DNA of 64,000 bases from an uncultured Litoreibacter sp. (lineage in GTDB: Bacteria > Pseudomonadota > Alphaproteobacteria > Rhodobacterales > Rhodobacteraceae), in the NCBI GenBank assembly GCA_947504205.1, contig CANNGL010000003.1, positions 248,001 to 312,000 on the forward strand, in the 5' to 3' direction. A model generated the notes under the pieces. It saw only the letters and a list, made by a program, of their open reading frames with translations, searched no databases and was not told the DNA's origin. Positions 1 through 64,000 of the stretch are shown piece by piece. Position 1 is the stretch's first letter, and each line of letters opens with the position of its first letter. A program made the position numbers and the translations under genes.

Positions 1-624
1 GCCCGCAAGAGTTTTGCCTATGGCGTCAATGGCAAACCCACACCCCATGCCGCGCTTTTGCAGAAAGCTTTGAAAGACGTGGATCTGGCCTATCAGAACC
101 TCGAATCCGTCGAATTGGGAGTGACCACGGTCGATCACTACTTTGACACGCTGGGCGGCATCTCTCGCGCTGTGAAGCGGGCGAAGGGCGAGGCTGCGCC
201 GGTCTATATCGGTGATCAGACCCGCGGCGAGGGCAAGGTCCGCACATTGCAGGAGCAGGTCGCGCTTGAGACGCGGTCCCGTCAGCTCAACCCAAAATAT
301 TTCGAGGGCTTGCTGAAGCACGGTCATGAAGGTGTGCGCCAGATCGAAGCGAGCGTCACCAACACCCTGGGATGGTCCGCGACAACCGGGCAGGTGGACC
401 CTTGGGTGTATCAACGTCTGAGCGAGACTTTTGTTCTGGACGAGGAGATGCGCCAGCGCTTGGCGCGGCTCAACCCGGCGGCCAGCGCGCGGATGGCGAA
501 CCGGCTGATCGAAGCACATGAACGAAACTATTGGCAGCCGGATGATGCGACGTTGGATGCGCTTCAGGCGGGTGCGGATGAATTGGAAGATGCGCTGGAA
601 GGCGTGGGAGTTGCGGCAGAATAG
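1..624 (+). CDS. bchH: Magnesium chelatase subunit H (BchH), C-terminal part
   Basis: This is the last 207 residues of the large subunit that binds protoporphyrin IX and, with BchI and BchD, inserts Mg2+ at the first committed step of bacteriochlorophyll synthesis. The reading frame is open from base 1, so the gene begins outside the window. The visible part carries the conserved CobN/BchH C-terminal sequence, including SFAYGVNGKP, YFDTLGGISR, NPKYFEGLLKHG and a TSATTGQVDPWVY-like stretch (here WSATTGQVDPWVY). It stops 27 bases before bchL, on the same strand, as in other proteobacterial photosynthesis clusters. The soluble cytoplasmic role and operon position are known for the family; only the C-terminus can be checked here. 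Confidence 0.96.
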   Translation, partial: ARKSFAYGVNGKPTPHAALLQKALKDVDLAYQNLESVELGVTTVDHYFDTLGGISRAVKRAKGEAAPVYIGDQTRGEGKVRTLQEQVALETRSRQLNPKYFEGLLKHGHEGVRQIEASVTNTLGWSATTGQVDPWVYQRLSETFVLDEEMRQRLARLNPAASARMANRLIEAHERNYWQPDDATLDALQAGADELEDALEGVGVAAE

Positions 625-1547
<923 letters not shown>

Positions 1548-1548
<1 letters not shown>

Positions 1549-2255
1549 TGCATCTGGCTGACGCCAAATATCAGCGCACACGCGCTCGGGTTGAAGATTA
1601 CTTTGACCGCACCGCGACCAAAACCTGGGAGCGGTTGACCTCTGATGCGCCTGTTTCTGGCATTCGTGCGACGGTGCGTGCTGGTCGGGATCGGATGCGG
1701 ACGATGATGCTTGAGCAATTGCCCGAGAACCTGACAGGTCAGCGGGTGCTTGATGCGGGATGCGGCACAGGTGCGCTGGCAATCGAGATGGCGGGTCGAG
1801 GGGCCGAGGTCGTGGCGATCGACATCTCTCCATCTCTTATTAAAATCGCGTCTGACCGGACACCCGGTCGCCTGACATCCAAGATCACCTATCTTGCTGG
1901 TGATTTGTCCGATCCGTCCCTTGGCAAGTTTGATCACGTCTGTGCCATGGACAGTCTGATTTACTATGAACGGACTGAAATAGGCTCTATCCTTGCCCAA
2001 TTCAGCCCTCGTGTTTCGTCCAGTATCGTTTTCACACTGCCGCCGCGCACGGCGCTTCTGATGGCCATGTGGCGCGTCGGGAAGCTGTTCCCGCGCTCTG
2101 ACCGCTCGCCGGTTATGGTGCCTCACACAGCTCAGGGGATCGCAATGGCGGCGCGCGCGTCATCGGCCAAGGGTGGTCTAATCCCGATCGAGACGGTCAA
2201 TTCAGGCTTTTATCATTCGTCACTCTACCGGTTTGAAACGGAGGTGCGCGCATGA
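1548..2255 (+). CDS. bchM: Magnesium-protoporphyrin IX methyltransferase (BchM)
   Basis: BchM transfers a methyl group from S-adenosylmethionine to the C13 propionate of Mg-protoporphyrin IX, giving the substrate of AcsF. The 235-residue protein is a class I methyltransferase with the SAM motif VLDAGCGTGAL at about residues 67-77 and a following acidic motif I-post VVAIDIS. The C-terminal RFETEVRA is typical of the family. I use the ATG at 1548; a TTG one codon earlier also stays in frame. The start overlaps the bchL stop by one base and its own stop overlaps lhaA as ATGA, so it sits in a coupled bchL-bchM-lhaA run. Confidence 0.95.
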
Positions 2256-3688
2256 GCCAGGCTGCCTCCGTTCTGAAACAGATGACGATCAAGATGCTGC
2301 CCTTCAGCGATGCGGCCAGCGACGATCTTCCCATTGGACAGCTTTTGCGGCTGTCCCTGTTTCAAATCTCGGTAGGCATGGCCGCCGTCATGCTTCTGGG
2401 CACGCTCAACCGCGTCATGATCGTTGAGCTCAGCGTTCCTGCATTCCTAGTCGCTTGCATGATCGCCCTGCCGGTTCTGATTGCACCCTTCCGCGCCCTC
2501 TTGGGATTCCGGTCCGATACATACCGCTCCGCCATTGGTTGGAAGCGCATTCCCTATCTCTGGTTTGGCACGCTCTGGCAGATGGGGGGGCTCGCCATAA
2601 TGCCAATGAGCTTGCTGGTTCTTGGCGGTGATGTTGTTCACGATATCCCATTTGCCGGCGAAGTGCTCGCGGCTTTGGCCTTCGTGATGACGGGCCTGGG
2701 GATGCACATGACCCAGACTGCGGGTCTTGCACTTGCGGCCGACCGGGCCACAGACGAAACGCGCCCCCGCGTGGTCGCACTTCTTTATGTCATGTTCCTG
2801 ATTGGTATGGGACTGTCTGCGGTGATCGTGGGCTACCTGCTACGGGATTTCGGCAATATCCGCTTGATCCAGGTTGTTCAGGGCACAGCCGTTGTCACGA
2901 TGGTTCTGAATGTCATCGCTCTTTGGAAACAGGAAAACATCCGCCCGATGAGCGCCGCTGAACGCGCGCAACCGCGCCCAAAATTTCAGGACGCCTGGAA
3001 AGACTTTACCGCAGGTGGGCAAGCCGGGCGCCTGATCGTCGTTGTCGCTTTGGGAACGCTCGCGTTCAATATGCAGGACGTCCTTCTGGAGCCATATGGT
3101 GGCGAAATTCTGGGCTTGTCTGTCAGCGCCACCACGCTTCTTACCGCGCTTTGGGCGATGGGTGCTTTGATCGGTTTCGGACTGGCCGCCAGATGGCTTT
3201 CCACCGGAACAGACCCTTTTCGCATGGCCGGTCGCGGGCTTCTCTTTGGTTTGGTCGCGTTCTGCGCTGTTATCTTCTCGGCCCCCATGAACAGCCCGAC
3301 GATCTTTTTCGCAGGCGCTGGTCTCATCGGGTTCGGAGGTGGTCTTTTTTCGGTGTCGACACTGACGGCAGCAATGACGATGCCGGCCGAAGGGCTGGCT
3401 GGGCGCGGTCTGGCGCTTGGGGTCTGGGGCGCTGCGCAGGCGACGGCGGCGGGGCTTGGCGTCGCGATTGGTGGCACGGTGCGCGACGTGGTGAACGCCG
3501 CAGCAACATCTGGACAATTGGGGGAAGCGATGGCGTCCCCCGCGACGGGCTACTCGGTCGTGTATCACATCGAGATCGCTCTGATTTTTGCAACTCTTAT
3601 CGCGCTTGGGCCGCTGGTGAAGTCCGGGCGCACAACATCAACCACGGGTGGATCAGCCAAGATCGGGCTTGCTGATTTTCCCACATGA
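2252..3688 (+). CDS. lhaA: PucC-family light-harvesting 1 assembly protein LhaA
   Basis: This is a 478-residue polytopic membrane protein of the PucC/bacteriochlorophyll delivery branch of the major facilitator fold, with about twelve hydrophobic segments. Characteristic family blocks are visible: APFRALLGFRSDTYRS, GWKRIPYLWFGTLWQMGG, GLGMHMTQTAGLALAADRA and FNMQDVLLEPYGGEILG. Family members placed directly upstream of puhA (LhaA, formerly F1696 in Rhodobacter) are needed for normal LH1 assembly, and this position is kept here, which is why I prefer LhaA over PucC. Its ATG overlaps the bchM stop (ATGA). puhA follows after 33 bases. Confidence 0.92.
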   Translation: MSQAASVLKQMTIKMLPFSDAASDDLPIGQLLRLSLFQISVGMAAVMLLGTLNRVMIVELSVPAFLVACMIALPVLIAPFRALLGFRSDTYRSAIGWKRIPYLWFGTLWQMGGLAIMPMSLLVLGGDVVHDIPFAGEVLAALAFVMTGLGMHMTQTAGLALAADRATDETRPRVVALLYVMFLIGMGLSAVIVGYLLRDFGNIRLIQVVQGTAVVTMVLNVIALWKQENIRPMSAAERAQPRPKFQDAWKDFTAGGQAGRLIVVVALGTLAFNMQDVLLEPYGGEILGLSVSATTLLTALWAMGALIGFGLAARWLSTGTDPFRMAGRGLLFGLVAFCAVIFSAPMNSPTIFFAGAGLIGFGGGLFSVSTLTAAMTMPAEGLAGRGLALGVWGAAQATAAGLGVAIGGTVRDVVNAAATSGQLGEAMASPATGYSVVYHIEIALIFATLIALGPLVKSGRTTSTTGGSAKIGLADFPT

Positions 3689-3721
3689 CAAACTCAATGC
3701 GTTCAACCCCCGGAGGATAAA

Positions 3722-4492
3722 ATGGTAGACCCATTCTTTGGCAATTTCGATCTGGCCTCGCTCAGCCTTTGGCTGTTCTGGGCCTTCTTCGCCCTGCTGA
3801 TTTATTACCTGCAGACAGAGAACATGCGCGAAGGTTATCCGCTCGAAGATGATGACGGTAAACCTGCAGCCAATCAGGGACCTTTCCCGGTGCCTGAGCC
3901 CAAAACATTCATTCTGCCCCACGGCAAAGGCACCAAGACCGTGCCAGATCTTCAGCCCGAAGGGCGCGAAGTGGCCTTGAAACGCACGAATGCGGCGAAC
4001 GGCTTTCCGTTCGAGCCCACAGGCGATCCGATGGTTGATGGGGTGGGTCCTGCCTCTTGGGCGCCGCGCGAAGATGTGCCGGAACTTGATGGGCATGGAC
4101 ATCCAAAAATCGTTCCCATGAGTGGCGCCGACAGTTTCGTTGTCGCGGCGGGCCGCGATCCACGCGGATTGCCGGTTCAGGCGGGCGACGGTGAGATCGT
4201 CGGAAGCATCAGCGACATGTGGATTGACGAGCCGGAACAGTTGGTTCGCTATCTTGAAATCGACCTCAACAAAGAGGGCGGCTCTGGAAAGCGACTGGTT
4301 CCGATGCAACTGGCACAGATCAAGTCGGACCGTGTGTCGATCCATGCCATCTTTGGCAAGCACTTTGCCAATGTGCCTCGCACCAAGTCCAACAATCAGG
4401 TGACCAAGCTCGAGGAAGAGAAAATCTGCGCCTACTACTCAGGCGGCAAGCTCTACGCCTCTGAAGCGCGGCAGGAACCGCAGCTCGGATAA
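3722..4492 (+). CDS. puhA: Photosynthetic reaction centre H subunit (PuhA)
   Basis: PuhA caps the cytoplasmic face of the L-M reaction centre and shapes proton delivery to the secondary quinone. The 256-residue protein has the usual layout: a short periplasmic N-terminus, one membrane helix at about residues 12-31 ([19 protein letters not shown]), the conserved [10 protein letters not shown] after the helix, and a PRC-barrel cytoplasmic domain with [17 protein letters not shown] and [15 protein letters not shown]. Length matches Rhodobacter PuhA (about 260). A GGAGG ribosome site lies just upstream (CCCGGAGGATAAAATG). It is followed nine bases later by puhB. Confidence 0.97.
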
Positions 4493-4501
4493 GGAAACAC
4501 C

Positions 4502-5137
4502 ATGTCCCACGACGATTTTGAAATAGAACCCGTACCCGGTCTTCCGGAATTGCCACCAGAGGGCGAACGCATCCTCTGGCAGGGCAAACCGGATTGGTGG
4601 GCGTTGGCTCGTGAGAGCCTCAACCTGTATTGGGTAATGGGGTATTTCGTGTTGTTGGGGGCATGGCGCTCTGTTTCGCTTGCTGGATTTCAACCATTGG
4701 GTATCGCGCTTTGGGGCGCGTTGCCGTTTTTGATTTTGGGCGTGATCGCCTGTGCAATCTTGGCGGTCATTGCTTGGGTCATGGCATGGGCCACGGTCTA
4801 TACGGTCACGAACAAGCGCGTGGCCATGCGTATTGGGGCGGCGCTGAACGTGACGCTCAATCTACCTTACAAGTGGATCGGCTCTGTCGATCTGGACCTT
4901 CGGAAAAGCGGCACGGGAACGGTGGCGCTGGATCTGATGGACGACGGCGTAACGAAGCTCAGCTATCTGACCTGCTGGCCACATGTACGCCCCTGGAAGA
5001 TGAATCCAACGCAACCCGCTTTGCGCTGCATCAAAGACGCAGAGCAGGTGGCGGGTATTGTGGCAGACGCGGCCCGAACGCAGGTCGCCATGCCGCAAGT
5101 GCGCAAAACTGTGCCGGAGGCCATTCCGGCAGAATAA
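4502..5137 (+). CDS. puhB: Photosynthetic complex assembly protein PuhB
   Basis: PuhB is a membrane protein that helps assemble the reaction centre in Rhodobacter. The 211-residue product starts with a soluble stretch containing LPPEGERILWQGKPDWWALA, then about three hydrophobic segments between residues 40 and 105, and a bacterial pleckstrin-homology-like region marked by YTVTNKRVAMRIG. The C-terminal half includes SYLTCWPHVRPWKMNPTQPALRC, typical of PuhB. It lies between puhA and puhC as in other purple bacteria. The function comes from family knowledge; the order and sequence blocks are seen directly. Confidence 0.93.
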   Translation: MSHDDFEIEPVPGLPELPPEGERILWQGKPDWWALARESLNLYWVMGYFVLLGAWRSVSLAGFQPLGIALWGALPFLILGVIACAILAVIAWVMAWATVYTVTNKRVAMRIGAALNVTLNLPYKWIGSVDLDLRKSGTGTVALDLMDDGVTKLSYLTCWPHVRPWKMNPTQPALRCIKDAEQVAGIVADAARTQVAMPQVRKTVPEAIPAE

Positions 5138-5150
5138 CGGGAGAGAAGAC

Positions 5151-5606
5151 ATGAGCGAGCAACAGCTAGCCGAACGCGATCGCGAGATGATCCCAACACG
5201 CCTGCTCTGGGCAATGTTGGCGCTTGTCGTGGTGTGTTTTGGTGTCGCTGCGATGGCCTCGCTGACGGATCGTCCTCTTGAAGCAATGCCCCCGACACTG
5301 CCTGTCGTACAGGAACGCGAAATCCGGATCTTTGCAGAGATGTCCGGCGCGGCTCGGGTGGAGGATAGTTCAGGCTCTGTTATTGCGGATCTCGATCCCA
5401 CAAAAGGTGGTTTTATCGCCGGTGTGGGTCGGGTTCTTGTGCGCGAACGCGGCAAGCTCGGGCTCGACCCGACGCTTCCCATTCGTCTTATTCAGTATTC
5501 CGACGGGCGGCTTGCCCTGCGCGATGATCACACGCCCTGGCGTGCCGAATTGCGTGGATTTGGGCAAACGAACGAAGCCGCCTTTTATTCACTTCTAAGC
5601 AACTGA
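5151..5606 (+). CDS. puhC: Photosynthetic complex assembly protein PuhC
   Basis: PuhC is a membrane-anchored protein that affects reaction centre-LH1 organisation in Rhodobacter capsulatus. The 151-residue product has a cytoplasmic N-terminus, a single membrane helix at about residues 17-38 (LLWAMLALVVVCFGVAAMA) and a periplasmic domain with GGFIAGVGRVLVRERG and the C-terminal FGQTNEAAFYSLL. The frame is open further upstream into puhB, but the ATG at 5151 is preceded by a good ribosome site (ACGGGAGAGAAGAC) and gives the usual family start, so the longer reading is not used. It lies 13 bases after puhB. Confidence 0.92.
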   Translation: MSEQQLAERDREMIPTRLLWAMLALVVVCFGVAAMASLTDRPLEAMPPTLPVVQEREIRIFAEMSGAARVEDSSGSVIADLDPTKGGFIAGVGRVLVRERGKLGLDPTLPIRLIQYSDGRLALRDDHTPWRAELRGFGQTNEAAFYSLLSN

Positions 5607-5619
5607 CGGGAGACAGTTC

Positions 5620-5916
5620 ATGGGAATTTTTACCAAGGAGAAGGAGACCGCCCCGTGTGAGGTGGAGGTCAGTCATAAATTTGAAAGCCTGCATGCGCAT
5701 GTGAAGTTTCTGAACGGGGCCGTCATTGGCCCAGGTGATGAGGTTCTGGTGCATGGGGAACCGGTGATGGCGCCCTATGGCGAGATTGTCACCGAAGAGC
5801 GCACGGCCACGATTACGCGCGCCAGCGCGGTGGAGCGGCTTTGGACCCGCATGACCGGAGATCTGGAGTTCATGGAGCTCTGCGAGTTCTCGTTCTCCGA
5901 GGAGGTACGGCTATGA
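5620..5916 (+). CDS. Conserved small photosynthesis-cluster protein of unknown function
   Basis: A 98-residue soluble protein between puhC and acsF. It has no membrane segment or signal peptide; visible blocks are HAHVKFLNGAVIGPGDEVLVHGE and EERTATITRASAVERLWTRM, and the C-terminus is acidic (ELCEFSFSEEV). The GDEVLVHG stretch looks like a small beta-barrel or lipoyl-like hairpin, but I do not claim a fold. A gene in this position in Rhodobacter has been called puhD; I cannot confirm homology from the sequence, so no symbol is given. It has a ribosome site (ACGGGAGACAGTTC) and overlaps acsF as ATGA, so it is expressed with the cyclase. A role linked to AcsF or to reaction-centre assembly is inference. 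Confidence 0.85.
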   Translation: MGIFTKEKETAPCEVEVSHKFESLHAHVKFLNGAVIGPGDEVLVHGEPVMAPYGEIVTEERTATITRASAVERLWTRMTGDLEFMELCEFSFSEEVRL

Positions 5917-7073
5917 ATATTCAGAACCCGCACGCCGCTGACACGACGAACATGCAAGCCAAGCACACCGCCGACGCCACGACTGTCGAAGAAGGTCTTG
6001 CAATCGCCGAGGCGCAGGACAAGCAGTATAACGACGAAATGGCGACCGAAACCGCGATGCAGAACACCCTTCTGACGCCGCGCTTTTACACCACCGATTT
6101 CGACGAGATGGATGCGATTGACGTGAGCCCGGTGCGCGAAGACTGGGACAAGCTGATTGCCCAGATGCTTGCAGACCCTAACAAGGGCCATTTCAAGAAA
6201 AACGAGGATTGGGATCATATTGATTGGGATGGGATGGACCCCGACCTGAAGAAGGAATTCATCGACTTCCTGATTTCGTCCTGCACGGCCGAGTTTTCGG
6301 GATGTGTGCTTTACAAGGAGATGAAGCGCCGCGGGAACAACAAAGATATCACCCAGCTCTTCCAACTTATGGCGCGAGACGAAGCACGTCATGCCGGTTT
6401 CATCAACGATGCTCTGCGCGAAGCCGGTCTTCGTGTGAATCTCGGCTTTCTGACGCAAGCCAAGAAATACACCTATTTCCGGCCCAAGTTCATCTACTAC
6501 GCGACCTATCTGTCGGAGAAGATTGGCTACGCGCGCTACATCACGATCTATCGCCATCTTGAGGCGCATCCGGAGCATCGCTTCCACCCGATCTTCAAGT
6601 GGTTCAAGGAGTGGTGCAACGATGAGTTCAGCCATGGTGAGGCCTTCGCGCTTCTGATGAAAACCGATCCAAAACTGACGTCCGGCATCAATGTCTGGTG
6701 GATCAAGTTCTTCCTGACGGCGGTCTATGCCACGATGTATGTGCGCGACCACCAACGGCCTGCTTTCCATGAAGCGCTGGGTGTCGACCCGGACTGGTAT
6801 GCGCATGAGGTTTTCACCAAAACCTCAGAGCTGTCCAAACAGATTTTCCCGATCACGCTGGACATCGATCACCCGCGCTGGCAGCCGACATTGGAGAAAC
6901 TGCACCGCGCCAATGTGAAGATCGCCGAGGCGAAGGAGCAGGGCGGCATTGCCGGAAGGCTGAAACAGCTTTCAGGCTCTATTTCAGCCGGAACGGCTTT
7001 CATGTCGCTCTTCACCATTCCAACCAAGAAACACGAGGTTCCGGAAAATCCGCGCCTCGTGCCCTGCTACTGA
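5913..7073 (+). CDS. acsF: Mg-protoporphyrin IX monomethyl ester oxidative cyclase (AcsF)
   Basis: AcsF is the oxygen-dependent diiron enzyme that forms the isocyclic E ring of bacteriochlorophyll. In the 386-residue product the diiron ligands can be placed at E127 (CTAEFSG), E157 and H160 (RDEARH), and E238/H241 (NDEFSHGEAF), in the spacing of the family. The frame continues upstream to 5841, but the ATG at 5913 has a GAGGAGG ribosome site ending seven bases before it and overlaps the preceding stop as ATGA. Its presence, with no anaerobic bchE in the window, fits pigment synthesis under air. puhE follows one base after the stop. Confidence 0.96.
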   Translation: MNIQNPHAADTTNMQAKHTADATTVEEGLAIAEAQDKQYNDEMATETAMQNTLLTPRFYTTDFDEMDAIDVSPVREDWDKLIAQMLADPNKGHFKKNEDWDHIDWDGMDPDLKKEFIDFLISSCTAEFSGCVLYKEMKRRGNNKDITQLFQLMARDEARHAGFINDALREAGLRVNLGFLTQAKKYTYFRPKFIYYATYLSEKIGYARYITIYRHLEAHPEHRFHPIFKWFKEWCNDEFSHGEAFALLMKTDPKLTSGINVWWIKFFLTAVYATMYVRDHQRPAFHEALGVDPDWYAHEVFTKTSELSKQIFPITLDIDHPRWQPTLEKLHRANVKIAEAKEQGGIAGRLKQLSGSISAGTAFMSLFTIPTKKHEVPENPRLVPCY

Positions 7074-7074
7074 C

Positions 7075-7884
7075 ATGCTGGCCAGCCCTTGGATCGCAGC
7101 CCTCGCGGCATTCTTCCTCTGGTGGTTTTCCACCGGGGTGATCCTTGTGCTGGTTCGTCATTCTGACAAAAACTCCAAGAACCTGGAGGCCACGATATTG
7201 GGCCTCCCGATCCTTGCGCTGGGATGTGCAGGGATATGGAGCAGTCTGGACAGCACCACGGCCGCAGGAGCCTATCTGGCATTCGTATCTGCGATTGCCG
7301 TTTGGGGGTGGATCGAACTGGCGTTTCTGACCGGTGTCATCACCGGACCAAATCGCTCCGAACTTCCGCCAGGTACTCCAGAGTGGCAGCGCTTTATCCG
7401 GGCGTGGGGCACGATTGCCTACCATGAAATGCTGCTGGTCGCTGTGCTTATCGGTTTGGGCCTGATCGCCATTGCGGAGCCCAACCCGTTTGGCTTCTGG
7501 ACATTTGCGGTCCTGTTCTTTGCCCGCATCTCGGCAAAGCTGAACCTGTTTCTTGGCGTACCGAAGATCAATCTGGAGTTTCTGCCAAGCGTGCTCTCCC
7601 ATCTGCCAAGCCACTTCCGGATTGCGCGTATCAACTGGCTGTTTCCAGCCTCTGTCACAGCGCTCAGCTTTGCTGTGGCCTGCTGGCTGGAACGGATTTA
7701 CGCGAGCACCACCAACGGTGACGTGATTGGATTTACATTGCTCGCCGCGTTAACTGCGCTGGCGTTGTTAGAACATTGGCTGATGGTGCTGCCATTGCCT
7801 GATGAAAAACTCTGGCGGTGGATGCTGCCGGAAAAACCGGACAAAACGACCAACAGACCAAGCGAGGAAGCCCATGGAGTTTGA
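7075..7884 (+). CDS. puhE: Photosynthetic complex assembly protein PuhE (DUF3623)
   Basis: A 269-residue integral membrane protein with about seven hydrophobic segments, matching the PuhE/DUF3623 family by position and by blocks such as [25 protein letters not shown] and [24 protein letters not shown]. PuhE modulates reaction-centre and bacteriochlorophyll levels in Rhodobacter. The ATG at 7075 is one base after the acsF stop and the 3' end overlaps the hemA start by 11 bases, so acsF, puhE and hemA are likely one translationally linked set. The exact molecular role of PuhE is not established. Confidence 0.92.
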
Positions 7885-9085
7885 CAGCCTGTTCAACGCC
7901 CAGCTCGATCAACTTAAGGAAGAGGGGAATTACCGCATCTTCGCCGAGTTAGAGCGTCATTGTGGGGACTTCCCGAAAGCTAAGAACCATTCTGACGGCG
8001 CTGATGAAGTGACCGTATGGTGTTCCAACGACTATCTGGGCATGGGGCAGAACGAAAAAGTTCGCCAAGCCATGAAAGATGCCATCGACCAATATGGTGC
8101 AGGCGCTGGCGGTACGCGGAATATCTCGGGCACGAACCACGCCCATTGCGAACTGGAAAAAGAACTCGCCGATCTGCATGGCAAGGAATCCGCGCTGTTG
8201 TTCACGTCAGGCTATGTCTCGAACTGGGCGGCACTCAGCACACTGGGCGCGCGCCTGCCCAATGCGGTGATCCTGTCAGATGAGCTCAATCACGCCTCGA
8301 TGATTGAGGGTATGCGCCACTCTCGCGCGCAAAAGGTCATCTGGAAGCATAACGATGTCGAAGATCTGGATCGCAAGCTTGCGGCGTTGCCCGCCAATGC
8401 CACCAAGATCGTCGCGTTTGAAAGCGTTTACTCTATGGACGGCGATATCGCGCCGATCCGCGAGATCGTTGAAGTTGCCGAAAAACATGGCGCCTTGACC
8501 TATCTGGACGAAGTGCACGCTGTTGGTCTCTATGGCCCGCGCGGCGGTGGGATCTCCGAGCGCGAAGGCGTCGCCGACCGGATTACGCTGATCGAAGGCA
8601 CGCTCGGCAAAGCCTATGGTGTGGTCGGCGGTTACATCACGGGGTCCGAGGCGCTGTGTGACTTTATCCGCTCCTTTGCCTCTGGTTTTATCTTTACGAC
8701 TGCATTGCCGCCGGCTGTGGCAGCGGCTGCCAAAACATCAATCCGCCATCTCAAGGAAAGCTCTGAGGAGCGGATGGCCCAACGTCGACAGGTCGCACTT
8801 CTGCGCAAACTGCTCGACCAGCGCGGTATTCCGCACCTCGATAACCCGAGCCATATCATCCCTGTGATGATCAAGGATCCGGTGAAATGTCGTCAATTGG
8901 CCGATATTTTGATGGCCGATTACGGGATTTACGTGCAGCCGATTAATTACCCGACGGTTCCCAAAGGCACGGAACGGCTGCGGTTTACGCCATCTCCATT
9001 GCACAGCGACGCTGACATCACCCATTTGGTCGACGCGCTCACCGCTTTGTGGAAACAGTGTGCTCTGGCCCACGCGGTTGCATAA
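7874..9085 (+). CDS. hemA: 5-aminolevulinate synthase (HemA)
   Basis: This PLP enzyme condenses glycine with succinyl-CoA to 5-aminolevulinate, the entry to all tetrapyrroles (the C4 or Shemin route of alphaproteobacteria). The 403-residue protein has [37 protein letters not shown] and the PLP lysine in EGTLGKAYG at about K246. Length is normal. The open frame runs upstream to 7802 inside puhE, but the ATG at 7874 after GAGGAAGCCC gives the family start ([12 protein letters not shown]). Being inside the photosynthesis cluster suggests this copy serves bacteriochlorophyll; a second ALA synthase could exist elsewhere. Confidence 0.97.
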
Positions 9086-9175
9086 ACTCTTCACGTCTCA
9101 CGAAAAATTGTGAACTTTACACTGCCGCTAAGCGTATTACTTATGTGATCCGAGCTACTCGAAGGGAGCCTACTT

Positions 9176-9628
9176 ATGAAATTTACAGCAATCGCTGCTC
9201 TATCAACGGCGCTTTTGGCTGCACCAGCATTCGCCGATGGCCACGCGACAGGCGACGCCGCTGAGGGCGAGAACGTCTTCAAGAAGTGCAAATCCTGCCA
9301 CATGATCACGGCTGAGGATGGCACAGCTATCCAAAAAGGCGGCAAAACAGGGCCAAACCTTTACGGTATTTTCGAGCGTATGCCCGGCTCGGTCGAGGAT
9401 TTCAGATACGGTAAATCCCTCGCCTCCATCGGTGAATCCGGTGCGGTTCCGGATGGATGGAACGAAGAACAGTTCGTCGCCTATGTGGCTGATCCAAAGA
9501 AATGGCTGCAAGAGGTGCTGGACGATCCCAAAGCGCGCTCCAAAATGTCTTTCAAGCTGAAGGATGGTGAAGACGCAGCAAATGTCTGGGCCTATCTGGT
9601 CTCGGTCGGTCCTGCGCCAGAAAGCTGA
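9176..9628 (+). CDS. cycA: Cytochrome c2 (CycA)
   Basis: A periplasmic class I cytochrome that shuttles electrons from cytochrome bc1 to the photo-oxidised reaction centre or to oxidase. The 150-residue precursor has a clear Sec signal peptide (MKFTAIAALSTALLAAPAFA, cut after residue 20), the heme motif CKSCH at residues 38-42, and a likely axial methionine at about M124 (SKMSF). Large-type c2 insertions are present, as in Rhodobacter. A ribosome site GAAGGGAG precedes the ATG. It is separated from hemA by 90 bases and followed by a strong terminator, so it closes the photosynthesis operon. Confidence 0.95.
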   Translation: MKFTAIAALSTALLAAPAFADGHATGDAAEGENVFKKCKSCHMITAEDGTAIQKGGKTGPNLYGIFERMPGSVEDFRYGKSLASIGESGAVPDGWNEEQFVAYVADPKKWLQEVLDDPKARSKMSFKLKDGEDAANVWAYLVSVGPAPES

Positions 9629-9649
9629 TCGCTGGGACATATGAAATTC

Positions 9650-9680
9650 AAGGGCGGTCCAAGCGGGCCGCCCTTTTCTT
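9650..9680 (+). terminator. Intrinsic terminator after cycA
   Basis: A GC-rich hairpin with arms GGGCGGTCC and GGGCCGCCC around a short loop, followed by TTTTCTT. It lies 22 bases after the cycA stop and before the oppositely oriented lipoprotein gene, so it may end transcription from both sides; the T-run favours the plus direction. Confidence 0.85.
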
Positions 9681-9682
9681 GT

Positions 9683-10213
9683 CTAGCAGTCTTCAATCTT
9701 CTCCAACTCGAAGACCTGAAGTACATCCGAAAGCGGCGCGTCACGAATAAGGTGGAAAAACCGTCCGTCCTCCTGCGTGCGCAAAAGCACTGACACCTGG
9801 TCCTGAAGGTCCAGCTCCTCCGTCGCTTTGCAGCCTTCAAAGCCAACGCTGATGCTGCCGGATGTCGCTTCTTCGTTTTCAGCCTCCCAGTCACGGATCA
9901 TGGCCTGCTGCGCGCGCAAGGTTGCCTGATCCTCCTGTGCAACGGCCAGGATCGTCAGCCCGTTCGCATCTTGCCGATGTTCAAGCTCATAGGCACCATC
10001 ACTCGACTGACCAGTGTCGCTTCGTTTGGCGTTGAAGCTGATCTGTGCCGTCCCTGGCTTGATCCGAACGCTTTCGGGTAAATCCAGCGCCACCGCCAAA
10101 TCGGCTGGGTCGCTTTCAAGCGGTGTCAGTTGATAAAGTTTGGCAATGCCGGAGGGGACGACGGCGCTACAGGCACTCAGAAGCAGGGCCAGTCCTAAAA
10201 TTTGAGGTTTCAT
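9683..10213 (-). CDS. Predicted lipoprotein of unknown function
   Basis: A 176-residue protein with a lipoprotein signal: MKPQILGLALLLSAC, lipobox LLSAC with the modified cysteine at residue 15. The mature part is mainly acidic and contains no catalytic motif that I recognise; a C53-like pair of cysteines appears near the end (EGCKATEE and IEDC). The frame is open upstream to 10588, but the signal peptide and the ribosome site TGGAGATATC place the start at 10213. It is transcribed divergently from the DUF2975/XRE pair, with a perfect inverted repeat exactly between them, which suggests common control by the XRE protein. Function unknown. Confidence 0.82.
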   Translation of the reverse strand: MKPQILGLALLLSACSAVVPSGIAKLYQLTPLESDPADLAVALDLPESVRIKPGTAQISFNAKRSDTGQSSDGAYELEHRQDANGLTILAVAQEDQATLRAQQAMIRDWEAENEEATSGSISVGFEGCKATEELDLQDQVSVLLRTQEDGRFFHLIRDAPLSDVLQVFELEKIEDC

Positions 10214-10227
10214 GATATCTCCATTGA

Positions 10228-10268
10228 CGAATCTATTTTTTATCGTAAAACAGTAAAAAATAGATTCG
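10228..10268. promoter_or_regulatory. Perfect 15-bp inverted repeat between divergent genes
   Basis: Arms CGAATCTATTTTTTA (10228-10242) and TAAAAAATAGATTCG (10254-10268) are perfectly complementary, with an 11-base spacer. The repeat is centred between the lipoprotein gene and the DUF2975 gene: each start codon is exactly 14 bases from the nearest arm. It most likely is the operator and overlapping divergent promoter region for both genes, bound by the XRE regulator encoded at 10804; this is inference. In RNA it could also form a 15-bp hairpin next to both ribosome sites. Confidence 0.75.
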
Positions 10269-10282
10269 AAAAGGGAAAAGTG

Positions 10283-10804
10283 ATGAGCGTGCTTAATATA
10301 CCGAATGTTGCCAGGTTTTTGTCCATTGTGACTCTGGCGGCGATGATGGCTCTGGCGATTTTCGTGGCCTACACGTTTGTCGACACATCGCTCGCACAAG
10401 CCATGATCGAGCGCCACGCGCCGGACCTTGCTCAGCCTACAGAGCCCGTAACTTTGCGCATCATGATGGCGGTTGGCCTGATCGCCATCGCAATTCAGCT
10501 CTATGTTCTCAACGCGGCGCGCGCACTTTTCAATCTCTATTCCAGCGGAATTTACCTGTCTGAAGAAAACGGCCGCGCGATTACGCAAATTGGAAGCGGT
10601 CTGATTGCTCTGCCGCTTGCCCGGTTTGTGTTGGAGCCGATCTGGTCGATCCTTTTGTCGCTCGGCACAGATGATATCGACGTTTCCATCTCGATTTCCT
10701 CAAGCGGGATCGGGCTGGTGCTGGGCGGGTTGCTGATGCTGATGATTGGCCAGTCCATGTTCGAAGCCACGCGGGTTCGGCAGGAAAACGAGGCGTTCGT
10801 CTGA
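10283..10804 (+). CDS. DUF2975-family membrane protein
   Basis: A 173-residue membrane protein with about four hydrophobic segments (near residues 13-35, 55-75, 100-120 and 137-155). The arrangement, with ISSSGIGLVLGGLLMLMIGQSMFEATRVRQENEAFV at the end (family-typical ending before a small regulator), matches DUF2975 proteins, which are usually encoded just upstream of a small YozG-like XRE regulator. Start chosen at ATG 10283 after AAAGGGAAAAG; the longer frame from 10202 would run through the inverted repeat. Its stop overlaps the next start by one base (TGATG). The function of DUF2975 is not known; a role in signalling to the partner regulator is a guess. Confidence 0.85.
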   Translation: MSVLNIPNVARFLSIVTLAAMMALAIFVAYTFVDTSLAQAMIERHAPDLAQPTEPVTLRIMMAVGLIAIAIQLYVLNAARALFNLYSSGIYLSEENGRAITQIGSGLIALPLARFVLEPIWSILLSLGTDDIDVSISISSSGIGLVLGGLLMLMIGQSMFEATRVRQENEAFV

Positions 10805-11037
10805 TGGAGATCATTGTCCGCCTTGATGTGATGCTGGCGACCCGCAAGATGCGCTCGCGCGAATTGGCCGAAAAGGTTGGCATCACCGAACAGAATATTT
10901 CTGTGCTGAAATCCGGGAAAGTCAAAGGCATCCGGTTCGAGACCCTCGCCAAGATCTGCGATGCGCTGAACTGCCAACCCGGCGATATTCTGGAAGCTGT
11001 TGAGATCGGATCGGGCCCAAACGCGCTGCAAGGGTGA
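10804..11037 (+). CDS. Small XRE/YozG-like transcriptional regulator
   Basis: A 77-residue protein that is almost entirely a Cro/CI-type helix-turn-helix: the scan MRSRELAEKVGITEQNISVLKSGKV, then RFETLAKICDALNCQPGDILE, gives helices 2-3 at about residues 18-38. Proteins of this size and ending (CQPGDIL) are the partner of DUF2975 membrane proteins. Its start overlaps the DUF2975 stop by one base, so the two should be made together. The likely target is the perfect inverted repeat at 10228-10268 upstream of its own operon. Confidence 0.9.
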   Translation: MEIIVRLDVMLATRKMRSRELAEKVGITEQNISVLKSGKVKGIRFETLAKICDALNCQPGDILEAVEIGSGPNALQG

Positions 11038-11111
11038 GCGCAGGCAGGACGGGTGTCGAAGCGACGCTCGACATCCGATTTGCAGACACAAAAAAGTTAC
11101 CTAATTGACCC

Positions 11112-11175
11112 CGCGGCCCTTGAAAGAGCAACGGGCCTTCCCACTTCTTAAGTAGAAGTGAACCAAGCGGTTCAG
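11112..11175. promoter_or_regulatory. Cluster of three short inverted repeats upstream of araC-type gene
   Basis: Within the 239-base gap before the AraC-type gene there are three perfect short inverted repeats in a row: GGCCC/GGGCC (11115-11119 and 11133-11137), CACTTCT/AGAAGTG (11142-11148 and 11154-11160) and GAACC/GGTTC (11160-11164 and 11169-11173). They could be operator half-sites or a structured leader; there is no T-run to make a clear terminator. The rest of the gap shows nothing I can name. Confidence 0.4.
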
Positions 11176-11276
11176 CTAATTTTAAACGACAGAAAATTGA
11201 TCCTCGCCCGTTTAAGGCACAGAGGGCGAAGCGTTCCGAGTGGCCATATTCAGGTTCAAGCGAGAGCAAAAGCAAC

Positions 11277-12131
11277 ATGGGAAGACTAGCCGTATCTGAC
11301 ACCCCGCGTCCGCAAAGCACTGCGGCAGGTGGGGCGCTCGCATTCAATTATTGCGAAGGCGGGCCCGGTCGTAAGACCGCAGACACGGTACAGCATCACT
11401 GCATGGTGATCCCGGTACAAGATACGCCGTTGCGCGTCATCACGACCCGCGATGGTGTGGTCCGGCATCATACATTGACCAAGGGCGATATTGCGCTCGC
11501 GCCTCAAGGCACGCAGACCATTTGGGAATGGCTCGATCCGGCAAAGGTTATCCTGATCCAGTTGGAACCTGTTGCTTTGCTGCGCTTCATTGAACATGAA
11601 ATGCGCCTGATGCTGACGGGCAATAGGCTCGACAAGGAAATTGTAGTTACAGACCCTGATCTGGCCGCAGCGGCATTCCAATTGCTTGAGGCTTCGCAAC
11701 AGGCGGATGTCGGCGAAGATATCTTGTTCGACGCGCTGGCTCGCGTGTTCCTTGTCACCTTGGTACGCCACTATGCGACCTACGATCAGGGCGACCCGTC
11801 GGGCTTTGGGCTGGATGACTACGTCGTCATTCTCGACTATGTTGAGGCCCGGTTGGACAGCAAGATTACCCCGGCCAATCTCGCCAAGCTCGTTGGCTTA
11901 AGCGAGGCTTCGTTCGGGCGCAAATTCAAGCAACGCACGGGCACGTCGCCAATGGCTTTCGTCAAGCAGGCCCGTTTGCGTGCGGCGCTTGTTCATCTGC
12001 ACGAGGGGCGCTTGTCGCTGGGCGAAATCGCGATCCGCACAGGCTTTGCCGATCAGGCGCATTTTTCGCGCGTCTTTCGTGCCGCACATGGCAGAACTCC
12101 CGGAAAATACCGTGCGGCGCTCAGGTCGTGA
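11277..12131 (+). CDS. AraC-family transcriptional regulator
   Basis: A 284-residue regulator with an N-terminal cupin-like ligand domain (about residues 20-150; for example VIPVQDTPLRVITTRDG and GDIALAPQGTQTIWEW) and a C-terminal double helix-turn-helix of the AraC/XylS type from about residue 180 (ANLAKLVGLSEASFGRKFK, then LGEIAIRTGFADQAHFSRVFRAAHGRTPGKYR). Ligand and targets cannot be read from the sequence. It is a single gene, with a hairpin directly after its stop and inverted repeats upstream that could be autoregulatory. Confidence 0.9.
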   Translation: MGRLAVSDTPRPQSTAAGGALAFNYCEGGPGRKTADTVQHHCMVIPVQDTPLRVITTRDGVVRHHTLTKGDIALAPQGTQTIWEWLDPAKVILIQLEPVALLRFIEHEMRLMLTGNRLDKEIVVTDPDLAAAAFQLLEASQQADVGEDILFDALARVFLVTLVRHYATYDQGDPSGFGLDDYVVILDYVEARLDSKITPANLAKLVGLSEASFGRKFKQRTGTSPMAFVKQARLRAALVHLHEGRLSLGEIAIRTGFADQAHFSRVFRAAHGRTPGKYRAALRS

Positions 12132-12133
12132 AT

Positions 12134-12161
12134 AAGGCCAGCGGTTTTACCCGCTGGCCTT
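12134..12161 (+). terminator. Hairpin after araC-type gene
   Basis: Perfect 11-bp stem AAGGCCAGCGG / CCGCTGGCCTT with a six-base loop, starting two bases after the stop codon. There is only a weak T-rich tail (TGCTTCC), but position and stability fit a terminator for the regulator and possibly for the convergent small gene that ends at 12197. Confidence 0.7.
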
Positions 12162-12196
12162 GCTTCCAGGTTCGATGTCTCGGTAGGGGGCACCGA

Positions 12197-12511
12197 TCAG
12201 TTGTATTTATCGATATACATCGAGCCTAGTTCCGCTGACGTGTAGTCGTTCGGGTTGAGACCCATTGCGCGCGCCAGTTGCAGATGACCTGCCGTCATCG
12301 GGGCGCTATTCCGGGTCACAATCTCGTTCGCGCCGAGTGGAATCCTTTCGTCAACAGTGTCGCCGCTCAGTTTTTCGACCGCCATCGCCATCGTTGCCGC
12401 CGTGGCGTTAGAGCCATTTTGAGCGAGCATTCTTTCGCCAAATGCTTCGGCGTCGGCGAAAGCCGGCGCTGCCGTCAGAAGTGCAAATGCAGGGATTAAA
12501 ATACGTTTCAT
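12197..12511 (-). CDS. Small exported protein of unknown function
   Basis: A 104-residue protein with a clear Sec signal peptide, MKRILIPAFALLTAAPAFA, cut after residue 19. The mature part of 85 residues has no cysteine and no known motif; it includes TAATMAMAVEKLSGD and a C-terminal LGSMYIDKYN. I do not recognise a function. Several roseobacter genomes encode short exported proteins of this look, but I cannot name a family. It stands alone, convergent with the AraC-type gene. Confidence 0.78.
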   Translation of the reverse strand: MKRILIPAFALLTAAPAFADAEAFGERMLAQNGSNATAATMAMAVEKLSGDTVDERIPLGANEIVTRNSAPMTAGHLQLARAMGLNPNDYTSAELGSMYIDKYN

Positions 12512-12819
12512 GTGAAGATCCTCGTCTCTTCGTTAGGACAGCGGATCAGGGAGGGAATCCGCTTTCATGCATCCAAGATAAGGACCTTCCCTTGCGGAAA
12601 CTTGAACCGGAGCCGCAAAGTTTTGAACCGTTCCGTTCAGTTTTGTGTGCAGATGCAGAAACCCTGTGCGGCATTGCAGAGAGAAGAGCGATTTGTCGCT
12701 CAAATCCCGCCGACACCCAGTTGGTAAGGTTCTGTTTTATGAGGATTTGCCCGGTAGCGGCATCTGCGAATTATAGCAAAACCGCCGTTAAACAGCGTCA
12801 GCGTGGCGGCCCTCAAGGG
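12512..12819. other. Non-coding gap of 308 bases between small exported protein and amidase
   Basis: I see no gene here. The gap should hold the promoter of the minus-strand exported protein and the 3' end region of the amidase. The only structure noted is an inverted repeat GCGGAT-N10-ATCCGC at 12541-12562, about 30 bases upstream of the exported protein start, which could be an operator, and a short GCCCTCAAGGGC palindrome directly after the amidase stop. Confidence 0.5.
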
Positions 12820-14211
12820 CTACAGTGTCGGTGGGGATGCCGTCCAGGACTGGGCTGCGTCGTACTCCCTGCCCAGTGCCAATAGCGGGTCATCCCAGCC
12901 CCTATGGGCAATCAGTTGCAGGCCCATCGGCAAGCCTTCTCGTCCAAAACCCGTTGGAACCGAGAGTGCAGGCAGACCAGTCAGGGAGGCGGCGACCACG
13001 ACTTCCATCCAACGATGATATGTGTCCATCGTGGCGCCTGCGATTTCTTTGGGCCAATCCCATTCTGCCGGGAACGCGAAGCATTGCGCGCTGGGAAGCG
13101 CGATGACATCGACATTCATCCGGGCGGTCATACGGAACCAGTCTGAGCGGATCGCACTGGCGCGGCGGATCTCTGCATTGGTCAGGGCCAATCCGAGCTC
13201 GATCTCCCAGATCGCCTCCGGCTTGAGGGCGTCGCGCGTTTTGCCGTTCTCATAAAGAGCGGCCATTTTGCCCGCGACGGACCAACTTCTCAGGGCTATC
13301 CAGCTCTCCCAAAGTGCTTCTGCAGAGAAGGGCGGTTTCATCTCTTCGATCGAATGACCGAGTTCTTCGAGTAAAGCCAAACCCTGCTGACAGGTTTCCA
13401 GCACGCCGTCTTCCATCGGCAGCGCGCCGCCCCAATCGCCGAGCCATCCAATGCGCAATGGGCTGACGCGCTCACTGGCGGTGTAAGGTCCGCTCGAATG
13501 GGGATGGCTTGGGTCGAACGCCGCTTGCACGCCAAGCAGCAGCTCCAGATCGCGCATGCTGCGGGCCATGGGACCGTTGGTCGAGAGCTGGTTGAAGAAC
13601 ACATCCCCTGGCCCATCATTGGCAACCAACCCGTAGGAGGGTCGAAAGCCGAAAACATTGCTCCAGCCCGCGGGGTTTCTCAGAGAACCCATCATGTCAG
13701 AGCCATCCGCCAAAGCGGTCATCCGCGTGGCCAGCGACACTGCGGCACCCCCGCTGGACCCACCAGCACTGCGGCTGGTGTCATAGGGGTTACGGGTCAC
13801 GCCGTAGACAGGATTGTAGCTGTGCGACCCCAAGCCCCATTCAGGCGTGTTGGTCTTGCCAATGATCACAGCACCCGCCCTGCGTATCCGCTCAACCATC
13901 GCGCTGTCGGCGCTGGGCACATGGTTCTTGAACGCCGGGGAGCCATACGTCGTCGTAATCCCCTTGGTGTCGGCCAGATCCTTGATCGCGAAGGGCAGCC
14001 CTTGCAACGGACCTTCCGGTGCTGCATCGGCGGCATCCAGCAAAGCCTCCCGCTCACGCAGCGCAACAATAGCATTTACCTCTGGATTGACGGCCTCAAT
14101 CCGGTCGAGCGTCGCTTCCATCAACTCACGGGCGGAGATTTCGCCACTTCTCAAAGCCGCAAGCTGGGCCGTCGCGTCGCGCTCAATCATGTTGGGGGTC
14201 GGGGCTGTCAT
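12820..14211 (-). CDS. Amidase (amidase signature family)
   Basis: A 463-residue cytoplasmic hydrolase of the amidase signature family (Ser-cisSer-Lys triad). The catalytic lysine is in LPFAIKDLADT at about residue 80, the glycine/serine-rich block is AGGSSGGAAVSLATRM, and the nucleophile serine lies in SDMMGSLRNPAGW. Substrate cannot be told; relatives range from indoleacetamide hydrolase to aryl acylamidases. Start is uncertain: ATG at 14211 is used, a GTG at 14232 and an ATG at 14190 are also in frame. It overlaps the 3' end of the upstream MscS-type gene by 29 bases, so the two are probably co-transcribed. Confidence 0.9.
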   Translation of the reverse strand: MTAPTPNMIERDATAQLAALRSGEISARELMEATLDRIEAVNPEVNAIVALREREALLDAADAAPEGPLQGLPFAIKDLADTKGITTTYGSPAFKNHVPSADSAMVERIRRAGAVIIGKTNTPEWGLGSHSYNPVYGVTRNPYDTSRSAGGSSGGAAVSLATRMTALADGSDMMGSLRNPAGWSNVFGFRPSYGLVANDGPGDVFFNQLSTNGPMARSMRDLELLLGVQAAFDPSHPHSSGPYTASERVSPLRIGWLGDWGGALPMEDGVLETCQQGLALLEELGHSIEEMKPPFSAEALWESWIALRSWSVAGKMAALYENGKTRDALKPEAIWEIELGLALTNAEIRRASAIRSDWFRMTARMNVDVIALPSAQCFAFPAEWDWPKEIAGATMDTYHRWMEVVVAASLTGLPALSVPTGFGREGLPMGLQLIAHRGWDDPLLALGREYDAAQSWTASPPTL

Positions 14212-15580
14212 GGGACGCTGGCATCTGCCCACCCATGACCTTCACCTCACGTTGCGGGAACGGAATGGAGATATCGTTTTCCTGGAAGGCATCCCAAAGC
14301 GCCAGATACACATTCCCGCGGATATTCGTCAGCCCGCCGGTCGGGTCCTTGATCCAGAACCGCAGAATGTAATCGACGCTTGAATCGCCAAAGCCCACGA
14401 TATGACAGACCGGTGCCTTGAAGCTGAGCACCCGCTCCACGCCCTTGGCCGCGTTGATTGCCAATTCCCGCACTTTGTAGGGATCGTCGTGATAGGCCGT
14501 GCCGAAATAAATATCGAGCCGCACGTAGTCGTTCGAGTGAGACCAGTTCACCACCTGATTGGTAATCAGGTCTTCGTTCGGGATCAGGTACTCCTTGCCG
14601 TCCCGTGTCACGACCGAGGCATATCGCGCACCCAAGGTGTTGATCCAGCCAAAGGTCTCGCCAAGTGAAATCACGTCGCCCGGCTTGATCGATTTGTCGA
14701 GCAGGATGATCACACCTGACACAAGGTTCGACACAACCTTTTGCAAGCCGAAACCAAGGCCAACACCGATCGCACCAGACAGAACCGCCAGCCCTGTCAG
14801 GTCGATGCCAATGGCCTTGACGCCGATATAAAACGCCAGCGCGTAAAACGCGATCTGCACGACCTTGACGATCAGCACCCGCATGGATGGCGAGATACTT
14901 TCGTTGGATTGCACCCGTGCGCTGGTGGTCGAGGTCGCAAAACGTGCCAATGCAAGCAGCACCCCGATGATGACAATGCCCTGTACCACCAGCAGCATGG
15001 AGATACGGAATTCCCCGACCTCAAGCGCAGCAGCATCCAGAATGCGTTCTGCTTCCTCCAGAACGCCCAGCAGATATAGCGTGACCCATGTCCAGGCCCC
15101 GTAGCGCACCAGTCGTCGCAGGAAGATCGACCGGATCAGCCGCGTGCCAAACACGACGATCAGCCATGCTGTGGCGAGCGAAGCTATTACGCTCAGCAGA
15201 TAAGATCGTGACGGCCATGTTACTTCCCGCATGATCAGGACAGCCGCCCAGATCAGCAGGACGAAGAAGATGGGCCGAAGTCTCTGATGCACCACCACAA
15301 GGATACGCATCCGCCATTTCGGCCAGCCCTCACGGGATCCCATCCATTCACGAATAGGGGGTCCCAGCAAGGCACGCAGAAGATGCGCCACAACCACCAG
15401 AGCAATTGCAATACCCACCTGATAGGCATTCCAAGGGCGCATCAGGGAGTTGAGAAGGAGCTCACCTTGTTCGAGCAGGGATTGTCCGACATCAACGACC
15501 TCCGCCACGACCTCTTGCGCGGCGTCGGCAGAGGTTTCAGCGTCAGATGCGGTGGCTGTTGATTGTGTATGCTCGGCCAT
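14183..15580 (-). CDS. MscS-family mechanosensitive ion channel
   Basis: A 465-residue inner-membrane protein with an acidic soluble N-terminus, about six hydrophobic segments and the MscS core near residues 265-300: GLGFGLQKVVSNLVSGVIILLDKSI with GAIGVGLGFG forming the glycine-rich pore helix, followed by the beta domain (PGDVISLGETFGWINTLGARYASVVTRDG). It should open on membrane tension in hypo-osmotic shock. It belongs to the enlarged MscS group with extra helices, larger than E. coli MscS (286). Start set at ATG 15580, with GAGGGA seven bases upstream, not the in-frame codon at 15619. Confidence 0.92.
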   Translation of the reverse strand: MAEHTQSTATASDAETSADAAQEVVAEVVDVGQSLLEQGELLLNSLMRPWNAYQVGIAIALVVVAHLLRALLGPPIREWMGSREGWPKWRMRILVVVHQRLRPIFFVLLIWAAVLIMREVTWPSRSYLLSVIASLATAWLIVVFGTRLIRSIFLRRLVRYGAWTWVTLYLLGVLEEAERILDAAALEVGEFRISMLLVVQGIVIIGVLLALARFATSTTSARVQSNESISPSMRVLIVKVVQIAFYALAFYIGVKAIGIDLTGLAVLSGAIGVGLGFGLQKVVSNLVSGVIILLDKSIKPGDVISLGETFGWINTLGARYASVVTRDGKEYLIPNEDLITNQVVNWSHSNDYVRLDIYFGTAYHDDPYKVRELAINAAKGVERVLSFKAPVCHIVGFGDSSVDYILRFWIKDPTGGLTNIRGNVYLALWDAFQENDISIPFPQREVKVMGGQMPASHDSPDPQHD

Positions 15581-15803
15581 AGGTCCCTCATACTCTAGTC
15601 TGAATGCGAGAACACGCAAGCGCCGCCCTTGCGAGACTCGGGGTGGATGTGTATCTCAAATGCCATGACACGTTATTTCGACATTGGGGACCGCGCCCGG
15701 TTGCGCGAACGCTTCTTCGGCGTGACCCACACTGTATTGGCTTGCCTCTGATCACCGGCACCCCTTGTCTGCTTGAAATTCCACAAAACGGGAGAGGACC
15801 GAT

Positions 15804-17210
15804 ATGTCCCCCAAAACGCTCTATGATAAAATCTGGGATGCCCATGTTGCCCACGAGGCTGATGATGGCACCTGCTTGCTCTATATCGACCGTCATCTGG
15901 TCCACGAAGTGACCTCGCCACAGGCCTTTGAAGGCCTGCGGATGGCGAACCGTCCGGTACATGCGCCGGACAAGACGATTGCCGTGCCGGATCATAATGT
16001 GCCCACGACGTCTGGTCGCGATGATCCAAAGAACATGACCGAAGACAGCGCCATTCAGGTTGCTGCACTCGACAAGAACGCCAAGGATTTTGGCATTCAC
16101 TACTATCCGGTCTCCGATGTTCGTCAGGGCATCGTGCATATCGTTGGGCCCGAGCAGGGCTGGACCTTGCCGGGGATGACCGTCGTCTGTGGCGATAGCC
16201 ACACCGCAACCCATGGCGCTTTCGGTGCCTTGGCGCATGGTATTGGCACCTCCGAGGTGGAGCATGTTCTGGCGACACAGACCCTTATCCAGAAGAAGTC
16301 CAAGAACATGAAGGTGGAGATCACAGGCAAGTTGCGCCCCGGTGTGACCGCGAAAGACATCACCCTGTCGGTGATCGGTGAAACAGGTACTGCCGGCGGC
16401 ACCGGCTACGTCATCGAGTATTGCGGTGAAGCGATCCGTGATTTGTCGATGGAAGGTCGCATGACAGTTTGCAACATGGCTATCGAAGGCGGAGCGCGCG
16501 CAGGTCTGATCACGCCTGACGAGAAAACCTTCGAATATTGCAAAGGCCGCCCCCACGCTCCGAAAGGCGCGCAATGGGAAGCTGCCGAGGCCTATTGGCG
16601 TACGCTCTTCACCGATGACGGTGCGCATTTCGACAAGGTCGTGACGATCAAGGGCGAAGACATCGCACCGGTTGTGACATGGGGCACCTCTCCCGAGGAT
16701 GTTTTGCCGATCACGGCCAGCGTGCCTGCGCCATCTGATTTTGACGGCGGTAAGGTCGAAGCGGTCGAGCGCTCGCTCGACTACATGGGTCTGAAACCAG
16801 GCACGCCACTTTCCGATATCGAGATCGACACGGTCTTCATCGGGTCTTGCACCAATGGTCGGATCGAAGATCTACGCGCTGCTGCCGAAATCCTCAAAGG
16901 CAAGAAAGTCAAAGACGGGATGCGTGCCATGGTCGTTCCGGGTTCAGGCCTTGTTCGGGCCCAAGCCGAGGAAGAGGGTCTGGCAGATGTATTCAAGGAA
17001 GCTGGTTTCGAATGGCGTCTTGCCGGATGTTCCATGTGCCTTGCGATGAACCCCGATCAGCTGGCCGAGGGAGAACGTTGCGCTTCAACCTCCAACCGCA
17101 ACTTCGAGGGGCGTCAGGGCTACAAGGGACGGACACATCTGGTGTCTCCGGGCATGGCTGCTGCCGCTGCGATCACCGGGAAACTGACCGACGTTCGCGA
17201 GATGCTCTGA
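15804..17210 (+). CDS. leuC: 3-isopropylmalate dehydratase large subunit (LeuC)
   Basis: LeuC with LeuD isomerises 2-isopropylmalate to 3-isopropylmalate in leucine synthesis. The 468-residue aconitase-family protein has the [4Fe-4S] ligands in SCTNGR (about C349) and CSMC (about C409 and C412), and the substrate loop [13 protein letters not shown]. Length is normal. A ribosome site GGGAGAGGACCG lies before the ATG. leuD is not adjacent but about 500 bases downstream, after an oppositely oriented small gene. Confidence 0.97.
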
Positions 17211-17266
17211 TGCAGGGATCTGGCCGTAACATCTGGGGTCAGAAGGTCGGGCTTCGTGAGGCGTCG

Positions 17267-17482
17267 CTAAGATGCTTTGCGCAGCTCGCTCTCCGACTTC
17301 AGAACTTCGGCACCATCGTCCTGCTCGATCTTGTAGGCAGGCGCATCTTCGCTGGCGTCGCGTGTAACCTCGGTGCCCGAAATCGTCAGGGTGATCTTTT
17401 GCGTGTAGCGCTTGACGACTTTGCCGGTACCCGTGCCGTTGCCCCAGTCCCATTCAACTTTCGTACCTTCGGAATATGACAT
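17267..17482 (-). CDS. DUF2945 (HVA1-type TUDOR) small protein
   Basis: A 71-residue soluble protein with the DUF2945 pattern: GTKVEWDWGNGTGTGKVVKRYTQ, then a charged DASEDAPAYKIEQDDGAEVLKSESEL. The family is annotated as hypervirulence-associated TUDOR-like; its biochemical function in bacteria is not known. The open frame starts at 17560, but the ATG at 17482 has a close ribosome site (GCGGAGAGAGAC) and gives the family start. It lies antisense between leuC and leuD, which splits the usual leuCD pair. Confidence 0.85.
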   Translation of the reverse strand: MSYSEGTKVEWDWGNGTGTGKVVKRYTQKITLTISGTEVTRDASEDAPAYKIEQDDGAEVLKSESELRKAS

Positions 17483-17642
17483 GTCTCTCTCCGCTCTGAA
17501 ATTCATCGGGACAACGTCGACCAGTTGGTCGAAGTTCCAAAGATGTTTGGAGATGGGCATGGCTGCCGTTGAACAAAATCTATCTCGGGATGGCGCGCCA
17601 ACCCGGTTTTAATATTAACCAAACCGAAAGAACTCGGCACGA

Positions 17643-17693
17643 CGTCTGTAGCTACGGAAAAACTACAGAAACCCTACGGGAAAACTACAGACG
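17643..17693 (+). promoter_or_regulatory. Tandem 22-bp repeats inside a 9-bp inverted repeat upstream of leuD
   Basis: Two nearly identical direct repeats, CTACGGAAAAACTACAGA at 17652-17669 and CTACGGGAAAACTACAGA at 17674-17691 (17 of 18 bases equal), are spaced 22 bases, about two helical turns. They are enclosed by the inverted arms CGTCTGTAG (17643-17651) and CTACAGACG (17685-17693). The block ends 24 bases before the leuD start, so it may be an operator or a leader structure controlling leuD. No known regulator motif is recognised. Confidence 0.6.
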
Positions 17694-17717
17694 ATTTCGG
17701 GTCAGGAGATACGACAA

Positions 17718-18323
17718 ATGGATAAATTCGAAACACTGACGGGCATCGCTGCCCCCATGCCAATGGTCAATGTCGACACCGATATGATCATCCCAAAACA
17801 GTTTCTGAAAACGATCAAGCGCTCCGGTCTGGGTGTGAACCTCTTTGACGAGATGCGCTATGACCGCCAGGGCAACGAAAACGCTGACTTTGTGCTTAAC
17901 AAGGCGCAATATCGTGATGCTGAAATTCTGATCGCCGGGGAAAACTTTGGTTGTGGTTCATCGCGTGAACATGCGCCCTGGGCCATAAAAGACTTTGGAA
18001 TTCGTTGTGTTATCGCCCCGTCTTTTGCGGACATTTTCTTCAATAACTGCTTTAAAAACGGCATCTTACCAATTGTGTTGCCCCAAGAGCAGGTCGATAT
18101 CCTTATGAAGGATGCGGAGAAAGGGCAGAATGCACGAATGACGATTGATCTCGAAGCGCAAACAGTAACCACCTCTGACGGCGAACTGTTCACATTTACA
18201 GTCGATCCATTCAAAAAACACTGTCTTATGAATGGCTTAGACGATATCGGGCTCACGCTCGAAAAGGTTAACTCGATCAAGGCTTTTGAAGACGCAGCCT
18301 CTGCCGCACGGCCATGGGTTTGA
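17718..18323 (+). CDS. leuD: 3-isopropylmalate dehydratase small subunit (LeuD)
   Basis: The swivel-domain partner of LeuC. The 201-residue protein has the family blocks [35 protein letters not shown] and [13 protein letters not shown]. Length is typical of alphaproteobacteria. A GGAG ribosome site precedes the ATG (GTCAGGAGATACGACAA). Expression is separated from leuC by the antisense DUF2945 gene and a repeat-rich leader, so it may have its own promoter. Confidence 0.97.
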
Positions 18324-18341
18324 CATAATTCAAACAAGATA

Positions 18342-18368
18342 TAGGCGCTGAGCATGTTTTGGCGCCTA
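18342..18368 (+). terminator. Possible terminator hairpin after leuD
   Basis: Arms TAGGCGC and GCGCCTA with a 13-base loop, 19 bases after the leuD stop. No T-run follows, so this is a weak call. Confidence 0.35.
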
Positions 18369-18486
18369 AATCTCCCTCAATTCACTTTTCAGTGACACAA
18401 GAATACCACGAATTCTTCCAATAAAATCCCCTAGTCTTATCGGATAGTTGAAGGACTGATTGAATCTGGGCAAAACTGAGGCGAAA

Positions 18487-19413
18487 ATGAGGCACCTTTC
18501 GGAATTCACGAAGGGCTCAAGGTGGGACAAAGGGCGGCGAAGTACCGTTCTTGCTCAGTTTGAAGGGTTGATCGCAGTGGTTTCACGCGTAATAGGCGCG
18601 TTTGCACGGGCATTCTTGGTGGTTCTGTTGGTGGCGACACCGGCATTGCTCTTGCCCGGTGTAGATACTGACACGGCACAGATCGTGACGCTTGTGGCCA
18701 TGCTCGCCGCCATCATTACCTTTGTCGAATATGTTTCGATCTATCCCAGCCTCGTAGAATTTCGAAACGCGCCGCCCTTCAACCGCGTCCGCTTCGTCTC
18801 CTTGTTTCTCAACATCGTGCTCATGGCGATCGTGTTCCGCGGTTTGACCGATCCGACCACACTGACAAAATTTGTGAGCAGTGTCGGTCTGTTGGTGGGC
18901 CATGTCATTGATTTCCCGTATAGTCCTGTGCGCTTGATGATCCTTCTCTTGCCGGACGCCAGCAACGCTGAACATGTGAACGTTATGCGTGCTGCAGCAG
19001 GCATCAGCTATCTCACCTCGCTGGTAATGCTCGCAGTTTTCCTGATTGTTCTGCGGCTCAACCGTTGGCCCAACCGTTCTCAGCAGTTCAATTTCTGGAC
19101 TAACCTGCCAACCTTCGACCCAACCATGGGCGGAGACGTTGTGACACGTCTCAACCGGGATGCGCGCTTTAACATCACCTTAGGATTTTTTCTGCCATTC
19201 ATGGTGCCGGCGGTTGCTAAGTCGGCATCTGGATTGTTCGACGCCTCGGTTATGGAGTCGCCGCAGGGATTGATTTGGATGATTGCGTTATGGGCTTTCC
19301 TGCCTGCGAGTTTGTTCATGCGTGGTATCGCGATGAATCGTATCGCGGACATGATCGAAGAACACCGCACCCGCGGCGCGCGCGCTGTTCGTGCTGGATT
19401 GCAGTCGGCCTAG
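18487..19413 (+). CDS. Membrane protein of unknown function
   Basis: A 308-residue protein with about six hydrophobic segments and a soluble N-terminus rich in basic residues (MRHLSEFTKGSRWDKGRR). Notable stretches are ATPALLLPGVDTDTAQIV, GHVIDFPYSPVRLMILLLPD and WTNLPTFDPTMGGDVVTRLNRDARFN. I do not recognise a named family. Position in the leuD-leuB interval, just before an endonuclease/phosphatase-family gene that overlaps its 3' end, suggests the two are co-transcribed. Start set at ATG 18487 after CTGAGGCGAAA; a TTG at 18460 is also in frame. Confidence 0.8.
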   Translation: MRHLSEFTKGSRWDKGRRSTVLAQFEGLIAVVSRVIGAFARAFLVVLLVATPALLLPGVDTDTAQIVTLVAMLAAIITFVEYVSIYPSLVEFRNAPPFNRVRFVSLFLNIVLMAIVFRGLTDPTTLTKFVSSVGLLVGHVIDFPYSPVRLMILLLPDASNAEHVNVMRAAAGISYLTSLVMLAVFLIVLRLNRWPNRSQQFNFWTNLPTFDPTMGGDVVTRLNRDARFNITLGFFLPFMVPAVAKSASGLFDASVMESPQGLIWMIALWAFLPASLFMRGIAMNRIADMIEEHRTRGARAVRAGLQSA

Positions 19414-20456
19414 TCTGGCTTGCAGGCCTCGCTTCGGCTGAGACGCTGAGGTTAGCTACATTCAACCTTGGTTATTCGTTTGACGAACCCGGTAAACTTG
19501 TCCGGTTTCTGTCTGAGCAGGACCGTTTGCCGAAACTTGAAGAGATCGCCAAAGTCGCACCCGACATTCTTGCCATTCAGGGTTTTGACTACGACCACGA
19601 TCTTGTGGCGCTGAACCAACTCAAAGATCGATTGGTGAAGCTGGATCATGCCATGCCATTCCATTTTTCAGCTGAGCCGAATTCGGGCCGTTCGACCGGC
19701 TTTGATCTGGATCGTGATGGACGGTTTGGGGAACCCGAAGATGCGGAAGGTTTCGGTCACTACCCTGGACAGGGCGGAATGGCGCTGCTGTCGAGGTTTC
19801 CGATTGATAGGGACTCAGCTAGAGACTTTTCCCGGCTTTCATGGAGCGATCTTCCAGATCACTCTGTTCCTCAGAGCGGTGCAGCGCAGCCGTACTACCG
19901 CGTCGAAGAAATGGATATGCTGCCGCTGCATTCCGTTTCGGCGTGGGCTGTTCCTGTAAATGTGCACGGAAAGACACTGTGGGTGCTATCGGGGAAGTCG
20001 TCGACGCCAGTTTTTGATGGCTCGGAGGATCGCAACGGCTTGAGAAACGCAGATCAGGCACGCTTCTGGCACAGCGTCATTAAGGGGGACGCCTATCAAG
20101 GGTGGCAGTTGCCACAGCAGCATTTTGCGTTTCTGGGTGGGCTGAATGCTGATCCGGCAGACGGCGAAGGCAAGTCACCTGCGTTTCTGAAATTTCTCCA
20201 AGATCATCGCATTCAGGATCCACACCCTAGGGCGCGTCAAAATGTTGTGGAGCGTGATCCTATGCATCGCGGGCCCGCCAACGAAGACACAACGCGGTGG
20301 CGGCGCAATCCGGGCCCGGGCGATCTTCGCGTGGACTACGTTCTGCCCTCTGCCGACCTAGTTGTTAAAGACGCGGGTATCATGCGCCCTGCTGCCGGGG
20401 GTGAGGACGATTTGCCTCGGCATTTTCTCGTTTGGGTGGACATCTTGTGGCAATGA
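19275..20456 (+). CDS. Exported endonuclease/exonuclease/phosphatase-family protein
   Basis: A protein of the DNase I-like metal-dependent hydrolase fold: ETLRLATFNLGYSF at the start of the mature domain, PDILAIQGFDYD, GGMALLSRFPI, AFLGGLNADPADG and the C-terminal LRVDYVLPSADLVV with the DYVL motif and FLVWVDI. The family usual order E-D-N-H is only partly kept: the glutamate after AIQ is a glycine (IQGFD instead of xQEx). A hydrophobic signal-like segment (WIAVGLVWLAGLASA) precedes the domain. The start is unclear: ATGs in frame are only at 19275 and 19290, inside the previous gene, and an ATT at 19398 sits right at the signal segment. Its 3' end overlaps the convergent epimerase gene by 99 bases. 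Confidence 0.78.
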   Translation: MDDCVMGFPACEFVHAWYRDESYRGHDRRTPHPRRARCSCWIAVGLVWLAGLASAETLRLATFNLGYSFDEPGKLVRFLSEQDRLPKLEEIAKVAPDILAIQGFDYDHDLVALNQLKDRLVKLDHAMPFHFSAEPNSGRSTGFDLDRDGRFGEPEDAEGFGHYPGQGGMALLSRFPIDRDSARDFSRLSWSDLPDHSVPQSGAAQPYYRVEEMDMLPLHSVSAWAVPVNVHGKTLWVLSGKSSTPVFDGSEDRNGLRNADQARFWHSVIKGDAYQGWQLPQQHFAFLGGLNADPADGEGKSPAFLKFLQDHRIQDPHPRARQNVVERDPMHRGPANEDTTRWRRNPGPGDLRVDYVLPSADLVVKDAGIMRPAAGGEDDLPRHFLVWVDILWQ

Positions 20457-21299
20457 GTTGGTCAGAGCCTCTGTCAGGTCGGTCGGTCTGAAATCCGGAA
20501 GAAGTCGTGCGAATTTTTCGGACTCTATTCGGTGTGGCGTGTTCCACAGGTATCGCATCTCTCCCAGATAGCGGGCCATCTTCCAAACTGGCTGCGCCAT
20601 TATCACGGGCCACCATGACATCTCGCTTAGCTTCAGATCGCGCCGCAAAATTCTGGACAGTTGCATTTGCAGTTGTTGTGCAGACAAATTGAATCCGGGG
20701 AATAGAACCTCTTCAAAACGACCAAGCTCATCTCGAAGCTCAGCCAATTGAACAGCCGCATCCGCAAGATCGGGTAGGTATGCCCAAGCATGATCGATAT
20801 TGAGGTGCCCGGGGTATACCAGCCGTCCTTTTGCCAAGTTCTTCGTGATCACCTTGTCAAACCAGTTGCCGCTCGGCGATGTGTCGATGAAATCTCCCGC
20901 CCTCAAAACAATGGTGCGTACATCGGATTGCTTGTAAGCGGCTTCCATGTCCAGACGGAGTTTTCCAAGACCTTTGGTAGCTTGGTGCGGTGTTGTATCT
21001 TTCAGAACCGAGGGCATTTCAGGGCCGTAGGAATACACGTTACCGGGTATCAACACGGTCGCCCCAGTCTCCTTTGCCGTCGCAATGATTGTTCGTGTCA
21101 GCTCTGGCAACTGTTGTTCCCAATCGGGATATTCGGGGTTCCACGCATTCAAGATTACATCCGCGCCCCACGCGGCGTCAGGCAACTTATCGATGGAGCG
21201 GTTGAATTTCGTTACCTCCCATCCTGCCCAGGAAAAAGAGGATGCGGCGTGCCTTCCGAAGCGACCAGACGCACCTAATATGAGAACTGATTTTTTCAT
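20358..21299 (-). CDS. NAD-dependent epimerase/dehydratase-family protein
   Basis: A 313-residue Rossmann-fold protein with an N-terminal dinucleotide motif LILGASGRFGRHAA (GxSGxxGxxxA), and blocks PGNVYSYGPEMP and WAYLPDLADAAVQLAE typical of extended short-chain or atypical SDRs. The classic YxxxK pair is not plain; TKGLGKLRLDMEAAYK sits where it would be. Substrate unknown. It is divergent from a LysR regulator with a short shared promoter region, and its C-terminal 33 codons overlap, antisense, the end of the endonuclease-family gene. Confidence 0.85.
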   Translation of the reverse strand: MKKSVLILGASGRFGRHAASSFSWAGWEVTKFNRSIDKLPDAAWGADVILNAWNPEYPDWEQQLPELTRTIIATAKETGATVLIPGNVYSYGPEMPSVLKDTTPHQATKGLGKLRLDMEAAYKQSDVRTIVLRAGDFIDTSPSGNWFDKVITKNLAKGRLVYPGHLNIDHAWAYLPDLADAAVQLAELRDELGRFEEVLFPGFNLSAQQLQMQLSRILRRDLKLSEMSWWPVIMAQPVWKMARYLGEMRYLWNTPHRIESEKFARLLPDFRPTDLTEALTNSLPQDVHPNEKMPRQIVLTPGSRAHDTRVFNN

Positions 21300-21382
21300 T
21301 TTTTAAGCCCTATCGTCCAAGTTCCATCACAGCATCATCCATTCAAAAGTGGATGTGAATTGCGAAAAATTGCAGGTGTGCT

Positions 21383-21396
21383 ATTCAATATTGAAT
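21383..21396. promoter_or_regulatory. 14-bp palindrome overlapping the LysR start codon
   Basis: ATTCAATATTGAAT is a perfect palindrome in the 95-base divergent region between the epimerase and LysR genes; its last two bases are the first two bases of the LysR ATG. This form fits a LysR-type half-site pair and suggests negative autoregulation, with control of the divergent epimerase. The binding is inferred. Confidence 0.6.
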
Positions 21397-22336
21397 GAAT
21401 AAATCTCTCTCCTCATTTGACTGGTCTCTTGTCCAAGCGTTCTTGGCAGTTGCAGAAGAAGGCTCCTTATCCGGCGCAGCACGACTGAACTCCGTCAGCC
21501 AACCCACACTGGGCCGGCAGATCAAAGCCCTCGAAGATGGGCTCGGAATTCCGCTGTTCAACCGTCAGGCCAGAGGCTTGGTTTTGACTGAAGAAGGCAT
21601 TGCCTTGCTGCCAGCGGCGAAGATCATGGCGGAAGCCGCCGCCAAGCTTGCGACGGTTGCGGCGGGGAAAGGCGGAGAAATCGGTGGAACAGTCCGTATT
21701 ACTGCGAGCGAGTTCGTGGCGCAGTATTTACTACCCAAAGTAATCGCCAGGATTCGGCAACTGCATCCCGAACTTCAGATCGAATTGCATCCGACAGATG
21801 CCAGCGACAACCTGCTATTTCGGGAGGCCGACATCGCTGTCAGGATGTATCGGCCAACCCAGTTGGAAGTCATAACAAAGCTGATCGGCGTGATGGAGTT
21901 GGGCTTTTTTGCGAGGCCTGATTATCTGGATCGCAAAGGACGCCCTGACAAGCTCGAAGAAATGCTTGGCCATGACCTGATTGGCTATGATGCATCGGAG
22001 CGCTTGATCCGGGGCGCAGCCAAGTTCGGATGGCAATTGTCACGTTCCGATTTTGGCGTGAGATGCGACCAGCAGTCCGTACATGGGGAGTTAATTCGCG
22101 CGGGCTGCGGGATTGGCATATTACAGACCCGCGTGGCGGAGGAGCTTGGCCTCGAAAAGGTATTTTCGACTTTTCCTATGCCTGGTCTCGAAGTCTGGCT
22201 GGCAACTCATGAGGCGCTCCGAAATACGCCGAAGATCAGAACGGTCTGGAACGAATTGGAAACCGGCTTGAAGCCTTGGCTTACGCAAGACCCTAACGCA
22301 CCAGTGATGCATACCCGCAAGTCTCCTGCGCCTTGA
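21395..22336 (+). CDS. LysR-family transcriptional regulator
   Basis: A 313-residue regulator with the N-terminal winged helix-turn-helix (FDWSLVQAFLAVAEEGSLSGAARLNSVSQPTLGRQIKALEDGLGIPLFNR in parts) and a LysR substrate domain from about residue 90 (GTVRITASEFVAQYLLPKVIARIRQLHP). The QPTLGRQI and FDWSL style is close to regulators that act on a divergent oxidoreductase. The likely target is the divergent epimerase gene. No ribosome site of good strength is seen before the ATG; a palindrome covers this region. Confidence 0.92.
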   Translation: MNKSLSSFDWSLVQAFLAVAEEGSLSGAARLNSVSQPTLGRQIKALEDGLGIPLFNRQARGLVLTEEGIALLPAAKIMAEAAAKLATVAAGKGGEIGGTVRITASEFVAQYLLPKVIARIRQLHPELQIELHPTDASDNLLFREADIAVRMYRPTQLEVITKLIGVMELGFFARPDYLDRKGRPDKLEEMLGHDLIGYDASERLIRGAAKFGWQLSRSDFGVRCDQQSVHGELIRAGCGIGILQTRVAEELGLEKVFSTFPMPGLEVWLATHEALRNTPKIRTVWNELETGLKPWLTQDPNAPVMHTRKSPAP

Positions 22337-22390
22337 CCCCATAGCTCCACCGCGCTACGCCGCATCGACTTATTTTTATGGAGCGCAGAG

Positions 22391-23500
22391 ATGGCAAACC
22401 CTTCACTTCTCATACTTCCAGGCGATGGAATTGGACCCGAAGTCATGACGGAAGTCGAGCGTGTGATCGCTTGGTTTGGCGAGAAGAGAGGGCTGGCCTT
22501 TGATGTATCAACTGACCTCGTAGGTGGCGCTGCTTATGATAAGCATGGAACGCCGTTGTCAGATGCGACCATGGCCGCGGCGCAAGATGCGGATGCCGTG
22601 CTTTTGGGCGCGGTCGGTGGTCCCGCATATGACGATCTGGACTTTAGTCTGAAGCCCGAGCGCGGACTTCTGAGGTTGCGCAAAGAAATGGACCTGTTTT
22701 CAAATTTGCGTCCTGCCCAGTGCTTCGACGCGCTCGCAGATTTCTCTTCGTTGAAAAAAGACATTGTTGCAGGGCTCGACATCATGATCGTCCGGGAACT
22801 TACATCAGGTGTTTATTTTGGAGAGCCAAGGGGCATTCAGGATGACAACGAGGGCGGACGTGTTGGCGTCAACACACAGCGATACACAACAAATGAGATC
22901 CGTAGGGTCGCACGCTCAGCGTTCGAGCTTGCCCGTCGGAGATCCAACAAAGTCTGCTCGATGGAGAAGGCGAACGTAATGGAGTCCGGTATCCTGTGGC
23001 GTGAGGAGGTGCAGTGGGTCCACGACAACGAATATCCGGACGTGGAATTAAGCCACATGTACGCCGATAACGGAGCCATGCAATTGGTTCGCGCGCCCAA
23101 GCAGTTCGACGTTATTGTGACTGATAACTTATTCGGTGACATCCTTTCGGATTGTGCAGCTATGCTAACTGGGTCTCTGGGAATGCTGCCATCTGCCTCG
23201 CTCGGTGCACCTATGGAAAACGGACGCCCCAAAGCGTTGTATGAGCCCGTTCATGGATCGGCACCTGATATTGCGGGTCAAGGCAAAGCCAATCCATGTG
23301 CATGTGTGCTGAGTTTTGCCATGGCGCTGAGGTATTCCTTCGATCAGGGCGATGAAGCTGCCCGCTTGGAAGGGGCTGTTCAGAAAGTTCTGGCGGATGG
23401 CGTCCGCACAGCTGATTTGATGCAGTCGGGTGATGCAGAACCGGTATCAACGACTGACATGGGTGACGCGATTTTGGCTGCGTTGGACGACAGCCTCTGA
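22391..23500 (+). CDS. leuB: 3-isopropylmalate dehydrogenase (LeuB)
   Basis: LeuB oxidatively decarboxylates 3-isopropylmalate with NAD+, after LeuCD. The 369-residue protein has [12 protein letters not shown] at the N-terminus, substrate arginines in [31 protein letters not shown], the metal site [28 protein letters not shown] and the NAD site [18 protein letters not shown]. Length is normal. It lies 4 kb downstream of leuD; the epimerase/LysR pair and two other genes stand between. Confidence 0.97.
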
Positions 23501-23617
23501 ACGACAGGTTTCGATCACACTTGCTTGGAAAGTTATCTGCCTGGGGCAGTAAGATTTGACAGGCAGGTGTGGTTGGATCATCCAAACGGCAAGTATTTTG
23601 AGACAAGGTAAAGCGTT

Positions 23618-24940
23618 ATGAAGATTGCCATGATTGGTACCGGATATGTTGGTCTGGTTTCTGGAGTTTGTTTTTCAGACTTTGGCCATGATGTCGTCTG
23701 CGTCGACAAAGATCCTGGTAAAATCGAGATGCTGGAGCGCGGTGAGGTTCCTATTTATGAGCCTGGCTTGGATCAACTCATGGCAAAGAATGTCGAAGCT
23801 GGGCGCCTGAAGTTTTCGGGTGATCTAAATAGTGCTGTGGACGGAGCCGATGCTGTATTTATTGCTGTTGGCACCCCGACCAGACGTGGCGATGGGCATG
23901 CTGATCTGACCTATGTATACGCAGCGGCCGAAGAGATCGCCAAGGCAGCTACCGCTTATACCGTGATTGTCACTAAATCGACGGTGCCCGTGGGAACTAA
24001 CCGCGCCGTCAAACAAGTGGTCGAGAAAGCTGCACCTGAACTGGAATTCGACGTCGCTTCGAATCCAGAGTTCTTGCGAGAAGGTGCGGCAATCGATGAT
24101 TTCATGAAACCGGACCGCGTTGTGGTCGGTGTGCAGTCGGATCGCGCTGCAGAGGTCATGGCCGATATTTATCGCCCACTCTATCTTAGGGATTTCCCAA
24201 TCCTGACCACAGACCTTGAGAGCGCGGAGATGATCAAATACGCCGCCAATGCTTTCCTCGCGACCAAGATTACCTTCATCAACGAGATCGCGGCGCTCTG
24301 TGAAAAGACAGGGGCGGATGTGAAGCAGGTTTCCAAGGGTGTTGGTCTGGATGGCCGGATCGGAAATAAATTCCTGCATGCAGGCCCCGGCTATGGAGGC
24401 TCCTGCTTTCCGAAAGACACGTCGGCCCTTGCGCGGATTGGACAGGAACACGCCGTTCCAATGCAGATCACCGAAACGGTCATGCGCGTAAATGACGGTG
24501 TGAAGCTTCGCATGATCGAGAAAGTCCGCGACCTATGTGGCGGCTCGTTTAACGGTAAGACGATTGCTGTTCTTGGTGTGACGTTCAAACCGAATACTGA
24601 TGACATGCGTGATGCTCCGTCTCTGACAATTGTGCCTGCACTCGTGGGTGGCGGTGCAAAGGTTCGCGTTGTGGATCCGCAAGGTCACCGCGAGGGTGAA
24701 GCACTGCTTCCGGGTGTAAGCTGGCGTGACGACCCGTATCAGGCGGTCAACAACGCAGATGCGGTGGTGATCTTGACCGAATGGAATGAGTTCCGCGCAT
24801 TGGACTTGAACAAGATTGCCAATAAGATGTCGAATGCATGCATGGCAGACTTGCGGAACATATACTCCGCGGATGATGCGAAACGCGCTGGCTTCTCTGC
24901 TTATGTTTCCATAGGTCGTAGCGACTTCTCTTCGAACTGA
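23618..24940 (+). CDS. ugd: UDP-glucose 6-dehydrogenase
   Basis: The enzyme makes UDP-glucuronate for exopolysaccharide or lipid glycans. The 440-residue protein has the N-terminal NAD motif MIGTGYVGLVSGVCFSDFGH, the VAVGTPT region (FIAVGTPTRRGDG), KSTVPVGT, SNPEFLREG and the catalytic cysteine in GPGYGGSCFPKDT at about residue 262. The C-terminal domain includes VLGVTFKPNTDDMRDAPSL. It is typical in length. It stands alone on the plus strand before a DMT transporter; a glycosyltransferase lies 1 kb downstream on the other strand. Confidence 0.96.
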   Translation: MKIAMIGTGYVGLVSGVCFSDFGHDVVCVDKDPGKIEMLERGEVPIYEPGLDQLMAKNVEAGRLKFSGDLNSAVDGADAVFIAVGTPTRRGDGHADLTYVYAAAEEIAKAATAYTVIVTKSTVPVGTNRAVKQVVEKAAPELEFDVASNPEFLREGAAIDDFMKPDRVVVGVQSDRAAEVMADIYRPLYLRDFPILTTDLESAEMIKYAANAFLATKITFINEIAALCEKTGADVKQVSKGVGLDGRIGNKFLHAGPGYGGSCFPKDTSALARIGQEHAVPMQITETVMRVNDGVKLRMIEKVRDLCGGSFNGKTIAVLGVTFKPNTDDMRDAPSLTIVPALVGGGAKVRVVDPQGHREGEALLPGVSWRDDPYQAVNNADAVVILTEWNEFRALDLNKIANKMSNACMADLRNIYSADDAKRAGFSAYVSIGRSDFSSN

Positions 24941-25012
24941 TTTGTTGCTTCACGGCGAAGACGCAACGCCAAAGACAGAAACCTTCGAAGCTAAATTTCG
25001 ATTGGATATACT

Positions 25013-25954
25013 ATGAAGGGGCCATTTCTAGCTCTTGTCGCATTTGGAATTTTTGCGACACATGATGTTTTTATCAAAATTCTCGGCGGTGTTTATTCCC
25101 CTATTCAAATTCTCTTTTTCAGCGTGTTGTTCAGCTTTCCGTTGGCTGCGCTATTTTTGCTTAGAGATCAGACCGAAGGCACATTGATCCCCCGGCACCC
25201 CTATTGGATGGCGGCGCGGACCATCGCAGCAGTCATAACGGGGTTCTCAGCATTCTATGCTTTCTCCGTTTTGCCGCTGGCTCAAACCTACGCGATTATC
25301 TTTGCGGCACCACTTCTAATCACCATCCTGGCGATCCCGATATTGGGCGAGAAGGTTCGAATTCGTCGCTGGTTGGCCGTGTTGGTGGGTCTGGTTGGCG
25401 TGATTATCGTGCTGCGCCCGGGTGCCGTACCTCTTGAACTTGGTCATCTAGCGGCTCTGGCTGCCGCCGTTTGCGGAGCATTCGCATCGATCGTCGTGCG
25501 GAAGATCGGTCGCGAGGAGCGGAGCGTTGTAATCATGTTATACCCGATGATGGCAAATTTCTTCGTCATGGGCGCGTTGCTGCCGCTGGTGTACGAGCCG
25601 ATGCCTATCGAACATATAGGATTCATTGCGTTAATCGCGGTTTTTGCATGGGTTGCCGGTCGGTTCCTAATCGCAGCCTATACGGTGGGCGAAGCGGCGA
25701 CTGTCGCCCCGATGCAGTATTCACAAATACTTTGGGCGTCGGCATATGGCTTCCTCTTTTTTGACGAAAGCCCAAGCCAGAACACGATAGTCGGCGCAGC
25801 CATTATCATCGCGAGTGGGCTTTATATCGTGCTGCGTGAGAGCAGGTCGAGCGATACGAGTACGACGCCAGTTTTGCGTACCCGGAGCCGGGCAGAAACA
25901 GGCACCACACTACGTATCGCGCCTTTCTTATGGCCTAAATCCAAAGACAAGTAA
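25013..25954 (+). CDS. DMT-family (EamA) transporter
   Basis: A 313-residue inner-membrane protein with ten predicted helices in two EamA repeats (about residues 1-140 and 150-285), as in drug/metabolite exporters. Visible markers are FFSVLFSFPLAALFLL, SVLPLAQTYAIIFAAPLLITILAIPILGEKV and VGVIIVLRPGAVPL, then the second repeat with VGEAATVAPMQYSQILWASAYGFLFFDE. The tail after residue 285 is basic. Substrate unknown. Confidence 0.92.
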   Translation: MKGPFLALVAFGIFATHDVFIKILGGVYSPIQILFFSVLFSFPLAALFLLRDQTEGTLIPRHPYWMAARTIAAVITGFSAFYAFSVLPLAQTYAIIFAAPLLITILAIPILGEKVRIRRWLAVLVGLVGVIIVLRPGAVPLELGHLAALAAAVCGAFASIVVRKIGREERSVVIMLYPMMANFFVMGALLPLVYEPMPIEHIGFIALIAVFAWVAGRFLIAAYTVGEAATVAPMQYSQILWASAYGFLFFDESPSQNTIVGAAIIIASGLYIVLRESRSSDTSTTPVLRTRSRAETGTTLRIAPFLWPKSKDK

Positions 25955-26032
25955 TTGGCTTCACTTAATCTATTGCGAACTGGCGGAGCATATTTGTTTA
26001 TTCGCAATAAGTTGGAGGGGCCAAGCAAAGCC

Positions 26033-27262
26033 CTAGATACCGGCTGTTTTGCTGATGAGTTTGGTAAGCGCGTCGTGACAAAGCTGTGAGCTATACTTAG
26101 GGGCTACAGCCTTGCGCGCTGCGTTGCCAAAACGCACCCTGCTTTTAGGATCGCTGAGCAGGCTGCCGATTGACCTTACGATGGATCCAATGTCATCCAT
26201 ATCGACAAGTTTAGCTGAGACGTCCTGAGTTGCGATTTCCCGGATGGCTTCATTATCCGTTGCAACAAGCGCGCAACCACATGACATTGCTTCAATCATA
26301 GACCAGCTCAGAACGAATGGTCGGGTGAGGTAGACATGAACGTCGCTTCTACGCAGTAAGTCTCGGTACTTCTGGCGAGGAAGCAATCCAACGAAGTGCA
26401 GTCTCGAATGGTCAAACTTATGTTGCGCGAGCGCCCGCTTCTTGTAGCTGTCGCCGTCAGGCAGCTTTGCGCCATAACTCACACGATCATTTCCTGCGAT
26501 CACGATGTGCAGGTCCGTGTGTTTTTCCTGCAAGACCGAGGCTGCTTCCATAAATTGGGGGAAGCCCCGCAGTGGCTCCATCCCGCGCGTTGCGTAGGTC
26601 ACGACGGGCGCATCATCTGGCAAATTTTCAATTTGAAAGCCGTCTTCATTCTCCGGTGCAGGCGAGAAGAAATCGGTATCGATGCCATCATGCTGAACCT
26701 GAACCAGTGGTTGTAGAAAGTCCGGTATCCGACCTGCTTGGAAATTGGTCGGTGACAAGATCACGTCAGCCGATTGCACATCAAGTAGAAAGGGCAGGTT
26801 TCTACATAATGTAGCCGCAAGTTTGTCTTCTGGGCTATCGGGAATCGGCGCTTCCGGAGCATCCATGGGCGGGAAGTAATACCACCATTCCAGGTATTGG
26901 ATCAGCTTCGCATTAGGCCAAACCACCTTTAGGAAGCTGCCAGAACCCCACCCTGAGTGGGTAACGATGACATCGGGCTCGAATCCGGAGGATCGAAGCG
27001 ATATGGCCAAACGCGTGGCTGATTGACCATTCAGCACAGCGCGCTCGGTCCCAACCAAATAGTGATGTTGATGCTCTCCCGGTTCGCGCTGTCGCTTGTA
27101 ACGGCACACGCGCAATCCATTGGCTTCCACAGTGACCTTGCCCTCAGCCACTTTCTCCGAAGCGGTTGCAAATATTACCTGCCAACCAAGTCGCAGCAGG
27201 TGATCGGCCAAATGCCCAAATTGCGCAGGGTAGTTTTCGTGGACAAATAGAATGCTGGGCAT
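26033..27262 (-). CDS. Glycosyltransferase, GT4 type
   Basis: A 409-residue GT-B fold glycosyltransferase. The N-terminal domain starts ILFVHENYPAQFGHLADHLLRLGW and the C-terminal domain has the GT4 pattern GNDRVSYGAKLPDG, SRLHFVGLLPRQKYRDLLRRSDVHVYLTRPFVLSWSMIEAMSCGCALVATDNEAIREI in parts, with the paired glutamates of the EX7E motif. GT4 enzymes transfer sugars from NDP-sugars; donor and acceptor cannot be told, but the nearby ugd suggests envelope or exopolysaccharide glycan work. ATG at 27262 is used; an in-frame TTG at 27280 is possible. Confidence 0.9.
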   Translation of the reverse strand: MPSILFVHENYPAQFGHLADHLLRLGWQVIFATASEKVAEGKVTVEANGLRVCRYKRQREPGEHQHHYLVGTERAVLNGQSATRLAISLRSSGFEPDVIVTHSGWGSGSFLKVVWPNAKLIQYLEWWYYFPPMDAPEAPIPDSPEDKLAATLCRNLPFLLDVQSADVILSPTNFQAGRIPDFLQPLVQVQHDGIDTDFFSPAPENEDGFQIENLPDDAPVVTYATRGMEPLRGFPQFMEAASVLQEKHTDLHIVIAGNDRVSYGAKLPDGDSYKKRALAQHKFDHSRLHFVGLLPRQKYRDLLRRSDVHVYLTRPFVLSWSMIEAMSCGCALVATDNEAIREIATQDVSAKLVDMDDIGSIVRSIGSLLSDPKSRVRFGNAARKAVAPKYSSQLCHDALTKLISKTAGI

Positions 27263-27407
27263 AGTCGATCTGGGCTTCAAGTTGGTTGGTGAACCGTGGT
27301 CGAATTTGTTCTTCTAAGCAAACTGAACTTTGTCGGCTTGTTCCCCAAACAAATGACTGTTCTGATGAGTACTTACTATTGGTCGGGCTGGACAGGTAGA
27401 CTTTCAG

Positions 27408-28157
27408 GTGATTGAAGATCCGTTATTTGCCGTACTTCTGACCCTCGTTTTCCTGGTGGCAGGTACGGTGAAGGGAAGTGTCGGCATCGGTCTGCCTACG
27501 ATGGCGATGGGCTTAATGACGTTATTTGTGGATCCTCGGTCTGCAATTGCGATCCTGCTATTACCAATGCTCCTGGCAAATCTATGGCAGGTATATCGCG
27601 CGGGTGAGACGCGTTGCGCAACAATGACTTATCTGCCATTTGGCCTATGCCTTGCATTGTTTGTCGGACTGACAGTTGTGTTGAGCCGGGATGTGAGTGA
27701 TGCGATTCTGATCGGTAGTCTTGGATCGGTAATAATACTGTTTGTTGCGGTCAGCTTGACTCGCTGGGCGCCTCATATTGGTTCTGAGCAAGACAGGTTG
27801 GCGCAAATAGTATTTGGCTCGATTGCGGGCGTAATGGGTGGACTTACTGCCGTCTGGGCGCCACCGATGGCCATTTATCTGGCTGCCAGACAGGTCCCTA
27901 AAGAAGAGTTTGTGCGCGCCAGCGGTTTGCTGATCTCTGTAGGAAGCATCCCTCTGATTGTGGGTTATGTAAGCCAGGGCGTGGTGACCCGGGACTTGTT
28001 TGCGCTTTCTGTATTGGTTCTGGTGCCTACTTTCTTGGGCTTCGCTCTTGGGGAAAAGATCAGGCGGCATTTGTCCGAGGTGCTGTTTCGAAAGGTGCTT
28101 CTCGGGATATTTTTGCTGATGGGTTTGAACCTGCTTCGCCGATCTGTATTCGGCTAG
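27408..28157 (+). CDS. TauE/SafE-family membrane permease
   Basis: A 249-residue membrane protein with about eight hydrophobic segments in two halves, the TauE/SafE (sulfite or anion exporter) form: LVAGTVKGSVGIGLPTMAMGL in the first half and GSIAGVMGGLTAVWAPPMAIYL in the second, which are the paired glycine-rich motifs of the family. The start is a GTG at 27408, preceded by TTCAG, so ribosome evidence is weak. Its stop overlaps the convergent nitroreductase gene by four bases. Cargo cannot be determined. Confidence 0.88.
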   Translation: MIEDPLFAVLLTLVFLVAGTVKGSVGIGLPTMAMGLMTLFVDPRSAIAILLLPMLLANLWQVYRAGETRCATMTYLPFGLCLALFVGLTVVLSRDVSDAILIGSLGSVIILFVAVSLTRWAPHIGSEQDRLAQIVFGSIAGVMGGLTAVWAPPMAIYLAARQVPKEEFVRASGLLISVGSIPLIVGYVSQGVVTRDLFALSVLVLVPTFLGFALGEKIRRHLSEVLFRKVLLGIFLLMGLNLLRRSVFG

Positions 28158-28978
28158 TCCAGTTTGAAACCTTTTTTCCGAATAAATGCACCAAATCCCG
28201 ACCGCTCTGGCTGAGAATACTGACGCGCTTTGTCTTTACTCCATGTGTATTCCGCATCTTCTCCGTAAAGATCGACAGATCTTTGGAACTTGTAGGGCTG
28301 AGCCGTCTCACGCCTTGAGTCATAGTCTTTGATGTTCTCGACAACATCGGCGTCGGAATATGTGTCTTGATGAAATGTCGTGTCTAAATGAATGCGCATA
28401 CTTATCTCGGGCTTTGCCGAAGGATAGCCTACAGCGAGACCCGCAACCGGGAAAACGTGATCGGGTAGGTTGAGGGCATCAGACACACGCTCCGGGTTAT
28501 TTCGGATGGCCGAGATCGGGCAACATCCAAGACCAATGGTTTCCGCTGCGAGTACAAATGCCGAGAGAGCTACTGCGGCATCGACGCTGGCATTGAAGAA
28601 AGCATCCAAATGATCGTTTGCGAAGGGCAGCCCGCGCATCTCATGAAGAAGTCTTTGTCGCTTATTGTTGCCGCAGAAAACAAGCAAGCTGGGCGCGTCG
28701 ACTATCCAGGACTGACCTCTCATGGCCTCGTTTAACTCCAAGCGAATACTGGGGTCTGATACATGAATGATGTCACGTTGCTGGAGGTCGCTTTTGGTCG
28801 GCGAGCTAAGCGCAACCGCCGCCAGTGTTCTGATGACATCGCTCGGGATCGGCTGAGGATCGAAGGTTCGACACGATCCGCGCGCAGCCATATCGATTAA
28901 CTTCGTGGCGTTATCCAATTCTGTGGGGATCGGGATGTTATCCGCAAAGCGTTCGCGAAGTATTTCTGCAAGCTTCAT
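28154..28978 (-). CDS. Nitroreductase-family flavoprotein
   Basis: A 274-residue FMN-dependent oxidoreductase of the nitroreductase fold: RGSCRTFDPQPIPSDVIRTLAAVALSSPTKSDLQQRDI gives the FMN-phosphate arginines, and FVLAAETIGLGCCPISAIRNNPERVSDALNLPDHVFPVAGLAVGYP is the conserved C-terminal block of NfsA/Frp-like proteins. It is divergent from the lyase gene of the catabolic cluster with 116 bases between the starts, so shared regulation is possible. The physiological substrate is unknown. Confidence 0.88.
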   Translation of the reverse strand: MKLAEILRERFADNIPIPTELDNATKLIDMAARGSCRTFDPQPIPSDVIRTLAAVALSSPTKSDLQQRDIIHVSDPSIRLELNEAMRGQSWIVDAPSLLVFCGNNKRQRLLHEMRGLPFANDHLDAFFNASVDAAVALSAFVLAAETIGLGCCPISAIRNNPERVSDALNLPDHVFPVAGLAVGYPSAKPEISMRIHLDTTFHQDTYSDADVVENIKDYDSRRETAQPYKFQRSVDLYGEDAEYTWSKDKARQYSQPERSGFGAFIRKKGFKLD

Positions 28979-29094
28979 CTATCGACCGTCCTTTGAAGAT
29001 GTATCGAGGACATCTTGCTTCCCTAGAAATAAAAAGCCAGCGTATTGAAGGAAAAGCTGGTGGCCCGAAACACTCGCAAAACTGTGGAAGCGCT

Positions 29095-30153
29095 ATGAAC
29101 ACCTTAATTGGAAAAAACCGGCTGTTTGCACCATTGTTTGCCGATCCAGAGATCGCCGCAGTGTTTTCGACGGGTGCTGTTCTCGCACAAATCATTGCCT
29201 TTGAAGTTGCTCTGACAAGGGCTCTTACAGCGTTGCGGCTGATCGAGCCGCAGACTGGTCAACAGGCCATTGAGGCGATGCAAAGCTTCGAGATGACTTT
29301 CGACGATTTCGACCAAGACCTCCAGCGAGATGGTTTGCCCATACCGGCGATTATTGGTCATTTGAAGTCTGCCGCGAGTAAAGAAGTCGTGGACGCAATT
29401 CACGTTTCATCGACCAGCCAGGACGTGATCGACACAGCAATATGTCTAAGCCTGCAATCTGCGAATAAGGTTTTTAAGGCGCGTCTCGATCAAGTAATTG
29501 CCCAGCTTGATGCTCTGGATCAGGCGTTTGGGTCGAACCCTTTGATGGGGCGAACGCGCATGCAGGCTGCTCTTACAATACCCGTGTCGCAACGCTTGAG
29601 AAGCTGGCGATCTGGTTTGCAGAGCGTTGAATCTGATTGGAACTCGATGGTTTCGAAGGTTGAAGTCATTCAGTTTGGGGGGCCAGTTGGTGATCTCCGC
29701 GGCTATGATGGTGCGGCTGAGGATGTAGCTGACCTGATCGCGACTGAGCTTCGTTTGACGATGGTACCGCCTTGGCATACGGATCGCGGTAGGTTTTTGG
29801 AATACGGAGCATTCCTGACGAGACTGGTCGTCAGCCTAGGTAAAATCGGCACGGATGTTTCCCTGATGTCTCAGCAGGGCTTAGATGCAGCTCGGCTTAC
29901 CGGCGGTGGGGGCAGTTCGGCTATGCCTCGCAAAAGTAACCCCATCAAGGCAGAGCTGTTGATGACTCTGACGCGATATATGGCGTCCCTCAACGGAGCG
30001 CTCTTTCAGTCCGGCGTGCACGAACAAGAACGGTCTGGCGTGAACTGGACGTTGGAGTGGCTTGTTTTGCCCTCGTTGGTAGAGTGCGCGGGATGCGCGC
30101 TTAACACTGCAATAGAACTGTTGAATTCAATCGAAGCACTGGGTGAAACCTGA
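29095..30153 (+). CDS. Fumarase/aspartase-superfamily lyase, PcaB-like
   Basis: A 352-residue enzyme with the signature loop GSSAMPRKSNPIKAELL at about residues 273-289, which supplies the catalytic serine in this superfamily, together with STSQDVIDTA and ALTIPVSQRLRSW. The length and the ARLTGGGGSSAMPRKSNP block are closest to alphaproteobacterial 3-carboxy-cis,cis-muconate cycloisomerase (PcaB), but no other pca gene is nearby, and C-N lyases of the same superfamily (adenylosuccinate, nitrosuccinate types) are alternatives. The frame is open from 28993; ATG 29095 after GTGGAAGCGCT is preferred. It is followed by a one-base gap to an FAD oxidoreductase. Confidence 0.88.
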   Translation: MNTLIGKNRLFAPLFADPEIAAVFSTGAVLAQIIAFEVALTRALTALRLIEPQTGQQAIEAMQSFEMTFDDFDQDLQRDGLPIPAIIGHLKSAASKEVVDAIHVSSTSQDVIDTAICLSLQSANKVFKARLDQVIAQLDALDQAFGSNPLMGRTRMQAALTIPVSQRLRSWRSGLQSVESDWNSMVSKVEVIQFGGPVGDLRGYDGAAEDVADLIATELRLTMVPPWHTDRGRFLEYGAFLTRLVVSLGKIGTDVSLMSQQGLDAARLTGGGGSSAMPRKSNPIKAELLMTLTRYMASLNGALFQSGVHEQERSGVNWTLEWLVLPSLVECAGCALNTAIELLNSIEALGET

Positions 30154-30154
30154 C

Positions 30155-31366
30155 ATGGTTCATTTTCCGACAACACCGACGCACAGCAGCTACGACGTGA
30201 TCATCGCAGGAGGTGCGATGTATGGTTCTTCGGTGGCTTGGTGGCTGACGCAACTGAACTTTGATGGTCGTATCTTGGTTGTTGAGAGAGATCCAACCTA
30301 TGAGCTGTGTTCGACATCACATACCAATAGCTGCATCAGACAACAGTTTTCGTCTGAGATTAATGTACGCATCTCTCAGTTTGGCGTCGAATTCATCAGA
30401 AAATTCAAAGACTTTATGTATGACGCACCTGATGCTCCGTCGATCCACCTGCAAAGCTACGGATATATGTATCTCGCCGATAATGCTGAATTCGCTGAGA
30501 CGCTGAAATCCGGGCAATCGGTGCAACGCCATCTTGGTGCTGGCACACGACATATGCGGCGGGACGAAATCGCCAAAGAATATCCGTTTTATAATCTCGA
30601 TGACATCATAGCCGCCAACCACAATCCTGTGGACGAAGGTTACTTTGATGGTGGGTCGATTTTTGAATGGTGGAAACGATCAGCGCGTGCGCGAGGTGTG
30701 GAATTCATCGCTGGTGAGATTGTTGAGCTGGAGATGTCAACGGATGCTCGCCAGGTTGCGTCGGTTGTGCTGCAAGACGGCAGCCGTATCTCATGTGGAA
30801 CTTATGTAAACGCGACTGGGCCAAGGGCCGCGAAGACTGCGGCCATGGCTGGGATTGATTTGCCGGTCGAACCCCGGAAGCGCTACACGTTCATTTTTGG
30901 TGCGGAAAAGCCGTTGGACATGGATTTGCCCCTGACGATTGATCCATCTGGCGTTCACATGCGTTCAGATGGGCAATATTATATGGCGGGTTGCCCCCCT
31001 AACGATGATGAGGCGGTCGCCCCTGATGACTTCGTTGCCGACCATTCGATTTGGGAAGAGAAGGTTTGGCCTGCAATATTTCACCGGATTCCCCAATTTG
31101 ACGCTATCCGGTTGGTGAATTCTTGGGTCGGTCATTATGCGTATAATGTCTTCGATCAGAACGCTGTCGTCGGGCCGCATCCTGATATTGAAAATTTCAT
31201 CTTCGTGAATGGATTTTCCGGGCACGGTCTACAGCAATCTCCGGCGATAGGGCGGGGCGTTGCGGAGTGGATCGCGCATGGATCGTACCAGTCAATTGAC
31301 CTAGCTCCCTTCAGCTATGAAAGAATTATTGAAGGTGAAGTCTTTGTCGAAAAGGCTGTGATTTAA
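30155..31366 (+). CDS. FAD-dependent oxidoreductase (DAO family)
   Basis: A 403-residue flavoprotein of the D-amino-acid/sarcosine oxidase type. The N-terminal dinucleotide motif is VIIAGGAMYGSSVAWWL, then RILVVERDPTY, and the C-terminus has GFSGHGLQQSPAIGRGVAEWI, the FAD-binding end typical of DadA/sarcosine-oxidase relatives. It should oxidise a C-N bond of an amino acid or amine. It starts one base after the lyase stop (an in-frame GTG at 30143 is the alternative) and precedes the GntR gene with its operator, so it ends a two-gene run. Confidence 0.9.
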   Translation: MVHFPTTPTHSSYDVIIAGGAMYGSSVAWWLTQLNFDGRILVVERDPTYELCSTSHTNSCIRQQFSSEINVRISQFGVEFIRKFKDFMYDAPDAPSIHLQSYGYMYLADNAEFAETLKSGQSVQRHLGAGTRHMRRDEIAKEYPFYNLDDIIAANHNPVDEGYFDGGSIFEWWKRSARARGVEFIAGEIVELEMSTDARQVASVVLQDGSRISCGTYVNATGPRAAKTAAMAGIDLPVEPRKRYTFIFGAEKPLDMDLPLTIDPSGVHMRSDGQYYMAGCPPNDDEAVAPDDFVADHSIWEEKVWPAIFHRIPQFDAIRLVNSWVGHYAYNVFDQNAVVGPHPDIENFIFVNGFSGHGLQQSPAIGRGVAEWIAHGSYQSIDLAPFSYERIIEGEVFVEKAVI

Positions 31367-31392
31367 AAAAGGCTCGTCAGAAACTCAATTTG

Positions 31393-31412
31393 TTTGTATA
31401 CAAAATGTATAC
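31393..31412 (+). promoter_or_regulatory. Tandem GTATAC operator upstream of the GntR gene
   Basis: TTTGTATACAAA (31393-31404, perfect 12-bp palindrome) is followed by a second GTATAC at 31407-31412; the two GTATAC cores are 11 bases apart, one helical turn. GntR/FadR-type regulators bind palindromes of the GTATAC kind, and this one lies 15 bases before the GntR start. Autoregulation and control of the downstream genes is the natural reading. Confidence 0.75.
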
Positions 31413-31426
31413 AAAGTGAGTCGTGG

Positions 31427-32131
31427 ATGGCGAGAGATAGAAAATCTTACTGCATGGAAGACCTCAAGATGCGTATCTTGAGCCTTGAAATAGAGCCCGG
31501 CAGCGATCTGGACGAGGTAGCGCTTTGCGATGCTTACTCACTATCCAGAACGCCGCTGCGGGAAGTTTTGCAGCGCTTGAGTGGGGCAGGTTATGTGGTT
31601 CTCACGCAGAATCGTGGAGCAAAAGTTGCATCATTTGATCTGAGCGCGTTGCGGAAGTTTTTTCAGACTGCCCCTTTGATCTATGCGAATATCGCGGCTC
31701 AGGCCGCCGAAAATCGAAAAATGGCTCAGTTGAAGGCGTTGAAGGACATACAAACCGCCTTCACCACAGCGACGCAAAACGATCTTCCGGGCGACGCCGC
31801 GTTACAAAACCATACGTTTCATCAACTTATCGGAGAGATGGCTCACAATCCTTATTTGATGGCCAGCCTTGAACGGATGTTGATTGATCATACGCGTTTG
31901 AGCCAAACGTTTTACCGTCCCGTTTCGAAAGAAGAGCGGACTGCGGTTGCCAAGGCGCTTGATCATCACGACGCGATGATTTCTGCACTTGAGGCTCAGG
32001 AACCGTCGGTCATGATCGACCTCACACTGCAACACTGGGATCTGTCCCGGGATCAAATTGAGAGATTTGTACGCCCCAATCCGTTGCCCTTAGACCTCGT
32101 GTCTCTGGAAGGACTCCGTCATGAAGTTTGA
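31427..32131 (+). CDS. GntR-family (FCD) transcriptional regulator
   Basis: A 234-residue regulator with a winged helix-turn-helix at residues 8-65 (LKMRILSLEIEPGSDLDEVALCDAYSLSRTPLREVLQRLSGAGYV in parts) and a helical FCD ligand domain with HTFHQLIGEMAHNPYL and HHDAMISALEAQEPSVMIDLTLQHWD, which contains the metal-binding histidines of the FCD fold. It most likely senses the pathway substrate and represses its own operon. ATG 31427 is used; an in-frame ATG-less codon at 31394 falls within the operator. Its 3' end overlaps the next gene by 11 bases. Confidence 0.9.
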   Translation: MARDRKSYCMEDLKMRILSLEIEPGSDLDEVALCDAYSLSRTPLREVLQRLSGAGYVVLTQNRGAKVASFDLSALRKFFQTAPLIYANIAAQAAENRKMAQLKALKDIQTAFTTATQNDLPGDAALQNHTFHQLIGEMAHNPYLMASLERMLIDHTRLSQTFYRPVSKEERTAVAKALDHHDAMISALEAQEPSVMIDLTLQHWDLSRDQIERFVRPNPLPLDLVSLEGLRHEV

Positions 32132-33029
32132 AGGCATATACACCCCTTTGGTGACGCCCTATCACACCGATTTCACGTGCAATGAGGACGTTTTGGCGCA
32201 GGCTATTGAGCATCTCATTTCGGCCGGTGTGCATGGCATTATCGTGGCCGGAACCACAGGCGAATATTACGCACAGACTTTCGAAGAGCGTATCTGGATG
32301 ATGGAACACTGTCGGGATTTGATTGCTAACCGCGTCTCGCTGATCGTTGGAACCGGCGCTATACGAACTGAAGATAGTGTCGAATTTGCCAAGCATGCCA
32401 AGACTGCAGGAGCAGACGCCATCTTGGTGGCGACGCCGCCCTATGCTTATCCGACGGGGCGCGAGATAGCGCTTCATGCGCTTGCGATAGATCGTGCCGC
32501 AAATCTTCCCGTGATGCTCTATAACTATCCGGGCAGAATGTCGGTCAACATGGACGAGGAAACGTTGGATCGCTTGGGACGGTCCGCCAATTTCTGCGCG
32601 ATCAAAGAAAGCTCTGGCGATCCGAACCGATTGCATATGCTCGCGCGCGATTACCCTCATATAGCGTTGAGTTGTGGCATGGACGATCAAGCGCTCGAGT
32701 TCTTTGCTTGGGGCGCGCGATCATGGGTTTGTGCTGGGTCAAATTTCGCGCCTGAGGCTCATATCGCGCTTTATCAAGCTTGTGCTGTCGAGGGCGATTT
32801 TACCAAGGGGCGGGCCATTATGTCGGCAATGCTGCCGCTAATGCGGGTGCTCGAGCAAGGGGGCAAGTTCATACAGTGCATCAAGTACGGATTGACCCTT
32901 CGAGGGATAGATGCGGGACCACCCCGCAAACCACTTCAACCGCTCAACAAAGACGACAAGCGTGAGTTGAGCGAGGTGATCCACACCATGAACACCACAA
33001 TCAGGGCCATCACGGGGACAACGCCATGA
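32121..33029 (+). CDS. DHDPS-family lyase (dihydrodipicolinate synthase-like)
   Basis: A 302-residue class I aldolase/dehydratase fold enzyme with FEGIYTPLVTPY, the GTTGE loop (IIVAGTTGEYY), the tyrosine in MLYNYPGR at about residue 134 and the Schiff-base lysine in AIKESSGD at about residue 162. It is probably not the biosynthetic DapA; its place in a catabolic operon suggests a 2-keto-acid aldolase or deaminating dehydratase (compare HypD, KdgD and NanA of the same family). The ATG lies inside the end of the GntR gene and its stop overlaps the ALDH start as ATGA. Confidence 0.9.
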   Translation: MKFEGIYTPLVTPYHTDFTCNEDVLAQAIEHLISAGVHGIIVAGTTGEYYAQTFEERIWMMEHCRDLIANRVSLIVGTGAIRTEDSVEFAKHAKTAGADAILVATPPYAYPTGREIALHALAIDRAANLPVMLYNYPGRMSVNMDEETLDRLGRSANFCAIKESSGDPNRLHMLARDYPHIALSCGMDDQALEFFAWGARSWVCAGSNFAPEAHIALYQACAVEGDFTKGRAIMSAMLPLMRVLEQGGKFIQCIKYGLTLRGIDAGPPRKPLQPLNKDDKRELSEVIHTMNTTIRAITGTTP

Positions 33030-34516
33030 CCGACCTTTTGACCCATGCTGAATATATTGCGATTGCCAAAGATCTAGACCCACCAAGGACGGCCTTTATC
33101 GATGGAAAATTTCGGGCGGGGCGGGGTGCGAAGCTGATTTCTACCAATCCTGCCACAGGCGAAACCATCGCTGAGATTACTGCTTGTAGCAATGAAGATG
33201 TGGACCTCGCAGTGGAGAAGGCAAGGCAGGCTTTTGAGCAAGGCGTCTGGGCCAAACAACATCCTTCTGTGCGAAAAGAAACGCTGATCCGACTCTGCAA
33301 ATTGCTGACGAGAAATCGTCGTGAATTGGCGGTCATGGAGAGTATCGATAGTGGCAAGCCAATCCGTGACTGCGAACAGATAGACCTTCCCGAGACCATC
33401 AACTGTATCAAATGGCATGCAGAACTGATCGACAAAATCTACGATCAAGCTGGCCCCACCGGCGATGACGCTTTGTCGATGATTGTTCGAGAACCAATTG
33501 GAGTTGTTGCCGCGATTTTGCCGTGGAACTTCCCGTTGTTAATGATGGCGTGGAAAATTGGACCCGCTCTGGCGGCTGGAAATTCTGTAATTGTGAAGCC
33601 GGCCGAACAGACGACACTGACTGCGCTGCGCTTGGCTGAGTTGGCCTATGAGGCGGGTATTCCATCAGGTGTTTTGCAGGTCCTGCCCGGCGACGGGCCT
33701 TCGACTGGTGAACCGCTTGGGCGGCATGCTGATATCGATATGGTCAGTTTCACCGGATCAACTGACACGGGGCGTCGTTTCCTCCATTACTCTGCTGATA
33801 GCAATCTGAAGAAAGTCGTTTTGGAATGCGGGGGTAAGAATCCAGCGGTTGTTCTGGGCGATGCTGAAAACCTGGATCATGTGGCCGACCATGTCGTGAA
33901 TGCTGCGTTTTGGAATATGGGTGAAAACTGTTCTGCGACCTCACGCTTGATTGTCCAAAGGCAGATTAAAGCACCGCTTATGGAGCGCGTGCTAGCCCGA
34001 GTCAGGGACTGGAAAACTGGCGACCCGCTAGACCCTGCGAACCACCTTGGTGCACTAATTGACGGCGACCATCTTAGTAAAATCTCTAGTTATCTGAAAG
34101 GTGACGCGGCTACCGGTGGAGAAGCTAACGGTCCTTATGTTGAACCCACGATCTATGAGGTCGATAGGGATAATAAGCTGGCGCAGGATGAAATCTTTGG
34201 GCCCATCTTGAGCGTGATTGAAGTCGACAGCTACGACGAAGCGATAGAAGTGGCCAACGCCACCGAGTATGGCCTTGCTGCGTCGGTATTCACGGCAAAT
34301 GTTCGGCGGGCTATTCGAGCTGCACGCGACATTCGCGCTGGGACAGTTACGATCAATTGCTACGGGGAAGGCGATAGTGCGACCCCCTTCGGGGGATACA
34401 AGCAATCGGGTTTTGGTGGCCGCGATAATGGCATCCATGCGCATGATCAATTTACCGAAACAAAAACGATTTGGGTTGATTTGTCCGACCCCAAGGACGG
34501 AGATCACATCGGATGA
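33026..34516 (+). CDS. Aldehyde dehydrogenase, PuuC-like
   Basis: A 496-residue NAD(P)-dependent aldehyde dehydrogenase with the general base in LECGGKNP (about E267) and the catalytic cysteine in MGENCSATSRL (about C302). The C-terminal stretch ATPFGGYKQSGFGGRDNGIHAHDQFTETKTIW is very like gamma-glutamyl-gamma-aminobutyraldehyde dehydrogenase PuuC of the putrescine pathway. Substrate is likely an amino-aldehyde, or a semialdehyde from the neighbouring lyase reaction. Start and end both overlap neighbours as ATGA, so it is coupled to the DHDPS-like and MttB-like genes. Confidence 0.93.
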   Translation: MTDLLTHAEYIAIAKDLDPPRTAFIDGKFRAGRGAKLISTNPATGETIAEITACSNEDVDLAVEKARQAFEQGVWAKQHPSVRKETLIRLCKLLTRNRRELAVMESIDSGKPIRDCEQIDLPETINCIKWHAELIDKIYDQAGPTGDDALSMIVREPIGVVAAILPWNFPLLMMAWKIGPALAAGNSVIVKPAEQTTLTALRLAELAYEAGIPSGVLQVLPGDGPSTGEPLGRHADIDMVSFTGSTDTGRRFLHYSADSNLKKVVLECGGKNPAVVLGDAENLDHVADHVVNAAFWNMGENCSATSRLIVQRQIKAPLMERVLARVRDWKTGDPLDPANHLGALIDGDHLSKISSYLKGDAATGGEANGPYVEPTIYEVDRDNKLAQDEIFGPILSVIEVDSYDEAIEVANATEYGLAASVFTANVRRAIRAARDIRAGTVTINCYGEGDSATPFGGYKQSGFGGRDNGIHAHDQFTETKTIWVDLSDPKDGDHIG

Positions 34517-36063
34517 GCGTCGATGCTGTTGGTACCGTGCGTCGCGGGCGCGGGGCGCGAAAAGCCGTGCGCCAGAAGCGCGACACAACCATGTTGCCCG
34601 CCCTGAAACGAAATCTTCCGCTCACCGAACCGATGGATCAGGAACAAGTTGAGCGCATTGATACTGCGTCGATGGATGTTCTCGAAAATGTCGGTGTCAT
34701 GTTTCGAGATCCGATTGCCTTGGAGGATTGGCGAAAGAAGGGCGCGAAGGTCGTAGACGAGACGGTTTTCCTTGATCGCGGCTTGGTGCGCGAGTTGATC
34801 ACATCGATCCCGTCATCATTTGTTATCCACGCGAGAAACGATGCGAATAGTCTTCCCTTTGGTGGTGATCACTCGATCTTCGTTCCAATGACTGGCGCCC
34901 CATATTTACGTGATCTGGATGATGTCAGGCGCAACCCTACGCTTGATGATTTGGCGAATTTTCACAAGCTGAGCCATATGCTGCCAGCGATTCATTCATC
35001 CGCGCATCATATCGTTGAGCCCTATGATCATCCGATAAGCCATCGACACCTACGCATTACCTACTCGTCCATGAAACACTCCGACAAGACATTCATGGGA
35101 ATGACGACAAGCCCCAAGAATGCTGCCGACGTCATGGAGATGTGCGCAATCCTGTTTGGCGAAGAGTTTCTTAAGACTCACGCTGTTTGTATTGGAAATT
35201 GCAACGGAAACTCTCCGTTGGTTTGGGATGAGACCATGCTGGGCGCGATGCGTGCTTTTGCCAAGCGCAACCAACCGGTGCTGTGCTCTCCGTTTGTTTT
35301 GGGTGGTGCAAACACCCCGGCTTCGGTTGCGCCCACGGTCGCCCAGCTGAACGCAGAGGCGCTGTCGGCATTAGCTTACACCCAAGTCGTCCGAAAGGGG
35401 ACGCCGGCAATTTATGGCCACTATCTGTCAACTGTATCGATGAAGTCAGGGGCACCAATGGCAGGGACGCCAGAGATCAGCTTGATGAATTTCATGATCG
35501 GTCAGATGGCCCGGTTCTACGATATTCCTTGGCGAAGCTCGAACACTCTGGGTGGGGCAAAGACTTTTGATGCGCAGGCGGGTTATGAAAGCGCAACCAC
35601 GCTGATGTCCGTGTTGATGGCTGGATGTAATTACATATGGCACTCAGCTGGATGGAACGAAGCAGGCATGCATTGTTCGATGGCGAAGTTCGTGGTTGAT
35701 GCAGAGCAATGCGCGATGGGCTACCGGATGGCTGAGGGCGTTAGGTGGGACGATTTTAATGAGGCGATGCAAGCGGTTCGTGATGTAGGGCCGGGCGGTC
35801 ACTATCTTGGTCACCCGCACACGCTCGAGAACTTTCAAAGAGCATATTTTATGCCCGAGATGTTCGACAACAATTCTATCGAGCAATGGCAAGCAGAAGG
35901 CGCTTTAGAGATCAACGAACGCGCGCTGCAGAGGTGCAAGGATCTGTTGAATGAGTACGAAGAGCCGTCCCTTGATCCGGGTATTAATGAAGCGCTGCTC
36001 GCGTATATCGCGCGACGAGAGCAGGAAATACCTGCCGCAGCCGCGCTGAACCAAGACCACTAG
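34513..36063 (+). CDS. MttB-family (trimethylamine methyltransferase-like) protein
   Basis: A 516-residue TIM-barrel protein of the MttB superfamily, with GDHSIFVPMTGAPYLRDLDD, VCIGNCNGNSPLVWDETM, YGHYLSTVSMKSGAPMAGTPEISLMN and GAKTFDAQAGYESATTLMSVLMAGCNYIW. It has no in-frame TAG, so it is not a pyrrolysine trimethylamine enzyme but of the non-pyrrolysine type, whose studied members demethylate glycine betaine or proline betaine and pass the methyl group to a corrinoid protein. No corrinoid protein is in the window. The first 35 residues are basic (RRGRGARKAVRQKRD), unusual for the barrel. It is coupled to the ALDH gene by ATGA. Confidence 0.92.
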   Translation: MSVDAVGTVRRGRGARKAVRQKRDTTMLPALKRNLPLTEPMDQEQVERIDTASMDVLENVGVMFRDPIALEDWRKKGAKVVDETVFLDRGLVRELITSIPSSFVIHARNDANSLPFGGDHSIFVPMTGAPYLRDLDDVRRNPTLDDLANFHKLSHMLPAIHSSAHHIVEPYDHPISHRHLRITYSSMKHSDKTFMGMTTSPKNAADVMEMCAILFGEEFLKTHAVCIGNCNGNSPLVWDETMLGAMRAFAKRNQPVLCSPFVLGGANTPASVAPTVAQLNAEALSALAYTQVVRKGTPAIYGHYLSTVSMKSGAPMAGTPEISLMNFMIGQMARFYDIPWRSSNTLGGAKTFDAQAGYESATTLMSVLMAGCNYIWHSAGWNEAGMHCSMAKFVVDAEQCAMGYRMAEGVRWDDFNEAMQAVRDVGPGGHYLGHPHTLENFQRAYFMPEMFDNNSIEQWQAEGALEINERALQRCKDLLNEYEEPSLDPGINEALLAYIARREQEIPAAAALNQDH

Positions 36064-36108
36064 CAATAGCATGCCGATTTCCTCCAATATATTGCGGATG
36101 GGTAGACC

Positions 36109-37443
36109 ATGAAGGTCAGTAAACTGCCCAAAGATCCTGGCCCCTGTGCGTGGAACGCGATCTTGGCGCCTGCAGCAGAAGCCGACGCGCTAGTTGGTGA
36201 ACAAACTGCAGATTGGCTAATTGTTGGAGCCGGGTTTGCAGGATTGTCTGCTGCAAGGCAGCTTTCGCTGCTGCATCCTCACGGCAGAATCGTGGTGTTA
36301 GAGGCAGGACGAGTTGCGGAAGGGCCAGCTGGTCGAAATTCTGGGTTCATGATTGATCTACCGCATGATCTGGCATCGGAGGATTATGCCGGTCAGCTGC
36401 AAAGTGATATCGCGCAAACCCAAGCTAATCGCGAAGCAATCCGCTTTGCCGCCGAAATGGCAGAAGCGTTTGAGCTGACAACAGAGGCATTTTCGCAAAG
36501 CGGCAAGATCAATGCAGCCGCTACCCAAAAGGGCGATCGGCACAATCAAGAATTTGCCAACCATCTTGCTGAAATGGGCGAAAGCTACGAGATGCTCGAT
36601 GCCTCTCAGATGCGCGATCTTACCGGAACCGATTACTATCACAGTGGCCTCTCCACACCGGGGACCGCGATGTTGCAACCTGCCCTTTATGTAAGGGGCA
36701 TTGCCAAAGGTCTTCGAAGCAACCGACTGTCGATCTACGAGAACAGTGCTGTTCTAACGCTTTCAAAAAGCAATTGTGACTGGGTGGCAAAGACCCGTTC
36801 TGGGCAGATTACAGCGCCAAAGGTTATCCTTGCGGTAAATGGACATATCAATAGCTTTGGGTATTTTCACCAAAAGCTCATGCATGTGTTTACCTATGCC
36901 TCAATGACGAGCTCCATGCGCGATGAAGAGGTTTCGGCGCTGGGCGGAGCTCCTGTTTGGGGTGTCACCCCCGCTGATCCGCTGGGGACCACGGTTCGGA
37001 AAATAACAGGGAGCGGTGGCACCAGGATTGTTGTGCGCAATCGTTTTACCTACGAACCCACAATGGAAGTATCAGGCGCCAAGCTGGCCGAAGTTGCGAA
37101 AACGCATGATGCCTCCTTTCGGGCGAGATTCCCTATGCTCGCCAATCTTGAGATCGAATATCGTTGGGGAGGGCGACTTTGCCTAAGCCGAAACAACGTG
37201 CCCGCATTTGGCGAAGTCGAACACGGGGTATTTTCTGCATGTTGTCAAAATGGGTTGGGGACCACGAAGGGAACTTTGGGAGGCATGGCGGCCGCACAAC
37301 TGGCTTCTGGCCAAAAAACAAATTTGGTCGGACTGTTGCAATCACTCGAGGCGCCTTCTCATCTGCCGCCTGAGCCATTGATGAGTATTGGTGCGACCGC
37401 CCGTTTGCGATATGGAGAGTGGAAAGCTGGACGGGAGCTCTGA
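36109..37443 (+). CDS. FAD-dependent oxidoreductase, PuuB-like
   Basis: A 444-residue flavoprotein of the glycine oxidase/DAO group with the dinucleotide motif WLIVGAGFAGLSAARQL near residue 38 and VLEAGRVAEGPAGRNSGFMIDLPHDLASEDY. These blocks resemble gamma-glutamylputrescine oxidase (PuuB). The C-terminus has WGGRLCLSRNNVPAFGEVEHGVFSACCQNGLGTTKGTLGGMAAA. A ribosome site GGATGGGTAGACC precedes the ATG. Pairing with a PuuC-like aldehyde dehydrogenase suggests amine oxidation to an aldehyde and on to an acid; the substrate is not known, and PuuA (the glutamylating enzyme) is absent. Confidence 0.9.
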   Translation: MKVSKLPKDPGPCAWNAILAPAAEADALVGEQTADWLIVGAGFAGLSAARQLSLLHPHGRIVVLEAGRVAEGPAGRNSGFMIDLPHDLASEDYAGQLQSDIAQTQANREAIRFAAEMAEAFELTTEAFSQSGKINAAATQKGDRHNQEFANHLAEMGESYEMLDASQMRDLTGTDYYHSGLSTPGTAMLQPALYVRGIAKGLRSNRLSIYENSAVLTLSKSNCDWVAKTRSGQITAPKVILAVNGHINSFGYFHQKLMHVFTYASMTSSMRDEEVSALGGAPVWGVTPADPLGTTVRKITGSGGTRIVVRNRFTYEPTMEVSGAKLAEVAKTHDASFRARFPMLANLEIEYRWGGRLCLSRNNVPAFGEVEHGVFSACCQNGLGTTKGTLGGMAAAQLASGQKTNLVGLLQSLEAPSHLPPEPLMSIGATARLRYGEWKAGREL

Positions 37444-37449
37444 TCATAG

Positions 37450-37818
37450 GTGTATGGGGAAGACAGCTTCTTTACCTTGAACTACGCAGAGCGGATCGGA
37501 CTTGTATTAATCAGTCTCACCATGAGTGTGCTGATGATCTGGGGAAACATTCGATGCTGCCACAATAAGCCGCTACGCGCAAAGCTGCTCATAACTATCG
37601 TTCTTTTTGGTCTGTTCGTTTGGTTGTCGCCTCAGATCTACTACGCCTACTATCGAGTGATCATAGAGGGCTTGCCTCGACAGTTAGTTGTGGCGTGGCC
37701 CCCACCAATTCTCGACATACTTCGATACACAGTTTTTTTGGGGCCTGGCACGCTTTCGGCACATGGCCAAGGATTGCTATTCTGGCTCATGCTGGGTTTC
37801 GCTGTCTTTCGGCGTTAA
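37450..37818 (+). CDS. Small membrane protein of unknown function
   Basis: A 122-residue protein with hydrophobic segments at about residues 15-31, 43-65 and 98-118. The start is a GTG seven bases after the PuuB-like gene, with AGGTG overlapping; an ATG within the first helix (MSVLMIWG) is the alternative. No family is recognised. The gene continues the catabolic cluster and its last 42 bases overlap the convergent BciB-like gene. Because part of it is forced by overlap, the call is moderate. Confidence 0.55.
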   Translation: MYGEDSFFTLNYAERIGLVLISLTMSVLMIWGNIRCCHNKPLRAKLLITIVLFGLFVWLSPQIYYAYYRVIIEGLPRQLVVAWPPPILDILRYTVFLGPGTLSAHGQGLLFWLMLGFAVFRR

Positions 37819-39009
37819 CCCGTATGGCTTTACCAGCTTCCAGATGTGATCTGGAATCATGGTCCGCATTCGTTTGGGCTCATCTCTTCTTAGATGGAGG
37901 ACTGTTTCTGCAGCCTTCATTTCCAGCCGAGCGCGAGCAAATTCGAGACCCCTGGGCCCGACTCTCGGCATCAACCAAGCCATTACTCCGCGCAAGAAAT
38001 TCGGCATTCGCCTGAGTGGCAGACCACCTGCTGCAAGCCTCGTGTTTTTTATGAAGCCTGCGACCGAGGATGCCCGTTTGCCTGCACTTGTCAGGGGTTC
38101 CAAGATCAGATCATCGCCAAGCAGATCAACGATCTCCTGACCGCGCCCATTTCGTACTATGAGCCATTGCTGCCCAGTTCCCGCCATGTATCCGACTGTC
38201 ACGTCTGCAAGCGCGTTCGTGTAATCGACACAGGTCTTGCAGGTTGTTGAGAAGAAGTCTGAGGGCAGATCTGAAAGCGGAAGCTTCAGGAATGGGATTT
38301 CTTGAATGCGCCCATCTGAAAACCTCAACTCGACATGGTAGTCAGCCCGAAATTCCAAATATGTGATGTCATCCGGACGGTCAGAAATCAGCTCAAGGAA
38401 AGCATGAAAATTCTTGGTTGTTGTGTTGTCAGAACACGGCGTTCCGACGACATAGATCTTCTCAAATCCTAGCTGCTTCTCAATATGGCGCAGTGCGTGA
38501 ATTTGGCAGGGTATGCCTACAATACACAGACGCTTGAGGCCAGCGTCGGCTGCGGGTTCGAGCAAGGCGAGTAAGGGCGCGAATCCCATTCTCATGCCGC
38601 GTGCTTGAGCCATATTTTCCGGGTCGGTGACAAGTATTGGTCTGGGTTTCCAACGATCATTGGGGTCGGGTCCGATGCAAAGGACACCATCGACGTATCG
38701 GGCTTCCAACAATCTCGTCGCAAGCTCTGTCGTGATACCGGTCCATTGAGCGTTGGATTTTGGGGTTTTTAAGCGGGCGCGATACATCGCGTCGAATGGC
38801 CCGAAGAATAATTCATCACCGTGTATTGAGCGAGAACGACCATGGGATAAGCGCTCGGAGCTAGGATAGTCTGGTGCAATGAACTGACAGGCTGTGCCGC
38901 ATGATTTGGCGATCTTCATGCGCGACAAGCCGCAATCGGTGCAGAGATTGCGATGCAATGCAGGTGCAAAGTCATCGTCATAATCTGTGCTTGGTGGTGC
39001 AGATGACAT
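37777..39009 (-). CDS. bciB: Coenzyme F420 hydrogenase beta-family protein, likely 8-vinyl reductase BciB
   Basis: A 410-residue iron-sulfur flavoprotein of the FrhB/BciB/HCAR family. The N-terminal cysteines LCTDCGLSRMKIAKSCGTACQF (C23, C26, C37, C41) and the central CKTCVDYTNALADVTVGYMAG (FrhB C-terminal domain) are typical. In phototrophs the family member BciB reduces the 8-vinyl group of divinyl (proto)chlorophyllide with ferredoxin, so I read it as BciB; it could be another FrhB-family reductase. It lies about 28 kb from the photosynthesis cluster end, in the opposite direction. ATG 39009 is preferred over a TTG at 39036. Confidence 0.68.
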   Translation of the reverse strand: MSSAPPSTDYDDDFAPALHRNLCTDCGLSRMKIAKSCGTACQFIAPDYPSSERLSHGRSRSIHGDELFFGPFDAMYRARLKTPKSNAQWTGITTELATRLLEARYVDGVLCIGPDPNDRWKPRPILVTDPENMAQARGMRMGFAPLLALLEPAADAGLKRLCIVGIPCQIHALRHIEKQLGFEKIYVVGTPCSDNTTTKNFHAFLELISDRPDDITYLEFRADYHVELRFSDGRIQEIPFLKLPLSDLPSDFFSTTCKTCVDYTNALADVTVGYMAGTGQQWLIVRNGRGQEIVDLLGDDLILEPLTSAGKRASSVAGFIKNTRLAAGGLPLRRMPNFLRGVMAWLMPRVGPRGLEFARARLEMKAAETVLHLRRDEPKRMRTMIPDHIWKLVKPYGLTPKDSETQHEPE

Positions 39010-39235
39010 ATCCGAAGGCTCTGCTACAGCTAACAAAGTGTCAACTTTATCTGACGCCGAAGATACGCTTCATTGTGGCTAGCTCGATGGGCAGAGGTTG
39101 CTGGAGTCGTGGTTCCGCCCGAAACCAACAGCCAATCCGGCAAGCGATCCCATTTGAGGTCTTTCCCCCGGTGCGCTTTTGGGGGTATCAGGCCGCGTCT
39201 GAGTTGAGACTCACTCGAAAAAGGATCCGAAGCAT

Positions 39236-40258
39236 ATGGGCTACAAAGTCGTTATTGCAGGCGCTACTGGAAATGTGGGCCGTGAAATGCTGAATATTCT
39301 CGCGGAACGTCAGTTCCCGGTTGATGAGATTGCAGCGCTTGCTTCGCGTAGATCTCTGGGCACAGAGGTTAGCTTTGGCGACGCCACGCTCAAAACTCAG
39401 GACTTGGCGACGTTTGACTTTGCCGGATGGGACATTGCGCTTTTCGCTGTGGGTTCCGCTGCAACCAAAGACTTTGCACCAAAAGCTGCCGCTGCAGGGT
39501 GTACTGTCATCGATAACTCTTCGCTTTATCGTTATGATCCCGATGTCCCTTTGATCGTGCCTGAGGTGAATGCTGATGCGATTGAGGGTTATTCCAAGAA
39601 GAATATTATCGCCAATCCGAATTGCTCTACCGCACAGATGGTTGTCGCGCTCAAACCGCTTCACGATCGAGCACGGATCAAGCGGGTGGTGGTTTCCACG
39701 TATCAGTCAGTTTCCGGTGCCGGCAAAGATGGGATCGATGAGTTGTGGGATCAGACCAAGTCGATCTACAACCCTGTTGACGAGAAAGAACCTGCTAAAT
39801 TTACCAAGCAGATTGCATTCAACGTCATTCCACATATCGACACATTCATGGAAGATGGATCGACCAAGGAAGAGTGGAAAATGGTGGCGGAGACGAAGAA
39901 GATCGTTGATCCGTCGATCAAGGTGACAGCGACATGTGTCAGAGTTCCGGTTTTCGTAGGCCATTCAGAAGCGATCAACATTGAGTTCGAAGACTTTCTC
40001 GACGAAGACGAGGCGCGAGACATTCTACGTGAAGCACCCGGCATCATGGTTATCGATAAGCGCGAAGACGGAGGTTATGTGACGCCTGTCGAATGTGTGG
40101 GTGACTTTGCCACCTTCATCAGTCGCATTCGTCAAGATTCGACGATAGAAAACGGCCTAAACCTCTGGTGCGTTTCGGATAACCTCAGGAAAGGTGCTGC
40201 ACTAAACGCGGTCCAGATTGCCGAAGTTTTGGGTCAACGTATTTTGAAAAAAGGCTGA
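39236..40258 (+). CDS. asd: Aspartate-semialdehyde dehydrogenase (Asd)
   Basis: This enzyme reduces aspartyl phosphate to the semialdehyde at the branch to lysine, threonine and methionine. The 340-residue protein has VVIAGATGNVGREML for NADP, the catalytic cysteine in NPNCSTAQM at about C130, and STYQSVSGAGKDGIDEL. Length is normal. It is a single gene with a GGATCC-linked ribosome site (AAAAGGATCCGAAGCAT); a 226-base gap upstream holds no other gene. Confidence 0.96.
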   Translation: MGYKVVIAGATGNVGREMLNILAERQFPVDEIAALASRRSLGTEVSFGDATLKTQDLATFDFAGWDIALFAVGSAATKDFAPKAAAAGCTVIDNSSLYRYDPDVPLIVPEVNADAIEGYSKKNIIANPNCSTAQMVVALKPLHDRARIKRVVVSTYQSVSGAGKDGIDELWDQTKSIYNPVDEKEPAKFTKQIAFNVIPHIDTFMEDGSTKEEWKMVAETKKIVDPSIKVTATCVRVPVFVGHSEAINIEFEDFLDEDEARDILREAPGIMVIDKREDGGYVTPVECVGDFATFISRIRQDSTIENGLNLWCVSDNLRKGAALNAVQIAEVLGQRILKKG

Positions 40259-40298
40259 TCTAGAGACTAGTTAGATCGCTTGCATTAAGCGGGCTGGA

Positions 40299-41003
40299 TC
40301 ACCCCAAATCGTTCCAACTGTCTGGTAGGACCTCAGGTATCTCATCTGCAATCACCAGATCGGCTTCGATCGGGATGGTTTCCTGTTCTTTTGAATGGCG
40401 AGCAACTTCTGCCATAACTTCGTATTCATCACCTGGGATTGCATCGCTACCTCTTGATCCATCGAACTCAAACACATCTTCACCATTGGGATTGTTGGCT
40501 TCGTCATCAAAAAGCTGCTGGATTATTCCGGTTACATGCACATCAGGGATTTCGGGAAGTTTGATCGACACAGCCTCACCCTCGCCGCCTAGTCTGGTGG
40601 CAGTGGAATTGATCATGAACTGCGTCACGTCGGTTGCAGAGTTGAGCTTGGGTAATTGTTCAGAACCTAACGAAAAACTCAGATCAACAGATGTTTCTTC
40701 GAGCGCATAGGCGAAGGTCAGAACCTCGGCGGAATGTGCGGTTCCATTGTCTGTCCAGTTCACGCCGTAGAATTCCAACATCTCCGGTAGGGGCCCGTCG
40801 TTTATATGTGCCCCATCGATGAGCATGTTGTAGTCGCTTAGAGAAACGCTTGCGTCATTTGGATCATCGGTCAGATAGCGTATCGCTAACTCTCCCGAAC
40901 CGGTGGGAGACACGATTTGGAGAACAACTGGTTCGACAGCAATAATGTCCCCAGCGTTGGTTGCGGCGATGAATTTGTATCCGCTAACGTCGTAAGTCGC
41001 CAT
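40299..41003 (-). CDS. Acidic protein of unknown function
   Basis: A 234-residue protein with strongly acidic composition and no cysteine, signal peptide or membrane segment. Visible stretches are GYKFIAATNAGDIIAVEP, LSFSLGSEQLPKLNSATDV and GEDVFEFDGSRGSDAIPGDEYEVM. The beta-rich, Asp/Asn-rich character suggests a calcium-binding or surface-associated protein, but there is no RTX nonapeptide and I recognise no family. It stands alone between asd and the carbon-uptake operon and could be secreted by a type I system; that is a guess. Confidence 0.7.
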   Translation of the reverse strand: MATYDVSGYKFIAATNAGDIIAVEPVVLQIVSPTGSGELAIRYLTDDPNDASVSLSDYNMLIDGAHINDGPLPEMLEFYGVNWTDNGTAHSAEVLTFAYALEETSVDLSFSLGSEQLPKLNSATDVTQFMINSTATRLGGEGEAVSIKLPEIPDVHVTGIIQQLFDDEANNPNGEDVFEFDGSRGSDAIPGDEYEVMAEVARHSKEQETIPIEADLVIADEIPEVLPDSWNDLG

Positions 41004-41127
41004 GTGCGTACCCTCGGCTTTAGAAATCTGTCCGCCAGGGAGGTAGGTTGATCGTTCTAAGGCTGGATTAATTTATCGGCGTCGCTTTGAACAAAAAAGA
41101 TATAATTTTCAGAAAGTTGATTGGTTT

Positions 41128-41439
41128 CTAGAAGCGCTCTGCGCGGAGCACTTCGCAGTCCACGACGTTTACAACGCCGATATGTCGCTCAACCACGCGG
41201 AATGCGGCGTCAAGTAGCGCATCGAGTTTCTCAGGTCGGATGATACAGACCAATTGCACCATTCCGCCTGCGCTTGTTATTTGGCCATCACGAGACCACG
41301 AACCGGACCGTCCAGAGCCTCCAAGCACCGGCAGCACTGTAAATCCGGTCACATCTGCGGATTCCAGCGCTTTGCGCAGTCGTCGCTCCATCGGTGCTTC
41401 AATGATGATCTCGACCCGTTTTGCCTGATGGGTTTGCAT
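41128..41439 (-). CDS. sbtB: PII-like regulatory protein SbtB
   Basis: A 103-residue PII-fold protein encoded directly after SbtA. It has the PII core (KRVEIIIEAPMERRLRKALESADVTGFTVLPVLGGSG) and a C-terminal VVNVVDCEVLRAERF; the T-loop is short and glycine/serine-rich with no uridylylation tyrosine (GSGRSGSWSRDGQ). In cyanobacteria SbtB binds cAMP and related nucleotides and controls SbtA. Its ATG is three bases from the sbtA stop, so they are co-expressed. Confidence 0.82.
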   Translation of the reverse strand: MQTHQAKRVEIIIEAPMERRLRKALESADVTGFTVLPVLGGSGRSGSWSRDGQITSAGGMVQLVCIIRPEKLDALLDAAFRVVERHIGVVNVVDCEVLRAERF

Positions 41440-41442
41440 CGA

Positions 41443-42420
41443 TCAGCCTCCTGTAAAAGTGCGTGCTACGGCTATGTAGATGGGAATGCCCAAGGTCAGA
41501 TTAAATGGAAAAGTGACGCCAAGCGACATCGTCAGATAAATAGACGGGTTGGCTTCTGGTAAGGCCACACGCATAGCGGCTGGGACGGCGATGTAGGACG
41601 CCGATGCAGACAATGTCATCAGGAGTGCAACGCCGCCGGACGAAAGGCCAAGCGCCAGACCTGCTCCAAGGCCAAAGACGGATCCGATCAATGGCATTAG
41701 CACACCGAAAGCCAACAGGCCAGGCGTCAAACTGCTTGCGCTGTTTCGCAAACCACGCCCTGCAACCAGCCCCATGTCCAATAAAAACAGACACAACACG
41801 CCTTGAAATGGTGTAACCACAAAGCTTTCGATTTTGGCCATGCCATCCTGACCGGTGATACCGCCGATCAAAAATGACCCAACGAGAAGAACAATAGACC
41901 CATTCAGCAATATTTCCCGCCACAAACCCGCATCCGGCGCTTGCTGGTCTGACTTGCGCGACACCAACCAAAGAGCTGACAGGATGGCTGGTGCCTCCAT
42001 GACCGCCGCGACCGCGACCATGTAGCCTTCGGAGATAATACCACTCCCTGTCAGTGCAGATGTGCTGGCTACGAAGGTCACGATAGATATAGAACCGTAA
42101 TGCGCGGCGACTGCTGCGGCGTCCATAGTGCTAAGGCGACTCATGATCCTCAACAGAAAAAAAGCGATAAAGGGAATGAAAGCCGAAAGTATCATCCCAG
42201 CGATAAGACTGAGAACGAGGCGGGCGTCTAAACCGTGATCGGCAACAGAAACTCCGCCTTTGAAACCTATCGCGAACAACAAATAGATCGACATTGCTTT
42301 GGCTGCCGCCTCGGGAAATGTCAGATCGGAGCGGGCGAACGCCGCTGCAACCCCGAGAATGAAAAAGAGGATCAACGGCGAAAGCAGGTTCTCCATCGCC
42401 AATGAGAAGATACCGTCCAT
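41443..42420 (-). CDS. sbtA: Sodium-dependent bicarbonate permease SbtA
   Basis: A 325-residue membrane protein of the SbtA/DUF897 family with about ten hydrophobic segments in two inverted halves. The family blocks LLFAIGFKGGVSVADHGL and AAHYGSISIVTFVASTSAL in the first half and LFLLDMGLVAGRGL and TLSASASYIAVPAAMRVALPEANPSIYLTMSLGVTFPFNLTLGIPIY in the second are present. SbtA imports bicarbonate with Na+. It lies between a carbonic anhydrase gene and sbtB, a known arrangement for inorganic-carbon concentration. Confidence 0.93.
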   Translation of the reverse strand: MDGIFSLAMENLLSPLILFFILGVAAAFARSDLTFPEAAAKAMSIYLLFAIGFKGGVSVADHGLDARLVLSLIAGMILSAFIPFIAFFLLRIMSRLSTMDAAAVAAHYGSISIVTFVASTSALTGSGIISEGYMVAVAAVMEAPAILSALWLVSRKSDQQAPDAGLWREILLNGSIVLLVGSFLIGGITGQDGMAKIESFVVTPFQGVLCLFLLDMGLVAGRGLRNSASSLTPGLLAFGVLMPLIGSVFGLGAGLALGLSSGGVALLMTLSASASYIAVPAAMRVALPEANPSIYLTMSLGVTFPFNLTLGIPIYIAVARTFTGG

Positions 42421-42438
42421 GCGACTACTGCCCTTTAA

Positions 42439-43086
42439 TCAGACGTGCACAAAACCTTGTTCGGGAATGTAGTGCTCTAAGCTGCCTGCACCAATGTCGG
42501 TGAACAAGCCGTGCAAGCTCAGGTCGCCGCTCTTGACCGCGTCTGCGACAAAAGGGAAGCCATTCAGATTTTCCAAGGAAATCAAGACAGCTTCTTTTTC
42601 CAAAGCCGCGCGACGAGCTGCTTCATCGTCCAGACCTTTGACGCGTTCATAGCCAGGCTTAAGAATATCCATCCACCGACCAACAAAGCTGGTCTTTTCA
42701 TTTAACTCAGGTGCTTGGCCAGAGCACATGTCATAGCAGCCTGCGACGCCGCCACAGTTCGAGTGTCCCAAAACAATGATGTGCGCGACGTTCAGGCTGG
42801 TGACGGCATACTCTACAGCCGCGGATGTGCCGTGGTGATCGCCGTCGGGCAGATAAGGCGGCACCAGATTGGCGATATTTCGGTGGATGAAAAACTCGCC
42901 CTGTTCGGCACCGAAAATCGATGTGACGTGCACGCGGCTGTCGCAACAAGATATTACCATGGCGCGCGGGCGCTGACCCTCAGAGGCCAACCGCCGATAC
43001 CACGGTTCATTTTCGTTGAAGGTCGTTGCTTTCCAGCCGTGGTAGCGCTGAAGCAAATAAGTTGGAAGAGGTTTGATTATGTCCAT
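42439..43086 (-). CDS. Beta-class carbonic anhydrase
   Basis: A 215-residue zinc enzyme that interconverts CO2 and bicarbonate. The zinc ligands are C47 with the dyad Asp-Arg in SCCDSRVH, and H108 and C111 in LGHSNCGGV. Length matches beta carbonic anhydrases. It has no signal peptide, so it acts in the cytoplasm, where it would turn bicarbonate from SbtA into CO2 (or the reverse). It is first in the operon with sbtA (18 bases between) and sbtB. Confidence 0.95.
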   Translation of the reverse strand: MDIIKPLPTYLLQRYHGWKATTFNENEPWYRRLASEGQRPRAMVISCCDSRVHVTSIFGAEQGEFFIHRNIANLVPPYLPDGDHHGTSAAVEYAVTSLNVAHIIVLGHSNCGGVAGCYDMCSGQAPELNEKTSFVGRWMDILKPGYERVKGLDDEAARRAALEKEAVLISLENLNGFPFVADAVKSGDLSLHGLFTDIGAGSLEHYIPEQGFVHV

Positions 43087-43223
43087 CCGAATCTCGTTTT
43101 TAGCTGTAGATACGGAGAATTTTCACTAAATACGAATGCTATTTCACACCACCCATTACAGAGCTTTTACTCTCCCATGTCATCAAGCCCTTTCTGAGTG
43201 GGGGTTGGGTACGAGGGATTTTG

Positions 43224-43607
43224 ATGGGTGCAGTCGAAAAAATGGAGCTGGCTGAAGGCGTGGTACTAGATTCAGACAGGTTGGTATATCTTTGTGTCTC
43301 TTTGGGAGAATCTGTAACGGAAGCGCTCGTCACCGCTTCAATCGGAGATATCGCAAGAGGGGTCGAGGGCTTGGATGCCGTTGAGCATTCTCATGGCCAA
43401 GAAGAATATCTCAACGCATTATCTCGTTTGGCCTCCGTCGCTCGCCATATTGGGCTGACGAGTTTTGCAAAGGTGGTGATGGACATCACCGAATGTATAG
43501 ATGCAGGGGACACTGTTGCCCTGTCTGCGACCAAGGCTCGTCTAAACCGTATAGCGCATAAGTCGGAAGCCGCGATTTTACACCTTGAGGATATGCTTGT
43601 TCGATGA
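43224..43607 (+). CDS. Helical protein of unknown function
   Basis: A 127-residue soluble, mostly helical protein with no cysteine-rich or catalytic motif; blocks are VLDSDRLVYLCVSLGESVTEALV, LSRLASVARHIGLTSFAKVVMDITECI and KARLNRIAHKSEAAILHLEDML. The layout (short helices, a heptad-like end) could form a four-helix bundle, but no histidine-phosphotransfer site is evident. It lies 78 bases before the leucyl aminopeptidase gene. Start is ATG 43224 after GAGGGATTTT; the codon before it is an in-frame TTG. Confidence 0.75.
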   Translation: MGAVEKMELAEGVVLDSDRLVYLCVSLGESVTEALVTASIGDIARGVEGLDAVEHSHGQEEYLNALSRLASVARHIGLTSFAKVVMDITECIDAGDTVALSATKARLNRIAHKSEAAILHLEDMLVR

Positions 43608-43685
43608 GCGTTCGCCCCGGACAAAGGCTACTTGCACTGAATACGGGTCCGGGTAGGGTGGTGCGTGGAACTACGCGGACGCGCC

Positions 43686-45068
43686 ATGCTCGGATTTTCG
43701 GAAAACTCAGATAACGCAACTGATCTATACCTGATCTCGAAAGAGGCATGTGATGATTGGTTAGATACACTTGATCCGCCTTTTAAGACTTGGCTTCAGG
43801 CAATGGGGTTCAAGGGGCAGCGGGGAAAAGCTGTCGTCGTTCCAGAGGACGCAGGGAAAGTCGCATTCGCCGTTGGCGGTTTAGGTGGAAACTCTGACGC
43901 ACATCGCCACCGGTTTGTGGTGGCAAACATCGCCAAGGCTCTACCCCAGGGTACCTATAGAATAGCCACGAAACATGGTGACGAGGAAATCGCCGAACAC
44001 AGCTTGGCATGGCTGTTGTCCAGCTACAGCTTTGATACCTACCGCGCTCAGCTCCCCCATAAGGCAGAGCTGATATGTCCCGATGGCGCTGATGAGCTGC
44101 GGCTAAGCGTCATTGCGAATGGTGAAGCATTGGCACGTGACCTGATCAACACGCCAGCGGCCGATATGGGGCCAACCGCTCTTCAATCAGCAGTAGAGAA
44201 TTTGGCAAACGAATACGGGGCGACGGTCGATACGATCGCGGGAGATGACTTGTTGACCCAAAACTTCCCCATGATTCATGCCGTGGGTCGAGCGGCAGAC
44301 GAGCCCCCTCGGCTGATTGACATGAGTTGGGGCGATACTGGACCATCGCTGGTTTTGGTGGGTAAGGGCGTGTGTTTTGACACAGGCGGGTTGAATATCA
44401 AACCTGGCGCTTCAATGGGCTTGATGAAGAAGGACATGGGTGGGGCGGCCAATGTCATGGGTCTGGCTTATATGATCATGGCGCTAAAATTGCCGCTGCG
44501 CTTACGTGTGTTGATTCCGGCTGTCGAAAATTCAATCGATGGCTCCGCGTTTCGACCACAGGACATTCTAAAGTCACGCAAAGGATTGACGGTTGAAATT
44601 AATAATACCGACGCGGAAGGCAGATTGGTACTGGCAGACGCTATTGCTCTCGCAGACGAAACGCCGCCTGACCTGATGATTTGCATGGCGACCTTAACGG
44701 GTGCCGCGCGCGTGGCGCTTGGTCCGGATATTGCGCCCTACTATACAGATAGTGACGATTTTTCTGACGCGCTGCAGGTGGCAGCAGAAAGGGTGCGTGA
44801 TCCAGTTTGGCGGATGCCATTTCATGATCCCTATGAAAGTATGATTGAACCCGGGATCGCTGATTTGGATAATGCGCCAAAGGGTGGGTTTGCAGGCTCT
44901 ATCACGGCTGGATTATTTTTGCGGCGGTTTGTCGAAGACACTGAAAAATTCGCGCATTTTGACATATATGGTTGGTCGCCCTCCTCTTTGCCCGGACGAC
45001 CAAAGGGTGGCGCTGGGCAAGGCATAAGATCTATTCTTGAAGCACTACCGAAGGCTCTGTCATTATGA
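43686..45068 (+). CDS. Leucyl aminopeptidase family (M17) metallopeptidase
   Basis: A 460-residue M17 peptidase. The catalytic domain has VGKGVCFDTGGLNIKPGASMGLMKKDMGGAANVMG, with the metal lysine and aspartates, and the signature NNTDAEGRLVLADAIALA, with ATLTGAARVALG after it. The family removes N-terminal residues in the cytoplasm as a hexamer with two metal ions per subunit. An in-frame GTG at 43665 is possible; the ATG at 43686 gives a normal N-terminus. The stop overlaps the NlpC/P60 gene as ATGA, an unusual peptidase pair that is often seen in Rhodobacterales. Confidence 0.93.
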   Translation: MLGFSENSDNATDLYLISKEACDDWLDTLDPPFKTWLQAMGFKGQRGKAVVVPEDAGKVAFAVGGLGGNSDAHRHRFVVANIAKALPQGTYRIATKHGDEEIAEHSLAWLLSSYSFDTYRAQLPHKAELICPDGADELRLSVIANGEALARDLINTPAADMGPTALQSAVENLANEYGATVDTIAGDDLLTQNFPMIHAVGRAADEPPRLIDMSWGDTGPSLVLVGKGVCFDTGGLNIKPGASMGLMKKDMGGAANVMGLAYMIMALKLPLRLRVLIPAVENSIDGSAFRPQDILKSRKGLTVEINNTDAEGRLVLADAIALADETPPDLMICMATLTGAARVALGPDIAPYYTDSDDFSDALQVAAERVRDPVWRMPFHDPYESMIEPGIADLDNAPKGGFAGSITAGLFLRRFVEDTEKFAHFDIYGWSPSSLPGRPKGGAGQGIRSILEALPKALSL

Positions 45069-45901
45069 AGCGAGATCAACGCCTGACCCCTGCAAACGGG
45101 CGCGTTGCGGCCCTGCATTTGAAGGGCGAAGTGGATTCGGTCAATTATGTCGATGGTGAACTGGCACAATGTCGAGCTGCGGCGGCCGATATCACGGGTA
45201 AGCCCGAAGGACGCAGAACTTCGCAGCTTCTGTTTGGGGACTTGTTTGAAGTCTATGAACGCCGCAACGGTCATGTTTTCGGTCAAGCTGTCTATGATGG
45301 ATACTGTGGCTATGTCAGAGAGGACCTTCTGGGCAAGCCGGAGGTTCCAACGCATTGGGTGGCCGTTCCGGCAACGCATCTATACCCTGGGCCAAATCTG
45401 AAGCTTCGCACGATGGGCGCGGTCTATTTTGCCTCCGAGGTAACGGTCGTCGCTGAAGAAGGTATTTGGGCACAGCTTCACACGAAGCAATATGTTCCGA
45501 AGTCTCATCTTGTCCCAATAGAAGTTCGGTTGGATGATCCCGTTGCTGTTGCCGATTTGTTTTTGGGCACGCCTTATCTTTGGGGCGGCAACACGCGTTA
45601 TGGCATCGATTGTTCAGGTCTTGTGCAAATGGCTCTGCGCTCTTGCGGTCACGACTGTCCGCGCGACAGCGATATGCAGGAGGCAGATCTGGGCGAGGAC
45701 GTCGATCTCGCCAACGTTGAGCGTGGAGATTTGGTTTTCTGGAAGGGCCATGTGGCCTTTGTTTCGGGAAGCGACAAGATACTTCACGCCAATGCCTTTC
45801 ATATGGCATGCGCCTATGAAGGGCTTCAGGACGCTATCAGTCGTATCGAAGCAGCCGGAGACGGACCGGTATCATCAGCCAAGCGGCTTCGGCTGGCTTA
45901 G
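45065..45901 (+). CDS. NlpC/P60-family cysteine peptidase
   Basis: A 278-residue protein with an N-terminal SH3-like region (about residues 40-150; TSQLLFGDLFEVYERRNGHVFGQAVYDGYCGYVRED) and a C-terminal NlpC/P60 domain: the catalytic cysteine in GIDCSGLVQ (about residue 185), histidine in GHVAFVSG and a further polar residue near ILHANAFH. These hydrolases cut gamma-D-glutamyl-linked peptides in the cell wall or its recycled fragments. There is no signal peptide, which fits action on cytoplasmic peptides beside the aminopeptidase. It is translationally coupled to the aminopeptidase gene. Confidence 0.92.
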   Translation: MKRDQRLTPANGRVAALHLKGEVDSVNYVDGELAQCRAAAADITGKPEGRRTSQLLFGDLFEVYERRNGHVFGQAVYDGYCGYVREDLLGKPEVPTHWVAVPATHLYPGPNLKLRTMGAVYFASEVTVVAEEGIWAQLHTKQYVPKSHLVPIEVRLDDPVAVADLFLGTPYLWGGNTRYGIDCSGLVQMALRSCGHDCPRDSDMQEADLGEDVDLANVERGDLVFWKGHVAFVSGSDKILHANAFHMACAYEGLQDAISRIEAAGDGPVSSAKRLRLA

Positions 45902-46242
45902 GTTACAGAGCGGATTAGCTTCTTTTCAAGAACGCGGAGGACCTGTCGCAGGTCACCACCACGCTTTAGAATTTGCCCATCCATACCAATGACAGCGTAT
46001 TGTTGTTGACGCATTGCAAGCTTCGGGCGCTTTTCGATGCGGTAAATCGGGTGCTCTGCTGTGCGCCTGAAAATCGAGAAAACGGCGACATCCTTGAGCA
46101 TTGATATGCCGTAGTCGCGCCATTCCCCGGCGGCGACCATTCGACCATAAACTGACATTATTAAATTTAGTTCTCGGCGGTGAAAGGCGACTTGTGGCGC
46201 GGGCCGGGTCGGGTGCAATGGGATAGGCACATTTTGGTTCAT
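45898..46242 (-). CDS. DUF2794-family small protein
   Basis: A 114-residue protein of the alphaproteobacterial DUF2794 family, visible in FHRRELNLIMSVYGRMVAAGEWRDYGISMLKDVAVFSIFRR and YRIEKRPKLAMRQQQY, with ILKRGGDLRQVLRVLEKK at the end. No function is established for the family. Its stop overlaps the NlpC/P60 stop by three bases, convergent. ATG 46242 is used; a GTG at 46269 is in frame. Confidence 0.85.
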   Translation of the reverse strand: MNQNVPIPLHPTRPAPQVAFHRRELNLIMSVYGRMVAAGEWRDYGISMLKDVAVFSIFRRTAEHPIYRIEKRPKLAMRQQQYAVIGMDGQILKRGGDLRQVLRVLEKKLIRSVT

Positions 46243-46445
46243 GCGGTCAGAATTGCTCAGGTTATCCACATGCGCAAGCTTTGCCTAAAATTTGCCAATG
46301 AATCTTCGCGTCATTTTCACATGGTGTTCATCAAACGACCGTGTTTGATGCCCATTCAGGACTTGTGTGTAGCGAGTGTTTGCTCAACCCGGTGTGGCCG
46401 ATCAGCCCCCACCCAGATGGCCACATCGGGCCTACATACAAAACG

Positions 46446-46480
46446 CAAAGCCCTGCCACCATTCCGGTGTCGGGGCTTTG
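46446..46480 (-). terminator. Terminator after the DUF4198 gene
   Basis: On the minus strand CAAAGCCCC...GGGCTTTG forms a hairpin with an inner CACC/GGTG pair, beginning five bases after the gene stop and followed by GCGTTTTG. It is a likely intrinsic terminator for the DUF4198 gene. Confidence 0.7.
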
Positions 46481-46484
46481 TCAA

Positions 46485-47306
46485 TTATTGGGTTTGTGGT
46501 GGTACAGCAAACGTGAGCGATGCCCAGAGGGATACCCAAACGGGTCCTGCGTCCGGGTCGTTATTTTCGAGCGGTTCCATTGCCACTGCATCGACCAGAT
46601 ACTCGTAGCCCGGTTCAATCGGAAAGCGACCATGTCCTGTTGAGTCAGTGCGGTAGAGTTCGATCTCAACGCTACCTTCCGGGTCTTTTACAAAGAGTTC
46701 GATTTGCGCATCGGGACGGGGCGATCCGTCTAGCAGGACCTGAACTTCCATCTCAACCAGATCCTCTGTGTAAGGGTTCTTTTTGGCGATTATTTCGGTG
46801 CGTAAGCCGACTTCGCGATCTGACCCCTCGCCATTTCCAATGGCGACAAGCGACTTCGCAAAACGACGGTACGACTCTTCAAAATTCTCCTGTCTGATGC
46901 CTCGATCTACATGGGCTTTTAGCACCCCTGCCATGTCCTTGTGGTTCACAAACTTTTCGAACTTTGGCCATTCCTTATAGGTCAACTTGTTGTCGCCCGT
47001 CTCATGTACGATGATAGCCAACCCGTCTTTTGAGGCGCTCATTGTCAGCGCAGGAACATCCCCGAGGCGACCTGTAACAGAGGTCGTGACATCGCCCTGA
47101 ACTATATCGAAACGCTCAAAAAGTCTCGGTTGAAACGAATAGGGTGGGCCTGCGAAATTCTGTCCGACCCTAATATCAGCTTGGACTTGCTCACCGGAAC
47201 CTATGACGTAAGTTGCGGGTGAAATCCAAAATTCATGAGCCGACAGCGGGGCAGTCATGTGTAGCGGAAATAATGTGATTGCGACGGCGTGGAGTAACTT
47301 TTTCAT
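46485..47306 (-). CDS. Exported DUF4198-family protein
   Basis: A 273-residue exported protein with a signal peptide (MKKLLHAVAITLFPLHMTAPLSA, cut before HEF). The mature part begins HEFWISPATYVIGSGEQVQADIRVGQNF, which is the DUF4198 start, a family linked to nickel or cobalt uptake and predicted to be a periplasmic metal-binding or beta-sandwich protein. The end has YEYLVDAVAMEPL typical of the family. The first residues H-E-F after cleavage could bind a metal. Its start overlaps, on the opposite strand, that of the HupE/UreJ-like gene. Confidence 0.85.
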   Translation of the reverse strand: MKKLLHAVAITLFPLHMTAPLSAHEFWISPATYVIGSGEQVQADIRVGQNFAGPPYSFQPRLFERFDIVQGDVTTSVTGRLGDVPALTMSASKDGLAIIVHETGDNKLTYKEWPKFEKFVNHKDMAGVLKAHVDRGIRQENFEESYRRFAKSLVAIGNGEGSDREVGLRTEIIAKKNPYTEDLVEMEVQVLLDGSPRPDAQIELFVKDPEGSVEIELYRTDSTGHGRFPIEPGYEYLVDAVAMEPLENNDPDAGPVWVSLWASLTFAVPPQTQ

Positions 47307-48435
47307 GAAACATATGCTGGTCTTTGCGGTCATGATGTCAACTCTGTTGGCCATCACATTCCCGATGGCTGCCCTAAGCCACGAGATTCGACCCGCAATT
47401 GCTGATGTGAGCCTTGATCAGTCGTCGCTTGATGTCTCGATTACCTTGACCGCCGAAAGCCTTCTGTCCGGTATGGACCTTCAAGGGTTGCAAGATACGA
47501 ATGAAGCGCCCGAAGCCGAGCGCTATGACGCCTTGAGGTCACTGCCGCCTGAGCAGTTGGAAGAAGAGTTTCGCGAAAATTGGGAAACCTTGTCAGAAGG
47601 GTTCACTGTTTTAGCCGGTGATACCACTGTCACTTTAGAGCTGTTGTCCGTGGAGGTATCGCCGTTGGGCGATATCGAACTGCCACGCGATACCAAGATC
47701 ACAGCTTCTGCTGCCCTCCCCGAGGATGACACCGAGCTTCGGTTGGGCTGGGCCGCGCAGAACGGTCCGATCATTGTTCGTCAGGCAGGGGCAGGCGATG
47801 AAGCATACGCAGGTTATCTTGAGAATGGTGCTTTGAGCGAACCTCTGCCGCGTGTCGGGTCTGTTACTGAAAGCGGTTGGGCCGTTTTCGCTCGCTACAT
47901 CTTCGTTGGCTTCGATCACATCGTTCCTAAGGGCTTGGATCATATCCTGTTTGTGTTGGGACTTTTCTTCCTGTCTTTGAAGCTTCGCCCGTTGATTACA
48001 CAGATCACAGTTTTTACTGTTGCCCATACTATCACATTGGCTTTGGCCAGTCTGGGGATTGTCACAGTCGCGCCAGAAGTCGTCGAGCCGCTGATCGCCT
48101 TGTCGATCGTGTATGTCGCTGTTGAGAACGTCTTCGTATCGCGAGTCACGCCTTGGCGCCCCGTTATTATATTTATGTTCGGACTCTTACATGGCTTAGG
48201 GTTTGCATCGGTTCTCGGGGAGTTCGGGCTTGCCCCAGGCCGTTTCGTCGCTGGCTTGATCGGCTTCAATATCGGTGTGGAAATTGGCCAACTCACTGTC
48301 ATAGCAGTAGCATTTTTGACGGTCGGCTTGTGGTTCGGAAAAAAGCCCTGGTATCGGCGCCTGATCTCCATCCCGGCTTCCATTGGGATTGCCTGTGTCG
48401 GGGCATACTGGGCCTTCGAACGGGCTTTTCTTTGA
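47305..48435 (+). CDS. HupE/UreJ-family membrane protein
   Basis: A 376-residue protein with a signal-like N-terminus, a periplasmic domain of about 190 residues, then a HupE/UreJ-type membrane domain. The family histidine and aspartate sites are visible: FVGFDHIVPKGLDHILFVLGLFFLS, FTVAHTITLALASLG, FGLLHGLGFASVLGEFG and GFNIGVEIGQL. Family members are thought to move nickel, cobalt or other metals or to help hydrogenase and urease. The large extra N-terminal domain is seen in the HupE_UreJ_2 type. It is divergent from the DUF4198 gene; ATG 47305 is used, but 47314 or 47332 are possible. Confidence 0.87.
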   Translation: MKHMLVFAVMMSTLLAITFPMAALSHEIRPAIADVSLDQSSLDVSITLTAESLLSGMDLQGLQDTNEAPEAERYDALRSLPPEQLEEEFRENWETLSEGFTVLAGDTTVTLELLSVEVSPLGDIELPRDTKITASAALPEDDTELRLGWAAQNGPIIVRQAGAGDEAYAGYLENGALSEPLPRVGSVTESGWAVFARYIFVGFDHIVPKGLDHILFVLGLFFLSLKLRPLITQITVFTVAHTITLALASLGIVTVAPEVVEPLIALSIVYVAVENVFVSRVTPWRPVIIFMFGLLHGLGFASVLGEFGLAPGRFVAGLIGFNIGVEIGQLTVIAVAFLTVGLWFGKKPWYRRLISIPASIGIACVGAYWAFERAFL

Positions 48436-48471
48436 GTATTGAACTCTAAGGTGTGATGGGCGTTAACCGAT

Positions 48472-49455
48472 ATGAAAGTTGTTTTACATCGTATCGCTTT
48501 GCATCTGGAGCCACTGTTTGACCGTATATTTGGTCGAACGGGAGCGGGCCGAGCGATCGACCCCTACATCGGATATGCTACAGAAACTCAATTGGTGGTA
48601 CGGGGTCGCGTCCTGTCAACGGTGAGGGAAGCGGTTGCGAAGGAAGGGCAAGGGGTGTGGTCCAACTTCAGGCAGATCATCTCATTGTTCCTAACCGATG
48701 AAGTTGCAAATGTGTCAGTCGGCTCGGGAGATGTTTCTGCGCTAACTGACGAAGAGGGGTATTTCACCCTTGTTCTACCGAAACCTACGAAAGAGGGCTG
48801 GCATGATGTCCCGGTCGGTATTGCGAGTCATCAAGTCACGGTGCTGTGCCCAGCATTTGTTCCATCGGAAAAGACGCGATTTCTGGTCATCTCAGATATT
48901 GATGACACTGTCTTGGAAACAGGGGCCTATCAACTTTGGCGCAATCTGTGGACATCATTAACCGGCAACAGTCTCAGCCGTCACGTCTTTCCTGATGCCA
49001 TCAAGATGATGAGACGATTGTACGAGGATGGGCAGAACCCGATTTTCTACGTGAGCTCATCACCGTGGAATTTCCACGGGTTCTTGTCTCAGATATTTGA
49101 TCGTAATGCCCTTGTTCGGGGGCCCATGTTCCTGCGGGATTTGGGTGTGAATGAGACGCAGTTCGTGACTGGAACCCACGGTGATCATAAAGGATCGAGT
49201 ATTGATACGATCCTGGAGGCCAACCCCGAGCCGCCTGCTATCTTAATTGGCGATACCGGACAGCATGATGCAGAGGTGTATCTGGCTGCGATAAAACGCC
49301 ATCCCAAGCGCATCGCAGCGGTTGTTTTGCGTGAACCAGGGCCAGGTCCAAAACGCAAGGCGCGTGAGGCCATGAACAAGATCAGACAGACAGGAATACC
49401 CTTGTTGCATGGTCCGAATTTCGAAGGAGTGGTGCCTGAGAAATTTGTGCCTTAG
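48472..49455 (+). CDS. App1/DUF2183-type phosphatidate phosphatase-like protein
   Basis: A 327-residue protein of the App1 (DUF2183) phosphatase family. The haloacid-dehalogenase-type motif I SDIDDTVLET occurs at about residue 140, followed by SSSPWNFHGFLSQIFDRN, and motif III-like GDTGQHDAEVY near residue 263. Yeast App1 is a Mg2+ phosphatidate phosphatase; the bacterial homologues likely act on phospholipids or related phosphates. A ribosome site is weak (AACCGAT). It is co-directional with the EamA gene, nine bases before it. Confidence 0.9.
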   Translation: MKVVLHRIALHLEPLFDRIFGRTGAGRAIDPYIGYATETQLVVRGRVLSTVREAVAKEGQGVWSNFRQIISLFLTDEVANVSVGSGDVSALTDEEGYFTLVLPKPTKEGWHDVPVGIASHQVTVLCPAFVPSEKTRFLVISDIDDTVLETGAYQLWRNLWTSLTGNSLSRHVFPDAIKMMRRLYEDGQNPIFYVSSSPWNFHGFLSQIFDRNALVRGPMFLRDLGVNETQFVTGTHGDHKGSSIDTILEANPEPPAILIGDTGQHDAEVYLAAIKRHPKRIAAVVLREPGPGPKRKAREAMNKIRQTGIPLLHGPNFEGVVPEKFVP

Positions 49456-49464
49456 ATAGGTCTC

Positions 49465-50403
49465 ATGGAAGCGCCGAAACAGAACATAGCTCTTGCGATC
49501 GGCGCTAAGCTGGGCGCGATTGTGTGTTTTATGGCTATGGCCACTTTGGTCAAAATTGCCTCTGCCTCCATCCCTCCGGGCGAGATCGTTTTCTTTCGAT
49601 CCTTCTTCGCACTTCCGATTATTTTGATCTGGCTTCTTTATCGGGGCGATCTGGCAACGGGACTGAAGACCGATAACCCAATGGGGCATCTTTGGCGGGG
49701 ATTCATCGGTACCTTGGGGATGAGCATGGGGTTCGCCGCTTTGGGCCTTTTGCCCCTGTCCGAGGTAAAGGCCATCCAATATGCACAACCAGTGCTGGTG
49801 GTGGTCTTCGCGGCAATGTTTCTTGGTGAGCCGGTCAGGGCCTTCCGGTTATCGGCGGTCGCGCTAGGGATGTCCGGCGTCATGATCATCATCTGGCCCC
49901 GCCTGACTGCCTTTACCGATGCTGGCATTGACCCGTATCTGGCCCTTGGCGCATTGGTTGCGTTTGGTTCTGCGCTGATGGCGGCGCTTGCGCATGTGTT
50001 TGTCCGAAAGCTCACACAAACCGAACCGACTTCAGCGATCGTATTTTACTTTGGGGTTACCGCGTCGACCCTTTCGCTTTTTTCGATACCTTTCGGCTGG
50101 GTCACGCCGTCACCACTTGAGTTTCTCATGCTGGTGGGCGCTGGGCTTGTTGGTGGCTTCGGACAGATATTCCTTACTTCCAGCTACAGGTACGCTGACG
50201 CATCGCTCATAGCGCCATTTGAATACTTCTCGATTTTGCTCGCTATCGGAATTGGTTATTTTGTCTTTGCGGAGGTGCCAACCCGCGTGATGCTGGTCGG
50301 CATTGTTCTGATTGTCGCTGCCGGCGTGATCATCATATGGCGTGAGCGGCAGTTGGGCCTGGAACGTGCGCGCGGCCGCAAGGTGATGACCCCGCAAGGC
50401 TAA
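49465..50403 (+). CDS. DMT-family (EamA) transporter, second copy
   Basis: A 312-residue ten-helix transporter with two EamA domains: MAMATLVKIASASIPPGEIVFFRSFFALPIILIWLL and AALGLLPLSEVKAIQYAQPVLVVVFAAMFLGEPV in the first, SALMAALAHVFVRKLTQTEP and GLVGGFGQIFLTSSYRYADASLIAPFEYFSILLAIGIGYF in the second. It belongs to another branch than the EamA gene at 25013 (low similarity by eye). Substrate not known. It follows the App1 gene closely. Confidence 0.9.
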   Translation: MEAPKQNIALAIGAKLGAIVCFMAMATLVKIASASIPPGEIVFFRSFFALPIILIWLLYRGDLATGLKTDNPMGHLWRGFIGTLGMSMGFAALGLLPLSEVKAIQYAQPVLVVVFAAMFLGEPVRAFRLSAVALGMSGVMIIIWPRLTAFTDAGIDPYLALGALVAFGSALMAALAHVFVRKLTQTEPTSAIVFYFGVTASTLSLFSIPFGWVTPSPLEFLMLVGAGLVGGFGQIFLTSSYRYADASLIAPFEYFSILLAIGIGYFVFAEVPTRVMLVGIVLIVAAGVIIIWRERQLGLERARGRKVMTPQG

Positions 50404-50409
50404 CACTTA

Positions 50410-50421
50410 AATTGCGCAATT
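50410..50421. promoter_or_regulatory. Palindrome AATTGCGCAATT upstream of the small ORF
   Basis: A perfect 12-base palindrome with the core ATTGCGCAAT at 50411-50420. The same ten-base core occurs at 51597-51606, just upstream of the ilvE start region. It could be a shared operator; the regulator is not known. Confidence 0.5.
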
Positions 50422-50503
50422 GCTTGCTGGTTTAAACACTGACTTAGCCTGCTGGTGAACCCCCACCCCATTTGTGGTATCATACTCTTGAAGGGAGTTT
50501 GAA

Positions 50504-50689
50504 ATGGCTAGACACATCCTGGACAGAACATCTAACAAATCGAATACAATCTTTGCGCATGCGATAAGTATTGCCAATCGGGAGCGTCCAGCGACGCCAA
50601 GCTTGTCGCTGCAGCGTCGCAAGAAATCGCTGAGTAAATCGACACGACTCGAACAGTTTCTACGAGTAGAGAGAAATCGGCGCGTTTAG
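50504..50689 (+). CDS. Possible small basic protein
   Basis: A 61-residue, very basic open frame (MARHILDRTSNKSNTIF..., ending RRKKSLSKSTRLEQFLRVERNRRV) with a strong ribosome site GAAGGGAG seven bases before its ATG. The upstream stretch TTTGTGGTATCATA could contain a -10 box (TATCAT). No family is recognised. It ends over the ilvE stop, convergent with it. Short length makes it uncertain, but the good ribosome site makes it more than noise. Confidence 0.45.
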   Translation: MARHILDRTSNKSNTIFAHAISIANRERPATPSLSLQRRKKSLSKSTRLEQFLRVERNRRV

Positions 50690-51555
50690 CTGCGCACCAA
50701 CTTTTCGTAGCCTTCTGCAATGTCGCGAGCAATTGCGCCGACCTCGAAATTGTAATCGCCGATTTGACCAACTGGCGTAACCTCAGCAGCTGTGCCGGTC
50801 AGCCAGCATTGTTCGAAGCTTTCCAGTTCTTCTGGCATGATATGTCGTTCATGGACCTTGATCTGCCGATCTCTGAGCATGCCAATAACAGTTTGCCGGG
50901 TGAGGCCATTCAGGAAGCAGTCTGGATCTGGTGTGTGAACCTCACCATCTTTAACAAAGAAGATATTGGCGCCTGTCGCTTCGGCAACGTAGCCTCGATA
51001 ATCAAACATCATCGCGTCAGAGCATCCTTTTGCTTCGGCGGCGTGCTTTGACATGGTGCAAATCATGTAAAGACCAGCCGCTTTCGCGAATGATGGAATT
51101 GTTTCGGGAGACGGGCGTTTCCACTTGGATATGTCCAGCTTAGCACCCTTCATTTTAGCGTCGCCATAGTAAGCGCCCCACTCCCAGGCAGCGATTGCCA
51201 TCCGGACGGGGTTTTTGTTTGACGCAACACCCATGTCTTCGCCAGCGCCTCGCCAAGCGACCGCGCGCACATAGGCATCAGTCAGGTTGTTTGCCTTCAA
51301 AACCTCATATTTAGCGGCTTCGATTTCATCAACTGTGTATGGGATGGGCATATCCAGTTGATCACCTGAGAAACGCAGACGCTCAGAATGCTCCCTGCTT
51401 TTGAAGATGGTGCCGTTATACGCGCGCTCGCCTTCAAAGACAGAAGAGGCGTAGTGCATGGCATGTGTCAGAATATGTACCTTAGAATCCCGCCAATCGA
51501 CGAGCTTCCCGTCCATCCAGATAAAACCATCACGATCATCATATCCGCCAGCCAT
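50686..51555 (-). CDS. ilvE: Branched-chain amino acid aminotransferase (IlvE)
   Basis: A fold-type IV PLP enzyme for the last step of leucine, isoleucine and valine synthesis. The 289-residue protein has IWMDGKLVDWRDSKVHILTHAMHYASSVFEGERAY, the lysine region AKAAGLYMICTMSKHAAEAKGCSDAMM and the conserved EATGANIFFVKDG. ATG 51555 gives the family start (MAGGYDDRDGF); the frame extends to 51594. A palindrome ATTGCGCAAT lies 42 bases upstream of this ATG. petP starts divergently 163 bases away. Confidence 0.94.
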   Translation of the reverse strand: MAGGYDDRDGFIWMDGKLVDWRDSKVHILTHAMHYASSVFEGERAYNGTIFKSREHSERLRFSGDQLDMPIPYTVDEIEAAKYEVLKANNLTDAYVRAVAWRGAGEDMGVASNKNPVRMAIAAWEWGAYYGDAKMKGAKLDISKWKRPSPETIPSFAKAAGLYMICTMSKHAAEAKGCSDAMMFDYRGYVAEATGANIFFVKDGEVHTPDPDCFLNGLTRQTVIGMLRDRQIKVHERHIMPEELESFEQCWLTGTAAEVTPVGQIGDYNFEVGAIARDIAEGYEKLVRS

Positions 51556-51596
51556 CGACCTGAACCTTTCATCACTGGGCATGCCCGTTTGCATTT

Positions 51597-51606
51597 ATTG
51601 CGCAAT
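51597..51606. promoter_or_regulatory. Palindrome ATTGCGCAAT upstream of ilvE
   Basis: Perfect 10-base palindrome identical to the core at 50411-50420, in the divergent ilvE/petP region 42 bases upstream of the chosen ilvE ATG. The position fits an operator for ilvE, possibly of an Lrp/AsnC-type protein because TTGCGCAA-like sites are common in that family; this is inference. Confidence 0.5.
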
Positions 51607-51718
51607 ATATGCCCGTTTCGGACATAAAATTACTAAAATCCGAAGAATCGCTAACATTCGCGACTTGGAAAGTCAACAAGGCTGACATAAACTGGTTTGA
51701 AGTCGAGGGGCGTTAACT

Positions 51719-52231
51719 ATGGCAGACCATATGGGTGGATCCGGGACCGGTGGCGGCGAGCAATTGCTCTTTCTCACGGATGATCAGCTAAGGCGTGGGA
51801 TTGAAGCAATGTTTTTTGCTTATCGTGGCTTCACGGCAGACCCGGACCGTATATTGAATGAGAGGGGTTATGGGCGGGCGCATCACCGCGCAGTCCACTT
51901 CATCAGCCGGTCGCCTGGAACGACAGTCAATAATCTGCTCGGTATTCTTGGTGTTACAAAGCAGTCGCTTAACAGAGTTTTGCGGACGCTGGTTGATGAC
52001 GGCCTCGTCGAGAGCCGCGTCGGCTCACATGATCGCCGGGAACGGCATTTGTTTTTGACGGAGGATGGTTTGGAACTGGAACGCCACCTATCCGAGGCGC
52101 AACGTGGTCGTATGAGGGCAGCTTACAGAGAAGCTGGACCTGAAGCTGTCGCGGGATTCCGCCTTGTTTTGGAGCAGATAATGGACCCAGATTTGCGCAG
52201 ACATTTCAAGACACTTAAGGAGGGTCAATGA
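51719..52231 (+). CDS. petP: MarR-family regulator, PetP-like
   Basis: A 170-residue winged-helix regulator of the MarR type, with GYGRAHHRAVHFISRSPGTTVNNLLGILGVTKQSLNRVLRTLVDDGLVESRVGSHDRRERHLFLTEDG as the recognition core. It is followed by an OmpR-type response regulator with an ATGA overlap, the same arrangement as petP-petR upstream of the cytochrome bc1 operon in Rhodobacter. Here petABC is not adjacent; the pair stands after ilvE, divergently. The first 16 residues are glycine-rich. The symbol is given from this synteny. Confidence 0.8.
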   Translation: MADHMGGSGTGGGEQLLFLTDDQLRRGIEAMFFAYRGFTADPDRILNERGYGRAHHRAVHFISRSPGTTVNNLLGILGVTKQSLNRVLRTLVDDGLVESRVGSHDRRERHLFLTEDGLELERHLSEAQRGRMRAAYREAGPEAVAGFRLVLEQIMDPDLRRHFKTLKEGQ

Positions 52232-52941
52232 TGGTAGACCTTTCACAGAATGATGCGCATCTTCTGATCGTTGACGATGACGAGCGTATTCGCGAGTTGC
52301 TCCAACAGTTTCTGTCGCGGAATGGATTTTGGACCACCGCTGCGCGCGATGCAAATCATGCGCGGCGGTTGCTCGAGGGGCTGGATTTCGATCTGATCGT
52401 TATGGATGTGATGATGCCGGGAGATGACGGTATCACTTTCACACGTGAACTGCGCGAAAAAATGCAGACGCCCATACTTTTACTTACAGCAAAGGGTGAA
52501 AGCACTGATCGGATTTCTGGTCTAGAAGCTGGCGCGGATGATTATCTGCCTAAGCCCTTTGAACCCAAGGAGTTGCTGCTACGGATCAATGCTATCTTGC
52601 GGCGTGTTCCACAAACCGGTGACGACATTGAAAAGCCCAAGTCGATCCAGCTAGGCGAGTATCGCTACGACCTGGAGCGAGGTGAACTGTGGTCGGGTGA
52701 AACCTTGCTGCGTTTGACGGCAACCGAAGTTGCGTTGTTGCGGATTTTTTCCGCGAAGCCGGGGGAACCTATCAGCAGATCGAAATTGGTTGAGGATCTG
52801 GGACGGGACAAAGGTCAAGCACAAGAGCGTGCGGTTGATGTCCAGATTACTCGCTTGCGCCGAAAGATTGAAGCCGATCCAAAGCAACCTCGCTACCTCC
52901 AGACGGTGCGCGGAGCCGGCTATATGTTGGCGCCTGACTGA
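52228..52941 (+). CDS. petR: OmpR-type response regulator, PetR-like
   Basis: A 237-residue response regulator: receiver domain with the phospho-aspartate in IVMDVMMPGDDG (about D56), conserved lysine in LPKPFEPKELLLR, and a C-terminal winged helix with RLTATEVALLRIF and VDVQITRLRRKIEADPKQPRYLQTVRGAGYM. It starts with ATGATG, overlapping the petP stop. No partner histidine kinase is in the window, as for Rhodobacter petR, where it is essential and may act without a kinase. Confidence 0.9.
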   Translation: MMVDLSQNDAHLLIVDDDERIRELLQQFLSRNGFWTTAARDANHARRLLEGLDFDLIVMDVMMPGDDGITFTRELREKMQTPILLLTAKGESTDRISGLEAGADDYLPKPFEPKELLLRINAILRRVPQTGDDIEKPKSIQLGEYRYDLERGELWSGETLLRLTATEVALLRIFSAKPGEPISRSKLVEDLGRDKGQAQERAVDVQITRLRRKIEADPKQPRYLQTVRGAGYMLAPD

Positions 52942-52943
52942 CG

Positions 52944-53885
52944 ATGACGACTGCGCTGCTAACCCATCTTGATTGCCTCAATCACATTACTCCAACGGGA
53001 CATCCAGAGCGCGTTGACCGCCTCATGGCTATCTATGCGGCTCTTGATTCTATCGACGACCCTAGCCTGATGCGCTTAGACGCGCCTTTGGGCGAGGAGG
53101 GCGCAATAGTTTGTGTACACCCGCAATCCCACGTGGATCGGATAAGGTCCGCTATTCCGGAGTCGGGGCAGCGAGCGTTGGACGCTGACACGCATGTTTC
53201 GGCCGGTTCGCTGCAGGCCGCGCTCAGGGGAGTCGGCGCCATGACGCGCGCCGTTGATCTTGTGATGGCTGGTGAGGCCAACAATGCGTTCGCCGCTGTG
53301 CGACCTCCGGGGCATCATGCAGAGACCGAAACACCGATGGGTTTCTGCCTTTTTGGCAACATCGCGATTGCCGCAAAATATGCGTTGGAACATCACAGCC
53401 TAAAGAGAGTCGCGATTGTCGATTTTGATGTTCACCATGGGAATGGCACTCAAGATTTGCTTTGGAATGAGCCACGCGCACTTTTTGTCTCTAGCCACCA
53501 GATGCCTCTTTTCCCGGGTACAGGTTCTGCGTCCGAAACGGGCAGCAGTGGTAACATACTCAACGTACCTTTGGAGCCATACACTGACGGCGCGAAATTC
53601 CGTGCAATTTATGACCGGGTGGTTTTTCCGGCAGTTGAGAGCTTCAAGCCTGAATTGATTTTCATATCGGCTGGTTTTGATGGGCATGCGGCTGATCCAC
53701 TTGCCAATCTGGAGCTGACAGAAGAAGATTTTGCCTGGGTTACTGATCGTTTGTGTGATCTGGCCGACACGCATTGTCGGGGCCGCATCGTCTCGACTCT
53801 TGAGGGTGGATATGATCTTGATGCCTTGGCTGCGTCGACGCGCGCGCATCTGGATGTTTTGCTAAGACGAGGCAATTATGAGTGA
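52944..53885 (+). CDS. Histone deacetylase-family (acetylpolyamine amidohydrolase-like) enzyme
   Basis: A 313-residue zinc-dependent deacetylase fold enzyme. The motifs are AVRPPGHHAETETPMGFC with the catalytic His pair, VAIVDFDVHHGNGTQ with zinc ligands, FISAGFDGHAADPLA with the zinc aspartate, and STLEGGYDLDAL. In bacteria these act on acetylated polyamines or small amides, sometimes on proteins. It starts two bases after petR and overlaps xseB by eight bases, so it is in the same run as xseB-ispA-dxs. Confidence 0.92.
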   Translation: MTTALLTHLDCLNHITPTGHPERVDRLMAIYAALDSIDDPSLMRLDAPLGEEGAIVCVHPQSHVDRIRSAIPESGQRALDADTHVSAGSLQAALRGVGAMTRAVDLVMAGEANNAFAAVRPPGHHAETETPMGFCLFGNIAIAAKYALEHHSLKRVAIVDFDVHHGNGTQDLLWNEPRALFVSSHQMPLFPGTGSASETGSSGNILNVPLEPYTDGAKFRAIYDRVVFPAVESFKPELIFISAGFDGHAADPLANLELTEEDFAWVTDRLCDLADTHCRGRIVSTLEGGYDLDALAASTRAHLDVLLRRGNYE

Positions 53886-54120
53886 TACGCCAGTCTCTGA
53901 AATGAGCTTTGAACAAGCAATGAGCGAATTGGAAGCGGTCGTGGGGCGATTGGAGCGCGGAGACGTTCCTTTGGAAGACTCGATTGCTCTTTATGAACGC
54001 GGCGCTGAGCTGAAAAAACGTTGTGAAGCGAAGCTGAAAGAGGCTGAAGAGAAAGTCGCACAGATAAATCTGTCTAGCGACGGTTCGCCGGATGGAACGA
54101 CCCCTGTAGAAGGCCTCTGA
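53878..54120 (+). CDS. xseB: Exodeoxyribonuclease VII small subunit (XseB)
   Basis: An 80-residue subunit with the family pattern MSFEQAMSELEAVVGRLERGDVPLEDSIALYERGAELKKRCEAKLKEAEEKV, which forms a helical hairpin that binds the XseA nuclease. XseA is not in the window. It is coupled with the deacetylase-like gene upstream and the ispA gene two bases downstream, the usual alphaproteobacterial xseB-ispA-dxs order. Confidence 0.95.
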   Translation: MSDTPVSEMSFEQAMSELEAVVGRLERGDVPLEDSIALYERGAELKKRCEAKLKEAEEKVAQINLSSDGSPDGTTPVEGL

Positions 54121-54122
54121 TT

Positions 54123-54989
54123 TTGTTTGAATCGGCGCTGCGGGACGCTCAGGAGCGCGTACAAACATGTCTTGATACGACTATGTCAAAGTATCAGGGC
54201 GAGATAGCGGAGGCGATGCGTTACACCTGCCGAGGTGGTAAACGCGTACGTGCTTTCCTAGTGATCGAAGGATCTCGTCTCTTTGATGTTCCAAAAGAGC
54301 AAGCTGATCGAGCTGCGGCGGCAATCGAGGCAATTCACGCCTATTCACTGGTTCACGATGATCTACCTTGCATGGATGACGATGATCTGCGTCGTGGAAA
54401 TCCGACTGTGCACGTGAAGTGGGATGAAGCAACGGCGGTTTTGACTGGCGACGCCTTGCAGACCTATGCCTTTGAGCTATTGAGCGATTCAAACACGGCG
54501 CCTGATGCATCAGTGCGTATCGAACTGATCACAACGCTTGCAAAGGCCTCTGGTGCGGAAGGGATGGTTCTGGGGCAGGCGCTGGATATCGCCGCCGAAA
54601 CTGCTAGGACGAGCCTGACGCTTGAGGAGATCACCCACCTTCAGGCTGGAAAAACTGGTGCGTTGATCGAATGGGCGGGGCAAGCTGGCGCTATACTTGC
54701 AAATACCAATAGGGATCCCCTGCGCCAATATGCGCGGGCGCTTGGCCTTGCGTTTCAGATCGCAGACGACATTCTTGATGTAACCGGTGATGCAGATAAA
54801 GCGGGCAAACGACTGCAAAAAGATGAGGCTGCGGGAAAAGCCACGTTCGTGTCTCATCTTGGTTTGACAGGTGCGCGGCAGCGGGCTTCTGATCTGGTGG
54901 AAGAGGCGCGCGCAGCGCTTGCTGTCTATGGCGACAACGCAGATAGTCTGAAATCGCTCGCCGAATTTGTGATAAACCGAGACATGTGA
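54123..54989 (+). CDS. ispA: Farnesyl/geranylgeranyl diphosphate synthase (IspA)
   Basis: A 288-residue all-helical prenyltransferase with the first aspartate-rich motif [14 protein letters not shown] (about residues 79-92) and the second motif [13 protein letters not shown] (about residue 216), plus [13 protein letters not shown] and GGKRVRAFL. It makes the chain precursors for carotenoids, ubiquinone and, through a longer product, bacteriochlorophyll phytyl. The start is a TTG at 54123, two bases after the xseB stop. The stop overlaps the upstream frame of dxs. Confidence 0.93.
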
Positions 54990-55003
54990 GTGGGAACACC
55001 CCG

Positions 55004-56932
55004 ATGGCAGACAGACCAAACACACCGCTCTTAGATCGAATAAAGACACCTGCTGATCTGAAGGGGCTCAGCGATGCCGAGCTTTCGCGTGTCGCAGTTG
55101 AGTTGCGGGATGAGACGATCTCTGCCGTTTCGGAAACAGGTGGTCATCTTGGCGCAGGTTTGGGTGTCGTTGAGCTGACCGTGGCGCTGCATGCTGTGTT
55201 TGATACGCCGAAAGACCGTCTTATTTGGGATGTCAGTCATCAGTCCTATCCACATAAGATCTTGACGGGCCGTAGGGATCGGATTCGAACCCTACGCCAG
55301 AAAGACGGATTGAGCGGCTTCACCAAGCGATCTGAAAGCCCTTATGATCCATTCGGCGCAGCACATAGTTCAACCTCAATTTCCGCGGCGCTGGGTATGG
55401 CCGTTGCACGTGACCTTGGAGGTGCTCCTGAGTACGGCATAGGGGATTGCATTGCAGTAATTGGTGATGGGTCGATCAGCGCTGGTATGGCTTACGAAGC
55501 AATGAACAACGCGGGCCATTTGGACAAGCGGCTCATCGTAATTCTGAATGACAATGATATGTCGATAGCTCCGCCGGTTGGCGCTATGTCGAGCTATCTT
55601 TCCCGGCTTTATGCCGGTGCGCCGTTTCAGGAATTCAAGGCCGCCGCCAAAGGGGCCGTTTCTCTTCTGCCTGAACCGTTCCAAGAAGGTGCGCGCCGCG
55701 CGAAAGAGCTGGTTAAGACCATGACCGTTGGTGGTACCCTTTTTGAGGAGTTGGGCTTCTCATATGTCGGACCAATCGATGGTCACGATATGGAACAATT
55801 GCTTGCTATCTTGCGCACTGTGAAGGTGCGTGCGGATGGACCTGTAATGATCCATGCGATTACCAAAAAGGGAAAGGGGTATGGCCCGGCAGAAGCTGCG
55901 CGTGACAAGGGCCATGCTACTGCGAAATTTGATGTGATAACTGGTGAGCAGAAAAAGGCACCTTCAAATGCGCCGAGCTACACGAGTGTTTTCGCCAAAA
56001 GTTTGATCCGCGAAGCAGAAGAAGACAGCAAGATTGTTGCGATTACAGCCGCCATGCCGGATGGAACAGGCTTGAACCTGTTTGCTGAGCGCTACCCCTC
56101 AAGATGTTTCGATGTTGGCATTGCAGAGCAACATGCCGTGACATTTGCGGCAGGGCTTGGGGCCGGAGGCATGCGCCCGTTTTGCGCGATTTACTCAACC
56201 TTTCTTCAGCGTGGATATGATCAGGTCGTACATGACGTAGCCCTTCAACGCTTGCCCGTGCGGTTTGCAATCGACCGTGCTGGACTTGTTGGCGCCGATG
56301 GGGCGACGCATGCTGGCAGTTATGACATCGCGTATTTGGCAAACCTTCCGGGTATGGTGGTTATGGCTGCAGCTGATGAGGCAGAGCTGGTTCACATGGT
56401 TGCAACAGCAGCGGCCATTGACGATCGCCCCTCTGCTTTCAGATTCCCACGTGGGGAAGGCATTGGAATTGATCTCCCCGAGCGGGGGAAACCGCTTGAA
56501 ATTGGACGCGCGCGGATGGTTCGAGAAGGTCAGCGCGTGGCACTTATGTCATTTGGAACGCGGTTGGCTGAGGCGCAGATAGCGTGCGAAAAGCTGGCCC
56601 AGAAAGGGATCAAACCTACCCTTGTTGATGCTCGTTTTGCCAAGCCTTTGGACCATGACATGATCCGACAGCTTGCAAGACATCATGAGGCTCTAATAAC
56701 GATTGAAGAAGGGGCCGTCGGTGGCTTCGGAAGCCATGTAGCCCAGTTTCTGGCTGATGAAGGCGTCTTTGATACCGGTTTGACATTCAGGTCGATGGTG
56801 CTGCCCGATATTTTTATCGATCAGGCGAGCCCTCGCGATATGTACGACGTCGCGGCGATGAATGCGCCTCAAATTGAAGCCAAAGTATTGGCCGCTCTTG
56901 GTGTTGCAGATATCGCGAGTGCACGGGGCTAG
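55004..56932 (+). CDS. dxs: 1-deoxy-D-xylulose-5-phosphate synthase (Dxs)
   Basis: The first enzyme of the non-mevalonate pathway, thiamine-diphosphate dependent, joining pyruvate and glyceraldehyde 3-phosphate. The 642-residue protein has the N-terminal [18 protein letters not shown], the thiamine motif [28 protein letters not shown], and [15 protein letters not shown] with the catalytic glutamate. The C-terminal transketolase domain is complete. ATG 55004 is used; a GTG at 54986 would add six residues. Its stop touches the sodium channel stop on the other strand, with no bases between. Confidence 0.95.
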
Positions 56933-57712
56933 CTATTTGTCCTTCATCGAGAGATGGACTTCGATGGCTTTCAGGCGATCCAGTACCTCGTCGCGATATT
57001 CGTCTGTTGCGGCATTGGCCTCTTCCGCATGCGCATCTTGCATCGAGTTCACGATCAAACCTACGAGCAGGTTCACGACTGCAAATGTGGTCACCATTAT
57101 GAATGGTATGAAGAAGGCCCAGGCGTAGGGATAAACCTCCATTACTGGTCGCACGATACCCATCGACCAGCTTTCGAGTGTCATAATCTGAAACAGCGAA
57201 TAGCCAGATCGCCATAAACTCCCGAACCACTCTGGAAAGCTTGCCGCAAACAGCTTCGTGGACATAACCGCGCCGATGTAAAACAAAAGCGCCATCAACA
57301 AGAAGACTGACCCCATGCCAGGAAGCGCGGTGATCAAACCTTCGACGACACGCCTGAGCGAAGGTGCGACTGACAAGACGCGCAACAACCGCAGGATACG
57401 CAACGCCCGCAGAACCGATAGCCCTTGGGAACCCGGGATGAGAGCGACCCCGACGATGACAAAATCGAAGATATTCCAGCCACTTCGGAAGAAAGACCAA
57501 CGATATGCAAAGAGTTTCAGCGCCAACTCTGCGACGAAGATTGCCAGACACACCGTATCCAACGCTATGATGAGTTCGCCCGCAACAGCCATTACCTGTG
57601 GAACGGTCTCGAGGCCTAGCAAGATAGCGTTGACCAGGATGACGCCTAGGATGAAGTTTCGCGTGGTCGGCCGTTCCATTTTGGCGGCTACTTTTTCTCG
57701 CAGATTGGACAC
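56933..57712 (-). CDS. NaChBac-type voltage-gated sodium channel
   Basis: A 259-residue six-helix ion channel subunit of the bacterial Nav family. The voltage sensor S4 has four arginines every third residue (R102, R105, R108, R111, in LRALRILRLLRVLS), and the selectivity filter is TLESWS at residues 178-183, as in NavAb. A C-terminal coiled coil (about residues 235-259, LDRLKAIEVHL) would hold the tetramer. The start is taken as the GTG at 57712 with GAGG upstream; it gives a normal N-terminus (SNLREKVAAKMERP). The frame further upstream overlaps the RNA methyltransferase gene. In marine bacteria such channels may serve flagellar and pH functions. Confidence 0.9.
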   Translation of the reverse strand: MSNLREKVAAKMERPTTRNFILGVILVNAILLGLETVPQVMAVAGELIIALDTVCLAIFVAELALKLFAYRWSFFRSGWNIFDFVIVGVALIPGSQGLSVLRALRILRLLRVLSVAPSLRRVVEGLITALPGMGSVFLLMALLFYIGAVMSTKLFAASFPEWFGSLWRSGYSLFQIMTLESWSMGIVRPVMEVYPYAWAFFIPFIMVTTFAVVNLLVGLIVNSMQDAHAEEANAATDEYRDEVLDRLKAIEVHLSMKDK

Positions 57713-57728
57713 TGTTTTAGGCCTCGAA

Positions 57729-58934
57729 TTACTTTGCTGGCATATGGGCTTTGGTGAATTGCGCTGCAAGCTCGATATGTGACGACCAGCGGAATTGGTC
57801 AACTGGCTGAACCCAGTCAAGCGTATAGCCAGCATCTTTGAAGATTGCCGCATCTCGTGCAAAAGTAACGGGATTGCAAGAGATCGCGGCAATGCGCTGG
57901 ACGTCCGATTTCACAAGTTCAGTTGTCTGAGCCAAAGCGCCGGCGCGTGGTGGGTCCAAAACTACTGCATCGAAACCGTTAAATTCTTGCGCGAGCAGTG
58001 GGCGCCGGAAGAGATCGCGGACCTCCGAGCGAACAGTCTTCAGACCCGGAGTCTGCCGCCACCCATCATCAAGGGCTTCTACAAGAGCTTGATCACCCTC
58101 CAGCGCCCACACTTCGCACTTCTTAGCGATTGGTAGTGTGAATGTGCCACAACCGGCAAACAGTTCGATCACACGCTTCTTATCCGCGATTGCTTCACGC
58201 ACGCAGGTAAGAAGTGCCGCTTCGCCGTGCTTGGTCGCCTGCAGAAATGCGCCAGGCGGTGGGATTACCTTTGCGGCCTCGAACAGCTGAAAAGCCGGGA
58301 GGCGATTGACGATTGTGTCGCCATCCCAACTGAGACGCGCCAAACCGAACTCTCGCGCGAGATTAGCTGCCTGCTCAATTTCTGACGCACCAACGGGTTT
58401 GCCGTCGCGAACATTCACGTCGAGGCCGTTGTCGGTCAAGGTGACATCGAAGTGGACTATGCCCTTACGCGATCCTGCGAAACAGGTCAGAGCCTGAAGC
58501 GCGGCAAACCCACTTGTTAGTGACGGGTGCAGAACTTGGCACTCGGGAACAGCACTCAATGTCTCAGAAGCGGCAGCAAAAAAACCGACCATAGCGCCTG
58601 ACTTGGTACGTCTGCCATGAAGTGTAGCCTTACGGCGAGACTTCGGTGGTGATGTGACAATGGGCCGAATCTCTGTTTTTAAACCATGTGCGGCTAGCCC
58701 GTCTTGAATAACTTGAGTTTTCCAATGCGCTACGAAGTCATCGCTTGCGTGTTGTAAGCTGCACCCCCCACAGGATTTGTAGTGTCGGCAGGGTGGTTTC
58801 ACCCGGTTCGACGAAGGTGTCAAAATGCGCCCGTATTCGTCGATGATTTCTCCGGGTAAGACCCTTGGCACTGGTTGCGAAGCTTCTGCGATGCCCTCGC
58901 CCTTATGGTTCAGGCGCTGAATTGTCTTGGACAT
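57729..58934 (-). CDS. 23S rRNA (uracil-C5)-methyltransferase, RumA/RlmD-like
   Basis: A 401-residue SAM-dependent RNA methyltransferase. Cysteines for a [4Fe-4S] cluster occur in PPCRHYKSCGGCSLQH; the SAM domain has VIELFAGCGTFTLPIAKK; the catalytic cysteine is in AISCNPVTFARD and VLDPPRAGA is the conserved substrate motif. These proteins form 5-methyluridine in rRNA or tRNA. The TRAM-like N-terminus is short (MSKTIQRLNHKGEGIA). It ends 16 bases before the sodium channel start. Confidence 0.92.
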   Translation of the reverse strand: MSKTIQRLNHKGEGIAEASQPVPRVLPGEIIDEYGRILTPSSNRVKPPCRHYKSCGGCSLQHASDDFVAHWKTQVIQDGLAAHGLKTEIRPIVTSPPKSRRKATLHGRRTKSGAMVGFFAAASETLSAVPECQVLHPSLTSGFAALQALTCFAGSRKGIVHFDVTLTDNGLDVNVRDGKPVGASEIEQAANLAREFGLARLSWDGDTIVNRLPAFQLFEAAKVIPPPGAFLQATKHGEAALLTCVREAIADKKRVIELFAGCGTFTLPIAKKCEVWALEGDQALVEALDDGWRQTPGLKTVRSEVRDLFRRPLLAQEFNGFDAVVLDPPRAGALAQTTELVKSDVQRIAAISCNPVTFARDAAIFKDAGYTLDWVQPVDQFRWSSHIELAAQFTKAHMPAK

Positions 58935-58940
58935 TCTGGC

Positions 58941-60800
58941 CTACTCCGCGGCCTGTGCAGCGTTGATAAAGCCACCAGATTGCCGATCCCAGTAACGCGC
59001 ATAAAGTCCGTTTTTTGACAACAAGTCCTCATGACTGCCTTCCTCAACGATTTGTCCTTCGTTCAGCACTACGATTCTGTCCATCCGCGAAATCGTCGAT
59101 AGCCTATGTGCGATTGCGATAACGGTTTTGCCCTTCATCGCAACCTCCAGAGCAGACTGGATTGAGCCTTCAACTTCGCTGTCCAACGCACTTGTTGCCT
59201 CGTCGAGAACTAAAATCGGTGCATCTTTGATTAATGCACGAGCTATCGCGATGCGCTGCCTCTGGCCCCCCGATAGTTTAACGCCCCTCTCGCCAAGATG
59301 CGCACCATAACCTGTTCGCCCTGCGTGATCTTCCAATTCGAGAATGAAATCGTGTGCTTCAGCGTTGGTGGCAGCAAGCTCGATTTCGGCTTTAGAGGCT
59401 TCGGGTCGGCCATACCGGATATTGTCAGCAGCTGACCTGTTAAACATAGCGGTTTCCTGCGTGACCATGCCGATAGCGTGCCGCAAACTGTCTTGGGTGA
59501 TGGTGCGAATGTCGGTGCCGTCGATCAAGATTTGACCCTGCTCTGGATCATAGAGACGTAAAAGCAAGGCAACGAGGGTGGATTTTCCGGCTCCTGATGC
59601 ACCGACGATCCCCAGCTTTTCGCCAGGAGCGATCGTCAATGAAACGCCCCTTACACCGCCAGCCTCGCGGCCATAGGCGAAAGACACGCTTGAGAGTTCG
59701 ATCTTGCCGGAGCTTACCGCAAGCTGCTTCGCGTCGACCTCGTCGGCCAATCCATGAGCCGGTGTCAGCGTCCGCATGCCATCCTCGACCTCACCGACAT
59801 TTGCATACATGCCAAGAAGGGCAAAACTCACCCACCCGGTCATCTGTGCAATGCGAACGGCCACCGCTCCTGCGGCGGCGATGTCCCCGGGTGTAGCGGC
59901 GTCGCTTTGCCAGAGAAGTACGGTCCCACCAATCAAGATAATCGGTAGGAAGCCGGCAACTGTCATCAACGCGAGCCTGAAGCCGGTGGAGAGATAGCCA
60001 AATTCTAACGATCGTTCTCGCAGACCGCCCATTGCATCGAGGGCGGCGCGATCTTCATGCTCCGCATGACCAAAGAGTTTTACAGTCTTGATGTTGGTGA
60101 TTGTGTCTACGACTTGACCCGTTACCATGGCGCGGGCGGCCGCACGGGCGCGGGCACGGCGCCTGATGCGGGGCATGAACCAGCGAATCATCAACAGGTA
60201 GCCCAACAGCCAAACCGCAAGCAGTGCTGCCATGCGTGTATCGATTGAGGTAAGCAACAATACCGAACCCACCAGCGAGGCCAGGGCGAATGCGACAACA
60301 TTGATCGTTTCGGCAACAACCTCCGTCATTGCGCGTGCAGTCTGCATTTGCTTCTGGGCAAGGCGGCCCGCAAAGTCATTGTCGAAATATTCTATCGCAT
60401 GGCCCATGGTCCACCGATGCAGCCTGCTTTGAATAAGCGGGTAAACGTTCGGCGGTACGACGATGGAGTTAAAGGCTGAGCTTGCACCAAACGCCAAGGG
60501 TCTGATTAGCATGAAAAAGACTAAGAAAATGGCGACTAAACTGATGTTCTGGGTGAAGAATTCATTGGCGTTGGTCGTTGTGACGGCATCGATCACAGCG
60601 CCAAGCAGAAGTGCTGTGATGGCCTCCATAGCGCCTGCTATGGCAGAGAAGAGCACCGCGATCAGCAAAACAGGCCAAGAGCCTTGCAAGGCCCACGTAA
60701 AGAAGGCCATCAGCTTTTGTGGTGGTGGGCGTGTGGCTGGCTCAAAGGCGTCGATCAAATCCCCAAGCCAGCCAAGCACTTTATCGCGATACGCTATCAT
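58941..60800 (-). CDS. ABC exporter half-transporter B
   Basis: A 619-residue half ABC exporter with six membrane helices in the first 350 residues and a C-terminal ATPase: Walker A GASGAGKST, signature LSGGQRQRIAIARAL, Walker B ILVLDEATSALDSE and H-loop AIAHRLSTI. All catalytic residues are intact. The gene overlaps the other half-transporter as ATGA, so the two should form a heterodimer, since both ends are coupled. The C-terminal WDRQSGGFINAAQ matches the partner end FWSRQSGGFLNTK, which marks a common origin. Substrate unknown. Confidence 0.92.
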   Translation of the reverse strand: MIAYRDKVLGWLGDLIDAFEPATRPPPQKLMAFFTWALQGSWPVLLIAVLFSAIAGAMEAITALLLGAVIDAVTTTNANEFFTQNISLVAIFLVFFMLIRPLAFGASSAFNSIVVPPNVYPLIQSRLHRWTMGHAIEYFDNDFAGRLAQKQMQTARAMTEVVAETINVVAFALASLVGSVLLLTSIDTRMAALLAVWLLGYLLMIRWFMPRIRRRARARAAARAMVTGQVVDTITNIKTVKLFGHAEHEDRAALDAMGGLRERSLEFGYLSTGFRLALMTVAGFLPIILIGGTVLLWQSDAATPGDIAAAGAVAVRIAQMTGWVSFALLGMYANVGEVEDGMRTLTPAHGLADEVDAKQLAVSSGKIELSSVSFAYGREAGGVRGVSLTIAPGEKLGIVGASGAGKSTLVALLLRLYDPEQGQILIDGTDIRTITQDSLRHAIGMVTQETAMFNRSAADNIRYGRPEASKAEIELAATNAEAHDFILELEDHAGRTGYGAHLGERGVKLSGGQRQRIAIARALIKDAPILVLDEATSALDSEVEGSIQSALEVAMKGKTVIAIAHRLSTISRMDRIVVLNEGQIVEEGSHEDLLSKNGLYARYWDRQSGGFINAAQAAE

Positions 60801-62638
60801 TCTGCGGCCTTAGTATTGAGGAAGCCGCCGGATTGACGCGACCAAAAGCCTGCATATAGCCCGTTCTTTGTTAAGAGTTCGTCGTGACTTCCATCTTCAA
60901 CGATTTGTCCGTCTTCCAACACGATTATCCGATCCATATGCGCGATGGTCGACAAGCGGTGTGCAATGGCAATAACGGTCTTCCCTTCCATAACGTCGTA
61001 GAGCGTATTCTGGATTTCAGCCTCTACCTCGCTGTCGAGCGCACTGGTGGCTTCGTCGAGAATTAATATGGGTGCATCTTTCAGAATGACCCGTGCGAGC
61101 GTAATTCGTTGCCTCTGACCGCCCGACAGTTTGACGCCGCGTTCACCAACATGAGCATCGTAACCTGTTCTGCCTTGCGGGTCAGACAAATCGAGAATGA
61201 ACTCATGGGCTTCAGCATGTTTCGCCGCAGCTATAATCTGCTCGTCAGTTGCGTCTGGCTTGCCGTATTGAATATTGTCTTTGACAGACCGGTGTAGCAG
61301 AGCGCTGTCTTGGCTGACCATTCCGATACGGGATCGCAGGCTGTCTTGGCCAACAGCCGCAATATCTTGACCGTCGATAAGCACTTTGCCCGCTTCCGCG
61401 TCATAGAAGCGAAGGAGCAGCTTGACCAAGGTAGATTTACCGGCACCTGACCGCCCAACAAGGCCTACTTTCTGACCAGCCTCGATTTTGAGATTAAGTG
61501 CCTCAAGCCCGCCGCTGTCTCGTCCGTAGTGATGGCTGAGCCCTTTCAATTCGATTGTACCAGAGGTTAGCTTAAGCGGTTTGGCGTCTGGAAGATCGAC
61601 TAATTCGATGGGCTGAGCGATGGTCTCAAGCCCTTCGGCAACAACGCCAAGCGATCTGAAAAAGGTGCTGAGGGCCCACATGATCCAGCCGGTCATCGCA
61701 TTCAGACGTAATGTGAGCGCTGACGCTGCTGCAACAACACCGATGCTTGCCGTTCCTTGGGCCCAGAGCCAAATTGCCCACCCGACCACACCCACGATCA
61801 GAAACCCGTTCAAAGCGACCAGCATGATGTCCATTAGGGTATAAATTCGCATCTCTTTTGCGAAGGTTTGCCTTGTGTATTCGATCGCCTCTTTCGCGAA
61901 CTCAATTTCCTTGTCGTGGTGTGCAAAGAGTTTCACGGACTGAATGTTGGTGTAGCTGTCAACAATTCGGCCAGTTGTCATGGATCTCGCATCGGAGGCC
62001 GCTTTGGAGGCAGGCCCAACCCGCTTCATCGTCCACGAGACCAATAGTGCGTAGAGCACCAACCAAACCGCCAAAGGGATCGAAAGACGGGGATCAGCTC
62101 CGGACAACAAAACTGCAGCGCCGACGATGTAGGCAAGAGAAAACGTAATCGCGTCAAATACTTGGAAGACGGCATCACCTGCTGCCGGTGGGGTTTGCAT
62201 AATGCGATTGGCGATCCGCCCAGCAAAATCATTTTCAAACCAGCCCACAGATTGGCGTAAAACCTGACGATGCGCGCGCCACCGGAAAAGGGTGCCGTAG
62301 TTAGGCAGAATTCCGTTGTTCAAAATCAGGACATCGAGTGCTTGAAGTAGCGGTCTGATAATGAGGATGAAGAACGCAATCAAAATCAGTTCTGTTCCAT
62401 GAGCGCTCAAGACATCGGAGGGTTCGCCACTGCTAAGCAGGTCCACAACCCGACCCATATAGAAGATCAGGCCGATTTCGACGAAAGCCACGACAACGGA
62501 CATAATCGCGGCCATCGCAAATACTTTGCGAAATGGCTTCGAGTAATCCTTTATAAATGGCCATAGCTTAACTGGGGGCCGGTCTACGTCCGGATAGGGC
62601 CCATAGGGATCTACCAGTTTTTCAAAAAAGCGGAACAT
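60797..62638 (-). CDS. ABC exporter half-transporter A
   Basis: A 613-residue half ABC exporter, similar to the gene at 58941 and upstream of it. Membrane domain in the first 350 residues; ATPase with Walker A GRSGAGKST, signature LSGGQRQRITLARVI, Walker B ILILDEATSALDSE and H-loop AIAHRLSTI. Both halves keep catalytic glutamates (DEATSALDSE), unlike many heterodimers with one degenerate site. The N-terminus (MFRFFEKLVDPYGPYPDVDRPPVKLWPFIKDYS) is characteristic of a Rhodobacterales/alphaproteobacterial exporter pair. Cargo is not clear. Confidence 0.92.
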   Translation of the reverse strand: MFRFFEKLVDPYGPYPDVDRPPVKLWPFIKDYSKPFRKVFAMAAIMSVVVAFVEIGLIFYMGRVVDLLSSGEPSDVLSAHGTELILIAFFILIIRPLLQALDVLILNNGILPNYGTLFRWRAHRQVLRQSVGWFENDFAGRIANRIMQTPPAAGDAVFQVFDAITFSLAYIVGAAVLLSGADPRLSIPLAVWLVLYALLVSWTMKRVGPASKAASDARSMTTGRIVDSYTNIQSVKLFAHHDKEIEFAKEAIEYTRQTFAKEMRIYTLMDIMLVALNGFLIVGVVGWAIWLWAQGTASIGVVAAASALTLRLNAMTGWIMWALSTFFRSLGVVAEGLETIAQPIELVDLPDAKPLKLTSGTIELKGLSHHYGRDSGGLEALNLKIEAGQKVGLVGRSGAGKSTLVKLLLRFYDAEAGKVLIDGQDIAAVGQDSLRSRIGMVSQDSALLHRSVKDNIQYGKPDATDEQIIAAAKHAEAHEFILDLSDPQGRTGYDAHVGERGVKLSGGQRQRITLARVILKDAPILILDEATSALDSEVEAEIQNTLYDVMEGKTVIAIAHRLSTIAHMDRIIVLEDGQIVEDGSHDELLTKNGLYAGFWSRQSGGFLNTKAAE

Positions 62639-62736
62639 GTGGCACCTTAATCGCCAGATGCCTGATATAAGACTGCTAGCGGGAAAAGGCCATGACGTCT
62701 GCGAAAGATTGCTACTGACCTGTCCCGGAACGCGCC

Positions 62737-63897
62737 TTAGCCTGACTTGAGCGATGCCAGAAGCTCAACCCGCGTCAGAGCGAACTGCGACTCAATCCAC
62801 TTCACTTCCAGCTCTCTCAGCGTGTCGCCAAGAGCTTTGCCTTGGTATTCTGGCATTAGATCGTCCGCTTTTACCGGAAAATCGGCCTCTGATCCCAAAG
62901 TCAAATCAGTCTCAAAACTATCTGCGAGTGGTTGTTCGAACAAAGCGGCGCGGCATAATAGGATCGAGCGCGCCGTCTCTCGTCCAAGCCGATAGGCGAG
63001 TTCGTGCGCGGGTTCTGCCGATCCCAAGTGAATCCGCAGAGAGCCGTACGCACGCGCTTCTGAACGAGACAAACGCCAGCTTACTGTCGGACTGATCCCG
63101 CCAAGAACAACGGCTCTGCGGGTCCAGTCTGGCTTCAGCCCCTCCTCCAGGTGAATCAAGGGCGCCAACGCCTTTGGATCGGATCCAGGTAGAATGCGCG
63201 AAAGAATTCCGGCATGAGCCATCGCAGCGATTGCTTGACTGGGGTCGGGCGCAGAGAGAAGTTTTTTCATCTCAGCACCAATCCGTTCTGCCGAAAGGCC
63301 CGACAATCCGTCTGACAACTTCGCGCAAGCAGCTAGCCCTTCTTGGTCGAGCCCTTCACTTTGATTGCCATACCACGCAAAGAACCGAAAGAACCTTAAG
63401 ATACGAAGGTAATCCTCGGTAATTCGCTTTTCGGGATCTCCGATAAAGCGGATACGCTTCATCTGGAGGTCTTCGAGACCGCCGACGAAATCATGTACAG
63501 CACCCTCGCTGTCAGCGTAGAGCGCGTTCATAGTGAAGTCTCGGCGTTTGGCGTCTTCCGCTGGTGCCGTGCCAAACTGCACATTAGCGTGCCTGCCATC
63601 TGTGGCGATGTCTGATCTGAATGTCGTGATCTCGTGAGGAATGTCGCCAGTGATAATGGTGATCGTCCCATGCTCGATCCCGGTCGGGACCGCTTTCAAG
63701 CCATCCGCGGTGGCAAGCTGCATCGTGGTTTCGGGCAGAGCATCGGTGGCCATGTCCAGATCTGAGATTGGCTCACCGAGTAACGCGTTGCGTACGCAAC
63801 CTCCGACGAAGAAAATGCTGTGACCTTTGCTTGCAAACATTCGCATCAAGCTCTGGGTGGCTTCATTTCCTATCCATTCGCCATGCACCTTTGTCAT
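62737..63897 (-). CDS. cca: CCA tRNA nucleotidyltransferase / poly(A) polymerase-family protein
   Basis: A 386-residue class II nucleotidyltransferase with the signature FFVGGCVRNALLGEPISDLDMATDA (NTP-binding GGxVRD-like with the DxD metal aspartates) and RRDFTMNALYADSEG for the second motif, then IRFIGDPEKRITEDYLRILRFFRFFAWYG. It adds or repairs the CCA end of tRNA. ATG 63897 is preferred over the longer frame from 63951. Its start overlaps the end of the upstream NUDIX gene as ATGA. Confidence 0.92.
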   Translation of the reverse strand: MTKVHGEWIGNEATQSLMRMFASKGHSIFFVGGCVRNALLGEPISDLDMATDALPETTMQLATADGLKAVPTGIEHGTITIITGDIPHEITTFRSDIATDGRHANVQFGTAPAEDAKRRDFTMNALYADSEGAVHDFVGGLEDLQMKRIRFIGDPEKRITEDYLRILRFFRFFAWYGNQSEGLDQEGLAACAKLSDGLSGLSAERIGAEMKKLLSAPDPSQAIAAMAHAGILSRILPGSDPKALAPLIHLEEGLKPDWTRRAVVLGGISPTVSWRLSRSEARAYGSLRIHLGSAEPAHELAYRLGRETARSILLCRAALFEQPLADSFETDLTLGSEADFPVKADDLMPEYQGKALGDTLRELEVKWIESQFALTRVELLASLKSG

Positions 63898-64000
63898 GAT
63901 GCTGCGATCTGATCGGTCAAAGCGCGCAGAATCCGCGCTGTTGCACCCCAAATGTAGTAAGGCCCATAGGGGACCGTGAAGTAATAGCGCTGCGCGCCTC
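63894..64000 (-). CDS. CoA pyrophosphatase-like NUDIX hydrolase, C-terminal end
   Basis: The last 34 residues of a gene that starts beyond the window. The visible end GAQRYYFTVPYGPYYIWGATARILRAL is typical of the NUDIX CoA diphosphatase family (VPYGPYYIWGATARIL), which is often found before cca in Rhodobacterales. The Nudix box itself is outside. The stop overlaps the cca start as ATGA. Confidence 0.75.
   Translation of the reverse strand, partial: GAQRYYFTVPYGPYYIWGATARILRALTDQIAAS

Follow-up and report, generated by a model that had tools for sequence, protein, structure and literature searches.

Known systems closest to the locus

The Hpb pathway of Paracoccus comprises the HpbD epimerase, a Rieske demethylase and HpbA, followed by a set of enzymes from the DAAO, DHDPS and ALDH superfamilies (here called the trio). 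Pelagibaca presumably has the same pathway. Most non-pyrrolysine MttB proteins of the kind considered below have, to our knowledge, no assigned substrate. In published work the trio handles 4-hydroxyproline, also where the organism uses hydroxyproline betaine, and beside a 4-hydroxyproline epimerase the published route passes through alpha-ketoglutarate semialdehyde (PMC4113996, in the part available). In Ruegeria pomeroyi, glycine betaine demethylation by MtgBCD/E with a split methionine synthase employs split corrinoid and pterin partner proteins; the reference list of the same paper includes MtpB, an MttB-superfamily demethylase from the gut acetogen Eubacterium limosum that acts on proline betaine (PMC12478193, likewise in part). 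According to the accessible portion of a 2024 review, P. denitrificans and R. sphaeroides have served for studies of stachydrine breakdown (PMC11337228). Hydroxyproline betaine has been reported from radiolarian holobionts of the marine plankton (PMC11965087, in the part available).

Here, we analyzed a stretch of 64,000 nucleotides from an uncultured Litoreibacter sp. (the window). We estimate a probability of roughly 0.55 that an operon in this window serves GntR-controlled catabolism of 4-hydroxyproline betaine (N,N-dimethyl-4-hydroxyproline) with an MttB protein as corrinoid demethylase. As in the known trio, its DAAO, DHDPS and ALDH superfamily genes are co-located and co-directional in one operon behind a GntR gene. 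Unlike the known trio, the operon has MttB between ALDH and the oxidase, and no epimerase was found in the window or the genome. It would share with the Hpb pathway a betaine demethylation that feeds the trio, and HpbD of some relatives adjoins the same MttB clade. However, HpbA and a Rieske oxygenase are both encoded in the stretches of P. pantotrophus, R. leguminosarum and Peteryoungia, whereas the source genome has no close match to HpbD or HpbA. The corrinoid MttB would take the place of the oxygen-dependent Rieske demethylase that some relatives appear to use.

Five genes are conserved together

Recomputed open frames agreed with all nine genes that the initial annotation had listed, and Pfam agreed with the family names of eight; the ninth, the small membrane protein, matched no Pfam or NCBIfam model (Table 1). 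The reported chain of overlaps from GntR through DHDPS and ALDH to MttB was also recovered (11, 4, and 4 bases).

Table 1. Features of the region 28154..37818 and the basis of each assignment
Feature	Coordinates	Strand	Basis
Nitroreductase	28154-28978	-	Open frame, Pfam
PcaB-like lyase	28993-30153		Open frame, Pfam
DAO1 (first DAO-family oxidase)	30143-31366		Open frame, Pfam
Putative GntR operator, perfect tandem palindrome TTGTATACAAAATGTATACAA	31394..31414	+	Two GTATAC cores 11 bases apart
GntR/FCD-family regulator	31427..32131 (predicted ATG start; open frame from 31394)	+	Pfam GntR, FCD
DHDPS-family protein	32121..33029	+	Pfam DHDPS, 207 bits
ALDH (PuuC/KauB-like subfamily), proposed alpha-ketoglutarate semialdehyde dehydrogenase	33026..34516	+	Pfam, NCBIfam
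MttB-superfamily non-pyrrolysine corrinoid methyltransferase, proposed hydroxyproline-betaine demethylase	34513..36063	+	Pfam MTTB, 711 bits
DAO2, FAD-dependent DAO-family oxidase, proposed (N-methyl-)hydroxyproline oxidase	36109..37443	+	Pfam DAO
Small membrane protein	37450-37818		Open frame

Of 80 MttB-bearing loci fetched, 53 have at least 5 kb on each side, and co-occurrence was counted in these. MttB, GntR, DHDPS, ALDH and DAO2 were all together in 48 of the 53; taken singly, GntR lay near MttB in 49, and DHDPS, ALDH and DAO2 in 50 each. The window MttB is 78 to 89% identical to the 80 listed relatives and 75 to 76% identical to C. sphaeroides MttB. In ocean bacteria these five genes make up a conserved operon, which is probably self-regulated.

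The trio and its neighbors point to 4-hydroxyproline betaine as a probable substrate

The initial annotation had described the gene combination as no known pathway. This view does not hold for the core, which matches the known hydroxyproline trio; in several relatives that trio is accompanied by its epimerase and a betaine transporter. R. leguminosarum WSM1325 and A. tumefaciens CFBP5877 carry a trio in the same order with a 4-hydroxyproline epimerase (575 and 565 bits on the curated model, cut-off 376) and a betaine/proline ABC transporter. Annotation and BLAST indicate a similar trio-epimerase-transporter arrangement in P. alcaliphilus. In Peteryoungia, the trio is accompanied by ProVWX and by genes for a proline-racemase-family protein, an HpbA homologue and a Rieske oxygenase. 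The window members are 53 to 62% identical to those of the R. leguminosarum trio near the curated epimerase: DHDPS is 62% identical to this epimerase-linked protein and 69% to the HpbD-linked one of C. sphaeroides, ALDH 62% and 67%, and DAO2 53% and 51%, respectively. We also chose 13 DHDPS-bearing plasmid stretches from the best 40 of 1555 records. An epimerase of that kind or HpbD was present in seven (L109, C. sphaeroides; L111, R. leguminosarum; L113; L114; L124; L125, P. alcaliphilus; and L128) and a betaine/proline-type transporter in nine (the same seven plus L110 and L112, the latter BCCT). In the other four (L126, L127, L129, and L130), we saw no epimerase of this kind and no gene that was clearly for a betaine transporter.

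The DHDPS of S. meliloti pSymB, which lies in a stretch with epimerase genes and which we take to be HypD, is just 26% identical to the window DHDPS and was dropped as a reference. The trio argument is therefore based on epimerase linkage and not on orthology to HypD. Another gene of the source genome, on contig C3 (C3:441615-442466), outscores the window DHDPS on the family model (279 versus 207 bits) and is presumed to be DapA.

HpbD, whose best PDB matches are 4e8g, 2pmq and 4h2h, follows MttB in five Roseovarius loci, and C. sphaeroides 2.4.1 and L. thetidis also have the two as neighbors; the trio is set together with window-type MttB and HpbD in Cereibacter, Leisingera and Roseovarius. 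When the best 30 of 197 MttB plasmid records were compared with all 40 HpbD records, at least 20 records were common to both. The two matches were at most 75 bases apart in 17 of these (7 being C. sphaeroides plasmids of ∼114 kb, probably copies of one) and within 7 kb in 3.

The hydroxyproline-betaine reading is thus drawn from the conserved core, the trios with curated epimerase and transporter, the adjacency of MttB and HpbD, the candidate partner genes described below, and the published trio. Gene context likewise supports the catabolic role, the N-demethylation by MttB and the betaine as likely substrate that had been put forward initially.

Several observations count against this reading, besides the four trio stretches with neither gene and the low identity to the S. 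meliloti DHDPS given above, and the rarity of HpbD and the ALDH scores given below. The proline-racemase family (PF05544) had no match in the source genome at E 0.001 and none in the window; as the initial annotation had noted, the cluster holds no racemase and no transporter. The best match in the source genome was 36% identical for HpbD and, over a long stretch, 32% for HpbA. The best NCBIfam model for the window DHDPS was dapA, below its cut-off. Ten of the best 30 MttB plasmid rows lacked an HpbD counterpart, and the best 30 of 197 MttB rows did not include 20 of the 40 HpbD records. In the Mesorhizobium stretch viewed (L115), HpbD and MttB occur with the trio absent. The neighborhood in L. 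thetidis includes a Rieske oxygenase gene as well as MttB.

HpbD was also seen with no trio in the stretches viewed from Shinella (L122), P. inhibens DOK1-1 (L123) and P. pantotrophus (L121). In one relative (L019), a gene within the operon encodes a protein that shares 46% identity with HpbA of Paracoccus. Rieske oxygenases were absent from the Pfam-scanned neighbors at 21395-43086, and the source genome has such a gene in a separate cluster (L108). Three tandem enolase-family proteins of contig C2 (C2:770508-773799) were rejected as HpbD; they are 32 to 36% identical to it, and their best-scoring model is that of cis-3-hydroxy-L-proline dehydratase, whose cut-off they do not reach. A P5CR-like gene found in nine loci was likewise discarded as kin of the P5CR-like protein of the Paracoccus hpb cluster, with no BLAST match at 1e-10.

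Proposed pathway

On the hydroxyproline-betaine reading, MttB would transfer one N-methyl group to an MtgC-like corrinoid protein encoded elsewhere, from which the methyl would pass to tetrahydrofolate via a pterin-binding MtgD-like protein. The flavoprotein DAO2 would then oxidize N-methyl- or free hydroxyproline to a pyrroline, the DHDPS-family lyase would open and deaminate 1-pyrroline-4-hydroxy-2-carboxylate to alpha-ketoglutarate semialdehyde, and the aldehyde dehydrogenase would yield alpha-ketoglutarate. We infer the substrate, the order of steps, their stereochemistry and the removal of the second methyl group.

If this reading is correct, one widespread MttB clade gains a substrate, aerobic ocean bacteria are shown to apply corrinoid chemistry to a proline-type betaine, and the operon with its operator becomes a marker for hydroxyproline betaine turnover. 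As to scale, the source genome alone has seven MttB-family genes, and 587 stretches in one scan encode relatives of the window MttB. Among the papers listed by literature searches, which lay mostly outside subscription journals, we found none that links MttB with hydroxyproline betaine; an earlier report may exist, most of all in work on R. sphaeroides.

Alternative substrates and chemistry

Could the same operon serve some other betaine, cyclic or related, with a different N-methylated imino acid as its substrate? A hydroxyproline stereoisomer outside the known routes, or a substrate of the 3-hydroxyproline or pipecolate type, is possible but rather unlikely; HpbD and an SDR pair would then just widen the range in some species. 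Among 35 genomes holding the MttB clade, HpbD was present in 7 (6 within the fetched locus) and absent from 28 at E 1e-70. The hallmark epimerase of the known betaine route is therefore missing from most of them. In addition, the best curated match of DAO2 is the L-pipecolate oxidase AmaA (129.7 bits, below the cut-off of 600), and the SDR family numbers 51 genes, spread over 29 of the 87 clustered loci. Against this, two of the species viewed have the trio linked to a curated 4-hydroxyproline epimerase, and linkage of the trio to HpbD occurs on either side of the main split of the DHDPS tree. This tree was used unrooted, both outgroups being very long, and only for its split of 70 mostly chromosomal versus 13 mostly plasmid rows. 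Homarine was considered as well; a 2026 AEM paper, in the part available, mentions just the participation of Mgd, and no test here ties the operon to homarine, which we therefore regard as an unsupported candidate.

A more specific proposal, which we regard as tentative and doubtful, is a modular corrinoid route that needs no epimerase. MttB, DAO2, DHDPS and ALDH would suffice to convert one stereoisomer of 4-hydroxyproline betaine to alpha-ketoglutarate, with DAO2 and DHDPS acting on the N-methyl intermediate and methylamine being released. HpbD would invert C2, paired SDR dehydrogenases would invert C4, and a HalD-like 2-oxoglutarate dioxygenase, whose gene heads the operon in Planktomarina-type loci, would hydroxylate proline betaine as a feed-in.

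The DHDPS family includes pyruvate aldolases, and a retro-aldol route also has to be weighed. Once the substrate is demethylated and its ring oxidized, the DHDPS-family protein would split the opened 2-oxo-4-hydroxy acid into pyruvate and an N-methylaminoacetaldehyde, which the PuuC/BADH-like ALDH would oxidize to sarcosine. The region of the Schiff-base lysine aligns with a solved DHDPS structure. The ALDH scored best on PuuC- and betaine-aldehyde-type NCBIfam models (PuuC, 495 bits; BADH, 424 bits) and lower on the alpha-ketoglutarate semialdehyde dehydrogenase GudD (326 bits), all below cut-off, and it matches KauB and PuuC-type structures well. However, ALDH and DHDPS proteins of the same NCBIfam profile lie beside a curated 4-hydroxyproline epimerase, where the published route leads to alpha-ketoglutarate semialdehyde (PMC4113996, in the part available), and we consider the retro-aldol route improbable.

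MttB and its candidate partners

The window MttB scores 711 bits on PF06253 (cut-off 25). Its 516-codon frame reads through with no in-frame UAG, which upholds its assignment as a non-pyrrolysine member. The initial annotation had proposed looking for a corrinoid partner; the candidates are encoded elsewhere in the genome, and a partner need not sit in the cluster. They comprise genes for split corrinoid and pterin partners (MtgC-like, DUF1638, and an MtgD-like pterin-binding protein), among them a stand-alone MtgC-like protein on contig C1 with 195.5 bits on the MtgC model, below the cut-off of 370. As with MtgBCD/E of R. pomeroyi, the MttB-type protein would be expected to work with such stand-alone proteins; the betaine of the window operon would differ, as judged by gene context. 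MtpB would resemble the window MttB in belonging to the MttB superfamily and acting on a proline-type betaine.

Alternatively, the window MttB may be one more methyltransferase for glycine betaine or trimethylamine, and its gene may simply hitch-hike with an imino-acid operon to which it is unrelated. Consistent with this, the genome has several MttB-family genes, C. sphaeroides and P. inhibens M633 carry MttB on the strand opposite their trio, and Mesorhizobium has MttB and HpbD with no trio. Yet none of the other MttB-family genes of the genome exceeds 42% identity to the window MttB, and this MttB lies inside the trio operon in most loci whose gene order was compared and adjoins HpbD in the 17 plasmid records above (among the rows listed). 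Because of this divergence and the hydroxyproline-type context, glycine betaine via MtgB is kept only as a weak rival, and we think hitch-hiking very unlikely.

A putative tandem operator marks the start of the operon

The operon starts at the tandem operator at 31394-31414. We favor the in-frame ATG at 31427 as the more likely GntR start, because the preceding bases are the operator. GntR would bind this operator and repress the operon until the substrate or an intermediate appears. With up to 3 mismatches allowed, nothing else in the window matches the site (mean of 100 shuffles, 0.00), and it is the single perfect site genome-wide. GTATAC occurs near the GntR start in 61 of 65 loci, versus 0.0099 expected (320-base interval around the projected start), and in 0 of 12 stretches from plasmid relatives (9 upstream of GntR and 3 upstream of DHDPS lacking an annotated GntR). 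The operator was also tried as a pointer to a transporter; the only further place, C3:607542, has 3 mismatches, and no transporter was assigned from it.

The flanking genes

The initial annotation had joined all nine genes in one new pathway and had named a lack of co-occurrence as evidence against it; over the 53 loci, the core five do co-occur and the nitroreductase, PcaB, DAO1 and the small membrane protein do not (0 of 53). Across all 80 loci, DAO1 was present once and the other three never. These four look like unrelated neighbors of the operon. That PcaB overlaps DAO1 by 11 bases, and that DAO1 stops 27 bases ahead of the GntR frame, would fit a nine-gene pathway, but this is scarcely credible given the absence of all four genes from these loci, the conserved operator that separates DAO1 from GntR, and the location elsewhere of the intradiol-dioxygenase genes expected as PcaB partners.

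The PcaB-like lyase, proposed initially as a step of the new pathway, instead passes a curated PcaB model (NCBIfam PRK05975, 380.6 bits, cut-off 371). Elsewhere in the genome it has a single match, at 23% identity, and intradiol-dioxygenase-family genes, its candidate partners, lie on contig C5. Together, these data indicate that PcaB probably serves ordinary protocatechuate use.

Five of the nine genes form a conserved operon

Do the nitroreductase, PcaB, DAO1, GntR, DHDPS, ALDH, MttB, DAO2 and small membrane protein genes make up one catabolic cluster, as the initial annotation proposed? Open-frame listing and Pfam and NCBIfam models bore out all nine frames and their family names, and the MttB frame has no in-frame stop. 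A scan of a collection holding a single genome for each species yielded 587 stretches that encode relatives of the MttB in the window; in the 80 best of these, we sought 18 other window genes around MttB. Co-occurrence was counted in the 53 loci in which MttB is flanked by 5 kb or more on both sides; MttB is present in every locus by construction. GntR was found in 49 of the 53 and DHDPS, ALDH and DAO2 in 50 each, with all four alongside MttB in 48; one or more core genes were missing from L022, L048, L050, L052 and L054. The nitroreductase, PcaB, DAO1, small membrane protein, TauE and FrhB genes occurred in 0/53. LeuB, Asd and carbonic anhydrase genes occurred in three, all Planktomarina-type genomes with a wider neighbourhood in common. 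Shared descent contributes to the co-occurrence, since most loci are from Rhodobacterales, and the flanking window genes serve as an internal control for it. Across all 80 fetched loci, many on short contigs, the full core was present in 60. Thus, the core is a real, conserved operon, and four of the nine genes, namely, those for the nitroreductase, PcaB, DAO1 and the small membrane protein, are bystanders.

The pattern of the putative tandem operator had its sole match within the window at up to three mismatches (shuffles, mean of 0.00). Genome-wide, the perfect site is unique, one further place matches with three mismatches, and the reversed pattern has no match. GTATAC was present in 61 of 65 loci within a 320-base stretch around the start projected for GntR, where 0.0099 was expected from the remainder of these loci (38 in 1.23 Mb); it was present in none of 12 plasmid stretches with homologues (9 before GntR and 3 before DHDPS, where GntR is unannotated). 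This conserved, putative operator between DAO1 and GntR marks the start of the operon in the window and parts it from PcaB-DAO1.

PcaB scores above its curated NCBIfam cut-off, the genome has one other PcaB match, at 23% identity, and two intradiol-dioxygenase-family genes adjoin each other on contig C5. The simplest reading is that PcaB is an ordinary protocatechuate gene set apart from its partner genes. The best matches of DAO1 elsewhere in its own genome are 22 to 29% identical, and one of the 80 loci, L040, carries DAO1 (65%, opposite strand). The small membrane protein matched no Pfam or NCBIfam model and has no relative among the 80 loci. The F420-hydrogenase/dehydrogenase beta-subunit-like (FrhB_FdhB) gene lies on a chromosome that looks alphaproteobacterial, and none of the neighbours scanned is an obvious partner for it.

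Coordinates of features in the window, elsewhere in the Litoreibacter genome and in relatives
Feature	Position	Context	Basis
PcaB and DAO1 genes	28993-31366	11-base overlap	
Putative tandem operator TTGTATACAAAATGTATACAA	31394-31414	between DAO1 and GntR	pattern search
GntR start (probable)	ATG 31427		
Small membrane protein gene	37450-37818	122 codons, GTG start; tail to tail with FrhB/FdhB-type gene	
FrhB_FdhB-type gene	37777-39036 (-)		
SbtA-type sodium-dependent bicarbonate transporter gene	41443-43086 (-)	adjoins carbonic anhydrase gene	
Intradiol-dioxygenase-family genes	C5:349505-350439	two, adjoining	
MtgC-like corrinoid protein gene	L101:6258-6986	same genome	NCBIfam
Second betaine-like cluster (L108)	C2:764000-782000	same genome	
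HalD-like dioxygenase gene	L066:5993-6775	fetched locus	
MttB-HpbD run with abutting pta and xsc sulfonate genes	L109:16036-20124	C. sphaeroides 2.4.1 pB	

Plasmid relatives point to hydroxyproline betaine as the likely substrate

The annotated plasmid relatives are the key to the function of the core. A published study (PMC4113996) describes a 4-hydroxyproline route through DAAO, DHDPS and ALDH family enzymes that also serves after hydroxyproline-betaine breakdown, and growth of R. sphaeroides 2.4.1 on trans- and cis-4-hydroxyproline. In A. tumefaciens CFBP5877 (L124) and R. leguminosarum WSM1325 (L111), the order is GntR, DHDPS, ALDH, FAD oxidase, betaine/proline ABC transporter and 4-hydroxyproline epimerase, the last scoring 565 and 575 bits, respectively, on a curated model (cut-off, 376). 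The trio of oxidase, DHDPS and ALDH in L124 scores on the same NCBIfam models as that of the window. In P. alcaliphilus, by annotation and BLAST, the trio has a transporter of the same type and an epimerase for neighbours. In Peteryoungia, it is found with ProVWX, a gene of the proline-racemase family, a Rieske oxygenase and a homologue of HpbA (74% identity to annotated Paracoccus HpbA). Among 13 DHDPS-bearing stretches that we chose from 40 matches listed of 1555 records, 7 carry an epimerase or HpbD and 9 a betaine/proline-type transporter; 4 (L126, L127, L129 and L130) carry neither. Three loci of the window's own group also have transporters: OpuAC-type binding protein and transporter genes lie upstream of GntR, with one gene intervening, in R. 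aestuarii G21610-S1, and a family-3 binding-protein transporter lies downstream in L033 and L041.

On C. sphaeroides 2.4.1 plasmid pB and in L. thetidis (L113), the trio and a second run, MttB-HpbD-SDR-SDR, face each other, and ProVWX lies beside GntR; on pB, pta and xsc abut this run. HpbD also follows MttB in five Roseovarius loci, directly in L014, L017, L019 and L051 and after one gene in L016. We call these neighbours HpbD on the basis of the L051 matches to PDB entries 4e8g, 2pmq and 4h2h (E below 1e-130), which we take to be characterised HpbD structures, and of the L. thetidis protein, which is 72% identical to genes annotated hpbD. At least 20 plasmid records are common to the MttB matches listed (best 30 of 197) and the HpbD records (40/40). 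In these 20, the two genes lie within 75 bases in 17 (7 of them C. sphaeroides plasmids of ∼114 kb) and within 7 kb in 3. Counting against the link, no HpbD record was found for 10 of the 30 MttB matches listed (e.g., Yoonia, P. inhibens M633, L. caerulea and C. sphaeroides CP147414), and 20 of the 40 HpbD records are absent among the best 30 of 197 MttB matches. Likewise, the stretches viewed from Shinella, P. inhibens DOK1-1, P. pantotrophus and Mesorhizobium hold HpbD but no trio; that of Mesorhizobium also holds MttB.

Rieske oxygenase and HpbA genes occur together in R. leguminosarum, Peteryoungia and P. pantotrophus, in whose viewed stretches no MttB match was found; L. thetidis has MttB plus a Rieske oxygenase gene nearby. 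We read MttB as an alternative first demethylase. Catabolism of hydroxyproline betaine by a corrinoid variant of the route is the most likely role of the operon.

Strength of the reading and the missing epimerase

We place the probability of this reading near one half because the Litoreibacter genome lacks close matches to the expected partners, HpbD is missing from most of the genomes searched, the DHDPS is distant (26% identical to that of the S. meliloti pSymB stretch) and the ALDH is more like PuuC/KauB. Genome searches gave no proline-racemase-family match; HpbD matches did not exceed 36% identity, and HpbA matches spanning a long stretch did not exceed 32%. A search for HpbD (E, 1e-70), for which we named 36 loci, covered 35 genomes. 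HpbD was found in seven, within the fetched locus in six (L068 among these) and elsewhere in R. nubinhibens, where MttB stands at locus L054 and the trio is missing. It was not found in the other 28; therefore, core-only species would use an isomer needing no inversion or an unknown epimerase. A tree comprising 83 DHDPS proteins and two unusable outgroups was read for its split only, as the root carries no meaning: 13 rows (12 plasmid-borne plus L031) separate from 70 others with support of 100/99, and HpbD-linked rows fall on both sides (7 and 3).

Additional modules and corrinoid partners

SDR genes, commonly in pairs, are present at many loci, with one family of 51 genes in 29 of 87 clustered loci. 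A HalD-like 2-oxoglutarate dioxygenase gene (39.9 bits; cut-off, 26; HxD-type motif kept, by eye) lies beside or near the operon in five fetched loci: directly before GntR in L057 and L066, one gene before it in L043, directly before DHDPS in L048, where GntR was not found, and downstream, as a distant homologue (36%), in L068. This dioxygenase is a candidate proline-betaine hydroxylase. For these modules we tentatively propose roles in stereo-inversion and proline-betaine entry.

A single stand-alone corrinoid protein resembling MtgC is encoded in the Litoreibacter genome (195.5 bits on the NCBIfam MtgC model, short of the cut-off of 370), with DUF1638 and homocysteine-methyltransferase genes nearby and an MtgD-like pterin-binding protein encoded on the same contig. 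In R. pomeroyi, such proteins serve both glycine betaine demethylation and methionine synthesis, according to PMC12478193; by analogy, the partner proteins may be shared in Litoreibacter too. This single marine genome has seven MttB-family genes, at least two of which (in L105 and L106) adjoin frames of ∼800 codons resembling oxidases. Its second betaine-like cluster holds three tandem enolase-family genes, whose best model is cis-3-hydroxy-L-proline dehydratase (below cut-off), together with an 815-codon DAO-type oxidase, a zinc alcohol dehydrogenase and a Rieske oxygenase.
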